From Ailanthus altissimus (Eukaryota; Streptophyta; Magnoliopsida; Sapindales; Simaroubaceae): a DNA stretch of 64,000 nt. Shown one piece after another: positions 1 to 64,000 of this stretch. The position numbers were made by a program, and so were the translations under genes. Position 1 is the stretch's first letter; the number at the start of each line of letters is the position of its first letter. The DNA is taken from positions 26,642,501 to 26,706,500 of the forward strand of contig OX327695.1 in the NCBI GenBank assembly GCA_946807835.1, given 5' to 3'. The notes under the pieces were generated by a model that was not told the DNA's origin, did not search any database, and saw nothing but the letters and a program-made list of their open reading frames with translations.

Positions 1-576
1 TTTGAACATCTTGGATTGTTTTTGATAATTTAGAGGAATTTATGAGCTATGGCATGCTCGAAAATGGATGTTGGTTTATTAAGGAACCGAACTACTATTC
101 TATTCTTAAACCTTGAATCGTCTTTCATTTGAACTCTGTAAATTAATTCTCATATGTACTTGAGTGTTTACTTTAGGGGTAAGTACTTGGTTGAGTGTGT
201 CAAGGATTTAAGTCTTGACAGATACAAAGGTAGTATAATAATCCTCTTCTTATATTGAGGGTTTTCTTCCCTTCGTGTGAGAGTTCTACACTATTTCTGT
301 AGAGTTTGTTTTCAAGTGTGTGTTAGTGTAGGGTTTGTTAATATACTTGTTTCTCTATTTACGTTTTTAACTTTTTATTTATTCTATATTTTATCTTAAA
401 ATATAAATATACCTAGATAAATTTAATGTATGGTATCTACATAAATATTTTTTTAAAATATATATATTTCAATTTAAATTTTTTTTTTTAGAATAGAATA
501 AAAGAAGAGTAATTTTGTCCATTCCGAATATAATCAATTCCTTTCTCCTTGTAATTCTTTGCACGAACCAAACAGC
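1..576. other. upstream flank, no gene recognised
   Basis: No coding region is supported here. The stretch is AT-rich, with a long T run near 480-490. It has a few pyrimidine-rich patches around 240-300 that could be the end of a repeat, but I cannot assign it. It forms the 5' flank of the first Tm-1-like gene. Confidence 0.4.
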
Positions 577-586
577 GAATATATAC
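577..586 (+). promoter_or_regulatory. possible TATA box of Tm-1-like gene 1
   Basis: The motif GAATATATACC lies about 120 bases upstream of the ATG at 702 and is followed by a CT-rich leader (CCCCCTTCACCTTTC), a common plant transcription-start context. This is inference from spacing and composition only. Confidence 0.35.
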
Positions 587-701
587 CCCCTTCACCTTTC
601 TATCTCCTTTCATTGTCATTTTTCTAATCAAATATCACCCAAGTGTAAGCCGGACAAGATCACCTCAAACAACTCCCAAACACCGAGTCAGAAGTTTGAA
701 G

Positions 702-3007
702 ATGGCCGGTTGTGAAGATAAAACTCCACGAGTGTTCTGTATTGCAACGGCAGATACAAAGCTGGTGGAGCTCCGGTTTCTCTCGGAATCCGTTCGTTCC
801 AATCTCATCACCTTCTCCAACACCTCTTCCAGAGTTCGTATATTTCAAACACATCCATGCTATGTAAAGCAGTTTTTGGATTTGACAATCATGACTTTGA
901 CTAGTTTATATATTGTTAGACTTAGCAAATTAACGAGAGCTATATGTTTTCACTACCGTAGTTTCCAAGAAATGAAGCAAAGTAGTAAAACGCTTGGAAG
1001 GAAAAAAACAAGTTATGATATAAAAATATATTGATAATGGAAGAAATTGAATGCCCATTTTTTATTATTGTAATTTCTTTTTTCTTGTTGTTGCTTTACA
1101 AAATATGGACTTATCTATTCCATTATAAGCATTTATGCAATTATACCACGCTGGGATATTACTGGATCAATTAACAGTTCTGCTTAGTTGGTTGGAGATT
1201 GAGTTTTGTGTTATACCTAGCAAGACTATTTTGTGTGTATTATTGGATTCGTAAAGCGGAGAGGGAGTAGACCTTTATAAACTATGTGCAAGTCGGAAGG
1301 CTGGTTCTTGAATTTTCAAATTCTAGTTGTTGGATTATATAATGGACTATTCTTTCAATTGTATTCATGAAAACAGCAGGTCCAAGTTGTGGTGGTTGAT
1401 GTTTCTGCCAGTCAAAAGGAGACTCAAACTTTGGAGGATTTGATCTTTGTGACTAGAAAGCAAATCCTATCTTGCTATTTTGGGTCAGAAGAGAGAGGCA
1501 CAGCTATGCTTCCAGATGACAGGGGAGAAGCTGTAGCTATGATGAGTAAAGCACTCGCAAATTTCCTTAAAATAGCACAGGAGAATAATGTGGTTGCCGG
1601 AGTCATTGGCCTTGGAGGCACTGGAGGCACATCACTAATGTCATCTGCTTTTAGAACTCTTCCAATTGGAATACCTAAGATCATTGTTTCAACTGTAGCC
1701 AGTGGTCAAACTCAACCTTATATTGGGACATCAGATTTGCTTTTGTTTCCGTCTATTGTTGATATATGTGGAGTTAACAATGTTAGCAGGATTGTGTTGT
1801 CAAATGCTGCTGCTGCTTTTGCTGGAATGGTAATTGGGAAGCTTGAAATGTCCAGGGATTCCTATACTATTAATGAAAAACCAGCTGTTGCAATGACCAT
1901 GTTTGGGGTTACAACTCCATGTGTAAATGCTGTCAAAGAAAGATTACAACAAGAAGGCTATGAGGTCCTGGTTTTTCATGCCACTGGGATTGGTGGCAGG
2001 GCTATGGAATCTCTGGTTAGAGAAGGATTCATACAGGTAAATCTCTGCACATTTACATGGATTCAGAATTCTCAAGATTTGCTAACTCAAAAGAGTTATA
2101 ACATTGAAAATGACTTATACCTAGGGTGTTTTGGATATAACAACAACGGAGGTTGCTGATTATGTAGTTGGAGGTATTATGGCATGTGATGATTCGCGCT
2201 TTGATATAATCATAGAGAAGAAGATTCCATTGGTCTTAAGTGTTGGAGCCTTAGATATGGTGACATTGGGAGCTAAAAACACCCTACCCCCTGAATTTCA
2301 ACGAAGAAAGACTCATGTACATAATCATCGGGTAATATATATCCCCAACTATAACTCTGGATTTTTGCCTTAGAATATTGGCATAGAACTGCAATCAGAT
2401 TTGCATATTATTTTAGTTAGAACATACCCAATTATCTGATATATTTATCTCCTAAAGAAGTAGAACGGCAATTAATCTGTTATTATACTCTGTATTATTA
2501 CTCTAATGAATTTACTTGATGATTTCTGATTTCAATACTTCTAAATAGCAGATTACAGCCATGCGAACCACCATAGATGAGAACAAGAAATTTGCTGGCT
2601 TTATAGCTGAAAAACTGAACAAGTCACAATCAAAGTTCAGAGTCTGCCTGCCAGAAAAGGGTGTCTCAGCTTTAGATGCCCCTGGTAAGGCCTTTTATGA
2701 TCCGGAGGCAACTTTTGCTCTTATAAATGAACTGCAGAGCCTAGTCAAGACAGATGGAGATCGACAGGTAGTGTTATATCAAATACTGTTGATATTAGTT
2801 GCAATTTAATAACGTTACATGATCACACAGATGAACTCTGCATAGTGTATATATTTACAGGTTAAGGTTTATCCTCATCATATTAATGAACCCGAGTTTG
2901 CAGAAGCACTGGTCGACTCATTTTTGGAGATCGGTTTGAAAAATCATGAAGAAACCGGTCAAGTCAATCAAGACCCTCATGGGGATTTTGATTTTAACAG
3001 GGATTAA
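702..3007 (+). CDS. Tm-1-like protein, N-terminal domain only (452 aa)
   Basis: Five exons: 702-833, 1380-2036, 2125-2331, 2552-2767 and 2861-3007. All introns are GT-AG and the joined frame is open for 452 codons. The product matches, exon for exon, the N-terminal half of the complete copy at 16518-20776: exons 2, 3 and 4 are 657, 207 and 216 nt in both. This is the UPF0261-type domain of tomato Tm-1, a protein that binds tobamovirus replication proteins and blocks viral RNA replication. Visible motifs are [38 protein letters not shown] and [13 protein letters not shown]. Exon 5 stops with TAA where the longer copy enters its linker, and no trace of the C-terminal TIM-barrel exons is seen before 3530. 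The start is the only ATG giving the conserved [12 protein letters not shown] opening. It could be a functional single-domain gene or a young pseudogene; intact splice sites and frame favour the former. Confidence 0.82.
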
Positions 3008-3529
3008 CAAACTGAACAAGCATAGAAAACCTGCATTTTCTTCCTCCAAAGCTACAGTTTCCAAATTCTGTCAAGAGAACTTCAGCATCCTTTCTCATCA
3101 AGTACTTGCATATTACACCTGAAAATAATGTTATAATGATGAATTAATGTTTACTGGTGGCGACGAGATATGACTTGCAGATGTTGCATGTTTGGGATTT
3201 TATATTACATTAATGAAATGTTCCACGTTGCAGTAATTCAGTTACCACAACTTATACAGAAGACATGATGACATTGACATATCATAAAAGCCAGTATGGA
3301 AATTTATTAATGAAGATATCGTTTTCGTTTACATCAATCAGGTTCGTTGTTTGGCATCACCAGACACCGATGAAAACTTTGCCTAGGATTGATGTGGAAA
3401 CCAATGCTTTGTGGTGTGTGTTTGCTAGATACGGTTGCACAATATGGTGCCGTTTTGGTAACACTTGTGTTAAAAGGAAATACATTTCTCTTTGTGAGGT
3501 TAGGTTAAGTTCTTTATGAGATTAGGTTA
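3008..3529. other. 3' flank of Tm-1-like gene 1
   Basis: Probable 3' UTR and flank. AATAAT-type poly(A) context occurs near 3124. I compared this stretch by eye with exons 6-9 of the complete paralogue and found no remnant of them. Confidence 0.4.
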
Positions 3530-4260
3530 AGTGAAGAACTCTAATTAAGATCAATTTTAAATTTTAATCTCTTTACATAATAGAATAATGTGATGACAAA
3601 TAAAATTAACAAGAATATAAAGTAAATAATAAATCGCACAATATAATCACTTATATAATTTAGTCAATTGTTTATGTTTATGGTAGATTTAAGGATTCTA
3701 ACCTCTCTTTTTAAATTTCTAGAGAATTTATAAGAAAATACAATAAAACACACTCAAAAAGATCTAACGAATGGTGTATCTTTATTCTCCCAAGAACAAT
3801 GAATACTCAAATAGCGGTTGCAATCTAGTACACACAAATATTTAGTGTCTACCTAATTATTTTTTCTCTCATAGAGTCTCTTTTAATGCTTGATAATTAA
3901 TCTAAAGAGTTTATAAATATTTTTATAAGAATTATTTCATGCCTACTAATCTTAAACTTAGTTGAAATAAAAGTCCATGCGTTTTAAGAGTTCAAACCTC
4001 CCCAAAACTCATAACGAAGCAAATTTGCACTTTTCACATCTGACGCTGCTCTTTCTGTCTTAAGTGCTGCGGTGCTCAACCTTAGACAATAATTTTGTAT
4101 TTTTTTTGCCTCCTTTCGCGTCTTTAAATTTTATTTCGCTTCTCCCTTATATTTTTTACACATCCTAAACTTTTTATGACTCTACTTTTTAATATTTTTC
4201 ACAATTTTTATTCATATAAAATTATTATATCATCAAATTCTAATAACTTAACATGTTGAA
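3530..4260 (-). repeat. LTR-like repeat, copy A
   Basis: This block aligns by eye with 50785-51575. Shared stretches include AAGGATTCTAACCTCTCTT, TTAGTGTCTACCTA, TAGAGTCTCT and TTAATGCTT, in the same order and at similar spacing. Read on the minus strand it would begin TGTTAAGTTATTAG. The layout suggests a solo LTR of a retroelement. Copy A is more AT-rich and more diverged than copy B. Boundaries are approximate. Confidence 0.55.
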
Positions 4261-5159
4261 AAATATTAGAATGTAAATACCATAACGGCTCTTTCTGTGA
4301 ACTTGAACTTAAAAGCTTAATCTATTGAATTTTTTTTTTAAGAGCGTATGATAAAGAACCATATATTTATTTTATTTATTAAAATAAAGGTTCTGTGCTT
4401 AAATCCTACGTCCCTTATTTAAAACATAATAATATATTATATCTTTCGAGAGGTTATGAATTTGAATTCTGAAAAACCTTCATTTAATTAAGGAAGACAT
4501 ATAACAAGATTATGAATATGTGTTTGTAACCACGTAACAAGAACACGGCCCAGATTATGAATACGTGCCATGTTAAATTTTGTACGATTACTTTGTTAGC
4601 TTTATTTGAAATTGTTTTTGTTTTTGACAAATTTACGAGGGATAAGTTTTTTCATTGCGTTTGCTTGCTACGAACTGAATGGCTGTATAATTATATCCTG
4701 AATTCACACATTAATAACCTAATGATAGAGAGAGAATAAAATTGAAACAATATTTCGCCTTGGTATCTTATATAAAATCTGAATTATCTTTCCCATCAAA
4801 TTAAGAACAACTTGTAACTTGTTACGTGTTATTTAAACTTGTAAGTAGGGTTTGTTAGGGTCTGTTTGGGATTGTTGTTAAGGAGGCCAAAAGCGACTTT
4901 GAAAGTTAAAAGTTAATTTAAGTGTTTGATAAATTATTTTCAAATTTATTTTTAGTAAAATTATCCCATCTTACAGTAATTTTTGAGAAGTTGTGGGAGA
5001 GTTGCTTTTCAAAATTAGTTTTTTTTGCATTAAATATCTTTTCATATATATCTTCATATAAATCAAACAAAGTCAAAATTATTCTTATAGTTTTTATTTA
5101 ATTCAAAGTTTATCTACTAATAAATAAATAAAATTTAATTTAAATTGTGTTTTATTTAT
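4261..5159. other. AT-rich intergenic DNA, possible MITE start
   Basis: No gene is seen. Around 4855 the motif GGGTCTGTTTGGGATTG resembles the outer end of plant hAT-type MITEs. The matching opposite end was not identified, possibly because the next element inserted into it. Confidence 0.3.
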
Positions 5160-6035
5160 CTATCTCTAATAAATAAATACATTAAAAAAATAAATATTAT
5201 TAAGAATACCCTTAGAGTATGATCTAATTTTAGTAAAATTTACTAGTTTAAAAAATAAATAATAATGGCCAACCGTTATAGAATATTCTATTAGAAATAA
5301 CTAAATTACTCTTAGAAACATATTCTATCCTACAATGCACTATTTTTCAAAAAAAAAAAAAATTTAAATAATAAATTAATAATTATTTTTTTAGTTTTTA
5401 AATTAATAATAATATTAATAATTTAATAAAAATAATAAACCGAAAGCCATTTGGCCGCTTCTTCCAACGGCCATTATGGCCACTAACCAGCGGCCATTTG
5501 GCTGCTTAAATTACGACCAAAATAACCGCTTGTACAATGGTCTGGCCCTTGCACTAAGGCCAAAATGCCTGCTTGTACTACTGCCATTATGGTCGCTTTA
5601 ACAACAGTCATTTTGGTCGCTATTTTCGGTGGCTATTTGGCCATTGGACTATTCAAGTAGCCATTTGACTGCCGATTCTAATGGCCAAAATGATTGCTAA
5701 CTTTTGTCTTTTTTTAATTTTTTTTTTTGTTTTAAAAATATTTAAGTGTTTGGATACAAGGTTAATATTGTTTAGATAAGAGATAAATATTTTTGGATAT
5801 AGGGATAAGGGTATTTGGATGCGGGATAAGGGCTGTTTGGATAAAAACAGCATTGAAATGATGATATTATCTTTTTACAGTTAATTTTAACATAATATTC
5901 CCTAACGGTTAGGTATTACTGTCTATTTTCTAAACTAGTAAGTTTTACTAAAATTAAGCCATACCTCAAGGGTATTCTTGATAATATCCTTAAAAATATG
6001 TATAAATATTAAAAAATATATAAAAGTATGTTATG
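5160..6035. mobile_element. non-autonomous DNA element with long terminal inverted repeats
   Basis: The left arm (about 5160-5295) and the right arm (about 5890-6035) are inverted copies. Shared pieces include AAGAATACCCTT, TAATTTTAGTAAAA, ACTAGTTTA and CCGTTA in order. Arms of more than 85 bases are typical of Mutator-like (MULE) elements, but I could not find a clean target-site duplication. No transposase ORF is present. The interior holds the GGCCATTT-rich array described separately. Confidence 0.6.
5440..5700. repeat. degenerate GGCCATTTGGC/GGTCGCTT array
   Basis: Within an otherwise AT-rich element, short units such as GCCATTTGGCCGCTT, GGCCATTATGGCC, CGGCCATTTGGCTGCTT and CATTTTGGTCGCT recur every 15-30 bases in both orientations. 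It reads as an imperfect, partly palindromic microarray. No coding frame explains it. Confidence 0.6.
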
Positions 6036-6090
6036 TATATATATATTATTATATTTAGATAGAAATATATTATTTATTTTTTTAAAAAGA

Positions 6091-6092
6091 TT

Positions 6093-6123
<31 letters not shown>
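6091..6123. repeat. (TTG)n microsatellite
   Basis: About ten perfect TTG/GTT triplets abut the left end of the solo LTR at 6119. Slippage here may have blurred that insertion's target-site duplication. Confidence 0.9.
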
Positions 6124-8473
6124 AAATTTGTGTTCACGTGCCATCCTATTGTTGTATGAATATTTTATTTTATAATATTTATCTAGTTCATTATTTGTTA
6201 AATTGCTAATTACTATTATTAAATGGTTCAATGCTTGTGACGTTACAGACATTATATGATCTAAAAGGGTTCAAATTTGGTTTTAAAAAGTTTAGATTAA
6301 TGCTAAGAGTTAACATCACTGAAAACTATAAATGTTAAAAAGTTAGTATGTTATATTAATCAGTGAAGTCTAAGTCTTAGAATCTTGTCTGTGACGATAT
6401 AAGGACCTAAGAATACATTAGTAATAATATAGTTGCAAGAGTTGCAATAAGTGTTAAGAAATGTTATTATACAAGTCTATTCTCAAATTATATGTTCCTA
6501 GTCTTAATTCACCGATGCAGGTCTGACGGTGGAATCTTTTTACATAGACCAGTGTATATTATACCTAGATGCTCTAGATGGTTGTTCTTAACTAACCATG
6601 GGCTTATTGAAAGTTCGTATAGCATATAGGTGTTCAGTGAGGACTGATTACTGAACAGACTCAATGAGTATCCCAATAGACATCTTATAAAGCCATCAAT
6701 TGAAGGTCCTCTCGAGTTGAGTAGTATACGTGGTCCTTTGACCCTGAGTACTATGGTGAACTTGTAAGTGATCTATCATACTTTGGTTTTGCGCATGTCA
6801 CAGACCTTTTATAGTGTGACCGTTGGGTGTCGCTGGGTATGGTCCGATGCTTATGAAGTCCGGTGTGTACAAATATGGAATCCGTTAGCTCACATGGATG
6901 AGTTATATATCTGGATGCTTAGAGACTGTATCTTAGAAGTCTTATGGCCATAAGCAACGAACCTAGAAAAAGAGTTTCCTACAGGGTTAAACAATTTTGT
7001 AAAAGTGTTTGCATATATTGTTTATTAAGATACGTGTCTAGAGATAAGTTTACGAATGAGCACATAGAAATTTGACGGTAATAATCTATATCCCTACTCT
7101 TCTAGGATATGATTGGCGAAAGAATTATACGTATACGCCATGACCTTAACTTGTATGGTCTACTATACTGATTTGTAATATTCGTGACGTGTGCATGGTG
7201 CATCGATTTTGAACTCATAGAATAGTTCTGTTTGACAAATCGGGAGTGGACCGAGAGAGTCCCATAATATAAAGTGTACTCATTGTGCACTAGAGCAGCG
7301 TACTGATTGAATAATTCGATTCAGAAAATTTCAGCAGACTAGACATTTACTTCGATTTTCCTCCGGTCGTGTATGTGTCAAGACTTAAGAGTTAAGTACA
7401 TCAATTAGTTAATAATTAGTTGTTGACCAATGGGATATTGACACATGACAAATGTGGGTCAATTATTGTTTGATTTAGAAATTATTAAAATGACCTTATT
7501 TGTTGAACAAATAATATCATTATTTTATTCATTAAAATATTTACTGAATAAAATAATAATAATAATATATGATATTATTATTTAATTAAAATCAAACAAT
7601 TAATTTTTTATGTAAATTGGCATGTGTTTCTACCATTTAATATGATTAGATTATTTGTTTAATATTTATTGAATGAAATGATAAATATAAATTGGTAGCA
7701 TTTGTTAAAGGTAGGTCTTAAGATGTTTCTTAATAATGAGAAAGTATTTTCTCATTTGGCCTAAATTAAGGCCAAGTTCATTTAAATAATTTTTCATTTT
7801 GTTTTGCTTTCATTTGGTTTATTATAAATAATAATAAACAAAAATCAATGCCAAACATAATGGATGCCATTAGGTAAGATAATGAAAGATAATAATAGAC
7901 AAAACACTAATGGCAAATATAATGGATGCCATTAGGTGAGAAAATGATAGAAAATAATAAATAAAATAAAGAGCAATTAATTGCTCAATTAATTATCAAA
8001 AATTCATGCAAGGGGTTAAGGGAAATGAGAGAAGTGAATTTTGCTAAGTGTTAGAAAATTCTCTCAAGTGTTGAGAGCACAAAAACACAACTCTTCTATT
8101 TTTTTCTCTTCTATTTTTTTGATCACCCATATCACAAGGTAGAAACAAAGATTTAAGAGTTGAATCATTTGCTGAAAAAATTGCTATTCTAGATTTCTCA
8201 AGCCCACCGTGTTGAGGAACTAGAATTGTAAACGGGTTGTGTCAAAGGTGGGTACTCCGGTTCGACCAAATACCAAAGGGTTGACAATGTACTATTTCTC
8301 AATCTTGATGTATTTTACATTTATGAAATAACATGTAAAATTTATTTGTGTTTATCATTGAGTAATTTATATTCTACTCATCTGCTATGCATGTATGTAT
8401 GTGATACGTATACTATATTTGAATGATAGACACAAACCCATATGCATGCACCATAGGTTTAAAATCACTCACA
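6119..8473 (+). mobile_element. solo LTR 1 of a long-LTR retroelement family
   Basis: This block aligns along its length with 10738-12914 in the same orientation. Shared pieces include CACGTGCCAT, GTAACATTACAGACATT (GTGACGTTACAGACATT here), GAAGGTCCTCTCGAGTTGAG, GTGTCGCTGGGTATGGTCCG and ACTTGTATGGTCT. It starts TGTTGAAA and ends CTCACA. The flanks are GTTGT on the left and GTTAT on the right, a near-match consistent with a 5-bp duplication altered by the adjoining TTG repeat. No gag or pol lies beside it, so a solo LTR is the simplest reading. Strand is set by TG to CA only. Confidence 0.65.
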
Positions 8474-9540
8474 GTTATTAGGTCTATTTTTATTATATCA
8501 ATTTCTACCACACTATAATAGTAAAATTTATCAAATGCATATATATTTAAAGTACTGTTGAAAACATAATTTACCAAATACTTAATGATTCTTTGTATAT
8601 CTAATTATTTTTGTTGAGCATATTATTAATAAGTCCAACAGCCCTTCTACTTAAAAATTAGGTTTCAATGCTTGAAGCAAAATTGAGCCTAAAGAAAGAT
8701 AAACCGAACCTACTAAAGGATAAAACGACCCAAAAGAGCTTGAAAATGAAAAATAGAGTTAGACTAAGCCCAAAAGGGGTAAAACAACCAAATTATCTTC
8801 AAAGAAAGATAAAAAGATAGAATTGCTCAAACAACACTACTTCTCTATTCTTCAATCATAATTCTACTTGAGCATGAATTCTCTTAATGAAATCTCCAAT
8901 CTATTATACAGTTAGTACTTTATCACATGTACACATAATGATAAGGTGATAAGAATTACCATCTTATCGCAAACTTGATATAGTGTGCATAAATTAAACT
9001 CTATCACTGCATATAAATTATGATTGAAACTCTGTCAATTTGCACTATAAAAAGACATGTATTATATGTTTACATTCATCGAATACTCATAGTTATGGAG
9101 ATTATAATCTTATTGGTTACAAGTACTCCCACATACTGCACGCCTGTGTTAATCATAGGGATGGTAAAATTATATGCAAACTCATTAAAACTATTTTGGG
9201 ATTTTGAAAAAGATTTGATAAGGGTTGAAATAGGTTTGGTACACGTCTGGTATACAAAATTAAAATTTGTAACGAATTTGAGATGGATACAAGTTTGATA
9301 AAACAATCTATGGATTCCAGCAACGGGTATCCACAAATACAACATTTTTTTCTTAATTTGTTAAAGAAAAAAATGTGATATGTTGCATATTGCATGCCTA
9401 GTATACTTAGCATGCATGCAAAGAGCGCACGTTGTGTAGTAACCACTTATCCAACACCGAAAATAATAAATATTTATATATATGTATAATATTCATATTT
9501 TATTTGTATGTGGATGATACTTAATTTATGTATTATTATT
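8474..9540. other. intergenic DNA between repeats
   Basis: No convincing gene is present. A stretch at about 9150-9330 (starting near GGGATGGTAAAATT and containing ACGGGTATCC) looks like a decayed repeat. ORFs under 100 codons on both strands lack family signatures. Confidence 0.35.
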
Positions 9541-10737
9541 AGTATTGTTTGTATAGATTAAGGACATACTATTAATATTGGGTTTATTTGCAAGACTTTA
9601 AATTTATTTTAGGGACTAAATTGTAATACTTTGAATATTTTGGGAGTTAATTTGTAAAGACTAAAAGTTAACCTCTTAGTATAAAAATACATATTTTAAA
9701 CCCTAATTTACTCATTTTTGGGTCGAGCCACCCCTTTAGAGAGAGAAAAGAGAGAAATAGAGGGGAGAGAAAGAGAAGAAGAAATTAGAATTTTGAGTTT
9801 TAAGAGGTATATCATAACTATTTCTCAATTTATTTGTGTTAATTTAGTTAATTCCTTTAAGTTTTGATTTCTGAAAATATGTGCAATTGAGGATTTGATG
9901 TGAATTTTGTAAGATATTGTGAGAATTGATGATGATTTATGTAGATAGCTTGATAAATCATGATGAATTGCAGAATTTCTACTTGATAGTCAATTGATCC
10001 AAGAATTTTATACATTGTTGTGCTTCAATTCTGGTTTTGAATTTTGAGTATATGAAATTATACATATCTAGAATCATTTAAGACTTTGAATCGATTGCAA
10101 ATTTCAGAAATTAAATATTTAGTGAATTTACCAAAATGACCCTGAAATTCTAAAAATTTTCTTTGTTAACAGTATGATACAGTGACAAACAATTTTTGAT
10201 CTACTGAATGACCTTTAAAAATTATGTATTTTTGAAATATGATAAATTTATATGTCTAATATGATATATTTAAAATTTAGAATTTAGATCAATGTGGTTA
10301 AATTGTTATGATTTTCTAAAGTGTATTAGCTCATTGCAGTATTTGATTAACAAATTTTTAACGCTATGGAATAAAATAGTTTTAAAATACATTTGACAGA
10401 GATTTTGAAGTAAAATATTTATCATGGATTGAAATATCTGTCAAGAGTAATTATATGGTAGTTTTATAATTTTTGAGTTACTATATGATTTTATAAAATT
10501 AGGAGATTGAATACTATTCAATAAATATCTTGATCCTATCAAGATAATAGTTTAGATTTGATGGTGTTTATGAAATAGATTGTGTATGAATTATGATATG
10601 ATATTCATATATAATAAGGATATATGAGTCAAGAATGATATATTCTGATTTTGGAGTAATTGGACATCATTTTATGTATAATAAATTTTTGTAAAGTGTA
10701 AGTGGTCAGAATGACAGGTTTTGAGAAACCAAGTAAT

Positions 10738-12914
10738 TGTAAGAGCTGGTGCTCACGTGCCATTCCAATATTGTATGAATATTAAATGTTAATATTTATA
10801 CAATAAACATTTCAAATAAAGATTGTTAATATCATATTAACATGGTAAAATGCTTGTAACATTACAGACATTGTTTGATCTGAAATAGTTCAGATCTGGT
10901 TTAAAGGAATTTAGACCAGAACTAATAGTTATCAAAGCTGAGAGTTATAAATGCTAATGGTTAGCACTGTTAATAGTTATCAGTTTATAAGAGTCAGCGA
11001 GGTCTAAAGAGTTAGAACTTTGTCTATAATGAGACAAAGACCTGAGAGTATACTTATAATGATATAGTTGCAATAGGTGCTAAGAAATATCATTATGTAA
11101 GTATGTCTCAAATATAATGTTCCTAATCTATGATCACCAATGCAGGTCTATCGGTGAATTCACAATATATAGATTAGTGTATATCTATATCTGACTAGTT
11201 CAGATGGTTGTTCTTAGCTGACTATGAGCTTAGAACTTGTATAGGCATGCGAGTATCCAGTCAAGACTGGATACTGAACAGACTCATGAGGACCCTAATA
11301 GATATCCTATGAAACCGTCAAAGGAAGGTCCTCTCGAGTTGAGTAGTAATCGTGGTCCTTTGACCTGAGCGCCACGGTGGTCTTGTGAGTGATCCATCAT
11401 GCTTTGGTTCCACATATGTCAGAGACCTTTCATGGTCTGACCGCTATGTGTCGCTGGGTATGGTCCGATGCTCATGGAGTCCGGTGTGCGTAAATAAGGG
11501 ATCCATCAGCTTACGTAGGTAAGTTGTATATCCGATGCTCCGAGATTGTATTTCATAAAGTCTTGTGACCACAAGCATAAACCCGGGAAAAGAGTTTCCC
11601 ACAGGGTTAAACAATATAGCAAAAATGTTTGCGTATATTGTTTATAGAGATACGAATCTGGAGATAAGATTATTGGATGAGCAAATGGGGATTTGATGGT
11701 GTTGATCTATATCCCCGCACATCCAGGATATAAATGATGGAAGGATTATACGTATACGTTATGACCTCAACTTGTATGGTCTGACACGCTGATTTGTAAT
11801 ATTCGTAATGTGTGCGTGGGGCATCGATTACGGATTAATGGAATAGTTCCATTTGACAAATCGGGTGTGGACCTAGAGAGTCCCAATATGAAATGTACTC
11901 TTTGAGTACTTGGGCAGTTTACCGTATTGAATTGTTCAATACAGTATAATTCAGCAATTACTAAAGTTACGTTAACTAAAGTATATGGTTAAATGGTGGG
12001 ATCCACTTTAGGTTAACTTGGTAACCTAGTAAAGATATAAAAGTAATTTCACTTTATGATTATTTAATTGTTAAATAATTAAAATAAATATTTATTTATT
12101 TAATTGTTAAATAAATGATTTAACTTAACTAAGGTTAAAAGTTAACCAAATGGTTAAGTTAAGTTAACCTTACTTAAAGGTTAAGTAAAGGTTAACCTAA
12201 CCATAGTTAAGTTAGTTAACTATGGTTAAAGTAATTAAATATTTATTAACTTAAAGGTTAAGTTAAAATAATCTAACTATGATTAAATATTAACTAAGGT
12301 TAGGTTAAGTCAAATGAAATGCAAATGAAATTCAAATTAGTTTGGAATTTATGCATTAGTATATAAAGTGAAATGAAATTGAAAATCATGAAGTTTTTAG
12401 TTTTAGGTTTTGCAATTTTGGGAGCCATTTCAATTTGAGAAATTAAAATTGTTTGTTTTGTGTTTTAAGTGTTAGAACAACAAAACAAATTAGATAAATG
12501 GTTACTAAATGTAATAACTAAAAACAAGATTTGTTTTATTTATTCAAGAGTTGAATAAAAGGAAAAACAAATTTAATTAAGTTAAATAGTTTAACTTTAA
12601 ATCATGTTTAAGAGTTAAACACAAATGCTGAATTAAGATGCTGCCATTCTAGACAATCAAACCCACCCTTGTTGATTGCTAGGATTGATCAAAGATTCAT
12701 TTTATGGTGGACTTCATAGAAAATTAATCCAAAGGCTTCATTGGTGATATTTTCTCAATCTCGAATTTTCAGTTAATCAAATGTTATTTTCTGTGTTCAT
12801 TGTATATAATCTTCCGCTGTGCACATGTATATATAAGATATGTATATTGTTTGTATGATGAACACAACCCACATGCAAGCACCCTAGTTTTAATGTAACC
12901 CAACACACCCAACA
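10738..12914 (+). mobile_element. solo LTR 2 (2,177 bp) with 5-bp target-site duplication
   Basis: It begins TGTAAGAGCTGGTGC, ends CACACCCAACA, and is flanked on both sides by GTAAT (10733-10737 and 12915-12919). It is homologous to 6119-8473. Because it carries its own matching duplication it is an independent insertion, not the partner LTR of the other copy. No ORF of note is present. An internal stretch around 12130-12310 is built from GGTTAAGTTAA-type short repeats. Confidence 0.78.
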
Positions 12915-13330
12915 GTAATTAGACTAATTCGATGTGATAAGTGCAATATGTATAATTTTGTAAGCTATTTAAAGTGTTTTGTGTGAATTGTGAGGCTTAT
13001 GAAAGGATTAATCTCCATTGATAGGTTAAGGAGAATTAAGCCTTGTACCCGAAAGTGTTAAAAGGTAAGTATACTAGACTTTTACTGAAATCATAATAAG
13101 CATAGTAATTGTTTATATATGATTTTGTAAATGTACTTAGAAATATGTTTATGTTATATCAAAATATATTTTGATTTGAAATGTGAAAGACATATGTTTA
13201 TGAATGTGAGCATAGATATACATGACATATATGTGTTTTTGAAAGTGAGCTTTCAAAATAAAATGTGTTTAATAAAGAAAGCTTCTGAAGTGTAATATGT
13301 TCATGAGAAGCATTTTGTGTTTTGAGGATG

Positions 13331-13555
13331 CTTGAACTCACTATTGACTTAGTAGGCATCTTATGTGATTTGTGGAGCCTTTATGTATGGTCTTTTCTTC
13401 GAGATTGGTATATGTTATGTGTTCCGTATATATGGAGGATCCTATTGGTACTTGAACTCACTATTGACTTAGTATGTATTTTATGTGATTTGTGGTATTT
13501 TCTTCGGAATTGGTATATGTTATGTGTTCCGTATATAGGGAGGATCCTATTGGTA
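13331..13555 (+). repeat. tandem duplication, about 105-120 bp unit
   Basis: Unit 1 (13331-13450) and unit 2 (13451-13555) both begin CTTGAACTCACTATTGACTT and end GGATCCTATTGGTA. Unit 2 lacks about 15 bases in the middle. The 92-codon ORF across it is a by-product of the duplication and resembles no protein I know. Confidence 0.8.
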
Positions 13556-14336
13556 CCTAAAGGAAGAGTGGGTCATCACATTCGTGCGGTGACGTATTGA
13601 TACATGTGAGAGGACTCACCGATGATCAAGGTGAGGGTTTAGCTCTTACTTTTGGGTATGAGCATTATATATGTGTAATATAAACCTCACTTGTACTATT
13701 CCTCTCATACGATATGTCACTTACGAGTGACATTTGGCTCATTATGTGATATATGATATGAAAGTTCTACTAAGTAGTAGTTGAGTGATGGTATTCCTAT
13801 TATATGTTTCGAAAGAATGTGTAAGCGCTTAATTGACATGTGATTTGATGAGATTATGATTTTGATTTATCACAGCATATCATACACATGCATTGTATAC
13901 ATATATGTATTTGTATTTTGATATATGAAAAACTAGTATGCTTACTGAGTTTTATACTCATTATAGTTTATGGTGATTTCAAGTAAATAAGGTACATGTG
14001 TACTTAACGGATTTGGCAAGGCTTCTGCTGTCCCTTGGGTTCCCTAAGTTACTAGGTTGCTAAGTGTTTCATTTGTGGACACGTAGTTTAAGATATTTGA
14101 TTTATCTGTAATGAATAAATACTTATATATTATTTTATAAGGTGTGGTTGTATTTGGTTTATGTTTCTCCAAGTATGGTCATGGGTGAAACTTTGTGTTG
14201 AACTTACTAGCAACTTGTTAAGAATTCCTATGTTAAATTTAAGTTTAAAATTTTATGTAATATTAATTATGAGTGCACATTATTGAATGAGTGTAAGTTA
14301 TGTCATGTATCAGATCTTTTGGGTCTGGGGCGTGAC

Positions 14337-14765
14337 ACGTTACGTGCTTAGCATGGGCTGCTAATATACATGATAAGTGGTAAGCACATAACATTGCGCA
14401 CTTAGCATATGTTTCTAGCATGCTTGTTAAATACTAGGTGCACAACGTTACACACTTAGCATGCGCTTTTAGCACACGTGCTAAGTGCACTAGGCACACA
14501 ATATTATGCGCTTTTAGCGTTCACTCTTAGCACGCGTGCTATGTGTTATGCACTTAACGTGCGCTTCTAGCATGCATGCTAAGTACTAAGCACACAATGT
14601 TGCACACTTAGCATGTGCTCTTAGTATGTTTTTTAAGCGCTAGGTGCACAACGTTGCATGCTTAGCATATACTTTTAGCATACATGCTAAGTGCGTTAAA
14701 CGCACAACGTTGCACACTTTTAACATTCACTTTTAGCACACATGCTAAGTGCTATGTACTTATTA
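14337..14765. repeat. palindrome-rich minisatellite, about 54-bp unit
   Basis: Roughly seven degenerate units recur, anchored by ACAACGTTGCACACTTAGC-like strings near 14388, 14442, 14498, 14542, 14595, 14648 and 14705. Each unit carries a small palindrome of the form AGCAYGYRTGCT (for example AGCACACGTGCT, AGCACGCGTGCT, AGCATGCATGCT). No coding frame fits. Confidence 0.75.
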
Positions 14766-15228
14766 CCAAATTCACTTAAAATTCATAAATAACTTGTTGC
14801 AGGTTTGATAATAAGTACATACCCACTAGAGCGAATTTGATATTGAAACTCTAAAGTTTGAACAAATTTGGAAAGCATTTGATATTTTATTTTTTAAACA
14901 GATACGAATGTAAGTTTAGAAATATTTATCTCAAACTCAGTCTGCTACAATCCCTAATTAATTATACACTGATTTGAATGTCAAAGTATTCTTTTTTTCA
15001 TGACGACGATGTTCTTTTTTACAATAATTCGAGACAACTCAAAAAATTAATACATAATTTTATATAAAAGGTTCTAAATTTAGAACTTTCAATTTCTATA
15101 GCACAAATAATAGTAATTATTTTTAAAATTACAATATTACCAAACCAACACTTAGTATTAATTTATAAATCTTTGAATATCCAAGAATTCTATCTCTTGC
15201 CCACGTTAACAAGAAACAACTATAAATT

Positions 15229-15254
15229 GGGGGGGTTGGGGTGGGTGGGTTGGG
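15229..15254 (+). other. G-rich tract, possible G-quadruplex
   Basis: Several runs of three or more G separated by one or two bases (GGGGGGGTTGGGGTGGGTGG then GTTGGG) match the standard quadruplex pattern. It lies in intergenic DNA about 1.3 kb upstream of the complete Tm-1-like gene. Confidence 0.5.
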
Positions 15255-16200
15255 AACAAGTGAACTTGCAAATTCTAAGCTTTCAAGTTCGTTATTTTTT
15301 TCTTAAAAGAAAATTATTAGTACTATGGATAGATCAAATTTTAGTATAAGTTTCCTTTTTCTATAAAATCATTTGTTTTTTTAATTTTTTTTATTTATAA
15401 AAAGGTAGGAGAGGAAGAATTCAAATCTAAACTCTCCATATATTAGGGCGACAGGTACACTCAATCCTTCATTACTTAACTACAACGACTTGTGCTTGAA
15501 TCTCAATTTTGTTAGTGTTTGAAAATAGTGTTATTTCATAATTTTTTTGTTATTATTCCTACTCATTGTCATTGGATGACGTGCACACGTCTCATAAGTT
15601 TACTGTCTAGCGCTTTATAGGTCCAATTATTAGTACGCCTTAAATTGCAATAACCAGAGAATTCCTCAACTTTATTCTAAGGAGCTTGAGATTGATCCGA
15701 ATTTAGACGGCATTGCTGCCTTTATTTTTCAATGATTTTGCACTTACTAGAAACATATTAATAAAGGAATGCCCAGGTTATAAGTACCTATAATTCCAGG
15801 TTTTCTCAATTTTACTGAAACATAAAGAACAAAATTTTATGTACAAGAATTATTGTTTAAGAATATTTTGTTTAATTATAGCACACACCAAAATCACTTA
15901 AATCTATACGGAAGAAGACTAAAGAGTCAAAAATCACCATAAATTTGTAAATTTTAAATGAAAAAAAAAATCAAAAACTACTATAAAATTAATTTTATGT
16001 GAAGATAGACCACCATAAATATAAAATTTAGTAAAAACTTATTTTGTTAAAAAAAAAGGGATACAGAGAAAATAGAGAGAAGAGATCTAGAATGAGGAGG
16101 AGGTGATGCATTATCGGTTTTTTTATAACGAGGGGGGAGAGGAGAAGAGAGACTGTGATAATTAAAATGAATTAATTAAATATTAAATATACATCTGAGT
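15255..16200. repeat. AT-rich flank with MITE-like repeat
   Basis: Around 15880-16150, motifs such as ATCACCATAAATTTGTAAATTT and CCACCATAAATATAAAATTT appear in reverse complement near 37790-37860 and again around 38670-38800. This indicates a dispersed short repeat family in opposite orientations. Its limits are unclear and no gene is present. Confidence 0.35.
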
Positions 16201-16517
16201 GCTTTGTCGTTTGCACTGTACATTTGATTAGTATCTCTTTCTTTACTTATTTAAAATCCTGGAATTGATTGAAATCCTAAGAAAAGCTTTGACTTTGGAG
16301 AGAGATGAAGCAATATCTGGTGAGGAGTTATTGTTTCGACACCTACATGTCAACTTTTTCATATTAAACTGGAGTTTGGATTATTGTAAAATGAACCACT
16401 ATTATCCTACTTAGGACTCACTAGAGATTCGTTTCAATTCAACCCCATTCAAAGTCTAGTAAAAGGATCAACCGAAATTCTAAATCGACAAAACTCAAGC
16501 GAAGATACTAGAGGAAA

Positions 16518-19500
16518 ATGGCCGATTATCGATACAAAATTCCCAGCGTTTTCTGTATCGGAACTGCCGATACGAAGCTGGAGGAGCTGCAGTTTCTGGC
16601 CGAATCTGTCCGATCCAATCTCGGCAATTTCTCTAATAACTCCTCTTCCAAGGTGACATGTTTCTGGGCAGTTTTGCAAAACATTGTTTCGATGTAATTA
16701 TTACAGATTGGGTTAAATAAATCTAATGAAAACGAATATTAATTGACAAAAACAGGTGGATGTTGTGGTGGTTGATGTGTCTGTTAGCCAAAAGGAAACT
16801 CAGAGTGGGGGGGATTTCAAGTTTGTGAAGAGAAAGGATGTGCTCTCGTGCTTTTCTGGGTCCAGTGAGAAAATCCCTGTTGACCTTGACAATGATAGAG
16901 GCAAAGCTATTGGCATTATGAGTAAAGCCCTTGAGAATTTTCTTAAAAAAGCTGCGGAGGATCAAGTTCTGGCAGGAGTCATTGGCATTGGGGGCAGTGG
17001 AGGTACATCACTTTTATCATCTGCTTTTAAATCTCTGCCAATTGGGATACCAAAAGTCATTGTGTCTACAGTTTCTAGCGGTCAAACTGAACCTTATATT
17101 GGAACTTCAGACTTGATATTGATTCCATCTGTGGTGGATGTTTGTGGGATTAATAGTGTTAGTAGGGTTGTGTTTTCAAATGCCGGAGCTGCTTTTGCTG
17201 GAATGGTGGTTGGGAGGCTAGAGAGTTCTAGAGACTTGAGTACTAGTAAAGAAACATGTACTGTTGGTATAACCATGTTTGGAGTTACAACTCCATGTGT
17301 AAACGCTGTGAAAGAAAGATTGGTAAAAGAAGGTTATGAGACCCTGGTATTCCATGCCACTGGAGTCGGGGGCAGGGCTATGGAGGCTCTGGTTAAAGAG
17401 GGATTCATACAGGTATTTCACACTACTACGTCTTTAGACATGATGAACATACATGATTTATCAATAACTCATGCATTAATTTTTTATGTTTACATTTAAT
17501 TTGCTTGCTTAATAGTTGGACTTGCCATTTAAACCTTCCAATTTATTCATGATTCTATATTGTTTCCTCTTTCCTAAAATTTGTACTAAGGTTTTATATG
17601 AATCAAGTTGGTTTACCAGTTAATTTCATTTCATAGTCCTGAATTGTTCATTTGATTTCCCAAAGGGTGTATTGGACATCACAACCACAGAAGTTGCAGA
17701 TTATGTAGTTGGAGGTGTTATGGCTTGTGACAGTTCTCGATTTGATGCAACCATAGAGAAGAAAATTCCTTTAGTCCTGAGTGTGGGTGCCTTGGATATG
17801 GTGAACTTTGGAGCTAAAGATACCATACCTTCAAATTTTCAACATCGGAAGATTCATGTTCATAATGAACAGGTAATGTATCTAAATTCAATTCTTTTTT
17901 CTTTTTTTTTTTCCTGATGTAGACAGAGCAGAGTAATTTGATTTGTGTTTCTTCAGTTGAGAATCTTAAGATAGATTGGATAGTCTGCCTTATGTACTTT
18001 GGACATGTAATGTTTTCATTTGCAGGTCTCACTCATGCGGACAACAGCGGATGAGAACAAGAAGTTTGCCGCATTCATTGCAGATAAATTGAACAAATCA
18101 ACATCAAAGATCCGTCTTTGTTTGCCACAAAATGGTGTCTCAGCATTGGATGCACCAGGGAAGCCATTTTATGATCCTAAGGCAACTGGTACACTTATAA
18201 GTGAGCTACAGTCACTTGTTCAGAAAAATGACGACTGGCAGGTATACTTATTGCTTATTAAATTTTGCATTGCAATCCTACTTTCTTTGTTTAATTACAT
18301 ATTATGTTTTAGATTTATTTCATGTGCTGTCCATTTCTAATGGCCCTTGTTAATTGAAATTTGTGTATATCAACAGGTAAAGGTGTATCCATATAATATC
18401 AATGACCCTGAGTTTGCGGATGCTTTGGTTGACACATTTTTAGAGATCAGTATGAAGAATGTTAAGAATTCCAGTTCTCCCCAAAGTGTCTCTCGTGAAC
18501 CTAGTGAAGACCATTGTGAGGACACTGTTTCTGATGTAAATACATCAAGCCATGGGACCATATGTTACAGCCCAAGCAACTTCCCTGATGCACGACTAGG
18601 TTGTAGTATGATCGCTTCTCCATCATAACACTACATCACATTAACTTATTGAATTTATTGTTATATGTGAACACAGAACTCATCTTAGTGAAGCCTTTAG
18701 AAATTATTAGTCGCAATCTTACACTTCATAGCAAGCAAAACTTTAGCAACATATTTATAACATTTGAGATATGCATTTGTGTTCTTTTACTCCTCTAGTT
18801 TTGCATCTTTATCCATGTTGTTTGATTGGATACACATTTACATTTGTTCATAGTTAACTAACAAAGAATAAAATGGAATAAATTCTTTTGAATTGTGGAG
18901 TTAGTTGGTGGATGTGGTAGTATGTCAATGTGGACAAAAACCTAACGAGAAAATAAACTCTTTATTTAACAGAAACTTTACAAAAGACCCAGGCAATATT
19001 GTTAAAACTGAGAGATCAGATAAACAAAGGATTGCCCATAATCGGGGCTGGTGCTGGAACTGGAATATCTGCCAAATTTGAGGAAGCTGGTGGCGTTGAT
19101 CTGATAGTATTGTACAACTCAGGACGCTTTCGCATGGCAGGAAGGGGTTCCTTAGCAGGCTTGTTGCCTTTTGCAGATGCAAATGCAGTTGTACTTGAAA
19201 TGGCCAATGAAGTGTTGCCTGTAAGTTCCTATTGCTAAAAAAACTATGCACCTATTTGTCTTCACATACATATTTGCAGGGGGAGACATATGCACTTGTA
19301 CACTGAATAGTGAGTACAATAAAATTATTTATATATTTGAGTTCCATCTTTTTGCCAATTGTCATCTCTATCAGATTTTCCCATTGAGGTGGTAATGCAA
19401 TGTTTTCCAGATTTCAAATTTTGTTAAGTTTGCTGTGGTAGTGTTTTAAGATTAAGATGTTAATTCATGACTCTTGAGTACATCCAAGCAGTCCAGGATA

Positions 19501-20776
19501 CTTAAACTTAGCTAAAAAACAAATTGACTTGACAACTACTATATCTTTTAATCTACTTTGAAGGGTGCAACCATTGTCTCTTATTAACATTAGTTCCAAA
19601 AATTCTAGGTGGTAAAGGAGGTACCAGTTCTTGCTGGAGTATGTGGAACTGATCCTTTCCGCCAAATGGATTACTTCTTAAAGCAATTGGAGTCAATAGG
19701 GTTCTTTGGCGTGCAAAATTTTCCAACTGTTGGGCTGTTTGATGGTAATTTTAGACAAAATCTGGAAGAGACTGGGATGGGATATGGGTATGTTGTAAGT
19801 AATACGTTTTATTCATATGCTTGTAAATAATTAATCCTGCCTCTTACAACTAGAATTTTCCTGCTCTAATGATCAGCTTAGAGGTTGAGATGATTGCAAA
19901 AGCACATAAAATGGGTCTCTTGACAACCCCATATGCCTTCAACCAAGATGAAGCTGTAGAAATGGCAAAAGCCGGTGCTGATATCATAGTGGCTCATATG
20001 GGACTCACTACCTCAGGGTCTATAGGCGCTAAAACAGCTGTATCATTGGATGAAAGTGTAGCTCGTGTTCAAGCTATTGCAGATGCCGCTCATAGGATCA
20101 ATCGCGATGTTATTGTTCTCTGCCATGGAGGTACAATTTGGAAGCCTGTTATTTGTTGCTATTAAGTCTGCTGGATCTGTATCTCTGAATTTCTGAGACA
20201 TAGAATAAATAATTTATTATGCTGCTTCTTAAACATGCTTTTGTGTTATAGAAGCCATGAATCAGTTGTTCATCATTGAGTGCACAGAGCCATTGTTGGC
20301 AGGACATATCAGTTTAGATCAGGAGCTATATAAACTGTACATTGTCAAATCAAGCTTTCAGTTTCAGTTCTCTTATTTTCTGGCTTAATCTCTTTGTGGC
20401 TTTGGCTTCTGCAGTTTCATTTCAGCTATTAATCTTACCAAAGTTTTCAATATTGTTACCTGACTTTCAGCTACTCTGCCATGCTTGTGCATGCAAATTT
20501 TGACTTGTTTTCTTATACGTTTTTTCCTTCTATATTTCTGCTCAATTCACATTCAGCATTCAAATTAAATAGTCTCTTTTGATATTGAAGAATATTAATA
20601 ACAAGAGTCTGGTGCAAACTACAGGCCCTATTTCAGGTCCCAGTGAGGCGGAGTTTGTATTGAAGAGAACAAAGGGAGTTCATGGGTTTTATGGTGCATC
20701 AAGTATGGAGAGGCTCCCAGTTGAACAGGCTATAACTAGCACAATGCGGCAGTACAAATCAATTTCTATCAAATGA
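16518..20776 (+). CDS. Tm-1-like protein, full length (756 aa)
   Basis: Nine exons: 16518-16652, 16756-17412, 17666-17872, 18026-18241, 18377-18599, 18973-19220, 19609-19787, 19877-20130 and 20625-20776. All introns are GT-AG and all phases agree. The 756-codon product is close to the tomato Tm-1 length, as I recall it. Residues 1 to about 430 form the UPF0261-type domain ([42 protein letters not shown]). A Ser/Glu-rich linker spans about 431-478. Residues about 480-756 form a TIM-barrel domain related to phosphoenolpyruvate-hydrolase-like enzymes ([69 protein letters not shown]). Tomato Tm-1 blocks tobamovirus RNA replication through its N-terminal region. Most plants carry homologues whose normal cellular role is unknown, so virus resistance here is not implied. 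AATAAA at 20874 is a candidate poly(A) signal. The gene faces the P450 tail to tail. Confidence 0.93.
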
Positions 20777-21376
20777 ACTTGGATACGTCTATTCTAACTA
20801 AGCCTTCTGCTTTATGCATGCTTATCATCCCTTCCTATTTCCATTTATCTCTTTTTTACAACCTAGAATGACTAATAAATTTATGCTGATATAAAGTTTG
20901 AGAAGAATGCTTCTTCACCTATAGTATTTGGTATTGTGTTAATTTTTGTACTTGATAAGAAGTGTGTTGGCACATACTGATTTGTAGAGAATAGTGCTAT
21001 TTTATTTCAACAAGCTTCTCCTTTCTCGACTGTTTTGGCTAACTATACTTTTAATGACACCAGATACACCCTCAGGAAAGAACAGATGAGTGAGTATTTG
21101 CATAGCTAGACCCAACAATTGCAAATGCCCACTACCCACATTGCCGAGTGGTACAATTTTTGTTGCCTTATCGTTTAACTGAGATCTTCTATAAAAAAGA
21201 GTGGAGCCTAAGAGTTGCATTTACTTAGTAATGGATACATTACTTATACGATCTGCTTATCTTAAGAAGGAAACAATTATTTATTTTATCCATTACTAGT
21301 TACTCAACTAGCACTAGCAGAACTGCAAAATTTCTGAATCGTGTCTCCCTAAGCATGCTAGGCATTTTGCAAATTG

Positions 21377-24300
21377 TTATTTGCCATTGTTCAAAGGCTT
21401 CAAGGTTATGGGACAGCCACTCCTCAGTCGAGGAATATGCATCTTCTTTTCTAGGCTAGGGTCCAAATCATCAACTGTCCACCTACACAATGGGAAGCAA
21501 CAAGCAATTGAGAATTATATCACCGAAGAATTACAAACAATTTTGCAGTAAAAAGTTAAAAAGTAACTCACTCATATCCACTAGTCAGCCTGTGTAGAAA
21601 GATCAACAATGTTATTTTCGCCATATTCATTCCTAAGCATGTCCTAGGACCTGATCCAAAAGGTATGAAACTATAAGGCTTTTGCCTTTCCTGGAGAGGA
21701 TGAAGATGAATAAATTAGTCGCTTATAGGTGGTTGAATCAGAAGAAAAAGAAACAGAACTGGTTAGGGAGCTCATTACATCAAATCTAGAAGGATTGAAT
21801 TGCTCAGGGTCCTTGTATATATCTGGGTCATGGTGTATACAAGTAGCATCAATGTTAACATGCCATCCCTTCTTTATTTCAAAACCTGCAATTACCTCGT
21901 AGCCAACCAAGCAAAAAATATTTGCATTAGGAAAAAGATAAAAAAGAACAGGGCTTTATCATTTTAAGGCTGTCTTGAAGAAAGAGGCCATTTCTATATT
22001 CCATTCAATCACTGCAGCTTTCTATCAATTCTCAGTTTTCTCATAAGCTTAGAGGCTGGTATTTCAGAACGTGCAGGAGTTTCTCTGAGCAATTTTCTAG
22101 GAAATTTTTTTAAAACTCTTGGACTCGGTTTTGGTTATATGCAGGTGGGATCAGTCTTTTGCACGAGTTAATTTTTTTAAGAATTAGAGACACTTGCCAT
22201 CGATTGTGCAGTCGCTAAGTGCAACACGGGGATACCACAGCAAAACGTTTGACATTCTCAAAGTCTCTTTGACAACCTGCAGGACATTACAGGAGGCAGA
22301 TGATAATATCATTCAACAGGTGCATGCACAGAGTTATGTTTAAGTTGTACAAATGTAAACAACATAAGCTTGAAATATCTTTCTCATACATGGGGCTGTT
22401 CAATTTAGATCATCTAACCTTTAAGCCATAAGACATGCTGTTCAGATCTTCAAGGGTAAGAGAGGCTCCATCTGACTTGTTTTTGGTCATTGCCAGTTGT
22501 TCTTCCTGTAACTTCATGGTAATGTTAGTGATCTTCCCATGTAACGCACAATGATTAAACATTACAATTCTCACAAATATATATCAAATTTTGAGATGTT
22601 TAATATCTCGACAGTTGATTGACATTATCACATTCCTTGATATATATTAATTTCAACTTATACAAGTAACATCACAAATATTACTTCAATTGCCTTACAA
22701 ATCTTATGACAAACATGATAATCATAGAGAAAGTTATACCATTAATAATATTTTCATCAAATTTGGCCATGGCAGACTTGTATGGCGAGCTAGGTAGTAT
22801 CTTGTGCTACAGAATACGTTCAAGAGTACTTTATAGAATAACACTGTCATGTGACATTGATTAATCAATCCACGACTTCTATACAATTTATGATCTATTA
22901 TAGAGTTTTGATATGTGTACAAAAGTTTTCTATATGATAATTACGTAGTCCACCAATTTTTCTTTTTTCTCTCTATGTATATATTCATTTTTCTATGAAG
23001 AATAGAGGTTTGAGAAAAGGATTTGGGGGCATGTGATGAATAATTTCTCAAATGAAGACAACATGTATGCTTTTATGTGCATTTTGATATGGAAATTTGT
23101 TTTAAAGAAAAGGGATTCTGTTTGATTCATAATACATAATACATATGTTTTAAAGAAAACAAAGAAAAAAAATATATTAGTTGGAGTATTTTCTAAATTT
23201 TGTGTGTTTTTGTTATTCGTTTGAGATTTTGTCCCCAATAGTATTATACAACTAAACATTTTTTTTTATAAAGTTCAATTATCTAAACATTATAGAGTCA
23301 CATTTCATATCGAATAAAAATTGAGTGAATTTTGAGTATATAAGAGTGAATATACAGTATTATCTAACAGGCTAATCTTTTTTATCAATGGTAAGTGCCC
23401 GACCCATGACAAGTAGTATCAGAATAAACTTGAATTCTCATTCGTATGTGGGCCTTAAAAATTGTGTCTTAAATCTTGATAGAGATTGTCACGTGGGTTG
23501 TGAATCCCCTAACCCTAAAGAGATGGGTAATACATAAAAATTGGGGGGATCTTAGGTATATAAGAGTGAGTATGCAGTATTACTTAACAGGCTAAATTTT
23601 TTGGTCAATAGCAAGCGCCCGATCTATGACAAGTAGTATCAGAGCAAATTCGAATTCTTATTCGTATGTGGGACTTAAAATTCTGTCTTAAGCCCTAATA
23701 GAGATTGTCACGTGGATAGTGAGTCCCTTAACTCCGAAGGGATGGGCAATACATGCCAGGTTGGTCCTTGAGTTTGAGCCACACTATGACGAAAGTGTCA
23801 CGAGATTGGGTGAGGAAGAATGTCACATCCCATATCAAACAGAAATTATTTTGGGTATATAAGGGTGGGTATGTAACATTAACTAACAAGTTAATCTTTT
23901 GGGTCAATGACAAGCGTTCGACACATGACAATAAGTAAATGCTAACAAGTGAAAAAATAAGCATAAAATTCTCACCCTTAGCTTGTGCTGGGCTTCTGTG
24001 TTCTCATGCAGGAACTTGGTACCCCACATCATAGCAGCTGCAGTGGTGGACTGTCCAGCAATTACCAAGGTTAATAGGTTATCCATGATTTCTAAGTCAT
24101 TCAGCTTTTCATTTGATGGATATGAATCTCTCTCCAACATTGATTGCAGAAAGTCTTCAAAATACTCCTCTCCCCTCCTCCTTTTGTCAATCATCTCTCT
24201 AAAGATTCTCATCAGCCTTCTACGGGCCTGTTTCATTAATCTTCTCATTTAGTATAAAAGTATGAACTATAAAGAATATTAAAACATAAACTTGTAAAGA

Positions 24301-25602
24301 TTCTCCTCTCTTGATCTGAACTCACTAATGCAAATTTTGTAGACACTCTTTCACTTACCTTTATGCCTTTATAGTATCTTGTGCCTGGAATCATGAGAGG
24401 AATAGATAGCATGGCATCAGAAACAGCTCCACAGTCTTTGTCAATCTCTCGAAGCAAAGAATCATCTGTGATGCTCATCAGCATGTTGCACATTGCATCA
24501 ATTGTTATCTGCCAGAGCACATTTTTATTTTCACGGAGGTATTATTATTATATAGATTGTTAATGCAAAACAAGAACGACAAATTCAAGTAGGAATTGCG
24601 TTACCTTCGTGCCAAAATCAAGTATCGAAAACCTTTTCCCGGTTTCTGCTCGTTTCTTGAGTCTTTCAGATAGCATTTTGTCAAAATCCTTGACAAATTT
24701 AGCCAAGGAATTCATAGAGAAAGGATCAGATATGAGACGCCTGATCCTTTTGTGGCTCTCGTGCTGTACACATAACAAGCTGTTTTTCCCAACGGCATTT
24801 GCCATTGATCTGAAATATCCTTTGTTAAAATTCACAAAATCATTAGTGAAAATCTTTCTTGCCCCCTCTGTACTTGGAACAAACACATGGATTTTACCAA
24901 ACGTCCTCGTCCTGAACCACTTCCCATACCTACTTTCATCACAATCATCAATTCATCATGTTCTTTTAATAGGTAAATAGCAATCAAAGTATATACTCTG
25001 AATTTGTATCCAAAAAAATTTTCACATTTAATTAAGGCATACATCAAGGTTTTATGACATCAATAAATATAGTCAAGTAGTCTAAAAATTGATGTGCTTA
25101 ATCTAATTTCATGTTTGGGATAAAACAATTTAAAACATATCAGAAAAAAACAAAAGGTTTAGTTGAGTCAATGTTTCAATAGTGAACTATCATGCTAGTT
25201 GAATTATTCTCATACTTGGAATTTCATCATAATTAACAAAAAGTAAATATATTGAAGGGGCAGCTCCATTACGTACTAAAAATATTAGATTATAGATGCT
25301 CTGTGTAGTAGGATTAATATGGCACAAGTAGAAGAAAGAATCACTAACCGTTGTCTTCTAAGTTTGACGAAATCATAGCATCCTTTTGTGCTGTTAACAG
25401 CTGAAAGAAAAGAGAGAGTTTCACCTATCAAAGGTAAACCCAGCCTTCCAGGGATCTCAGCTTTCCCGCTACCTCTACTTGTCTCTCTTCTCCAAGCTTT
25501 TGATACAACAAATGCAACAATTGTTGAAAACACTGTAACAATGATAATACCATAGTAATTCTGTACAAGGAAGAATAGTTCTTCCTTTGATAGATTCGGC
25601 AT
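21377..25602 (-). CDS. cytochrome P450, CYP85 clan (probably CYP722-like), 492 aa
   Basis: Nine exons on the minus strand: 25602-25349, 24929-24605, 24508-24359, 24227-23976, 22505-22419, 22276-22198, 21885-21779, 21690-21572 and 21482-21377. Phases join into 492 codons. An N-terminal membrane anchor spans residues about 12-34, followed by a proline hinge (IPGRLGLPLIGETLSFL). The I-helix motif is AGQSTT (300-305), the K-helix KETLR (359-363), the PERF-region FNPSRF, and the haem loop FGSGPRTCLG with Cys436. Family members are ER-bound monooxygenases. Overall likeness (NVLLWYPRVAL, KKGWHVNIDAT, LEKKMHIPRLRSGCPI) points to the CYP85 clan, near CYP722 and the CYP707 ABA hydroxylases; the subfamily call is from memory. 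Substrate is unknown. The intron after exon 6 starts with GC rather than GT, and intron 4 (about 1.5 kb) holds retroelement debris. The I-helix lacks the usual acidic residue. Confidence 0.88.
23310..23925. repeat. TRIM-like retroelement debris in P450 intron 4
   Basis: About 2.5 related blocks (starting near 23320, 23553 and 23840) share GTATATAAGAGTGAGTAT, TAACAGGCTAA, GACAAGTAGTATCAGAGC and GAGATTGTCACGTGG. The string GTAGTATCAGAGC resembles the methionine-tRNA primer-binding site of plant LTR elements, and GTATATAAG could be a TATA box. This fits short TRIM-type elements arranged in tandem. No coding region is present. Confidence 0.5.
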
Positions 25603-25690
25603 CTTAAGCTTTGTTCAAACTATCCTCCTCTAAACACTCTAGGACAAGGAAATTCTGATCATGTTATGAATATGGTTAACTAGATGTTGC

Positions 25691-25700
25691 ATTTTATATA
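25691..25700 (-). promoter_or_regulatory. TATA box of the P450 gene
   Basis: On the minus strand CTGTATATAAAATGC lies about 90 bases upstream of the ATG at 25602, normal plant spacing for TATA, transcription start and a short leader. Confidence 0.55.
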
Positions 25701-25704
25701 CAGA

Positions 25705-27720
25705 TAAAGATGATTAATGAGGCAAGATTATTCTGATAAAACATTATTAATTAAGGAAAGGCATCTTTAGGTAGCCTCGCTCAGACATAAACAAAGGAGA
25801 TCCATTTTAGTAAACGACAACCCCCTTATGGCTTATACTTCAATATCAAACGTTGTCCATACTAGTACTGTTTCAAAAGATTGAGCTTAAGTATTAGTTG
25901 AATTTTGAGTACTATTTCCACTAACTGAACAGTAGTAAATTAAGATGATGGTTCGAATTTTATAACAATGATGATTATGTTCACAAGATATTCAAAGTTG
26001 GCCACTCGCATGCATTAGTGACTCCAAGAAGCGTGTCTTTGCAGATGAGAGATCACTGCTAATGCAGAAGAGGTATGTAAGTATTAGGTCTTTGCAGAAT
26101 TGTTGTTTTACATCACAAACCACGTGAAATAATTGAATTTCAAGGACCCACTTGAAAAGTATTTAAGGAATTTGAACCGAGTATGTTTTATCGTACTCGC
26201 ATCATAATAAAAAGAATCAAAAGTAAACTAAAAAGACAAGTTGCAACAGTAATTGTGTTGCCTTACTGAAGAGCTTTGCTTGAATTGACAATTCAACTGT
26301 ATATGAGAGATTTAAAAAAAAAAAAGCAGTGGGTTGGAGGTGGTGTTGCTCAATTGTCATGATCATGGGAGATGCTGTGCTTGAGCTAATGCAATATGCA
26401 TTAAAGTTAGATGGAAGCCCATGCTTAGGCAATTGCATGTGTTGTGTTGCAAAATGCAAAAAGAGACTTTTTGATTAAACGAGTATTTGCATTGATATTT
26501 TTGTATATGATACGCCAATAGCCACCCAAGTGATCAATCGACATGGACCATAAGGAATTAATGCAAGATTAAAAATTGGGTTGGGCTTGTATTCATATTG
26601 GGTTCTACATTATTTAACTTTATCTTTTGTGCGTTGACCACTTAGTTACATGTGTTGTTTGGTTACTTTGGTAACACTAGGGAAACTAGTCCTATTTCCA
26701 TGTGCAAATGGATTTTCCTTCTTCTCTCTTTATTTCTAGCGTCGAGAATTTTGTAAAATGGATCCATTTCCCTTATCTGGGTACCTTATTCTGCAAATGG
26801 ATTGTGTAATACAAATAACAAGTAGGGAAAGAAAAGAAGAAAAAAAAATCAAAGCATCAAGGTCCCATATGCAATAATTATGAATTATTCTCACTAAATA
26901 TGATTTGGTCAGACCTAAGTTTTTTCATTTCTAAGAAAAATAGCATGAGGTTTTTGGGCGACGAATTTAAGAACCAAAGCATAAGCTTGTCAGAAAATTT
27001 ATTGTATTGGGAGAAACCGGAACAAGGTTATCATAGGTCACATTCACTTAAAGGAAGCCTTTCATTGCCGAAGTATTAAGTATCAACTCAGACTTGTATA
27101 CTACAAAGAAACAAAAAAAAAAAAATTCCATGTCCTCATGTGAAAAGTCTTCGTCAAGGAAATTTCCATGTGTATTCCCACATCCCCACGATGCAAGACT
27201 CGATATGGATATGACAAAGGCAGGTTTGATTATTTGGCTCAACCCAATAATAACGCACAAAGACCAATGACTGGGTCATCACAATGGTCTTCTTGATCTA
27301 ATAGCGTATGTCTCTTTTCTTTATTGGTCTATTCTTGTTCTCTCTTTCGCCTAATTTTGACAGAGTAGATTGGATATTGTTTTTATTTTTGACAATTTTC
27401 GATTATATGTTACTATTTCATATCATTTGACAACTCGCAGCTCCTTTAGTCCTTGCTGTAATTAAGGTCGACGAGTGAAGTTAAAAACATTCCAGGAGAG
27501 ATGTGATCAATTTTCAAAGTCTATATATGCAGTCTTTTGGGGAAAACGAATTGAAGGGAAACATCTTTAGAGTTTATACAGTCACCTTGACACCAATTCA
27601 GAAAGAACCACCGATGTTTTACATGTGTGTTAAGTTTCAGCAGCTCCCATTTACCTACACTCAAAGATGATTCATTATATAATATTCCTGAAAATTAAAA
27701 AATTCAAAATAAAAATGAAA
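25705..27720. other. intergenic DNA between P450 and AAA-ATPase
   Basis: These two genes diverge from this interval, so it should hold both promoters. I see no gene, known repeat or RNA gene. ORFs under 81 codons on the minus strand lack recognisable motifs. Confidence 0.4.
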
Positions 27721-27724
27721 AAAA

Positions 27725-27735
27725 TATTTATATAA
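27725..27735 (+). promoter_or_regulatory. TATA box of the AAA-ATPase gene
   Basis: ATTTATATAATAG sits about 85 bases before the ATG at 27816, followed by an A/C-rich leader (AGAGCACCAAAAC) typical of plant 5' UTRs. Confidence 0.5.
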
Positions 27736-27815
27736 TAGAAGCCAAAGAGCACCAAAACATAGAGCACCATCAATCTCAATCTCAAGTTCACAAACACAGA
27801 AATCCAACACCAAAA

Positions 27816-30344
27816 ATGGATGCCTCTTCTCCTGCAGAAACCAAACTAGCCACTGCAAAGACAATCTTATCCACTGCGGCCTCTGTTGCCGCCACAGTAG
27901 TGCTGGCTCGATCTGTAGCCCGAGATCTCTTACCCTATGAAATCCAAGACTACTTTTTTCTTCACTTGCGCAAATTTTGTAATCGTTTTTCATCCCAACT
28001 CACCATAGTCATTGATGAGCTCGATGGAATGGCCAAAAACCAGCTATATAAAGCTGCCCAAATCTATTTGAGCAGCAAAAGCTCACCCTCCATGCACAGG
28101 ATCAAAGTGAGCAAACCTGAGAAAGAAGAAAATATGAATATAACCTTGGGAAGCAATGAAGAAGCAGTCGATATCTTTGATGGGGTTAAATTTAGGTGGG
28201 TTTTAGTTTGTAGAGAAGAGTCCCGAAACATTCACAACTCCACATTTCAAACCGAGGTCAGGTATTTCGAGCTTAGTTTTTCCAAGAAATACAAAGACAT
28301 TGCTCTTGGCTCTTACTTGCCTCACATTGAGAAAGAAGCCAAGTCAATGCAACGAGAGAGCAAGACAATTAAAATCTTCACGGTTGATTACAACAATCTT
28401 TATGGAAACTGGAGTGATGCGTGGATTCCAGTGAATCTTGATCATCCTGCAACGTTTGAAACACTGGCCATTAATCCAGAGCTCAAGAACACCATTTTGG
28501 AGGATCTTGAAAGGTTTGTGAAGAGAAAAGATTATTACAGAAAAGTAGGGAAAGCTTGGAAAAGAGGGTATTTGTTGTACGGACCTCCGGGCACTGGAAA
28601 ATCTAGCTTGATTGCTGCTATGGCAAATTATCTTAATTTTGATGTTTATGACTTGGAGCTGACCGAGTTGAGTTCCAACTCAGAGCTGCGCACGTTGCTC
28701 GTTGCAACTGCAAACCGATCGATATTAGTAGTAGAGGACATAGATTGCACCATTGAGTTGCAAGATCGTCTGGCTGCTGATACTGCGGGAGATCCTCGTG
28801 CTAATCTCCAACAAAGACAGGTTAGCTCCTATTTTGTGCTTATTTCTGGTTTTGAGGTCAAAGTGTTGATGTTTTTACCCTGGCCTATGTATGTTGGTTT
28901 AAGCCTTTGATACTCTTAAATCTCTCTTAATTTGATATAGACATAGATTACATGACAAGGAAATTAAGATTACTATGAAATTATCTGAAGTCTACGTTTC
29001 AGAGTGCACTTTGAGAAAGATTTGATATAACCATAATATTATTAAGTTCTTGTAACTTATAATATTCAAGTAAAATAATTCAATTAATTAGTGAGTACTA
29101 TGATTTTTTTGAAGAAATGTCTAAGAATAGCCTTTTAGGAAAAAAAAAAAACTTTTCACTATTTTATTAAGAATGTTCAGTTCAACCACACAAAAAAAAA
29201 TTATTAAAGATGTTACTCAAATTATTAAAGATTAACCTATTAAAAACTGTAACAAAAATAATGATAGTAAAATGCACGCAGGTCAATAGCTTCTATGTGC
29301 CCCTCCCCACCGTAAATTAAGGTAGAAAATTTGCCGCGTAATGAAGGAAAAGTCATGGGAAAATAGACTGACAGCGAATAATATATATTTTTCTGTGTAA
29401 CTTCGTTGAACTTGATCCTGGAAACAAGTTGAACTTAAACAGTTATCAATGATCAGTGATCAATATTCAATAATAAATAAATGAAGCACGTGCTGTGAGT
29501 TAGAAACCCGAATCGGAACAGTAGCTAAGAGAAATGAGATTGTGGAGTGCGAGTATTAGGCAGTCTTTCAAGGTATGAATATGATCCTTGTGTTTTAATT
29601 TGCTGGTGAGAATAACGCGACAGCAAATCACATAGCATTGTTTTATCAGCCACCCTCCTTGAGCATCTTGCCCATCTGCATAATGACAATATTCTGGTTT
29701 CAGTACTTTGAAGATGCATGTGTAATTGGTTTTATGCGGTTCACTGTTTGAAGTCCAATGTTCAATAAGCAAACTAGCCACTCTCATTACAGGTGCGATT
29801 ACTCCTAAAGAGTTTGTTTTGCTGAAGTTATGATTAACTAATTTATTTACTGGCAATGCAGGTGACATTATCAGGGTTTCTTAATTTCATAGATGGACTT
29901 TGGTCGAGCTGTGGAGATGAAAGGATAATCGTGTTCACTACTAATCATAAGGACAAGATTGACCCAGCATTGTTGCGGCCAGGACGCATGGACCTTCATG
30001 TTCACATGTCATATTGCACCCCTTCTGGGTTCAAGGTCCTTGCTGATAATTACCTTGGAATTCAAGATCACATATTATTTGAGGAGATTAAGGAATTAAT
30101 TCGAACAACATAAGTTACCCCAGCTGAAGTGGCGGAGCAGTTGATGAGGAGCGATGATCGTGAAACTGTGCTCAATGGTTTAATTGAATTTTTGAAGGTG
30201 AAGAAGAAGCAAAATGAGGAAGCAAAAGCCAAAAATATTCGACAAGAATCAACCGATCAAAACAAAGAAGAAAGTGCTCAGGAAACTCAGAGAGTGAAAG
30301 ATGATCAGGAAGTCGAATATGAGAAAAAGATAAGTGACAGTTAA
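27816..30344 (+). pseudogene. BCS1-type AAA-ATPase with an in-frame stop in exon 2
   Basis: Exon 1 is 27816-28820 (335 codons) and exon 2 starts at 29862, joined at the intron position typical of this family (just before VTLSGFLNFIDGLWSS). Residues about 10-33 form a hydrophobic helix, followed by the AAA-associated domain. The AAA core has Walker A GPPGTGKSS (from residue 256), Walker B ILVVEDIDC (303-311) and the RPGRMD arginine-finger region in exon 2. Plant relatives sit in ER or mitochondrial outer membranes and respond to stress or pathogens. In exon 2 a TAA at 30111-30113 ends the frame after LIRTT. The same frame continues at once with the expected VTPAEVAEQLM and stays open to 30344. 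The stop removes the last 76 residues, a region distal to the ATPase core. It may therefore be a 418-aa truncated but active protein, or a pseudogene in early decay; a sequencing error is also possible. Confidence 0.85.
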
Positions 30345-33300
30345 ATTTCAGTATTTGCACAGAACTTTGTATTTCAGAATGATTATTCGAACTAATTACG
30401 TTGGACGTACGAGTTTATTAATTATAAGCCTTTCCTTGCTTTTATTTATTGACTTAAAGACTTCAGAGTCAATTCAATGAATATCATATGTTTTCATAAA
30501 AAAAAAATTAAAATTGAAGCTGATATAACGCCTAGAATTTCTCAAGAAATGTTCAGAAAGTTATTTTGAGAATCAGGGATTGAGATAGTGTTGTTGATGG
30601 ATTGAAAGAGAACAAAGATCTTTAATAATGCTGGCGAATTTTGACATTGTTGTATTAATTCAGGCAAAAGTTTTTTTCCTTTGTTTTTCATTTACAAAAT
30701 CAAGATTCTGACTTTTTAATGTCGTGATTGAGATAAAAGCAATTTTTTTCTTTTTTCTTTTTTTAATATAAAATATAAATCAGACCTTTCTCTACTTTAT
30801 GTGAGGTAAGTTTAAATTTCATACGTTTTGATTTTAGATCTTATTTAATTTTCAAGCATTATTTTTACACGAGTTTTATACTGGTTATGTGTATTCAAGA
30901 TTCATTTTTTTAATTACTTTACTTCTTATTAAAAAAAAGATAAAAGATTATATTAAAAAATGACTCTTTTCATTAATTTTATTTAATAATCTAAATTTAT
31001 GAGTTACACCATAACAAATACCATGCAAATATTAATCATGATTGTATTCGACCAAATAAATTGACTTTATGGTATTTGAAGATAATTTTACCATATAGCA
31101 AATATGTTACAGTGTACAGTAATTCTAGCATTAGGGTGTAGGAAAACTGATTGAGATAAACTAAGACAAAAATTATACATTTAATTTACTTTCTCTTACA
31201 AATGTAAATGTCATTCTAGAAAGCCTTTTTTTTTAACAAATATTTTAAAATATAGATATTCTCATACAAAATTATTCTAAGAAAAAATAACATTTAAATC
31301 CTTAACGTTTTAAGAAAGATATATGTTAATTTTAATAATTTCAAAAATTACACATTTGTCAAGTAATAGTTTTTATTTATTTTAATGATAAAAGAGATTT
31401 ACACATGTCCCTTTTCTTAAAATTTTATATGTCTATTTTTCATTAAAATAGATTTAAAAAATATTACCTAATAAAGTTGTTAATGAAAATTTTAAAACTA
31501 TTAAAAATTTAAATGTCCCTTTCCTATAACATTAGATGTTTAGATGTCATTTTTTTTTTATTGTAATATTTGAATTATTATGTTTATATTTGGATTTAAC
31601 ATTTTATACAATAATATTATAAAATGTTAATGTTAATATTATGTTTAATGTCTTTTAATCAAGTTAACCATGTAGCCACTATTAAGAACGATGTTTTACT
31701 CTCAGGACTTTCACATTTTCTTAATGGGATTTGCTTATGGGGCAAAGCTATTTTGATTCAGATGCAATAATACATCAAAATATGTATACATCAAGAGTTA
31801 TGTATGTAGAGTTTTTATTAGTTGAGATGTGTAATGGAGTAATAAGTATTACCGGTTAAGATTCTATTCATACAATTAGTTATGAGTGTAATCATACAAA
31901 TTGGTGCAAATTTTATGATATTTATTTTATCTCAGGAGTAATTAACCTGCCCAAACCCATCTCATGCACGTGATTTTTACATCTCCATTTTGAAACTCAA
32001 AATAATTAAATAACTTATTTATCCTTTTAAATAAACTTGAATGATACATCTCACTATATTATTGGTCTTTTAAATTTTAATAAAAAAATTCTTTAAATAA
32101 AAAAGTAAACAGTAATTAATGATAGATTAACTCTAACTTTACACCATCAAACATAAAATTACTAAATTTACATAAAAATGTAATTATTTTTCGTCAATAG
32201 AACAAAAAATATGATGGCCACCATAGTGCTTCTATTTGATGGCAGCACGTTAAGTTGATTTGACACCAACATTAAAGTCAACCACTGGTGATCTAACTAA
32301 AAGAGGTGGAAATGACAATGATATTATTATGGTCGCCACTATTTTTTTCTCAAATTTAGCTCCCATGCTCCAATGATAGAAACAACCATGCTTTTGTATA
32401 GATATCAAATTTTTAAGTCTGATATTATAAAGTTTAGCGCCCACCAAATGACTAATGATTGCCTTTTTTTTGTTTTAATTTTTTATTTAATTTATTTTAA
32501 TATTTTTATTTAAAAAAATATAAATATAATAATATAATGACACGTGTTATTTTATTTTATAAATTTTTATTATAAAATATAAAATAATTATATTATGAAA
32601 AGTGTTCTTTTAAGCGTGTATATGAATTTATTCTTTTTCTCATCTAAATTAACAAAATCTATTACCTAATAAATCAAAATACTCAACACACGAATTTGAC
32701 ATGATTAACTTTTTTTTAAAAAAAAAAAATTCATTTATAGATATGATTCAATTCCTGTAAGTAATTATCATTTTAAAATGATATATATGTATATATTATT
32801 TAAATTATCAAGTATATTATATGTTAAATGAATTAAATAGATTTAAATAAATTTATACTTTAAAATATTTTGTAAACAAGTTGACCTAATTCAATTATTC
32901 AAATAAAAATATATTATAATTGAATTTATGAATCATAATACTTAAATACAAATTCAACACAATTATTAAATGGTTGAATGAATTAAACCTGTTTAATAAT
33001 CGTGTCAATTTTTAATTTAAATTTATTTAATTTGTGTTGTATAAATGAATTGGAACCCATATTGCCACCTTATGTAGAGGTCTTGATATTTATGCGTCAA
33101 TATGTGTACATAACTAAAAATCAATTAGTGACTTAAATCAATGACATGTTAAATAGGTTTTGATGTAATTAGGTTGTTGTTGCTAAAATTATAGTGTATT
33201 GGCTTTTTTTATTATTATTTTCAGTTTTATTATTTCACCTTATTGTAATTAAAATTAATATTAGAGTTAAAAATAAGAATATTATTAAAAAATTAGAGTT

Positions 33301-36297
33301 ATGAGTAAAATTAAATTATTCTTTAATAAGGAAAAAGAACACCTCCATATTTTCGGAAAGCTCCCTCTTAATTTAGATGATTTGTGTTAATTTATATTGT
33401 TTATATGTTTATAATAGTTAAATAACTTATTTATCTCTCTTAATAAATCATTGTAATGTTGTTATTAATTTTGTTTTACAGTAATAAAAAGCTAAGCACG
33501 ACAATTAAAATATGTTAGTAGTTTTATATACAAAACATTTTGACATTCTTAAACGCGCGAGCCATTCTCACGTTTTATTTTGCTAAAGTTTTTTTAATTT
33601 CTTAAAAATATTGGAAACTATAAAAATCTTTTTATTTCCACTATCCAAACACTTCAAGCCACTCTTAATATCCATCTAATTTCTTAGAAGCTCTTAGAAA
33701 CTACTCAAAGCCTAGAAAATTAAATTTCATCTCTACTCTCAACTGAAGAAAATAATTAGTCTTTTTCTTCAAATAACAAATTTTCTACTATTAAATCAGT
33801 GGAGAATATATGATCAATCATTTTTTTATTTTCTTCTAAATCATTTATCTTTAGTCATTTTTGTTGATTCTTTTTGTCCTCATTTGTAACTTAGCGAAAC
33901 GGACAAGTGGATGCTTGAAGTACTACAAAAATAACAAATAGATCGCTTTTTAAAAATATAAGTGATACAAAATTGCAGTTGATTGTCACTGAGTTTGTTA
34001 AATATCTTATTTCTCTTCACTGTCAATTGACCTACTATTAATTAACATTGGCCAACTATTCATTAGCGTTTATGGATTGTTGATCAATTAATATCCGATT
34101 TTGATTGACATTAATTGATTATTGATCAAGATAAATCAATCATTGTATTGACTCTATGTAAATGCTATTAAACTCTAAATTTTATAATTTATATAATAAT
34201 AAATTTATTTTTTAACGTCGAGCATTTAAGAAATTTCAAAATTAATGATAAAAGTGACTCATTTATAAGGCTATTATCAAATATATTTTTTTACTAATTT
34301 TTAGACTCCTCCAATGTTTCATTAATAAAAACAACTTGTTTATTATATAAATTAAAAAATTTAGAATTCGATGATGTTCATGTTAAGTCAATATAATATC
34401 GGTCAATGTTAATCAACACTAATTAATATTATTCAATAGTTAGTCAACTAACAATGAGAGCAAATGAGTTATTTAACAAATTCAATGATGGTCAATGATG
34501 TTCATCATTTTTGCTATACTTATGAAAGATATTTTGATAATTTTAATGTCTATTATTATTTATAAGTCTGTATTTAATATAGAAGCGTGCATTCTTGATT
34601 CATTTAAAAGTTTTTTTACTTCTAAAATTATAAAAACTTTGATTTACACTTAAAATTGGTTTTGATCTACTTTTTTTGAAGAGCGCATAAACATTTCAAA
34701 TATAAATGATACTAAAATTTATGAAAGTGTTAAAGTATGTATAATAATTACTTATATTATAATAAAATAATTAATTTTTTTTAAACTTTATTATTTACTT
34801 ATCTTTTATGATTTTTTTTTTAAAAAAATTCAAGTCAATGCAAGCATTAACAAGTTATCACTGGTTGATATTTTCATTCAAGGTAATAATTTTAAAATTT
34901 ATCATGCTTCTTATATTACGCTTACAATTTATAGATCATTTATAGAATTTGTTTTTTTAATCTTGTAGAGTGGTTAGCTTTTTGGGTTAGATTTAGAGTT
35001 AATCATTAATGATTGTGGAGTTGTCCATTTTAGATTTTAAATTTTAGAAGTTGAATGTGGATGGTGAAATTGAAATATTAATTTTTTTTTGAGTTAATGT
35101 TTTAATTTTATTATTAGCTTTGTTGACTTGGGACTTATTATATTAATTTTAAGTTGAGTTGGTATTTTATTTTTGATGGACAATTAGATAATGATTTGTA
35201 ATTTTGTGATGTATTTTTATATTTTGATGGACAATTTGATTGTTAAGCATTTTCAATAATTCACTTTATTATATTAAAAAATATTTAAGTTAAAATAATA
35301 AATAATATTATCATTAAAGAGAATCTTAAACAAATGATGGAAAGAACAAAAAAAAGGATATAATTATTGTATTAAAATTATGTTTAAAATTAAAATACTA
35401 AACAATATTATTAAGATGAATCTTAAAAAATGAAGGAAACAACAAAAAGTTATTTTCACCGTTGTAAAGTATAAAATATGTAAATTCTTCCGAACAACTA
35501 TTGCACATTTTATGAATTCTAAAAGAGAAACGTGTTTAAAAAAATGAGAGTAAATAATCCCTAAAGAACCCAAAACGCAAAAAAATCAATTAACATTTTT
35601 GTCATTGTTAAATGCAACTTAGATAAAATACTATTTCACTAATAAGTCACACCTACCTAACAAATAAATCTTTGTATAAATTTAATTTATACCCTTATTT
35701 TACATCCACATAAATCCTTAGTTATTCTATTTTATGTACTTGACAAGACAAAAAAAAGTACATAATAATAAGAGAATGAGACAAAAAAAAGGTATAAAAT
35801 CAATTTTAAAACCTTGATTAGATATATATTAATAAAATATTTAATTTAATAATTAATGTATTTAAATAAAGTATTTTTTAATGTTTACCATATACCAATT
35901 ATATATTATAAAATTCAAACAATATTAAAATATGAAAATTAGTCTCTTCTTAGAAATTTATTTTATAAAATAGTATTTTAAAGGTATTTTAAAATTTTTT
36001 TTTATGGTATTTCTTTAAATAGTTTTTCTGAGCATGTTTTTACTGTTTTTATTTTAAAATACAACTTTTAGAAAATAATACCAAACAACATCATCTAATG
36101 TATGAAAAAATGTAATTAAAAATCACTAAAATTATTTAATAAAATAATTTTTAGAAATAACCCTTTACAAATTAATGTTGAATGAGCTCTTTATCTTTTA
36201 GTAATTTTTTTTGTATAAAAGAGTATGGATCTCAATTTTAACAACTTTCCAAATGTGTATACTTAAGAATTTCCGTAAAAAATACTGTAAAAGTTGG
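30345..36297. other. long AT-rich intergenic region
   Basis: Nearly 6 kb of very AT-rich DNA without a supportable gene. All ORFs are under 70 codons and lack family signatures. An inverted repeat at 33952-34528 is listed separately. Weak self-similar stretches around 31260-31550 may be decayed MITEs, but I could not define ends. Confidence 0.4.
33952..34528. repeat. inverted repeat, possible small DNA element
   Basis: The left arm (about 33952-34060) and right arm (about 34420-34528) are inverted copies. TTTGTTAAATA, CTTATTTCTC/CTCATTTGCTC and AGTTGAC/AATTGAC recur in order, with ATAAGTGATA/ATAAGTATAG at the outer ends. The interior is full of short GATCAATTAAT and TTGATTGACATT motifs. No target-site duplication or ORF was identified. 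Confidence 0.45.
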
Positions 36298-36299
36298 AT

Positions 36300-37074
36300 T
36301 AGAGGTGTCAAATGGGCGGATTCGGGCCAGCCAAACTAAATTAATTTGAGCCTAGGTGGACTTATGGGCCAGGTCAGGTCAAAGCCCATTAACTTTTATG
36401 GTCCAACTCATTTGGTGGGCAGACTCTATGAGCCAGAATTTTTTTGAACTGTCCTATAAACTTGATTTATTATAATAGTGTGGACAAAAAGAAATTAAAA
36501 GTTCTTCAATTATTTATTTTTATTAATATTTTACTCATTTTTATTAATAAAAAAATATACAAATTTTCATGTGGTGAAAAAAGAATAAGAATTGCATCAT
36601 TATAAATTTATTACGTCTGATTAGGTTGACACTTATTAAATTATTAATCATATATAATACTCTAAATATAAATATTATAATGATAAATTTAACTCATTAG
36701 TTAAGCTTATCATATTCTAGCTTTTCAAAATCTTCAACTGTATCATTACTATCACTTTTATGTTTTATTTGTTGTTGCATCTCAATCATTTAAATATATT
36801 AGTCGTTTAAGTATATCATCTGTTAATCTAATATAAATTTTTTTATAAAATTAATACAAATAATTATTTAACTAATAATAATTTTTTCTTTTTTTAGTCT
36901 TTCAACTCAAGGATGGATAATCATTATATAAAATTGTAAAAGTAGGGTTCTTCACATATTTTCTTGAGAAAATATCACCATCCTCATTATTATTTTAAAA
37001 TATATTTAATTATGGAATCTAATGGGTTCAAAATTTAGAGCCGACCTTTTTGCGGGCTACTATTTGTCAAGTAT
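36300..37074. mobile_element. probable hAT-type non-autonomous element
   Basis: The left end AGAGGTGTCAAATGGGC and the right end, read inverted as ACTTGACAAATAGTAGCCCGC, resemble the imperfect termini of a common plant hAT-like family with GGGCC-rich subterminal sequence. The interior is AT-rich and non-coding. Confidence 0.4.
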
Positions 37075-37163
37075 ACGGTCTATCAACAAAAGTGGCGATC
37101 CACATCACAATTCACATGTGAACAGTTAGTTAATCTTTGGATATGGTGCGTGTACACATCTTA

Positions 37164-37445
37164 ACACTTGATGATACAAAACAAAACGCGAGAGACTCAA
37201 ATCGGAGCCGTTCATCACTCCACATGTATCAGACAAGACAACATCGTGGCAAGTTGGAATTCTTACATCCTTGGACTTGAATCACTTTGATGATACGACG
37301 TGGGGACAGACAGGGACTCAAAACGGAGCATGTTCATTGCTTGACACGTTATCGATTCGGGAAGTGGAGGTAAAATGATTCGAAGATACGAAATGTGGGG
37401 CCCACGGACAATTAGAACCGATCATCGATTGACACGTCATCAGCA
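37164..37445. repeat. three imperfect promoter-like repeats
   Basis: In a GC-richer island, three blocks of about 70 bases (37164-37230, 37287-37356, 37375-37445) follow the order GATGATAC or GAAGATAC, then ACTCAAA or a relative, then CGGAGC or ACCGAT, then TTCATC or ATCAT, then ACACGTTATC or ACACGTCATC. The ACGT cores resemble bZIP or ABRE-type sites. ATATTTAAGG at about 37450 could be a TATA box. No gene start follows directly. Confidence 0.4.
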
Positions 37446-37739
37446 CAATATTTAAGGTCCTCGAAGCTTTTTCTCTGGCTTTTCAGGACACAAAATCACA
37501 TGGCAGATCAGCACAATATTATTATTTTCTTGTTAACAGTAGGCCCACAGCACATGCATATACGACAAAAATCTGGTTTCTGTACGATGATATGAATGCA
37601 TTTGATTAGTCACGTGCTGTTCACAGATGAAATGGATTTAGAATCAATCATTGGTTTTTCGAGTTTATAACAATGATTTCTCAACAGCCGACTGCCGTTG
37701 CAGGTGGCGGAGCGATTCTGAAAAATAGATCTTTTATCT

Positions 37740-38840
37740 CCTCTTTCTTTCTTCTCTAGTTAATTACAAAATAAATTCACTTTAAATCTATATTTACGAT
37801 GGTTTTTGTTTACTTAAATTTAACTTTACGGTGATTTTTGATAAATTTACAAAATAAGTTAAAACAGATAAAAAATATATATATATATTTGTGTTTACAA
37901 TTAAATACAAAACATAAATTTTTTTTTTCTTTTCTTTTCTTCTTCTTCTCATTTTATACAAAAATTGAGATTCTTAGTCTTCTCTTCTCTCCTCTACTCA
38001 TTTTATAAAAAAAGTGCAAAGGCTTCTTAGTCTCTTCAATTCATCGGAGAGAATGCTTCATCTCCTCATTTTACTGGAAGAGATCTTCTATCTCTCCAAT
38101 AAAAATTAGATCTTTTATTTCACCTTTTTGTATAAAATAAGTTTTCATTTATATTTATAAATATAATTAAGAGTGAGCATTATTCTCAAATTTAACCCGT
38201 TCTAAAATTTTAAATTAGGACAAGAACAAAAATAAGTTTGAGATAGAAAATTCTGTCTCAAAGGGGTTGGGTTCGGAAATTTTCCGAACCCGAATGGAAA
38301 TTTCCCAACCCGAACCCCTTTTTTAAATTTTTATTTTTTAAAATTTTAATTAAATTTTGTTTTATTTTTTATTCTTTTAATTTTGTTTTATTATTTATTT
38401 TTTAAATTAAATTTAAAAATTTCTGACCGGATCCGTCCCGACCCATCCTGAACTGTCCCAAATTGTTTCGATCCCGAATCAAAACTATGTTATTTCAAAA
38501 TAATTTTTTTTAAAATTGAGATTTTTTGACCCGTACTAAGGTTGGGTTTGGATTTGTCCTGACCTGAAACATGTCTCAAACGGGACACATTTTGGCATCC
38601 CTATTGATTTCGGGTAGGGGTTGAAATTTTTCAAACCCGACCCGAACTTAAAAATACACACCCCTATCTATAATAGTTTTTGTCTACGTAGATTTAACTC
38701 TATGGTAGTTTTTAATATTTTTTTTGTTTCTTCCCATTTAAAATTTATAGATTGATGATGCTTTTGGTGGTTTTAGCCCTCCTTTATCTAAATTTATGTG
38801 ATCTTGGATGGTTTTGAGTGTTAATCATTTAAATTTGGAA
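37740..38840. repeat. MITE-like repeat with nested CCCGACCC-rich element
   Basis: The outer parts share TTTAACTTTACGGTGATTTTT-like motifs with 38670-38720 and, inverted, with 15880-16020. The inner part (about 38165-38660) starts AGAGTGAGCATTATT and ends AATACACACCCCT. It is rich in GAACCCGACCC and GGTTGGGTTCGG strings, a look seen in plant hAT-like non-autonomous elements. Boundaries are approximate. Confidence 0.35.
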
Positions 38841-39198
38841 CATATCAAAATTTATAGCAAATTTGTCACAATACTATCAGAAAATTTTGATCCTATTGGT
38901 TGAGCATAAAGAAAGAGCAGCGGAGGTGTCTCATTTGAGCTCAAAATATGAGTGTTTACAATGTGTAATGAGGAAAATATTTTTAAGCGAATATCTTTTG
39001 TATACAAAATTCTGCTTTTGTACTTGAGTGTGATTGTTATATCTTTTTTAATATTTATTGCGTAAATAACTCTATAATGGTTAATCTTTGTCTCGAACTT
39101 CTTTATGTAGTGTCCAGTTGTAATGGTAAGATTTTGATTTAATGAAGTTATGCTTCTTTTGTAAAAAAGAAATTAAAAAAAAACTAAATACTAAACAT

Positions 39199-39455
39199 AA
39201 ACTGGATCCAACACAGCTGCAGCCAGCACCTATGGACGTTCATGTTAACTTGTCATATTCAACACCATTTGGCTTCAAAATTCTTCTTCAAAATTATCTA
39301 TTTTTCTCTTAAAACTTCTTTCCAACAGCAAGCGTTACCCCCAATTGAAGGGGAAGAAAGGGAGCAAAGACCAAAATTATTCAAGAATAAGCAATTGAAA
39401 ATAAAGAAATAAATGGTTAAGTACTGAGAGAGCGAAAGATGAGGGAGCTATAATT
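39199..39455 (+). pseudogene. fragment of a BCS1-type AAA-ATPase exon 2
   Basis: Translated from 39199 this reads KLDPTQLQPAPMDVHVNL, then SYSTPFGFKILLQNYL. It aligns with the exon-2 segment DKIDPALLRPGRMDLHVHMS and what follows in the gene at 27816. The arginine-finger residues are lost (RPGR became QPAP), and a stop comes soon after. Homology resumes near 39330-39455, matching VTP and the nucleotides of the charged tail (GAGAGAGCGAAAGATGA). No exon-1 sequence is seen nearby, so this is a relic, not a gene. Confidence 0.75.
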
Positions 39456-39984
39456 AGTTCAATAATGCATTAATTAGATAGCAATTTCTGGGTATTATGT
39501 GATGCATGACAGTAACTTATCTTTCTTTTTTTTTTTTTTTTGTTTGAATCATTAGGTATGGATTTATCTTAAAACCAAGTTACTTTATTAATAATTTTGC
39601 TTAAATTTTTTTTATAGTAATTTTAGAGGCAAACAATTGTAGGTGTAGTTTTTTTATTTTTTCCTTTGAGTCCCAATTAAAAATATATATCAAAACTAAA
39701 AAAGAATTATTTAACATAGTTATTTTGTCTAAATACTTTCTTTGAAAATATCTGTATGTGAATTAAGCTTAAACAAGCAGCGAGTAAGCTTCAATGTTAT
39801 CCAAGATTTCAAATAAAAAGATTAGGATATTATGAGCATAAACAACAAAAAGGAAAAGGCAACAGAAATGATTAGAATAAATTCTTAATAAAAAAAAAAG
39901 TGTTCTTTTTCCATTCCATTCAAAAGCACTTTTCATGAAAAGATTCTCAAAAACACACTTAGTAAAATCAAATAGCAATATGAG

Positions 39985-40090
39985 AATGAGGGCAGTCTAG
40001 TTGGTTGAACTTCTCCAAAATTCACATTTTTATTTGGGTTTGAACCCTCTCTTCTTTTTAAGTGGTGCAAAAAATAAAATATGTTATAAT
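39985..40090 (+). mobile_element. possible SINE-like fragment
   Basis: GGCAGTCTAGTTGGTTGAAC resembles a polymerase III A box in plant SINEs. GGTTTGAACCC about 35 bases downstream matches a B box (GGTTCRANNCC). No poly(A) tail or target-site duplication was confirmed. Confidence 0.3.
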
Positions 40091-40119
40091 TTTTTTCAAA
40101 AAAGAAAAAAATCCAAATA

Positions 40120-42495
40120 GCAATACATAATCAACTAGTTGCATAGATGCCAGTTTAGAGAAAATGTGATGGTGAGCATTACTATGTCATGGTGAGCACT
40201 ACTATTTTAAATTTAGCACATCGATCATAATCATTTAACTGAGAAATTGAGACCACCCATATATTTATAAATCACTTAATTTGATTCCTCTCTTCTCTTA
40301 TTACATATTAATTTGAACTTTGAAGTCATTTCACAAGGGTCACAAAATGGTTGTTGTTCTAAGTACAACTTGCAACCATGAAATAAAAACTATAAAAGCA
40401 ATTCCTGATTGTATTATTATACAACGTGATTGATTGCACATCGATATTTGGGAGGCTGGAAATATTTTCGTAAATTTAATATTGATCACTTGAAAGACTC
40501 TTGAATTCCCTTAGAAGCAAGAAAATGGATGGTATAGATTGGAAATTTACAAGAAAAATATAACATTTAAAAATCCTTTTTAACTTTCATATCTTAATGT
40601 TATAAATGAATAATAAAAAGTGAGAATTAAGAATATCTCAATACTAAAAAATATTATAAAAATTATAGAAATATTGAAAGTGAATGGATTATAAGGAGGG
40701 CTATGCTCATATTTATAGCAATACATGATCAACTAGTTGCGTAGATGCCAATTTCAAGAAAATTTGATGGTGAGCACTACTACTTTAAATTTAGCACATC
40801 GATCGTAATCATTTAACTGAGAAATTGAGACCACCCATATATCTATAAACCACTTAGTTTGATTCCTCTCTTCTCCTATTACATATTAGTTTGAACTTTG
40901 AAGTCATTTCACAAGGGTCACAAAATGGTTGTTGTTCTAAGTACAAGTTGCAACCATAAAGTAAAAACTATAAAAGCAATTCCGGATTGTATTATTATAC
41001 AAAGTGATTGATTGCACATCAATATTGGGAGGTCGAAAATATTTTTGTAAGAAAATTTTCGTAAATTTAATATTGATCACTTGAAAGACTCTTGAATTCC
41101 CTTAGAAGCAAGAAAATGGATGGTATAGATTGGAAATTTACAAGAAAAATAGAACATTTAGAAATCCTTTTTAACTTTCATATCTTAATGTTATAAATGA
41201 ATAATAAAAAGTGAGAATTAAGAATATCTCAATACTAAAAAATATTATAAAAATTATAGAAATATTGAAAGTGAATGGATTATAAGGAGGGCTATGCTCA
41301 TATTTATAGCAATACATGATCAACTAGTTGCGTAGATGCCAATTTCAAGAAAATTTGATGGTGAGCACTACTACTTTAAATTTAGCACATCGATCGTAAT
41401 CATTTAACTGAGAAATTGAGACCACCCATATATCTATAAACCACTTAGTTTGATTCCTCTCTTCTCCTATTACATATTAGTTTGAACTTTGAAGTCATTT
41501 CACAAGGGTCACAAAATGGTTGTTGTTCTAAGTACAAGTTGCAACCATAAAGTAAAAACTATAAAAGCAATTCCGGATTGTATTATTATACAAAGTGATT
41601 GATTGCACATCAATATTGGGAGGTCGAAAATATTTTTGTAAGAAAATTTTCGTAAATTTAATATTGATCACTTGAAAGACTCTTGAATTCCCTTAGAAGC
41701 AAGAAAATGGATGGTATAGATTGGAAATTTACAAGAAAAATAGAACATTTAGAAATCCTTTTTAACTTTCATATCTTAATGTTATAAATGAATAATAAAA
41801 AGTGAGAATTAAGAATATCTCAATACTAAAAAATATTATAAAAATTATAGAAATATTGAAAGTGAATGGATTATAAGGAGGGCTATGCTCATATTTATAG
41901 CAATACATGATCAACTAGTTGCGTAGATGCCAATTTCAAGAAAATTTGATGGTGAGCACTACTACTTTAAATTTAGCACATCGATCGTAATCATTTAACT
42001 GAGAAATTGAGACCACCCATATATCTATAAACCACTTAGTTTGATTCCTCTCTTCTCTTATTACATATTAGTTTGAACTTTGAAGTCATTTCACAAGGGT
42101 CACAAAATGGTTGTTGTTCTAAGTACAAGTTGCAACCATAAAGTAAAAACTATAAAAGCAATTCCGGATTGTATTATTATACAAAGTGATTGATTGCACA
42201 TCAATATTGGGAGGTCGAAAATATTTTTGTAAGAAAATTTTCGTAAATTTAATATTGATCACTTGAAAGACTCTTGAATTCCCATAGAAGCAAGAAAATG
42301 AATGGTATAGATTGGAAATTTACAAGAAAAATAGAACATTTAGAAATCCTTCTTAATTTTCATATCTTAATGTTATAAATGAATAATAAAAAGTTAGAGT
42401 TACGGATATCTCAAATACTAAAAAACTTCAAAAAATATTATAAAAAATATGAAAATATTGAAAGTGAATGAATTATAAAGGGGGTTATGTGCATA
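40120..42495. repeat. tandem array, four units of about 590 bp
   Basis: Units start at GCAATACAT on 40120, 40719, 41309 and 41900 (periods about 599, 590 and 591). Units 2 and 3 look nearly identical. Unit 1 has an extra TGTCATGGTGAGCACTACTA-like insertion, and unit 4 drifts toward its end. The last 120 bases of each unit (from TGTTATAAATGAATAATAAA) match the outer half of the copia LTR at 42371-42597, so the array carries LTR sequence. Large ORFs are absent. Confidence 0.9.
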
Positions 42496-42597
42496 TTTAA
42501 AGGCGATAAGGAGGATGGAATTCACCAATATAACCCACCCACCCCCAGCCTTTACAATACTCCTTTTTAAATTTTACCACTTTAGTTTTATTTTACA
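42371..42597 (-). repeat. copia 3' LTR
   Basis: Read on the minus strand it starts TGTAAAATAAAACTAAAG and ends TTCATTTATAACA. TTTAAATATG serves as a TATA-like box. It also contains a run of GGGTGGGTGGG. It aligns with 48785-48993, especially GTATTGTAAAGG against GAATTGTAAAGG and the final TTATAACA. Confidence 0.65.
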
Positions 42598-42849
42598 TTG
42601 TTAAGGAAAAACCTAGTGGAACAAAACCTAAGTAAAATAAGTACAACTATATAATATACAGTGATAGTGAATGTGCTCAAAACTATCTCATTAAAAATCT
42701 TGTCAGTAAAATTCAGTGAGATAAAATTGGTTGAAGGAAAAAAGAGTACAATACACATTTGTAATTAATATGAATCTTCTTCTAGAAGAATGTGCCCCCC
42801 TTGATTAAATACTCCCCCTCAAAGTAACATCCATTAATTTGATAATTTG

Positions 42850-45800
42850 TTGAGTCGGTGTTTACCAACTTTGTAAACTAATTTCTCAAAATATTGACAT
42901 TGGTAAAGATTTGGTGAACAAATCTACAAAATTGTCGATGGAGCATATCTCTTTAACATCAATTTTCTTACTTTACTGCAACTCATGAGTGTAAAATTTT
43001 TTTGGAGAAATATGTTTAGTTTTATCTCCTTTGATATATCCGCCTCTAACTTGACCAATACAAGCAGTGCTGTCTTCATATGCTATAGTTGAAATATTTG
43101 TTACAAAAGGTAGGCTGCATGTGCTTTGGATGTGATGAATGATAGATCGTAGCCATTCCGTGCTTACTTTATGTAATGCTAGAATCTTAGAGTGATTTGA
43201 GGAAGTGGCAATAATAGTTTGCTTTGTAGATTTTTATGAGATTGCTGTATTATTATAAGTAAAAACATATCTCATTTGCGAGTAGGTTTTATAGGAATCA
43301 AATAACTACCTAACATTTGCATAAACAAGTAGACCTGAATTTTCTATAGGTTCATTGGAATAAAACAGTCTCAAATCTATCATTTTATAAAGGTAAAGAA
43401 ATATATGTTTGTCACTATTCCGATGCCATTGAGTTAGTGCAGAACTGAACCTTACCAATAAGCATACTATAAAAGCTATATCCAGTCTGGTGCATTAGGT
43501 TAGATATTATATAACACTAATTGCATTAAGATATGGTACTTCTAGGATCAAGTATTTTCTCATCATATTTTTTATAACGAAATAGATCTTTTTTAGGATC
43601 AAGAGACCGAACAACTTTAGGTGATTGTACCACATATGCCTAGATTGTTTCAATCTATATAAAAATCTTTGTAGTTTAATTGAATACAAATTACGATTTT
43701 ATACTTCAAGCATATTGAATTCTTCAGGGATTTCAAGTGACCCATACAGACAAGCTGTCACTACATCCAGAAGACTCATATCAAGCTTTTTTAAGATTGC
43801 CAAGCTTATAAAAAATCGAAATGTAATTATGTCCATCATAGGGGAATCAGTTTTATCAAAATCAATACTAAGTTTCTATGAGAAATCTTGAGCAACGAGT
43901 CTTTCTTTATATATGATGACTATGTTGTTTTCGTTATATTTTCGTACAAAAATTCATTTATATCTTATGGATTTGACATCTTCAGGTGTCTGAACTACAG
44001 GTTCAAATACTTCACACTTGGCTAGAGAAGTCAATTCTGCTTGAATTACTTCCTTTTATTAGAGCTAATCACGTATTTCTCTATATTCATTAATAGTTTG
44101 TGACTCAAAATCGTCATTTATAATTTTAGTAGATATTACAAATGAAAATACATCATCGACAATTATTTCATCACGTTTTCACATTTCTTATATGTAAACA
44201 TAATTTGTACCATTTTTTATTTTTAAATTCTTTTACCTCTTCTGGGGTTAATGTCTCTTCAGAGACTATTAAATCATTCAATATTATTGATTTAGAAAAT
44301 ATGGGTTTATTAGCTCAAGCATTATTTCTAACAGGATCATGATTTTTCACTTTTTTTTCTGTGAAATAATATCTTTTGAATCAAGTGGTCTACCACACTT
44401 CTAGCGTACAACAAATAATTCATTTGCTATCTTTTGATTAGAGTTTTTTGCAGTAATAATCACCCAAATTGGTGTATTGGTAGGTAGTATGTATGACCTG
44501 ATTACTTTTGATGCATATGTAAATGTGTTAGGTAATTCACTTGTAATTTTTTGAAGATGAACAATCCTTCACATATCATTTTTGTATTGATTTATCCGAT
44601 GATCCAAATAAGTCATAGTGGTTGTTTTTCAAGAAAGTACATGCCTTACTTTAGGGGGTAATTTTCTTTTCCCTAATAATGAAAACATTGTCTCATCAAA
44701 ATGATAATCTGTAAATCATGCAGTAAACAGATCACTTGTCAGGATTTAAGATACCTTATAATGATAGTGAGTTAAAACCAATATAAATCTCTAAGCGACA
44801 TTAAGGTCCCATTTTAGTGCGTTGTGGGGGTGCTATAGGCACATACACAACACAACCAAAGATCCGTAAATAGGATATATCAGGCTAATGATCAAGTACA
44901 AGTTGTAATGGAGAATATTGATGATATCCAATAGACTTAAAATAAATTAATGTTGCAGCATGCAAAATATCATTATCATATACAGAAATTAGTAATTGTG
45001 TGCGAATTAATAAAGTGCGTGCAGTTACTAAAGGTCATTTAATTAAAGATTCTGCTAATTTATTTTGTAAGTAAAAATATGGCACATGATGTCCTACATC
45101 AATTTCCACTAATGTACAATAGTCATCAAATATTTTATATGTAAACTCACCAACATTATCTAAATTTATAGTCTTAATAGAGTATTATGAAAATTGTGTC
45201 CTTAATTTAATGATATGTGCTAGTAATCTAGTAAATGTAACATTTTTTGTAGACAGTAAATAAACATGTGGCCATTGTGCAGATGCATCAATTAAAACAA
45301 TAAAATAGCGAAAAGATCTACTTGTTGGATGAATTGGTTCGCAGATATCTCTTTGATCATTTAAAAATGATAGAGATTCTAGACCAACCTTATAAGGTGA
45401 TAGTCTGATTACAAGTGTATCTTGTGAGCAAGCAGTACAAATATTCTCATTAAGCAACAAAATCTTTAGGTTCTTTAATGGGTGCCCATAAGAATTTTCA
45501 ATGATTCTATGTATCATTGTTGATCCTAGATGACCAAGTCGATCATAATATAGTATATATATTTTTGCATCATTGTACTTCTTGTTCATTATTGAGTAGC
45601 TTTCAATTGAATTTATAATTGTATAATATAGTCTATATGATAAGGTAAGAAGCTTCTCAAGTATGCATTTCTTATTTGAGGTGTTAGAAGTAATGCAAAG
45701 ATATTCTATATTATTTTCACTTAAAGTCTCAATGTGATATCCGTTTTGGTGAATATCTTTAAAATTATGCTGATTTCTTATGGATCTACCAATATATGAA

Positions 45801-47153
45801 GCTCATTTATATATAATTTTGTTCCACTTGCTTATAAGATTATTATTTTTTTGAAGCCTTCATTCAAATCTACAGGACCTGATATAATATTGACTTTTCC
45901 TTCAATCATTGTTAGTTTAAAAAAATATTTCTTATCTCAAAGGATAGTGTGCGTAGTAGCATTGTCAGCCAAACATGCATCTTTAATTTTTCTCTGGACA
46001 ATTCATCTTAAAAATTCATTCCTAATATTAAATAAAAATTCATATTAAAATTCTGATAAATACATTACAAAAAGTTACATTTCTTCTTCATTAATACAAA
46101 AAGTAATATCTTTTCATGTATTACAAAAAGTTACATTTCATACATTAAAAGTATAACAAAGATCTAATATGGAGATATTAAAACTTAATGATCACTGTTC
46201 CATTCTTTATCTCCAAAGAAATTAGAGACATCTAGCTGAATAAGATCTGCAGAATCTAAGTTATCAATAAGATTTGTCTCTACATTCTTTTTTGTTACCT
46301 TGATAGATGCCTCATAATGTTCGACTAGATGCTTTGAGTTACAATATGTACATGACTAATTTCCTTTTACTCCACATTAGTAATAAGTATTTTCATAATG
46401 CTTAGGGCACTTATTTTCTACACCATTATCCTTGTCTTTGTGTCTCTGCCCTAGTTTAGTATTTCTTCATTCTTAATACTTGTGGCCTCCATTAAGGTGA
46501 TAACTACGTCCTTTGCCTTTTCCACGACTATGTCTAATTTTGTTATGAGTATTTGCATTTACTTTTGGGAATGGCTGAGAACTAGTTGGACATGATTCGT
46601 GATTTTTTAATAAGAGCATATTGTTTTGTTTAGCAAGTAAAAGATATAAATTAATTATGTGTATTTTTTTTAAATTGTCGTTCATGATAGTGTTGTTGTA
46701 GAACAATATTAAAGGTATGAAAGGTAGAGAATGTCTTATCTAACATATCATGTTCTGTAACTTTATCACTACACAATTTCATCTGTGAGATAATTTTGAA
46801 TAAAACAGAATTGTATTCAGCAACAATTCTAAAATCTTATAATCACAGATTCATCCATTCATTTCTTATTTTTAAGAGGAACACATTTTTCTGATAATCA
46901 TATCTTTCTTTAAATTTTTCTAAAAAATCTGCGGGTCATCTACTGTTAAATATTGAGCTTTTAGGCTCTTATATAGGTGATGACGAAGAAAAATAATAGC
47001 TCTCGACTTATCCTACAGGGGCACATTATTTTCTTTTTTGATTATCTTTTCTAAACCATTGGCTTGGAGGTACATTTTAGCATCTAACACCTGTGACAGA
47101 TAACTTTTTATGGAGACATCAAGTACAGAGATTTATAAATTTGTAAGAGACAT
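42850..47153 (-). pseudogene. copia gag-pol relic
   Basis: The gag start on the minus strand reads MSLTNL followed by a stop and then ISVLDVSIKSYLSQVL. A later gag segment has FSTFHTFNIVLQQ and a Cys-rich area. The best pol stretch (45185-45589, 134 codons) holds the GAG-pre-integrase HLG core (YDRLGHLGSTMIHRII) and the integrase start (FRYFIVLIDASAQWPHVYLL). The RT shows IKLQRFLYRLKQS, and the RNase H end shows NFVDLFTKSLP. Frequent stops show it is non-functional. Confidence 0.8.
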
Positions 47154-47549
47154 TTTTTATGGGCTTTGAATATAAAGAAAGGAATTAAAATTAATGTGAT
47201 GAAATATAAATATTATTCAACAAATATATAATGTAAAAATATAAATATCAAAAAGCAATTTAGGATGCACAACTTTCCTTATACATAAAATAATCATAGT
47301 TAGCAGACAAGGCCTTCCATGTATCAATAGTATTTAAGAGGCATTGTCTTTTATTTATTGATAAGAATATGGAGGCATAACCTTCTATAGATTGATAATA
47401 ATGAGGAGGCATAACTTTTCATAAATTAATAATAATTAGGAGGCATGGCCTTCCATAAAATAATAGTAATAAGGAGGCATGAACTTCCATATATTGATAA
47501 CAATGAAGATTAAAAGAATAAGTTATTAAAAGAAATAGATTATAAAGTT

Positions 47550-48532
47550 AAAAAAGAACATTTTTGTACTTTAAATTTGGCCCAATACCTAATTTTGTCT
47601 ATTTTTTTTCGAATTACTCAAATTTGTCTCTCTCTTTATTAGTCAATTACCGTTAAGTTTGACAAAAATGCAATTTTTTGTTATAATATTTATTTTGTCC
47701 CTGATGGTTATGCATATGTGTTGTGATGTTTAAAGTGACTGATACATCATCAAAAAAATAATTCACATGTTAATATTATTTTTACATGTCAATAAATGAT
47801 TGGCTACTGATAAAAATTGAACACGCGACACATTTAGATAGGTTCAATTTTAATATTAATTTTTAATTCTTTAAAATTTATTTTTAAAAATAAATTATTA
47901 AAAAAATAGAACCCTCAATTGGCACAAACATTTGATAGTGACCCGCCACCATTGCCCACTAGATTCTGATGATAAAAATGATCAAAATTTATATCACTGG
48001 ACTCCATGCAACGGTGGCACACGTTAAATGGAGCAGCAGTGACATGCACTACCGTGGCCACTCCCTTCATCCACAAAAACGAGGGTGCACATTAAACGAA
48101 GCGGCAATAACGTACATCGTCAGTGGCTGTCGCCTTTTATGGCTCCGATTGAGTATTTGACAGCATTCTGGTCTTTTTTTATAAAAAATAATCACACTAT
48201 TATGTAAATTAAGAAAAATAAAGTCCAATGATATAAAATTTGATTATTTTTATCGTTAGAGTTTAGTGGCCGATGGTACTTAGCACTGTCAGATGTCTGT
48301 TGCGATGGTGGTGGCCCACAGTAGAGTTTTATTTATTTATTTAATAATTTATAATCATTTGGCACATGTCACAATATATGAATATTTTTTTATTAAGTTA
48401 CGATTTTGCCCCTCAATAGTAAAATTTAACGGTAACTAGACTGATAGAGATGGACTAATCTGGATGATTCGAAACAAGATGGACAAAATTGAGTATTGAG
48501 CCATATTCTAGAGATAAAAATGTTATTTTTCC
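47550..48532. mobile_element. MULE-like non-autonomous element (983 bp)
   Basis: Terminal inverted repeats of about 110 bases: the left arm contains CAATACCTAATTTTGTC, TTCGAATTACTC and TTACCGTTAA. The right arm contains their inverted forms at 48400-48530. The flanks TATAAAGTT (47541-47549) and TATAAAATT (48533-48541) match at eight of nine positions, the 9-bp duplication size of Mutator-like elements. It sits inside the copia 5' leader. No transposase is present. Confidence 0.7.
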
Positions 48533-48784
48533 TATAAAATTCTAAATTCTAGTTTAAAATTATAATAAAAAATATTTGTCCTTATTTTTTGTTGTGAAAA
48601 GTCTAAATGAATGACAACTATAGAACATATTCGTAAGAATTATAATATACAATGATATAAACATATTACAAATAATAATTGAATATAAATAAATATGCCA
48701 AAATAAAGAACGTAAAATAAATTAAGTTAAGAATTTAATATGAAAGTTAAAAATTAAACTTATCTAAAATTCGTAATGATAACG

Positions 48785-48993
48785 TGTTATAAATTAATAA
48801 TAAATAGTAAGAGTTAATGATATCTCGAGTATTAAAAAAATCTCTAAAAAATATTATAAAAATTATAAAAATAAATAAATTAAAAAAAATTATACACATT
48901 TATAAACCAAAAAGTAAAATTTACCGATATGCCCACCGCCTTTGATCACCACCTTTACAATTCTTAAAACATTATTAAAGTAAAATTTCAACA
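48785..48993 (-). repeat. copia 5' LTR
   Basis: On the minus strand it starts TGTTGAAATTTTACTTTAA and ends ATTTATAACA. It is followed internally by CGTTATCATTACGA, in the place of a primer-binding site but only a loose match to one. Confidence 0.6.
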
Positions 48994-49977
48994 TTGGTGA
49001 TTCTAACTACATATATTATATTAATGCTAATCTATATCCCAACTATGAAACACTTGTGGATACGCAATACCGAAGTCGTTGATTCTTGGTGTTAGTTGTG
49101 AGGGCATTGTCAGGGGTCATTTCGCAACTTGCCGTGAGCCTACGACCTGCAAATGTGAAGCAGCACGAGACGATGCGGAACCTGATAAGACATCATTATT
49201 CATGGCCACAATTTCAGAGCACGAACTCTTGCTTGGCCCATACCAATTATTCTTTAGCTTGAAATTCATAAACATGACTGCTTTGATCTGACTTAAACCC
49301 AATAACATATATAGTATCCCATAATATCACGTTAGCTATGCCATAAGGTTATGAATGCTTTTTATATTGGATGATAGAGGCTGAGCCGCTCTGCCGTCAG
49401 CCTGATGCCCTAATCCAAGTCATTTTAATTGGGGTTTATTTTTTTTTTCAAAATTATTTATATACAAAATCTCCTTAATACACCATTAACTTAATTGCCA
49501 GAAACAGGATTATGAGATGGTTGTAAAAGCACAGTTCATGGGTTCCAATTATCTGTGCCTCTGGAAGATGATGCATGCAAAGTCAGTAATTGTTGCTTTT
49601 ATGGCCGAGCTAGCATTCCAAAGTAAATAGAATATTAAAAGAGTACATCTTTTTTTTATAACATGTAATAACTCGTGCAAAAGCATCAAGACAAGAAATT
49701 TCTTAGTTTAGTTTGTCAGCAGATAAATGGGTGGCGCCATTACATGAAAAGGAAAGCTGATCATTAAACAATGAAATAGGAAAGCAGCCCTCAAGCAAAG
49801 GAAAAGCATGTAAATACACGAACGAAAAGTGCCCATCAGAAAGTAAATAGGGAGTACATTGCCCCGAAGCTTATTCAATTCTTATGGTAATATTTTATTC
49901 CAAGGTTATGGACATCTGTCGAACATTGGGCAGTTTGTATTAACTTTAATTATTATTATGTCATGAATAGTTATCAA
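48994..49977. other. unassigned spacer with a GC-richer patch
   Basis: A patch at 49060-49300 has balanced composition and small ORFs on both strands (70 codons plus, 63 codons minus), unlike its AT-rich surroundings. It may be a gene fragment, but I do not recognise it. The rest shows no feature. Confidence 0.3.
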
Positions 49978-50364
49978 CATTATTAAAAAAAAAAGTAGTT
50001 TAATAATAAAAATTTTGTGATAAAAATATATTATTATAAAAAATTTGTGATAAAATCTATCACAAATTTTTTACTATCAACAACTATTATAAATAAAAAA
50101 TTATATTATTTATTACAAATTTGTGTTAAATTTTATTACTAATAAAAAAATAAATATCATATATTAGTGATAGATATGTTTTTAAATTATTTAATTGCTA
50201 TCAGCAACCATTTATCTTTTATAAATTTAATTTTATATACTTCTTGAAATTTTGTATAATTTGTAAGGATGAAATGAAATGTTTACTTCTTTCTTATGAT
50301 TTCAAAGATGTTGATTTTGAATAAACATAAATAATCTTTGCATGTTTTACACTCTTACTTGCAG

Positions 50365-50412
50365 GATGTATAGTTATGGTCCTCTTTGAGAAGACTGTGC
50401 CTAAAACTGTAG
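50365..50412 (+). pseudogene. captured cyclophilin exon fragment
   Basis: The sequence between the acceptor TTACTTGCAG and the donor GTATAG is 48 nt and reads (G)CIVMVLFEKTVPKTV. This resembles the early cyclophilin (peptidyl-prolyl isomerase) segment GRIVMGLFGKTVPKT, an exon of that size in plant cyclophilin genes as I recall. The R-to-C and G-to-E changes fit C-to-T and G-to-A decay. No neighbouring cyclophilin exon was recognised. Confidence 0.55.
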
Positions 50413-50784
50413 GTATAGTATCCTGATGGAGAATGTTGTTTTGTATCTTTTAGATTTTGTTATCTTGTGAAGTGGTCACTTATAATGTCAACAGGGATAT
50501 AGCAGTAACTTTATTTTCCTAATTTCAATAAAAAGTCTGCTTATTACGGAAAGATTTGTGTTTGTTCTAGGTTAACTATTATTTATGATAGTCACTATAA
50601 GAAAGCATCTTCCATGACTCTATTTGTATTCATTTCAACTACTCAAGAAAGCATCATCAAGTAAGAAGATATAAGGATGTCAATACTATTGTGTGTGAAA
50701 TTCAACATCTGTTTGTTTGATTTAAGTGGTTATAGATATTGTTGAGGGAATAAACGTTCTTTTTTCTTTTGAGGTTATATTGAA

Positions 50785-51575
50785 GCGAAGAGTTTTAAGT
50801 TCAACTTAAAACTCTAACCTTTTTGCTCAGTAGAATAACCTGTTAATCAAATAAAATAGCAAGAATCCAAAGCAGAAAATAAAAGAGCATAACACAATCT
50901 TACGTGGTTCGGTCAATTGCCTATGTTCACGGTATATCTAAGGATTCTAACCTCTCTTATTAACTCCCTAGAGATATTATAAGGAAAACTCAATTTGAAG
51001 AATCCTCAAAAGGACCTGATGTTTAGTGAATCCTTGTTCTACCACGAACAATGATCACCCAAACGGCGATTCCACCCTAGCGCACATAAGCACTTAGTGT
51101 CTACCTAGTTCTTCTCCCTCTCTTAGAGTCTCTCTTAATGCTTAATCTCAACTAAAGGGTTTACAAGTGTTTATATAGGGTGTATTTTGTGCCCACTAAT
51201 CCTATTCCTTGTTGGAGTAAGAGTCCACTTATTTTGGAAGTCCAAAACTTCTCAAAACTTGAAATCTCGAACCAAAACAGACTTCTGATACGTCTGGTGC
51301 TGTGGCGCTGGGCATTATCGCGCCTATTGCCGCGACTCTGAGGACCCGACGTTGGGTTGCTGTCTTGGGCGCCCGGCCATGGGCGCCGCGGCGCTCAGCC
51401 CTGGCAGCACCTATCCCTCGTTTTCTTGCTTCCTTTATATCTTTGAGTCCCGTTTCGCTTCTCCCTTTATGTCCCATACGTCCTAGGCTTCTCCATACGC
51501 GTCCCACATGTTCTAAACTTTTTGTAACTCTCCACTTTAATATTTATTTCAATTCTTATCCAATCAAAATTGTTG
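50785..51575 (-). repeat. LTR-like repeat, copy B
   Basis: Homologous to 3530-4260 in the same orientation, and nested inside the CACTA element. It is better preserved and keeps ACGTGGTTCGGTCAATTG and a GC-rich core near 51290-51420 that copy A has lost. The ORFs of 92 and 105 codons over that core overlap on opposite strands and have no protein-family look, so I do not call them genes. Confidence 0.6.
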
Positions 51576-52664
51576 AATTACTACTTTTTCGCAAGATATT
51601 TTGTTTGAGAAATAAATAGACTCGTATTCATCACATTTTAGCTATATTGTTTGTAGTCCATTCTTTCTATCAACCTTGTTGTATCCTTTTTTTCAGGTCA
51701 CCATAATTTAGATGTATGTAGAATGTATTGGTTTGGAACTTTGAAATTTATGTCTACAGTAGTTATCAATGTTGTTCTCATAATAGATGTTTAATAGTTT
51801 ATTAATTTTGCTAACACTTGAATGCTATATTTTTATTTCAGGATAATGTTTCAATGTGGTATTGATTTTGAGAACGCTAAAGGTGTATCAATTTATAATA
51901 AAAATTAATTCGTAGAAGGGTTATTGTTAGCTACATTGTTAAGTTTATTAATGGATTTATTTGAGGATTGGTGGTGAATTGTTTATGGGGTAGATATATT
52001 ACTTGGATTAGTAATTTGTAGCTAACTTTTAAAGTATAATAGTTTATTTATTTTGCTTTTATAGATATTTTTTAATTACTTGAAATATAAATATAAATAT
52101 TAATGTAAATATAAATATATAATATAATATAATTTATATATGTATATATATGAATTTAATGTATATATTAAATAATAAAATTGTTTTTAAAAAATAAAAA
52201 AATCATCATAAAATTGTGATAAATATTTATCACAAATTCATAATAGTTTATAAAATTTGATAAGGTCACATCTGACGTCACACTTACATCATCTATCATA
52301 TTTGGTGCCAAATCAGTATTCACGTTATCGTACACGTATATAATTTGTGACACATTTTTTATACACGTAGGATAAAAATTATAATTTAATGATAAATATT
52401 TTTTATCATAAAATGATATCACATGCAGGTGATAAAAAATTTATATTACAAAACTCATCTATTATAGATTGGTGATATATGTTTTTTATTGGTGATTTCT
52501 AAGATGTCTTTTAATGATAAAAGTTTTTTTTTTTATCAATAAACATGATTCGTGACAACAAATTTTCATCACCAAAACGTTCTTTTTAGTAGTGCAAAGA
52601 AAAGTTAATAATCAGTGATATATTAATACCAAAAAAATGATATTGACCAAAAACTATATTATGG

Positions 52665-54435
52665 GGCTTTTTTTTACTCCAACACAGAAAGTTTTGTTTT
52701 TAATGAAGAATGTAACTTTTATTAAATTTGAAAGCCAGTAAAAATACAATAACTCAACCAACGGAACATGGTGTGAATCTATAACGATTCAACATTATTA
52801 TAAAGACCAAAATTTACCACTAAATGGGCCAGAGTATTTTCACTGTGTCAAATAAAATTACATAAAACATTTTTCAAACTATCTAATTGATGAACCAAGA
52901 AGTTAGAATATCCAATTCTATTCTTGAGAAAGACCGCTTATTAATAGCCCGGACAAGATAGAGGCAGTCATCTTCAACAATGTCAAAAGGGTAATTATCC
53001 GCCAAAGCCACAAAAATACCATGAAATAACTCCAGGCTTTCCGCAGTTAAGGATGAAAAAAAGCATGAAAAAGTTTTTGAAAAAAAACGAGACAGATCCT
53101 ACTAGTACAATCACGTATCACCATCCCCATACCAACCAATTTTCTTTCATTATCAATGGCAGCATCAATATTTACCTTGAAGCAACCTTTTGGAGGTTTA
53201 CACGAGGATCTGCCATTTGTTCCGAGTTCTTATGAAGTATTTGTCCAGAATATTCTTGAATTGAGATGACATTAGCAGGTTGACCCGCCCCTTGTGGATT
53301 TTCAAAATGATCAATAAGCAAGCTTGGTCATTGTATAACATTGTTTCTAAGCCACCAATAGTATAGAACAATGTTTCTCCAGCAATTCCACAAAGAATAG
53401 TATTGTTTGATTCAGTTGATGAGCTCTTTTAGTGCAATATTGGCAACTCTCTATCTCTGTTCCTGAACCTTCACCACAATAAGCCCTTAGCTTCCCTTCA
53501 GTCCCTCTATTTACACCGTCATTATGAGACAATTTAGGAGCCTTCCCCATTGCAGGCTCCTTTCGTGCCAATTGAAATTCATACAGCATGGATCTCGCAG
53601 ACTCAACTATTACCCGCGGGTCCTCCACCATATTTTGGAAAATTATAAGATTGCTTTCATGCCAGCACCTCTACATGATCATGATCATGATCACACATTC
53701 AACATCTTGCACCATATATCTCACTAACACCACCATTAATTGCTCCATAAAGAGGCCCTCGGGTTGACCATCCAGCACCATCAACTGATTAGCAGAGCAA
53801 CTATTTTCTCATGCATCAAGTAAGAAGGGATAGGAAAAAAGAGCATGAGTGACTGTTTCATCTCCCTCCCTACATCATCGACATATTCTAGAAATGTATA
53901 CTCCTCAGAAAACCAAGTTATAATTTGTAAGAAGCATATTGAGGTAAGCTCTTCACTTGAATATTTTCACTTCATTTTAAATATTCAATCCCCAAATTGT
54001 TTTCCACCATACTCTTATAGGTGATAAACCACTAGCATTTAAATCTTTCTTCATATCCACTTCAACATTATAAGCTGACTTGACTGCAAAACAACCAAAG
54101 GTGTGATACCAAATTAGTTTGTCCACACCACTAAATGAGTTGACAGGAATAGATGATATCAGTTGCACATCTACCTTTCATAAAAGAGCATTCATCAAGG
54201 TTTTGTCCAATCCTCTAGTAGGTAGAAATAAATAAGAAACTTTGTAAATGTCATTCCCATAACTCAGAGTTATAGGTTTTGTTGACCTGAAGAAGTAGTT
54301 CCTTGGATCAACGAACCTTAAATTTATTGAAGAAAAATCAAACTTTAGGCATCGTCTAGACTGGATCAATAGGTACAGGCTTGGATTTCCTATTTTCGCG
54401 AACTGTGGAGAGGGGCCTGTAATGATAATACACAA
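52665..54435 (-). mobile_element. decayed LINE (non-LTR) 3' half
   Basis: Minus-strand translation in shifting frames shows, in order, the zf-RVT region (GVDKLIWYHT, FAVKSAYNVE, VWWKTIWGLN, VKIFKWRAYLN) and an RNase H domain (FKVNIDAAIDNERKLVGMGM, then VIRDC, then NTLAHLVVNFGL). The 3' end is an A-rich tail (TAAAAAAAAG, plus strand near 52666-52675). Stops are frequent. The reverse-transcriptase core is missing, consistent with 5' truncation or loss at the gypsy-like sequence that begins near 54440. Confidence 0.75.
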
Positions 54436-54439
54436 ACAA

Positions 54440-56730
54440 GCTCAAAGGTGGTCTTGCCAAGGTGAATTTTGGCGAAGACGCTCCGATGCTTAAGTTAGAA
54501 AAGAGAGATTTTCTCTCTTAAAAAATATGACAAATTAGGAATAAAATGTTCCCTGGCGACGGGGAGGGGTTTTTTTTATCATCCTCCGCCATGTCTCCCT
54601 CTTTTTGCTTTTATAGTAATGGCCTTTCAGGGACTTTTTTAGGCTTTCCTCTGCAGTATTTCTGTCTTGCGCTTGATATTTTTTGCTGTACTTCTGACAC
54701 ATGCTAGGTATCTTCATACTGCCCCCTCTGACATACGACGAATATCTTTTCACAGATTTTTTATCCCCGTTCTTACCCCATGTCAAATGTCACTTCTGAT
54801 GTGCTATGCATATTCCTCGGGTTTATCTTCACCGGCATTTTTAGTTCAAGTGAGGCTTATTTTGGTCCGCTCGAGTCAAATTTTGAACGGCTCTCATTTA
54901 CTGGTTTGATATTGACGCGAAACTCTCGTAATGAAGTTGCGGTATGTAGTCAGTACTTGCTCGGCCGTAGTCACATTAGAGTCAGCATATGCCGAACAGG
55001 TTTCATCATTAGTTGACCAGATTCCTCCTATCTGAACCGATTTTACTGCTCTATTGGGTTTAGGCCCATTGGCCATTGCTCTTGGGCCAGCCTTGGTTGA
55101 ATTCTAGGCTGAGGGAAACAGGGTTCCACTAGTTTCGAGGCTTGATTTGTCAAAACTGAAAATCTTATTCTGGTCTGGTCGGTCTGTATTAATCACGGGG
55201 TTCCCACTTTATATGTTGTCCTCTTTTCATCCGAGCTGACCAACTTTGTTCGCTCTGAGCAGCTTCGTGACCAAGTCCAAATTTTGACAAAGTTAAAGTG
55301 GGTGGAATTGTTGTGGTGTCATTATGGCGACTTGAAAAGTCGTTGCCACGTGGTGACGGTTTTTCCCAAGATTTTTGAATTTAATGGTAGGTCTCTTCAA
55401 ACGTCATGTCCTTCTTTTTTCCCGAGTGATGTTATCTGATTGGAGTCCCTCAGACCGTCCGATTTGTTTAAATCCAACGGTTTGAGCTGCAACCATATGA
55501 AGAGACGCGCCTTTATTGCATTTGAGGACTCGAGGCGTTGCGTCTCTGGCATCAAGCGCCAGAGACGCAACCCATTGATCTCGTTCATTTTTTTTATATT
55601 TTAAACGGCCTAGATCACTTTACTATTGCTTTTAAATAGTCACTTTCTTCTCCGTTTTGTACCTCTTATTACGCATTTTTGATTTCTTGCTACCTTTCTG
55701 CTGTGTTATTGTTGCTTCTTTATTGCTTCTTTGTTGAATGTGCGTTTTTAATCTGGTGACTTCATTTTTCGTTGTTCTTCATTCCGGCTTCTCTGAAGTT
55801 TTCTACTACGTCTTTATATTCTCTTTTTTGGATTCTTTTCTTTTGTTTTATTCTAGGCACTTGTTTCAGGCTCTGCTTTTAACCTATTTGCCTGTATTTT
55901 TCTCCATCATAGCTTTCTTCATTTGCTTGCATTTTTTGGTCCTGACGACTATCGTATATTTTACCATTTCCAAGCTTGGTTGATTTGTTGCTGTCTTTAC
56001 CCAATAATTTTTAGCCTCATTTAAGAAGTGCCTTTTATTAGTTGATGGCCTCTAGAGTCGATCTAGATTTCTCAGTTGTGGATATGGCGATTGAGGAGGG
56101 GGAACAGCCCTCAGAACTTCTATTAGTTATGAAGGGAAGGGGGGTTGGAGCGAGTGAGAGAGCATCCACCAGTGCGGGTGGATTTCCCTCATCTGGATGC
56201 TCCCTCGTCTGAGGTAGCCCTACACGAGGCCGAAACGGTCTTAAGCTACAAAGAGGATGAAGCAACGATCCTGAGGATGGAGTGGCGGGGGAGGGCATGG
56301 AGGTAGTAGAATACTAAATGAATACCCGATACTGCGCTTCTTGCCTTATTGAGGATGACCTAACCCTTATCAGGCATTCCTACAACATTCTTGAGATAGT
56401 CACCCTCAGGTTGCCCTCCGAGGAGGATTATCTGAGCAGCCCTCTTAATGGCGAGGTGGCTATTCATGTTAAGTTCCTGAGGCTAGGACTCAGGCTTCTC
56501 ATACAGCGATATTTTGCTAAGATGTTAGCCTGCCTTGGGATAGTCCCTTCCCAAGTAGGTTCGAACTCATGGAGAGTGCTTGCGGACCTCTATTACCTCT
56601 TATTTCATGGCCTTCAGAATCTAGTCCCGAGTCGGCAGACCTCTATAAAGGACTGGAAGGGGGAATGGTTCTTTACCTGTAGAGAGTGGGGTCAAAGTGT
56701 CCCCAAGAGGGATGGGGGAGAGTGGGTCAT
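54440..56730 (+). mobile_element. 5' part of a gypsy-like element, cut by a later insertion
   Basis: Composition rises sharply in GC at about 54440. The stretch to about 55650 looks like an LTR (GGCGAAGACGCTCCGATGC, several TATA-like sites, TTTTAAATAGTCAC near 55632), followed by a leader and a gag-like region from 56044. It stops at 56730 where the next element's LTR begins. No pol is seen, presumably because it lies beyond the inserted element. Boundaries of the LTR are not certain. Confidence 0.5.
56044..56730 (+). pseudogene. gag-like ORF with plant 'transposase_28' type domain, frameshifted
   Basis: A start at 56044 (MASRVDLDFSVVDMAIEEGE) runs to a stop at 56213. The conserved part continues in another frame from 56318: LRLPSEEDYLSSPLNG, then LRLGLRLLIQRYFAKMLACL, then PSQVGSNSWRVLADLYYL. 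This matches the N-terminal gag-like region of plant gypsy-type elements often annotated as putative gypsy-type transposase. The ORF is interrupted at GGEWVI by the LTR at 56731. Confidence 0.6.
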
Positions 56731-58287
56731 TGTTTACGCTCAAAATATAACGCGGCTATCGCAGTATAGATTGAGGTGTCGATCCCACGAGGAAGCTCTT
56801 GGCAAAATAGGTTAGTGAAGTAAAATATTAAAGCAGTAGCAAAGAGTTAATTGATTTAAACGGATGAGATAGAATTGTCTATGAATTGAGGAAAATGTCT
56901 TATGACGATTTAAGCAAGGCTTTGAGAATCACAATTATGCTTTATAAATCTACTCTATACTTTGATTCGATATTTATAACTCAACTGAAAGTTTCACATC
57001 CCAAACAATCAATCGGAAGATATGTAATATATAGCACATTTGATAACACATGTATTTGATTTAGTTAAACTCTTTGCAAGCATTAACACACATCATGTTA
57101 TTTATACAAGTTATCTAAGATCGACAATATATCATTTTGACAATATTGCAGTAAAAGATTAACTTGAATATCAAACATTTATTGCCCTTACATGTTATCC
57201 AAGATCGACAATATATCAAATTGACAATACTGCAGTAAAAGATTAACATATAAAACAATATAACCAGTAACAATTATAAATCAACATGAATCACATAAGA
57301 AAAGCATGACTGAACATATATGAGACATGAGAATTATAACCTCTGGATTATAGAAAATAAAATAGATAAGAGTTTAATCAAAACCAAACTTACAACATTT
57401 ATAGCTCTTGACACCGAATCAAAGCATGGAAGTAGATTTACTACACATAAAAGTTCATCTCTTAGCCTTGCTAGGAACTCTAGCCTAAATTATAATACAT
57501 GTTAATGAGAATAAAAGAAGAGAGAAATTATCTATTAAAAACGTCCTAAGGGTCTCCTTATATAGGCAATGAATGGACATATGTCATGGATGACATCAAT
57601 CTTCAATAGTTTTAAGCCAATAACTCGTGTATCCACTTGCAGCACATTTTTGATAATGTAAATGATTAATTCCGCTTCTGCAGCCGACATGAAAGTTGTA
57701 GAATTTTGACTCTTCTTTCCATAGGCACTGATTTCATGCAAATTGGATGAGTATCCAATGAGATATGAGCAAAATTCCAAAGATGCATCAGAATTCGGCC
57801 AACAACCATTTTACCCACTTGCAATGCGATTTGGTCCATGATAACGGCTGATTTGGACTTTACCATAAACATACGAGTTGTTGATAGTAAAGTCAGCAAT
57901 TCACAGCTTTAAGAATTATACCAATTGAGTACGTATTTTGTGAGATACAGTCCAAATACGTGAATTGGGTCAAGCTGGGTAAGAGTTGTAGTCCGATTCT
58001 GTTGTATCTCAATTTTTGGCCCATAACATGTTGGATTTGGCTTTTCCACTATTCTTCAAATTTGTGTAAGATTGAGTCATGTTGCACCAGGTTCAAGAAT
58101 TTCTTCATTTTAATTTCTACATTGAGATTTATGTCCAATTTACCTAAACCTGTCCAAATAACATTCATTAATCACAATTTAAGGAGAACACTTTATTTCA
58201 AGCTAAAAATACAGAAAACACTAAAATTAATGACATTAAATGGTGATTGAATCTCTTAACAACATGCATTTTCATGTGTTCATCACA
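56731..58287 (-). repeat. 3' LTR of the LOG-bearing gypsy element (about 1,557 bp)
   Basis: On the minus strand it starts TGTGATGAACACATG right after the polypurine tract and ends GAGCGTAAACA. The five bases beyond the end are GTCAT (56726-56730). If the boundary is right, the unseen 5' end should be followed by the same five. It contains a copy of CTCGTGGGATCGACACC, a string common near the end of plant gypsy LTRs. Two direct repeats (about 57111-57163 and 57193-57245, period 82) share GATCGACAATATATCA and GCAGTAAAAGATTAAC. Confidence 0.7.
57557..57564 (-). promoter_or_regulatory. LTR TATA box
   Basis: On the minus strand, TTGCCTATATAAGGAGACC lies about half way along the LTR, a usual position for the U3/R boundary promoter. 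Confidence 0.55.
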
Positions 58288-59652
58288 GCCCCCAACCAGT
58301 TTATTGCTAGTCTCTAGCAATTCAAGCGTAAATAGAATATGCAAAACTACCTAAGCATTTCAATCAAAACGTTAGTTCGAGATCACTGTTGCTATCATGG
58401 TTTTTTCAATTACAACTTCCGTAATTTGTGTGTGTGTGAACTAAGCCATAACCATCTAACCACAAACCACAATAGATATAGCCTTGAGAATTTCTCCAAG
58501 TAAAAGCCTCAACTCCATATCCTCACAGGTGTATGACTGTTTAAAAGGTTAGGACTTCTCTTATGGAGTTGGAAAACAGTTAAGCACTCAAGAAAAAGTC
58601 AATTTTAAGGACAGACATATAAACTAACATTGATCCGAAGATAGGAAAATTATTTGTTTAAAAATCAATTATTCATATCATACGCCAACTTTAGAACTTT
58701 AATTGGCTTGTGAGAATAATACAATTATAACTTGGTGAGAAAACTGTTTTACAAGGTATTTGTCTTCTAAAATTGAATGAAGACTTTATTAAACTGAATT
58801 ACTTTTTTTTTTTTTCTTGTTTTTGGTACTTTTGTGCTTTTTTTTTTTTTTTTTGTATTTTTGAAGAATACAAGGAAGCATTATAAAGGTTTCTCACCAA
58901 ATTATATTATGCACAAATGTAACCAACTTATCCTTTAATTCAAATAATATCTTTCTAAACAAAAATTAACCAATTCAAAGGATCAATGAAGGTTCATAAG
59001 CTGTTTTCTCAACCTTTCCACTTACTCACAAAAGATATGCGAGATTAGAAAAATATATACTTAAACATGAGAATTCTCTTGGCTATATAAATTGAATCAT
59101 CCATCTTACCACAAGGCTTAGCATTGTGCTCAAAAATATTTTGGAAGTCATTCTTTAGTAACCTAGATAGAAACAGTGACTCAACCTAAACAATTCTGAA
59201 ATCATACTTAGGCAGAAAAACAAATTCCTTTATACAAGAATTACCAAGACTACAAGCAGTAAACGACAATGCATGAAATATAAAACAAAATAACAAAAAG
59301 TTAGTTAAAATGCATTTCAAAAGTTAGTACTAAAACTCCTTACTCTGCCATTCTAATTTGACCTAGAATGCGTCTCAAGAGTTTAAGAATGAACTCTTTA
59401 CTCTGCCATTTTAATCAAATATCGGACCACAATTTTTTTTTGTTTTTTTGTTTTTGCAAAATACAACGTATGTCTACTATCCTCCCCCCAAACCAGATGA
59501 AACATTGTCCTCAATGTTTAAATAGAAAGAGATAAAGTATAGGAGACATTACCTGAAACGCCAGTTATTTGAAAGAAACAAACATGAGAGACACTTAAGC
59601 AAATATAAACTAAAATGATGGTACTGATAAATAAATAAATAAAAAGAAAAAT
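58288..59652 (-). other. non-coding region between LOG and the 3' LTR
   Basis: No ORF is present. Near 59475-59515 the minus strand reads GAGGACAATGTTTCATCTGG then TTTGGGGGGAGG, a motif frequent downstream of pol in Athila/Tat-type elements. Long T tracts lie at 58803-58855. The polypurine tract GGTTGGGGGC adjoins the LTR at 58288. Confidence 0.6.
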
Positions 59653-60300
59653 TTACAAACGGAGTGTCAGATCCAATTTTCGCTTGTTAAGGCCCACTGA
59701 CCAATCGATCCGAGTTATTGCTGGGTCAGGTTCGTAGGTAACTGCCTGTAATTTGTTAATCAATTCATCCGCCTCAGTAGCAGAAACCAGGATCTGTCGC
59801 GCCGAATGTGAAATAAAATTCTGTTCCACAGCTTGATCAAGAAAACAAAGTAAGCAATCAAAATAGTTATTAACATTCAACAAACCTATGGGTTTTCGGT
59901 GGATATTCAGTTGGGCCCAAGAGACAATTTGAAAAATTTCTTCCAAAGTACCAAAACCACCTGGTAAAGCAATAAAAGCGTCTGCATTGCAAAGCATTCT
60001 GGCTATACGTTCATGCATGGATGAGACTTGTAATTCTTCCCCTATTATTTTCCCGGTCAGGTTTCCCACGGCCAAAGCTGTAGGAATAATACCTAAAACT
60101 TGACTTCCTCCTAAATGTGCAGCTGTTGACACACACCCCATTAGCCCAAGGCTACCTCCTCCATAAATCAAATGAATTTTTCTTGCAGCTAATGTTTTTC
60201 CTAGATTGTTTGCTGCTTCTACGAACACTTTACTCTCCCCAGGACTAGATCCACAAAATACACATATATTTCGAAATTGTCGAACTTGGGTTTCCTCCAT
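59653..60300 (-). CDS. LOG-like: LOG-type cytokinin riboside 5'-monophosphate phosphoribohydrolase inside a retrotransposon (215 aa)
   Basis: Single uninterrupted ORF on the minus strand. The family converts cytokinin ribotides to active free bases in the cytosol. Signature motifs are present: ICVFCGSSPG (12-21), YGGGSLGLMG (46-55), the catalytic Arg98 in MHER and PGGFGTLEE (113-121) with Glu121. Length fits plant LOG proteins (about 210-230 aa). Plant LOG genes normally have several introns; this copy has none, which suggests capture through a spliced RNA. Divergent points include Ile99, where plant LOGs I recall have Lys, and a drifted C-terminus. The frame is open upstream to 60369, but the first ATG is at 60300, followed by the family-typical opening. 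It lies between pol with the virus-like ORF and the 3' LTR, all on the same strand. A non-catalytic lysine-decarboxylase-like relative is possible, but the catalytic residues argue for activity. Confidence 0.9.
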   Translation of the reverse strand: MEETQVRQFRNICVFCGSSPGESKVFVEAANNLGKTLAARKIHLIYGGGSLGLMGCVSTAAHLGGSQVLGIIPTALAVGNLTGKIIGEELQVSSMHERIARMLCNADAFIALPGGFGTLEEIFQIVSWAQLNIHRKPIGLLNVNNYFDCLLCFLDQAVEQNFISHSARQILVSATEADELINKLQAVTYEPDPAITRIDWSVGLNKRKLDLTLRL

Positions 60301-60340
60301 ATCTACTCTCACCTTTATCTCAATATATGAAAATGAAGAA

Positions 60341-60360
60341 ACTGAGGTGTTGTATTTATA
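60341..60360 (-). promoter_or_regulatory. TATA-like box and CTCAGTT motif before the LOG ORF
   Basis: On the minus strand CTATAAATACAACACCTCAG lies 40-60 bases before the ATG. TATAAATA would be a strong plant TATA box. CTCAG could also serve as a 3' splice site for a spliced subgenomic RNA. A matching pair precedes the other accessory ORF. Confidence 0.45.
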
Positions 60361-60615
60361 GAGTGCCAAATGATAACAATGATTATGGTAACCCGACAGT
60401 TTGTCAAAAGAGAGTTAAAAATAAAACACAAATATTTAAACATAATGACCCGCATGCATTATTGAATAAAAAGATTTGAATTTAAGACATCTACATGAGT
60501 AGCCCTACTATTCATAAAATAAAGTTTGAAATTAAAACACATGTATTTACAAGTAGTTGTGATTGTGGCTCACATCTTCCTTTGGTTTTACGTCCAGTAA
60601 CGGCTTAAACGCCCT

Positions 60616-61164
60616 CTATGGGTCGGGGATAGGCTTCCCATCCAATTTTCTTATAAATTGGCAAACAGGGTCTTTTAGAGTCAGATTCCCGAGACTATAC
60701 CGTTGATGTTCATTTTTGAATTTGTTCCATAAATCGAGAAGTTCACGTTGCACGAGCCCACAGGGATGCGTCTCAAGAGTCAATAGGATATCATCCAAAG
60801 ACTCCTTCTTCAGTCCATCCTTAATGAACTGAATTTTGTCTTCTCGATTTCTAGATACGAATCCTAAAGAACGACAACTCCGATTACAATTCCATCGAGC
60901 ACATTTATGACAGACTTGTAACCTTTTTGCTCGTCGCCTTTTGGCATAAGAGCTTCTTCCAAGACCAGGCATATGAGAAACAAAATCATTTTCAAACTCA
61001 CCAGACAACCGAACCTTGGCTTCAATTAACCAACGAAGGTCCACAGGGATATTACCCAACATCAATAGCCTTAGTCTTTCACACCGTGCTTTGTAAATCT
61101 TAAGTAGAGCATTTTGAGGAAATGAAGGAAAACGTTTTTTAAGGTTGGCAAGAATGCGATCCAT
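60616..61164 (-). CDS. accessory ORF with carlavirus-NABP-like basic zinc-finger region (182 aa)
   Basis: Intact ORF on the minus strand between pol and LOG. Residues 67-81 form a Gly-Arg-Ser start and a strongly basic run (KRRRAKR at 75-81). A four-cysteine cluster follows at once: Cys85, Cys88, Cys93 and Cys97, with His86. After it come SRNREDKIQFIKDG and an acidic tail. The order GRS, YAKRRRAK, then C-x2-C, then Cys pairs, then a short FI(K/D)xG segment, closely resembles the C-terminal nucleic-acid-binding protein of carlaviruses, where it binds nucleic acid and is linked to suppression of RNA silencing. The cysteine spacing here is tighter (C-x2-C-x4-C-x3-C). The first 65 and last 65 residues match nothing I recognise. 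It could instead be a chance basic zinc-binding ORF. The resemblance is judged from memory of the family, not from a search. Confidence 0.65.
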   Translation of the reverse strand: MDRILANLKKRFPSFPQNALLKIYKARCERLRLLMLGNIPVDLRWLIEAKVRLSGEFENDFVSHMPGLGRSSYAKRRRAKRLQVCHKCARWNCNRSCRSLGFVSRNREDKIQFIKDGLKKESLDDILLTLETHPCGLVQRELLDLWNKFKNEHQRYSLGNLTLKDPVCQFIRKLDGKPIPDP

Positions 61165-61216
61165 TTTGAAAGAAAGAAAAGAGATGAATACACAGTTTGA
61201 GGGACAGTTTTTAGGG

Positions 61217-61238
61217 AACTGAGAAACCGACTTTAATA
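61217..61238 (-). promoter_or_regulatory. TATA-like box and CTCAGTT motif before the virus-like ORF
   Basis: On the minus strand CTATTAAAGTCGGTTTCTCA then GTT lies about 55-75 bases upstream of the ATG at 61164. The arrangement TATTAAAG, seven bases, CTCAGTT parallels TATAAATA, six bases, CTCAGTT before the LOG ORF. Confidence 0.4.
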
Positions 61239-61412
61239 GTCACGGAGTACTGTATCCGTCACTTGACCGGGAAATAAAATCACACTGAAGAAAAAATAAA
61301 AAGAAGAAAATAAAGTAAAATAAAATGTGCAGGAAAATAAAAGTAAAAATAGAAAGTCAAAAGATAAAGTATAGACAAAATATAAAATATGGTACAGATA
61401 GATTGAACCTGA

Positions 61413-64000
61413 TCAATCACGATAGACAGGATCCACAAGAGGGATCTCGCCTAGGTACATAGAGTCGTTTACCTTTTCCACGTAGCTTTTTAGCCGCTGT
61501 CCATTCACTTTGAAAGTCCGTCCATCAGTGGGGTCTTCTATTTCAACAGCACCATTAGGAAAAACATGTCTTACCATAAATGGACCAGTCCATCGAGATC
61601 TCAACTTTCCAGGGTGTAAATGCAATCGAGAATCATAAAGATAGACCCGTTGATTTGGCTCAAAGTGTTTCCTTGAGATCTGTTTATCATGAGCTACTTT
61701 CATTTTAGCTTTGTAAATTTTGGAGTTGTCATATGCGTCATTTCGTAGCTCTTCTATTTCTGACAATTGTAACTTTCTCTGGAGACCTGCAGCATTCAAA
61801 TCAAAGTTAAGGGCTTTGACAGCCCAACAAGCTTTATGTTCTAGCTCAACAGGTAAATGGCAAGCTTTCCCATAAACAAGCCGGTATGGGGACATTCCTA
61901 AGATGGTTTTGTATGCAGTACGATATGCCCATAATGCATCAGAAAGGCGTAGAGACCAATCTTTGCGATTCGGGTTAACCGTCTTTTCCAAAATCTGTTT
62001 AACCTCTCTATTTGCTAGCTCGGCTTGTCCATTTGTCTGTGGATGGTATGCAGTGGAAACTTTGTGAAGAACACTATACCTGCGCATCAAAGCTTCAAAA
62101 GAACGATTACAAAAATGTGTTCCTTGGTCACTAATGATGACACGTGGCGTACCGTACCTAGATAACACATTTTCTTTTAAGAATTTTACCACAGTTGTAT
62201 TATCATTAGTACGACAAGCTACAGCCTCCACCCATTTTGATACATAGTCAACAGCTAAAAGGATGTAAAGATAGCCAAAAGATGAAGGAAATGGACCCAT
62301 AAAATCAATACCCCAACAGTCAAATATCTCGATAACAAGAATAGGGTTAAGAGGCATCATATTTCTTCGAGATAAAGCACCTAACTTTTGACATCTTTCA
62401 CAGGAACGACAAAAATTATTAGTGTCTTTGAACAAAGTGGGCCAATAAAGACCACACTGTAAAATTTTCACAGCTGTCTTCTTCATAGAAAAATGGCCAC
62501 CGCAAGCAGCACTATGGCAAAAATTTAAGACACTAGAAACTTCACTTTCAGGAATGCAACGTCTCATGATTTGGTCAGGACAGTATTTGAAAAGATATGG
62601 ATCATCCCAATAAAAGTTACGTACCTCAACCAAGAACTTACGCTTATCTTGTGCACTCCAGTCAGATGGAAGTTCACCACAAACCAAATAATTTACGATA
62701 TGTGCATACCAAGGTATTTGGCTTATAGCAAAAAGATGTTCATCTGGAAAATCGTCTCGAATGGGTGGCAAATCAGTAGAGTCAGTGAACTCAAGGCAGG
62801 ATAGATGATCAACAACAACATTTTCAACGCCTTTCTTATCTTTGATGGTTATATCAAATTCCTGCAAAAGAAGAATCCACCTAATTAAACGGGCTTTAGC
62901 ATCCTTCTTAGAAAGAAGGTACTTAAGGGCTGCATGGTCAGTAAAAATAACAATAGGTGAACCAATCAAATAAGAACGAAATTTATCTAAGGCAAAAACA
63001 ACAGCTAGTAGTTCTTTTTCAGTAGTAGTGTAATTCATTTGAGCATCATTCAAAGTCCTACTAGCATAATAAACAACAAAGGGTTTTCCCTCCCTCCGTT
63101 GCCCAAAAACTGCTCCTACAGCATAATTACTTGCATCACACATAATTTCAAATGGGAGGTTCCAATCCGGTGATTGCATGATAGGAGCGGTGGTGAGTTT
63201 GGCAATGAGTGTTCGGAATGCCTCCTCACACTCTTGTGTCCATGTAAATTCTGCATCTTTTAGCAAAAGGTTACACAATGGTCTAGATATGGCAGAAAAA
63301 TTTTGTATAAACCTTCTGTAAAAGCCAGCGTGTCCAAGAAAGGATCGGACATCTTTTACCGTTTTAGGTGTAGGTAATTTAAAGATTAATTCAATTTTTG
63401 CCTTGTCAACCTCTATCCCTCTTTCAGATACAATGTGCCCTAAAACGATTCCTGAAGATACCATGAAATGACATTTCTCCCAATTTAGCACAAGTCCTTT
63501 TTCTTCACACCTACTCAAAACAGATTTCAAGTTAAGTAGGCATAAATCAAAAGAATTACCAAAAACAGTCAAATCATCCATAAAGACTTCCATGCATTTT
63601 TCAACCATATCAGAGAAAATACTCAACATGCAACGCTGGAAAGTAGCTGGTGCATTACATAATCCAAATGGCATTCTACGAAAAGCATAAGTACCAAAAG
63701 GGCATGTAAAAGTAGTTTTTTCTTGATCTTCTATAGCTATCTCAATCTGGTAATACCCTGAATACCCATCAAGAAAGCAATAAAAAGGATGTCCAGCTAC
63801 ACGTTCTAAAATTTGGTCGATAAAAGGCAATGGAAAATAGTCTTTTCTAGTGGCTGTGTTTAACTTTCTATAATCAATACACATTCTCCAACCACTTACT
63901 ACCCTAGTTGGAACAGGTATCCCATTCTCATTTTCAACAACAGTAACCCCAGATTTCTTAGGAACTACTTGAGTTGGACTTACCCATTGACTATCAGAAA
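61413..64000 (-). CDS. Ty3/gypsy pol polyprotein, C-terminal part
   Basis: The frame is open from the right edge (starting [14 protein letters not shown]) to the stop at 61413, at least 860 codons, so the N-terminus, protease and gag lie outside. Numbering from Met at 63884: RT with [10 protein letters not shown] (38-47) and FMDD (101-104). RNase H follows with [25 protein letters not shown] and [10 protein letters not shown]. The integrase has an HHCC finger ([16 protein letters not shown]) and the D,D-35-E residues in [15 protein letters not shown] and [10 protein letters not shown]. The tail ends [11 protein letters not shown], typical of the Athila/Calypso group. There is no internal stop or frameshift, which suggests recent activity. 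It supplies replication and integration functions for the element carrying the LOG and virus-like ORFs. Confidence 0.93.

Follow-up and report, generated by a model that had tools for sequence, protein, structure and literature searches.

Steinbauerova et al., in 2011, reportedly described two Athila-like elements that resemble LOGL4. A YgdH/LOG domain has been recorded in the gypsy consensus elements of Citrus sinensis and Citrus clementina and, without the filter applied in that study, in a Populus trichocarpa gypsy element as well (PMC9289625, section 12); the same section credits Steinbauerova et al. (2011) for LOG-like gypsy domains. Since such domains are already in print (PMC9289625, section 12), LOG capture by a gypsy element is not new. 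What the Citrus and Populus elements have in common with the locus described here is a LOG-family domain carried by a gypsy element; in contrast to our locus, the account given of them in that section comes without an NABP gene, a pocket change, or a single clade. Plant gypsy elements often carry extra ORFs, most of them without known domains (PMC9289625, in the part that treats them). The Phalaenopsis gypsy element with an m6A demethylase ORF resembles our locus in that a captured nucleotide-related enzyme is carried as an extra ORF, while it differs in that the enzyme is another one, the element stands close to Ogre/Tat, and its activity has been assayed (PMC9289625, in the passage on this element).

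We found no report of an NABP gene in retroelements among the open-licence papers listed; NABP is unmentioned in PMC9289625, and a 2026 review of gene capture (PMC13317346) contains no mention of cytokinin, LONELY, carlavirus, or Athila. It is the NABP-plus-LOG region that is new, together with the changed LOG pocket, rather than the capture itself. We read the locus, with moderate confidence, as a likely-Athila gypsy element that carries behind pol an NABP gene, which would act as a damper of silencing, and a LOG gene of old capture with a changed pocket.

The gypsy element and its LOG-family ORF

The window, by which we mean the whole 64,000-nucleotide stretch of DNA analyzed, contains the following parts of the element:

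61413..63998, minus strand: gypsy pol, 3' part (PF00078, PF17917, PF17921, PF00665), open past the window edge
59653..60300, minus strand: LOG-family ORF of 215 codons (ORF list, Pfam, alignment, Foldseek)
56731..58285, minus strand: putative 3' LTR, with TG at 58285 and CA at 56731 (by eye)

The visible pol, with its domain-bearing ORF at 61413-63884, encodes reverse transcriptase, RNase H, H2C2, and integrase domains and has an in-frame stop only at its end; gag and the 5' LTR fall outside the window. Because the pol frame continues without a stop up to the window edge, the "intact gypsy pol" of the first-pass annotation holds for the visible part and does not extend to what lies beyond that edge. 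The purine-rich tract GGTTGGGGGCTG directly precedes the putative 3' LTR, whose limits are unproven since the window holds no 5' copy for comparison. As this LTR starts about 1.4 kb past the LOG stop, the ORF can be said only loosely to lie "just inside" it. A chromodomain marks chromoviruses. An archaeal-type RNase H marks Tat elements (PMC6317226, in the part consulted for this trait). Neither domain was detected in the visible pol at E <= 1, and the domain content makes it likely that the element belongs to the Athila lineage.

Within the putative LTR, two 70-nt direct repeats (57105-57174 and 57189-57258) are 86% alike and lie 84 nt apart. A plus-strand ORF (56318-56815) with a sub-threshold match to Transposase_28 (E 0.0098) overruns the putative LTR end at 56731, and the element may, judging from this ORF, have inserted into another gypsy element. 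Elsewhere in the window, two plus-strand ORFs with a UPF0261 domain (1389-2159 and 16756-17499), about 15 kb apart, are probably exons of duplicated host genes.

ORF, Pfam, and structure analyses confirm the intact 215-codon LOG frame with its motifs YGGGSLGLMG, R98, and PGGFGTLEE that had been recognized in the first pass, as well as its position on the same (minus) strand as pol. PF03641 matches the ORF over profile positions 1-131 of 131 (E 1.9e-38), and the nearest solved sequence is that of AtLOG3 (2a33; E 2.8e-65). The AlphaFold model of the protein has a pLDDT of 88.5, and Foldseek aligns it to 2a33 with a target TM of 0.94-0.96. The Pfam, AtLOG3, and Foldseek matches rule out a chance ORF, and a plus-strand reading of 59653-60300 is ruled out by 13 stops. 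Introns are usual in plant LOG genes; the proposal that an intronless LOG coding sequence lies within a gypsy element is supported.

We use the pocket numbering of the Corynebacterium LOG (CgLOG), whose catalytic residues R99 and E122 (PMC4979012, section 6) correspond to R98 and E121 of the window LOG. With the plant enzymes AtLOG3 and AtLOG8 the window LOG shares the fold, the PGGxGTxxE motif, and the catalytic Arg and Glu, but its identity to ten canonical rows in an alignment of 46 of its 120 best relatives, these ten of the 120 canonical rows, and the window copy itself amounts to 46-50%, the K100 and E125 sites are changed (to I and Q, respectively), and it falls into a separate clade. 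Measured against type I LOGs, the ORF thus has the Lysine_decarbox/LOG domain, the LOG fold, the PGGxGTxxE motif, and the catalytic pair (R99 and E122 of CgLOG), and it lacks the pocket Lys100 and Glu125 present in AtLOG3, OsLOG, and CpLOG. Since this Lys/Glu pair is replaced, we class the ORF as LOG-like by its fold and catalytic residues and not as a proven cytokinin LOG.

The NABP-type gene and a LOG-less sister element

Between pol and LOG lies a second intact ORF that the first-pass annotation had overlooked. It is best described together with the blocks that the window has in common with L001 (3330 bp), the sole sister element represented by DNA in our comparison:

61238..61274, minus strand: conserved non-coding block ahead of the NABP ORF, TTTCCCGGTCAAGTG...CTCCGTGACT, common to L001
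60616..61164, minus strand: NABP-type zinc-finger protein of 182 amino acids (Viral_NABP/Carla_C4)
60874..60912, minus strand: C-x2-C-x4-C-x3-C motif of this protein (C85, C88, C93, C97; alignments)
60546..60674, minus strand: 129-nt block spanning the NABP stop, 123/129 identical to L001 2289-2417
59483..59558, minus strand: resumed similarity to L001, TTTCAGGTAAT...CATTGAGGACAATG...TTTGGGGGG (sequence comparison)

The ORF matches Viral_NABP with 33.2 bits (6.6e-8; curated cut-off 23 bits) and Carla_C4 with 28.3 bits (1.7e-6; curated cut-off 20.9 bits). Of 602 candidates in a protein search, 490 were relatives at E <= 1e-3, and the named origins among the 120 rows listed are Populus (two), Xanthoceras, Acer, Rhamnella, and Orobanche. 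In an alignment of 59 of the best 120 matches plus the window copy (60 rows), C88 and C93 are invariant, C85 and C97 are present in at least 90% of the rows, and 55 of the 60 members match each of the two Pfam families with E <= 0.01. Like the carlavirus-type NABPs (PF05515, PF01623), the retro-NABP has a cysteine motif behind a basic stretch and passes the Pfam cut-offs; it differs from them in being 182 amino acids long and retrotransposon-borne, with only residues 39-121 matching the viral profile. These 28-33 bit Pfam matches are what points to kinship of the retro-NABP with the viral proteins, and the protein is predicted to bind nucleic acid.

The structure model of the NABP protein is weak (pLDDT 62.9), and no solved structure matching it was found. 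A search of viral folds with this model gave no match at E 0.001; among its 19 first rows, 15 are plant-virus silencing suppressors or nucleic-acid/RNA-binding proteins, all with low TM-scores. Scans of viral contigs found no relative in them. Three pairs of NABP and LOG relatives have an equal longest contig (P0001/P0121, 8723; P0007/P0215, 4511; P0113/P0132, 2128), a coincidence that is suggestive only of both genes residing on one element elsewhere.

L001 runs from the integrase end of pol through NABP into the block that trails LOG in the window. By this gene order, NABP is common to both elements and LOG occupies an extra interval from about 60545 to 59558; at the matching place in L001, LOG is absent. 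NABP therefore looks like a core accessory gene and LOG like an add-on, in a comparison of two sequences that is compatible with a LOG gained in one line as well as with a LOG lost in the other. Between the two elements NABP is under purifying selection (omega 0.193; dN 0.169, dS 0.876), while omega is not computable for the pol part because its synonymous sites are saturated (pS 0.773, pN 0.216).

The same comparison bears on whether LOG belongs to the element at all. A single-exon host gene or retrogene lying beside the element by chance might be expected to have its own promoter, and a TATA-like TATAAATA is indeed seen by eye at 60360-60353 on the minus strand, 60 nt ahead of the LOG ATG. 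We nevertheless regard this explanation as very improbable: LOG sits between two element blocks that adjoin closely in L001, it lies on the pol strand ahead of the putative LTR, and a YgdH/LOG domain resides inside the gypsy consensus sequences of poplar and of two species of Citrus (PMC9289625, section 12). The L001 comparison in particular disfavors a host LOG gene that is merely nearby. As for other promoter signals, a sigma-70-type scan upstream of LOG returned one site against a shuffle mean of 1.9, a consensus that is meaningless in a plant.

The block at the NABP stop is conserved at synonymous sites too: the last 26 codons of NABP show 3.0 synonymous differences over 17.7 sites, compared to 58.4 over 101.1 in the rest of the gene. 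Such a pattern points to a signal at the nucleic-acid level, possibly in RNA. The conserved blocks fold weakly (z -1.58, -1.94, 0.24, and 0.43) and an Rfam scan of them found no family at cut-off, on which grounds we propose no structured RNA. By eye, we noted pyrimidine-rich stretches ending in CAG, reminiscent of splice acceptors, on the minus strand at 61238-61290, immediately in front of the conserved block that precedes NABP, and at 59548-59563, after LOG; both are found in L001 too. L001 itself corresponds to positions 1-3330 of DAIEQH010000041.1, a contig with plant-retrotransposon content filed under a Candidatus Nomurabacteria genome. A plant-like retrotransposon contig in a bacterial genome makes contamination of this public record likely.

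The LOG pocket and the descent of the LOG relatives

A protein search with LOG gave 7923 matches among 7999 scored candidates, and we analyzed the best 120 of these with all rows kept. As the canonical comparison set we used the best 120 of 7997 AtLOG3 relatives, again with all rows kept, in which M96, H97, R99, K100, T119, E121, E122, E125, and W129 are present in 120/120. Among the best 120 of the 7923 LOG relatives, most of these residues are retained (T119 in 120, E121 in 116, W129 in 118), including the catalytic pair, R99 in 114 and E122 in 118, whose disruption had been named beforehand as an argument against a functional reading. H97 is retained in 61 of these 120 rows. The K100 site is occupied by I, M, or L in 113 of them, by K in 6, and by T in 1; the E125 site by Q in 80, H in 31, E in 5, and other residues in 4. 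A hydrophobic residue at the K100 site occurs together with Q or H at the E125 site in 109 of these rows; the other pairs are K+E (5), K+Q (1), hydrophobic+other (4), and T+Q/H (1). Two LOG pocket residues have changed together.

These residues matter for activity in characterized enzymes. In CgLOG, Lys100 is among the residues of the AMP site, where alanine replacements, with the exception of S19, nearly ended activity (PMC4979012, section 6), and a Lys-to-Ala exchange at the K100-equivalent site of a bacterial type-II LOG abolished AMP hydrolysis (PMC5379747, in the part on this mutant). By analogy with these alanine mutants, the retro-LOGs may act on a new or a narrower substrate, or may serve in binding. 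A changed substrate set is likely in view of the replaced pocket residues.

The first-pass annotation had instead taken LOG for an ordinary cytokinin-activating enzyme, with raised cytokinin possibly favoring dividing cells and meristems. Fold and catalytic residues do match those of plant LOGs, and the window copy has kept the predicted prenyl-site residues M96, H97, and W129, so that cytokinin nucleotides may still be among its substrates. A hydrophobic K100 site might still suit prenylated substrates, since the published tests of activity loss used AMP. Against this stand the change of K100 and E125, each present in 120/120 of the best canonical rows, in the window and in most of the best 120 relatives, and the retention of H97 in just 61/120 of the latter. 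We consider a plain cytokinin-activating enzyme unlikely, and as originally worded the claim is unsupported; the data are better matched by one old capture and a changed pocket.

The window LOG is not an isolated case: among the matches listed, close relatives come from Malvaceae, Sapindaceae, Meliaceae, Populus, and Paulownia, with the genera Reevesia, Diplodiscus, Pterospermum, Xanthoceras, Melia, Populus, Paulownia, and Primulina represented. The cluster behind one Pterospermum row (P0240) comprises 327 member sequences, and two rows are near-identical to the window LOG (P0121, 99% over 100% of the query; P0160, 95% over 67%). Such large clusters, the many rows per species, and the near-identity of P0121 and P0160 indicate indirectly that LOG is multi-copy. 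Most of the relatives, known here for the most part as proteins alone, are presumably element-borne.

When LOG was placed in a phylogeny, as had been proposed in the first pass, the sampled relatives formed one clade apart from the canonical LOGs. In a careful tree, from which the three pocket columns were excluded, the 31 retro-like rows (30 of the best 120 relatives plus the window) separated from the 14 canonical rows (13 of 120 plus AtLOG8) with a support of 100/100 and a stem of 0.95. A quick tree of 44 retro-like rows (43 of 120 plus the window) and 22 canonical rows (21 of 120 plus AtLOG8) gave the same one-clade split. We selected tree and alignment rows manually, with a view to a broad spread and to named origins, and the canonical side of the trees consists of LOG1/LOG3/LOG4-type rows and AtLOG8 only. 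LOG likely derives from a single old capture; its age is suggested by the fact that the clade includes rows from rosids as well as from asterids, unless the element has moved between species. Three rows with the K/E pair, two of them from Xanthoceras, branch first in the careful tree, and the K/E pair thus looks ancestral; this tree requires one change at E125 and two at K100.

A captured LOG might also be a decaying passenger from which the element draws no advantage. L001 manages without LOG, and 12 of the best 120 relatives have lost at least one of five catalytic or motif residues (R99, E122, G116, G118, T119), as decaying copies would. All five residues are present in the other 108, however, and their conservation argues for upkeep of LOG. 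The length of 215-217 amino acids is intact in 96 of the best 120 relatives, 61 of the 215 positions hold one residue in at least 95% of these rows compared to 38 positions without a majority residue, and the pocket pair changes together. The passenger explanation is, in our view, rather improbable.

Taken as a whole, the first-pass annotation was right about the observation and about capture and went too far with the plain enzyme, and it missed the NABP gene at 60616-61164, which L001 has kept.

Possible roles of the two extra genes

The NABP and LOG ORFs are both intact and lie on the pol strand. Both proteins are presumably made, LOG would be an active enzyme, and, as judged from their sequences, the two extra genes likely help the element to act on the host cell. 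In our preferred reading of a gypsy element with an NABP gene and a LOG of changed pocket, the NABP protein would bind nucleic acid, shield the RNA of the element, and likely dampen the RNA silencing that the host directs against it. Suppression of silencing is a property carried over from viral relatives of NABP, which include known silencing suppressors (PMC7588395, PMC12172455, in the parts on these proteins): p12 of chrysanthemum virus B is a silencing suppressor and transcriptional activator (PMC7588395) and is said to cause hyperplasia (PMC12172455). The LOG protein, with its catalytic pair kept and its pocket changed, would likely cleave different N6-modified adenosine monophosphates than the host LOGs, or a narrower set of them, and would shift the nucleotide or cytokinin pool in the cell that expresses the element.

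More tentatively, and with some doubt on our part, the region could be the virus-like module of a widespread gypsy lineage, which would combine a silencing suppressor with a LOG re-tooled by the linked Lys/Glu change. Such a re-tooled LOG would act as a nucleotide hydrolase of a new kind and reset a hormone or nucleotide signal in the cell in which the element replicates.

The locus offers two extra ORFs with recognizable and testable functions that would be aimed at the host, one at RNA silencing and one at the nucleotide/hormone pool. The natural replacement of the LOG pocket pair would provide a ready set of enzymes from which to learn about LOG substrate choice. An RNA-virus-type suppressor in a retrotransposon would give a handle on escape from silencing and on the exchange of genes between viruses and transposons; if this assignment is true, the NABP gene would mean that there has been gene traffic between flexiviruses and retrotransposons.
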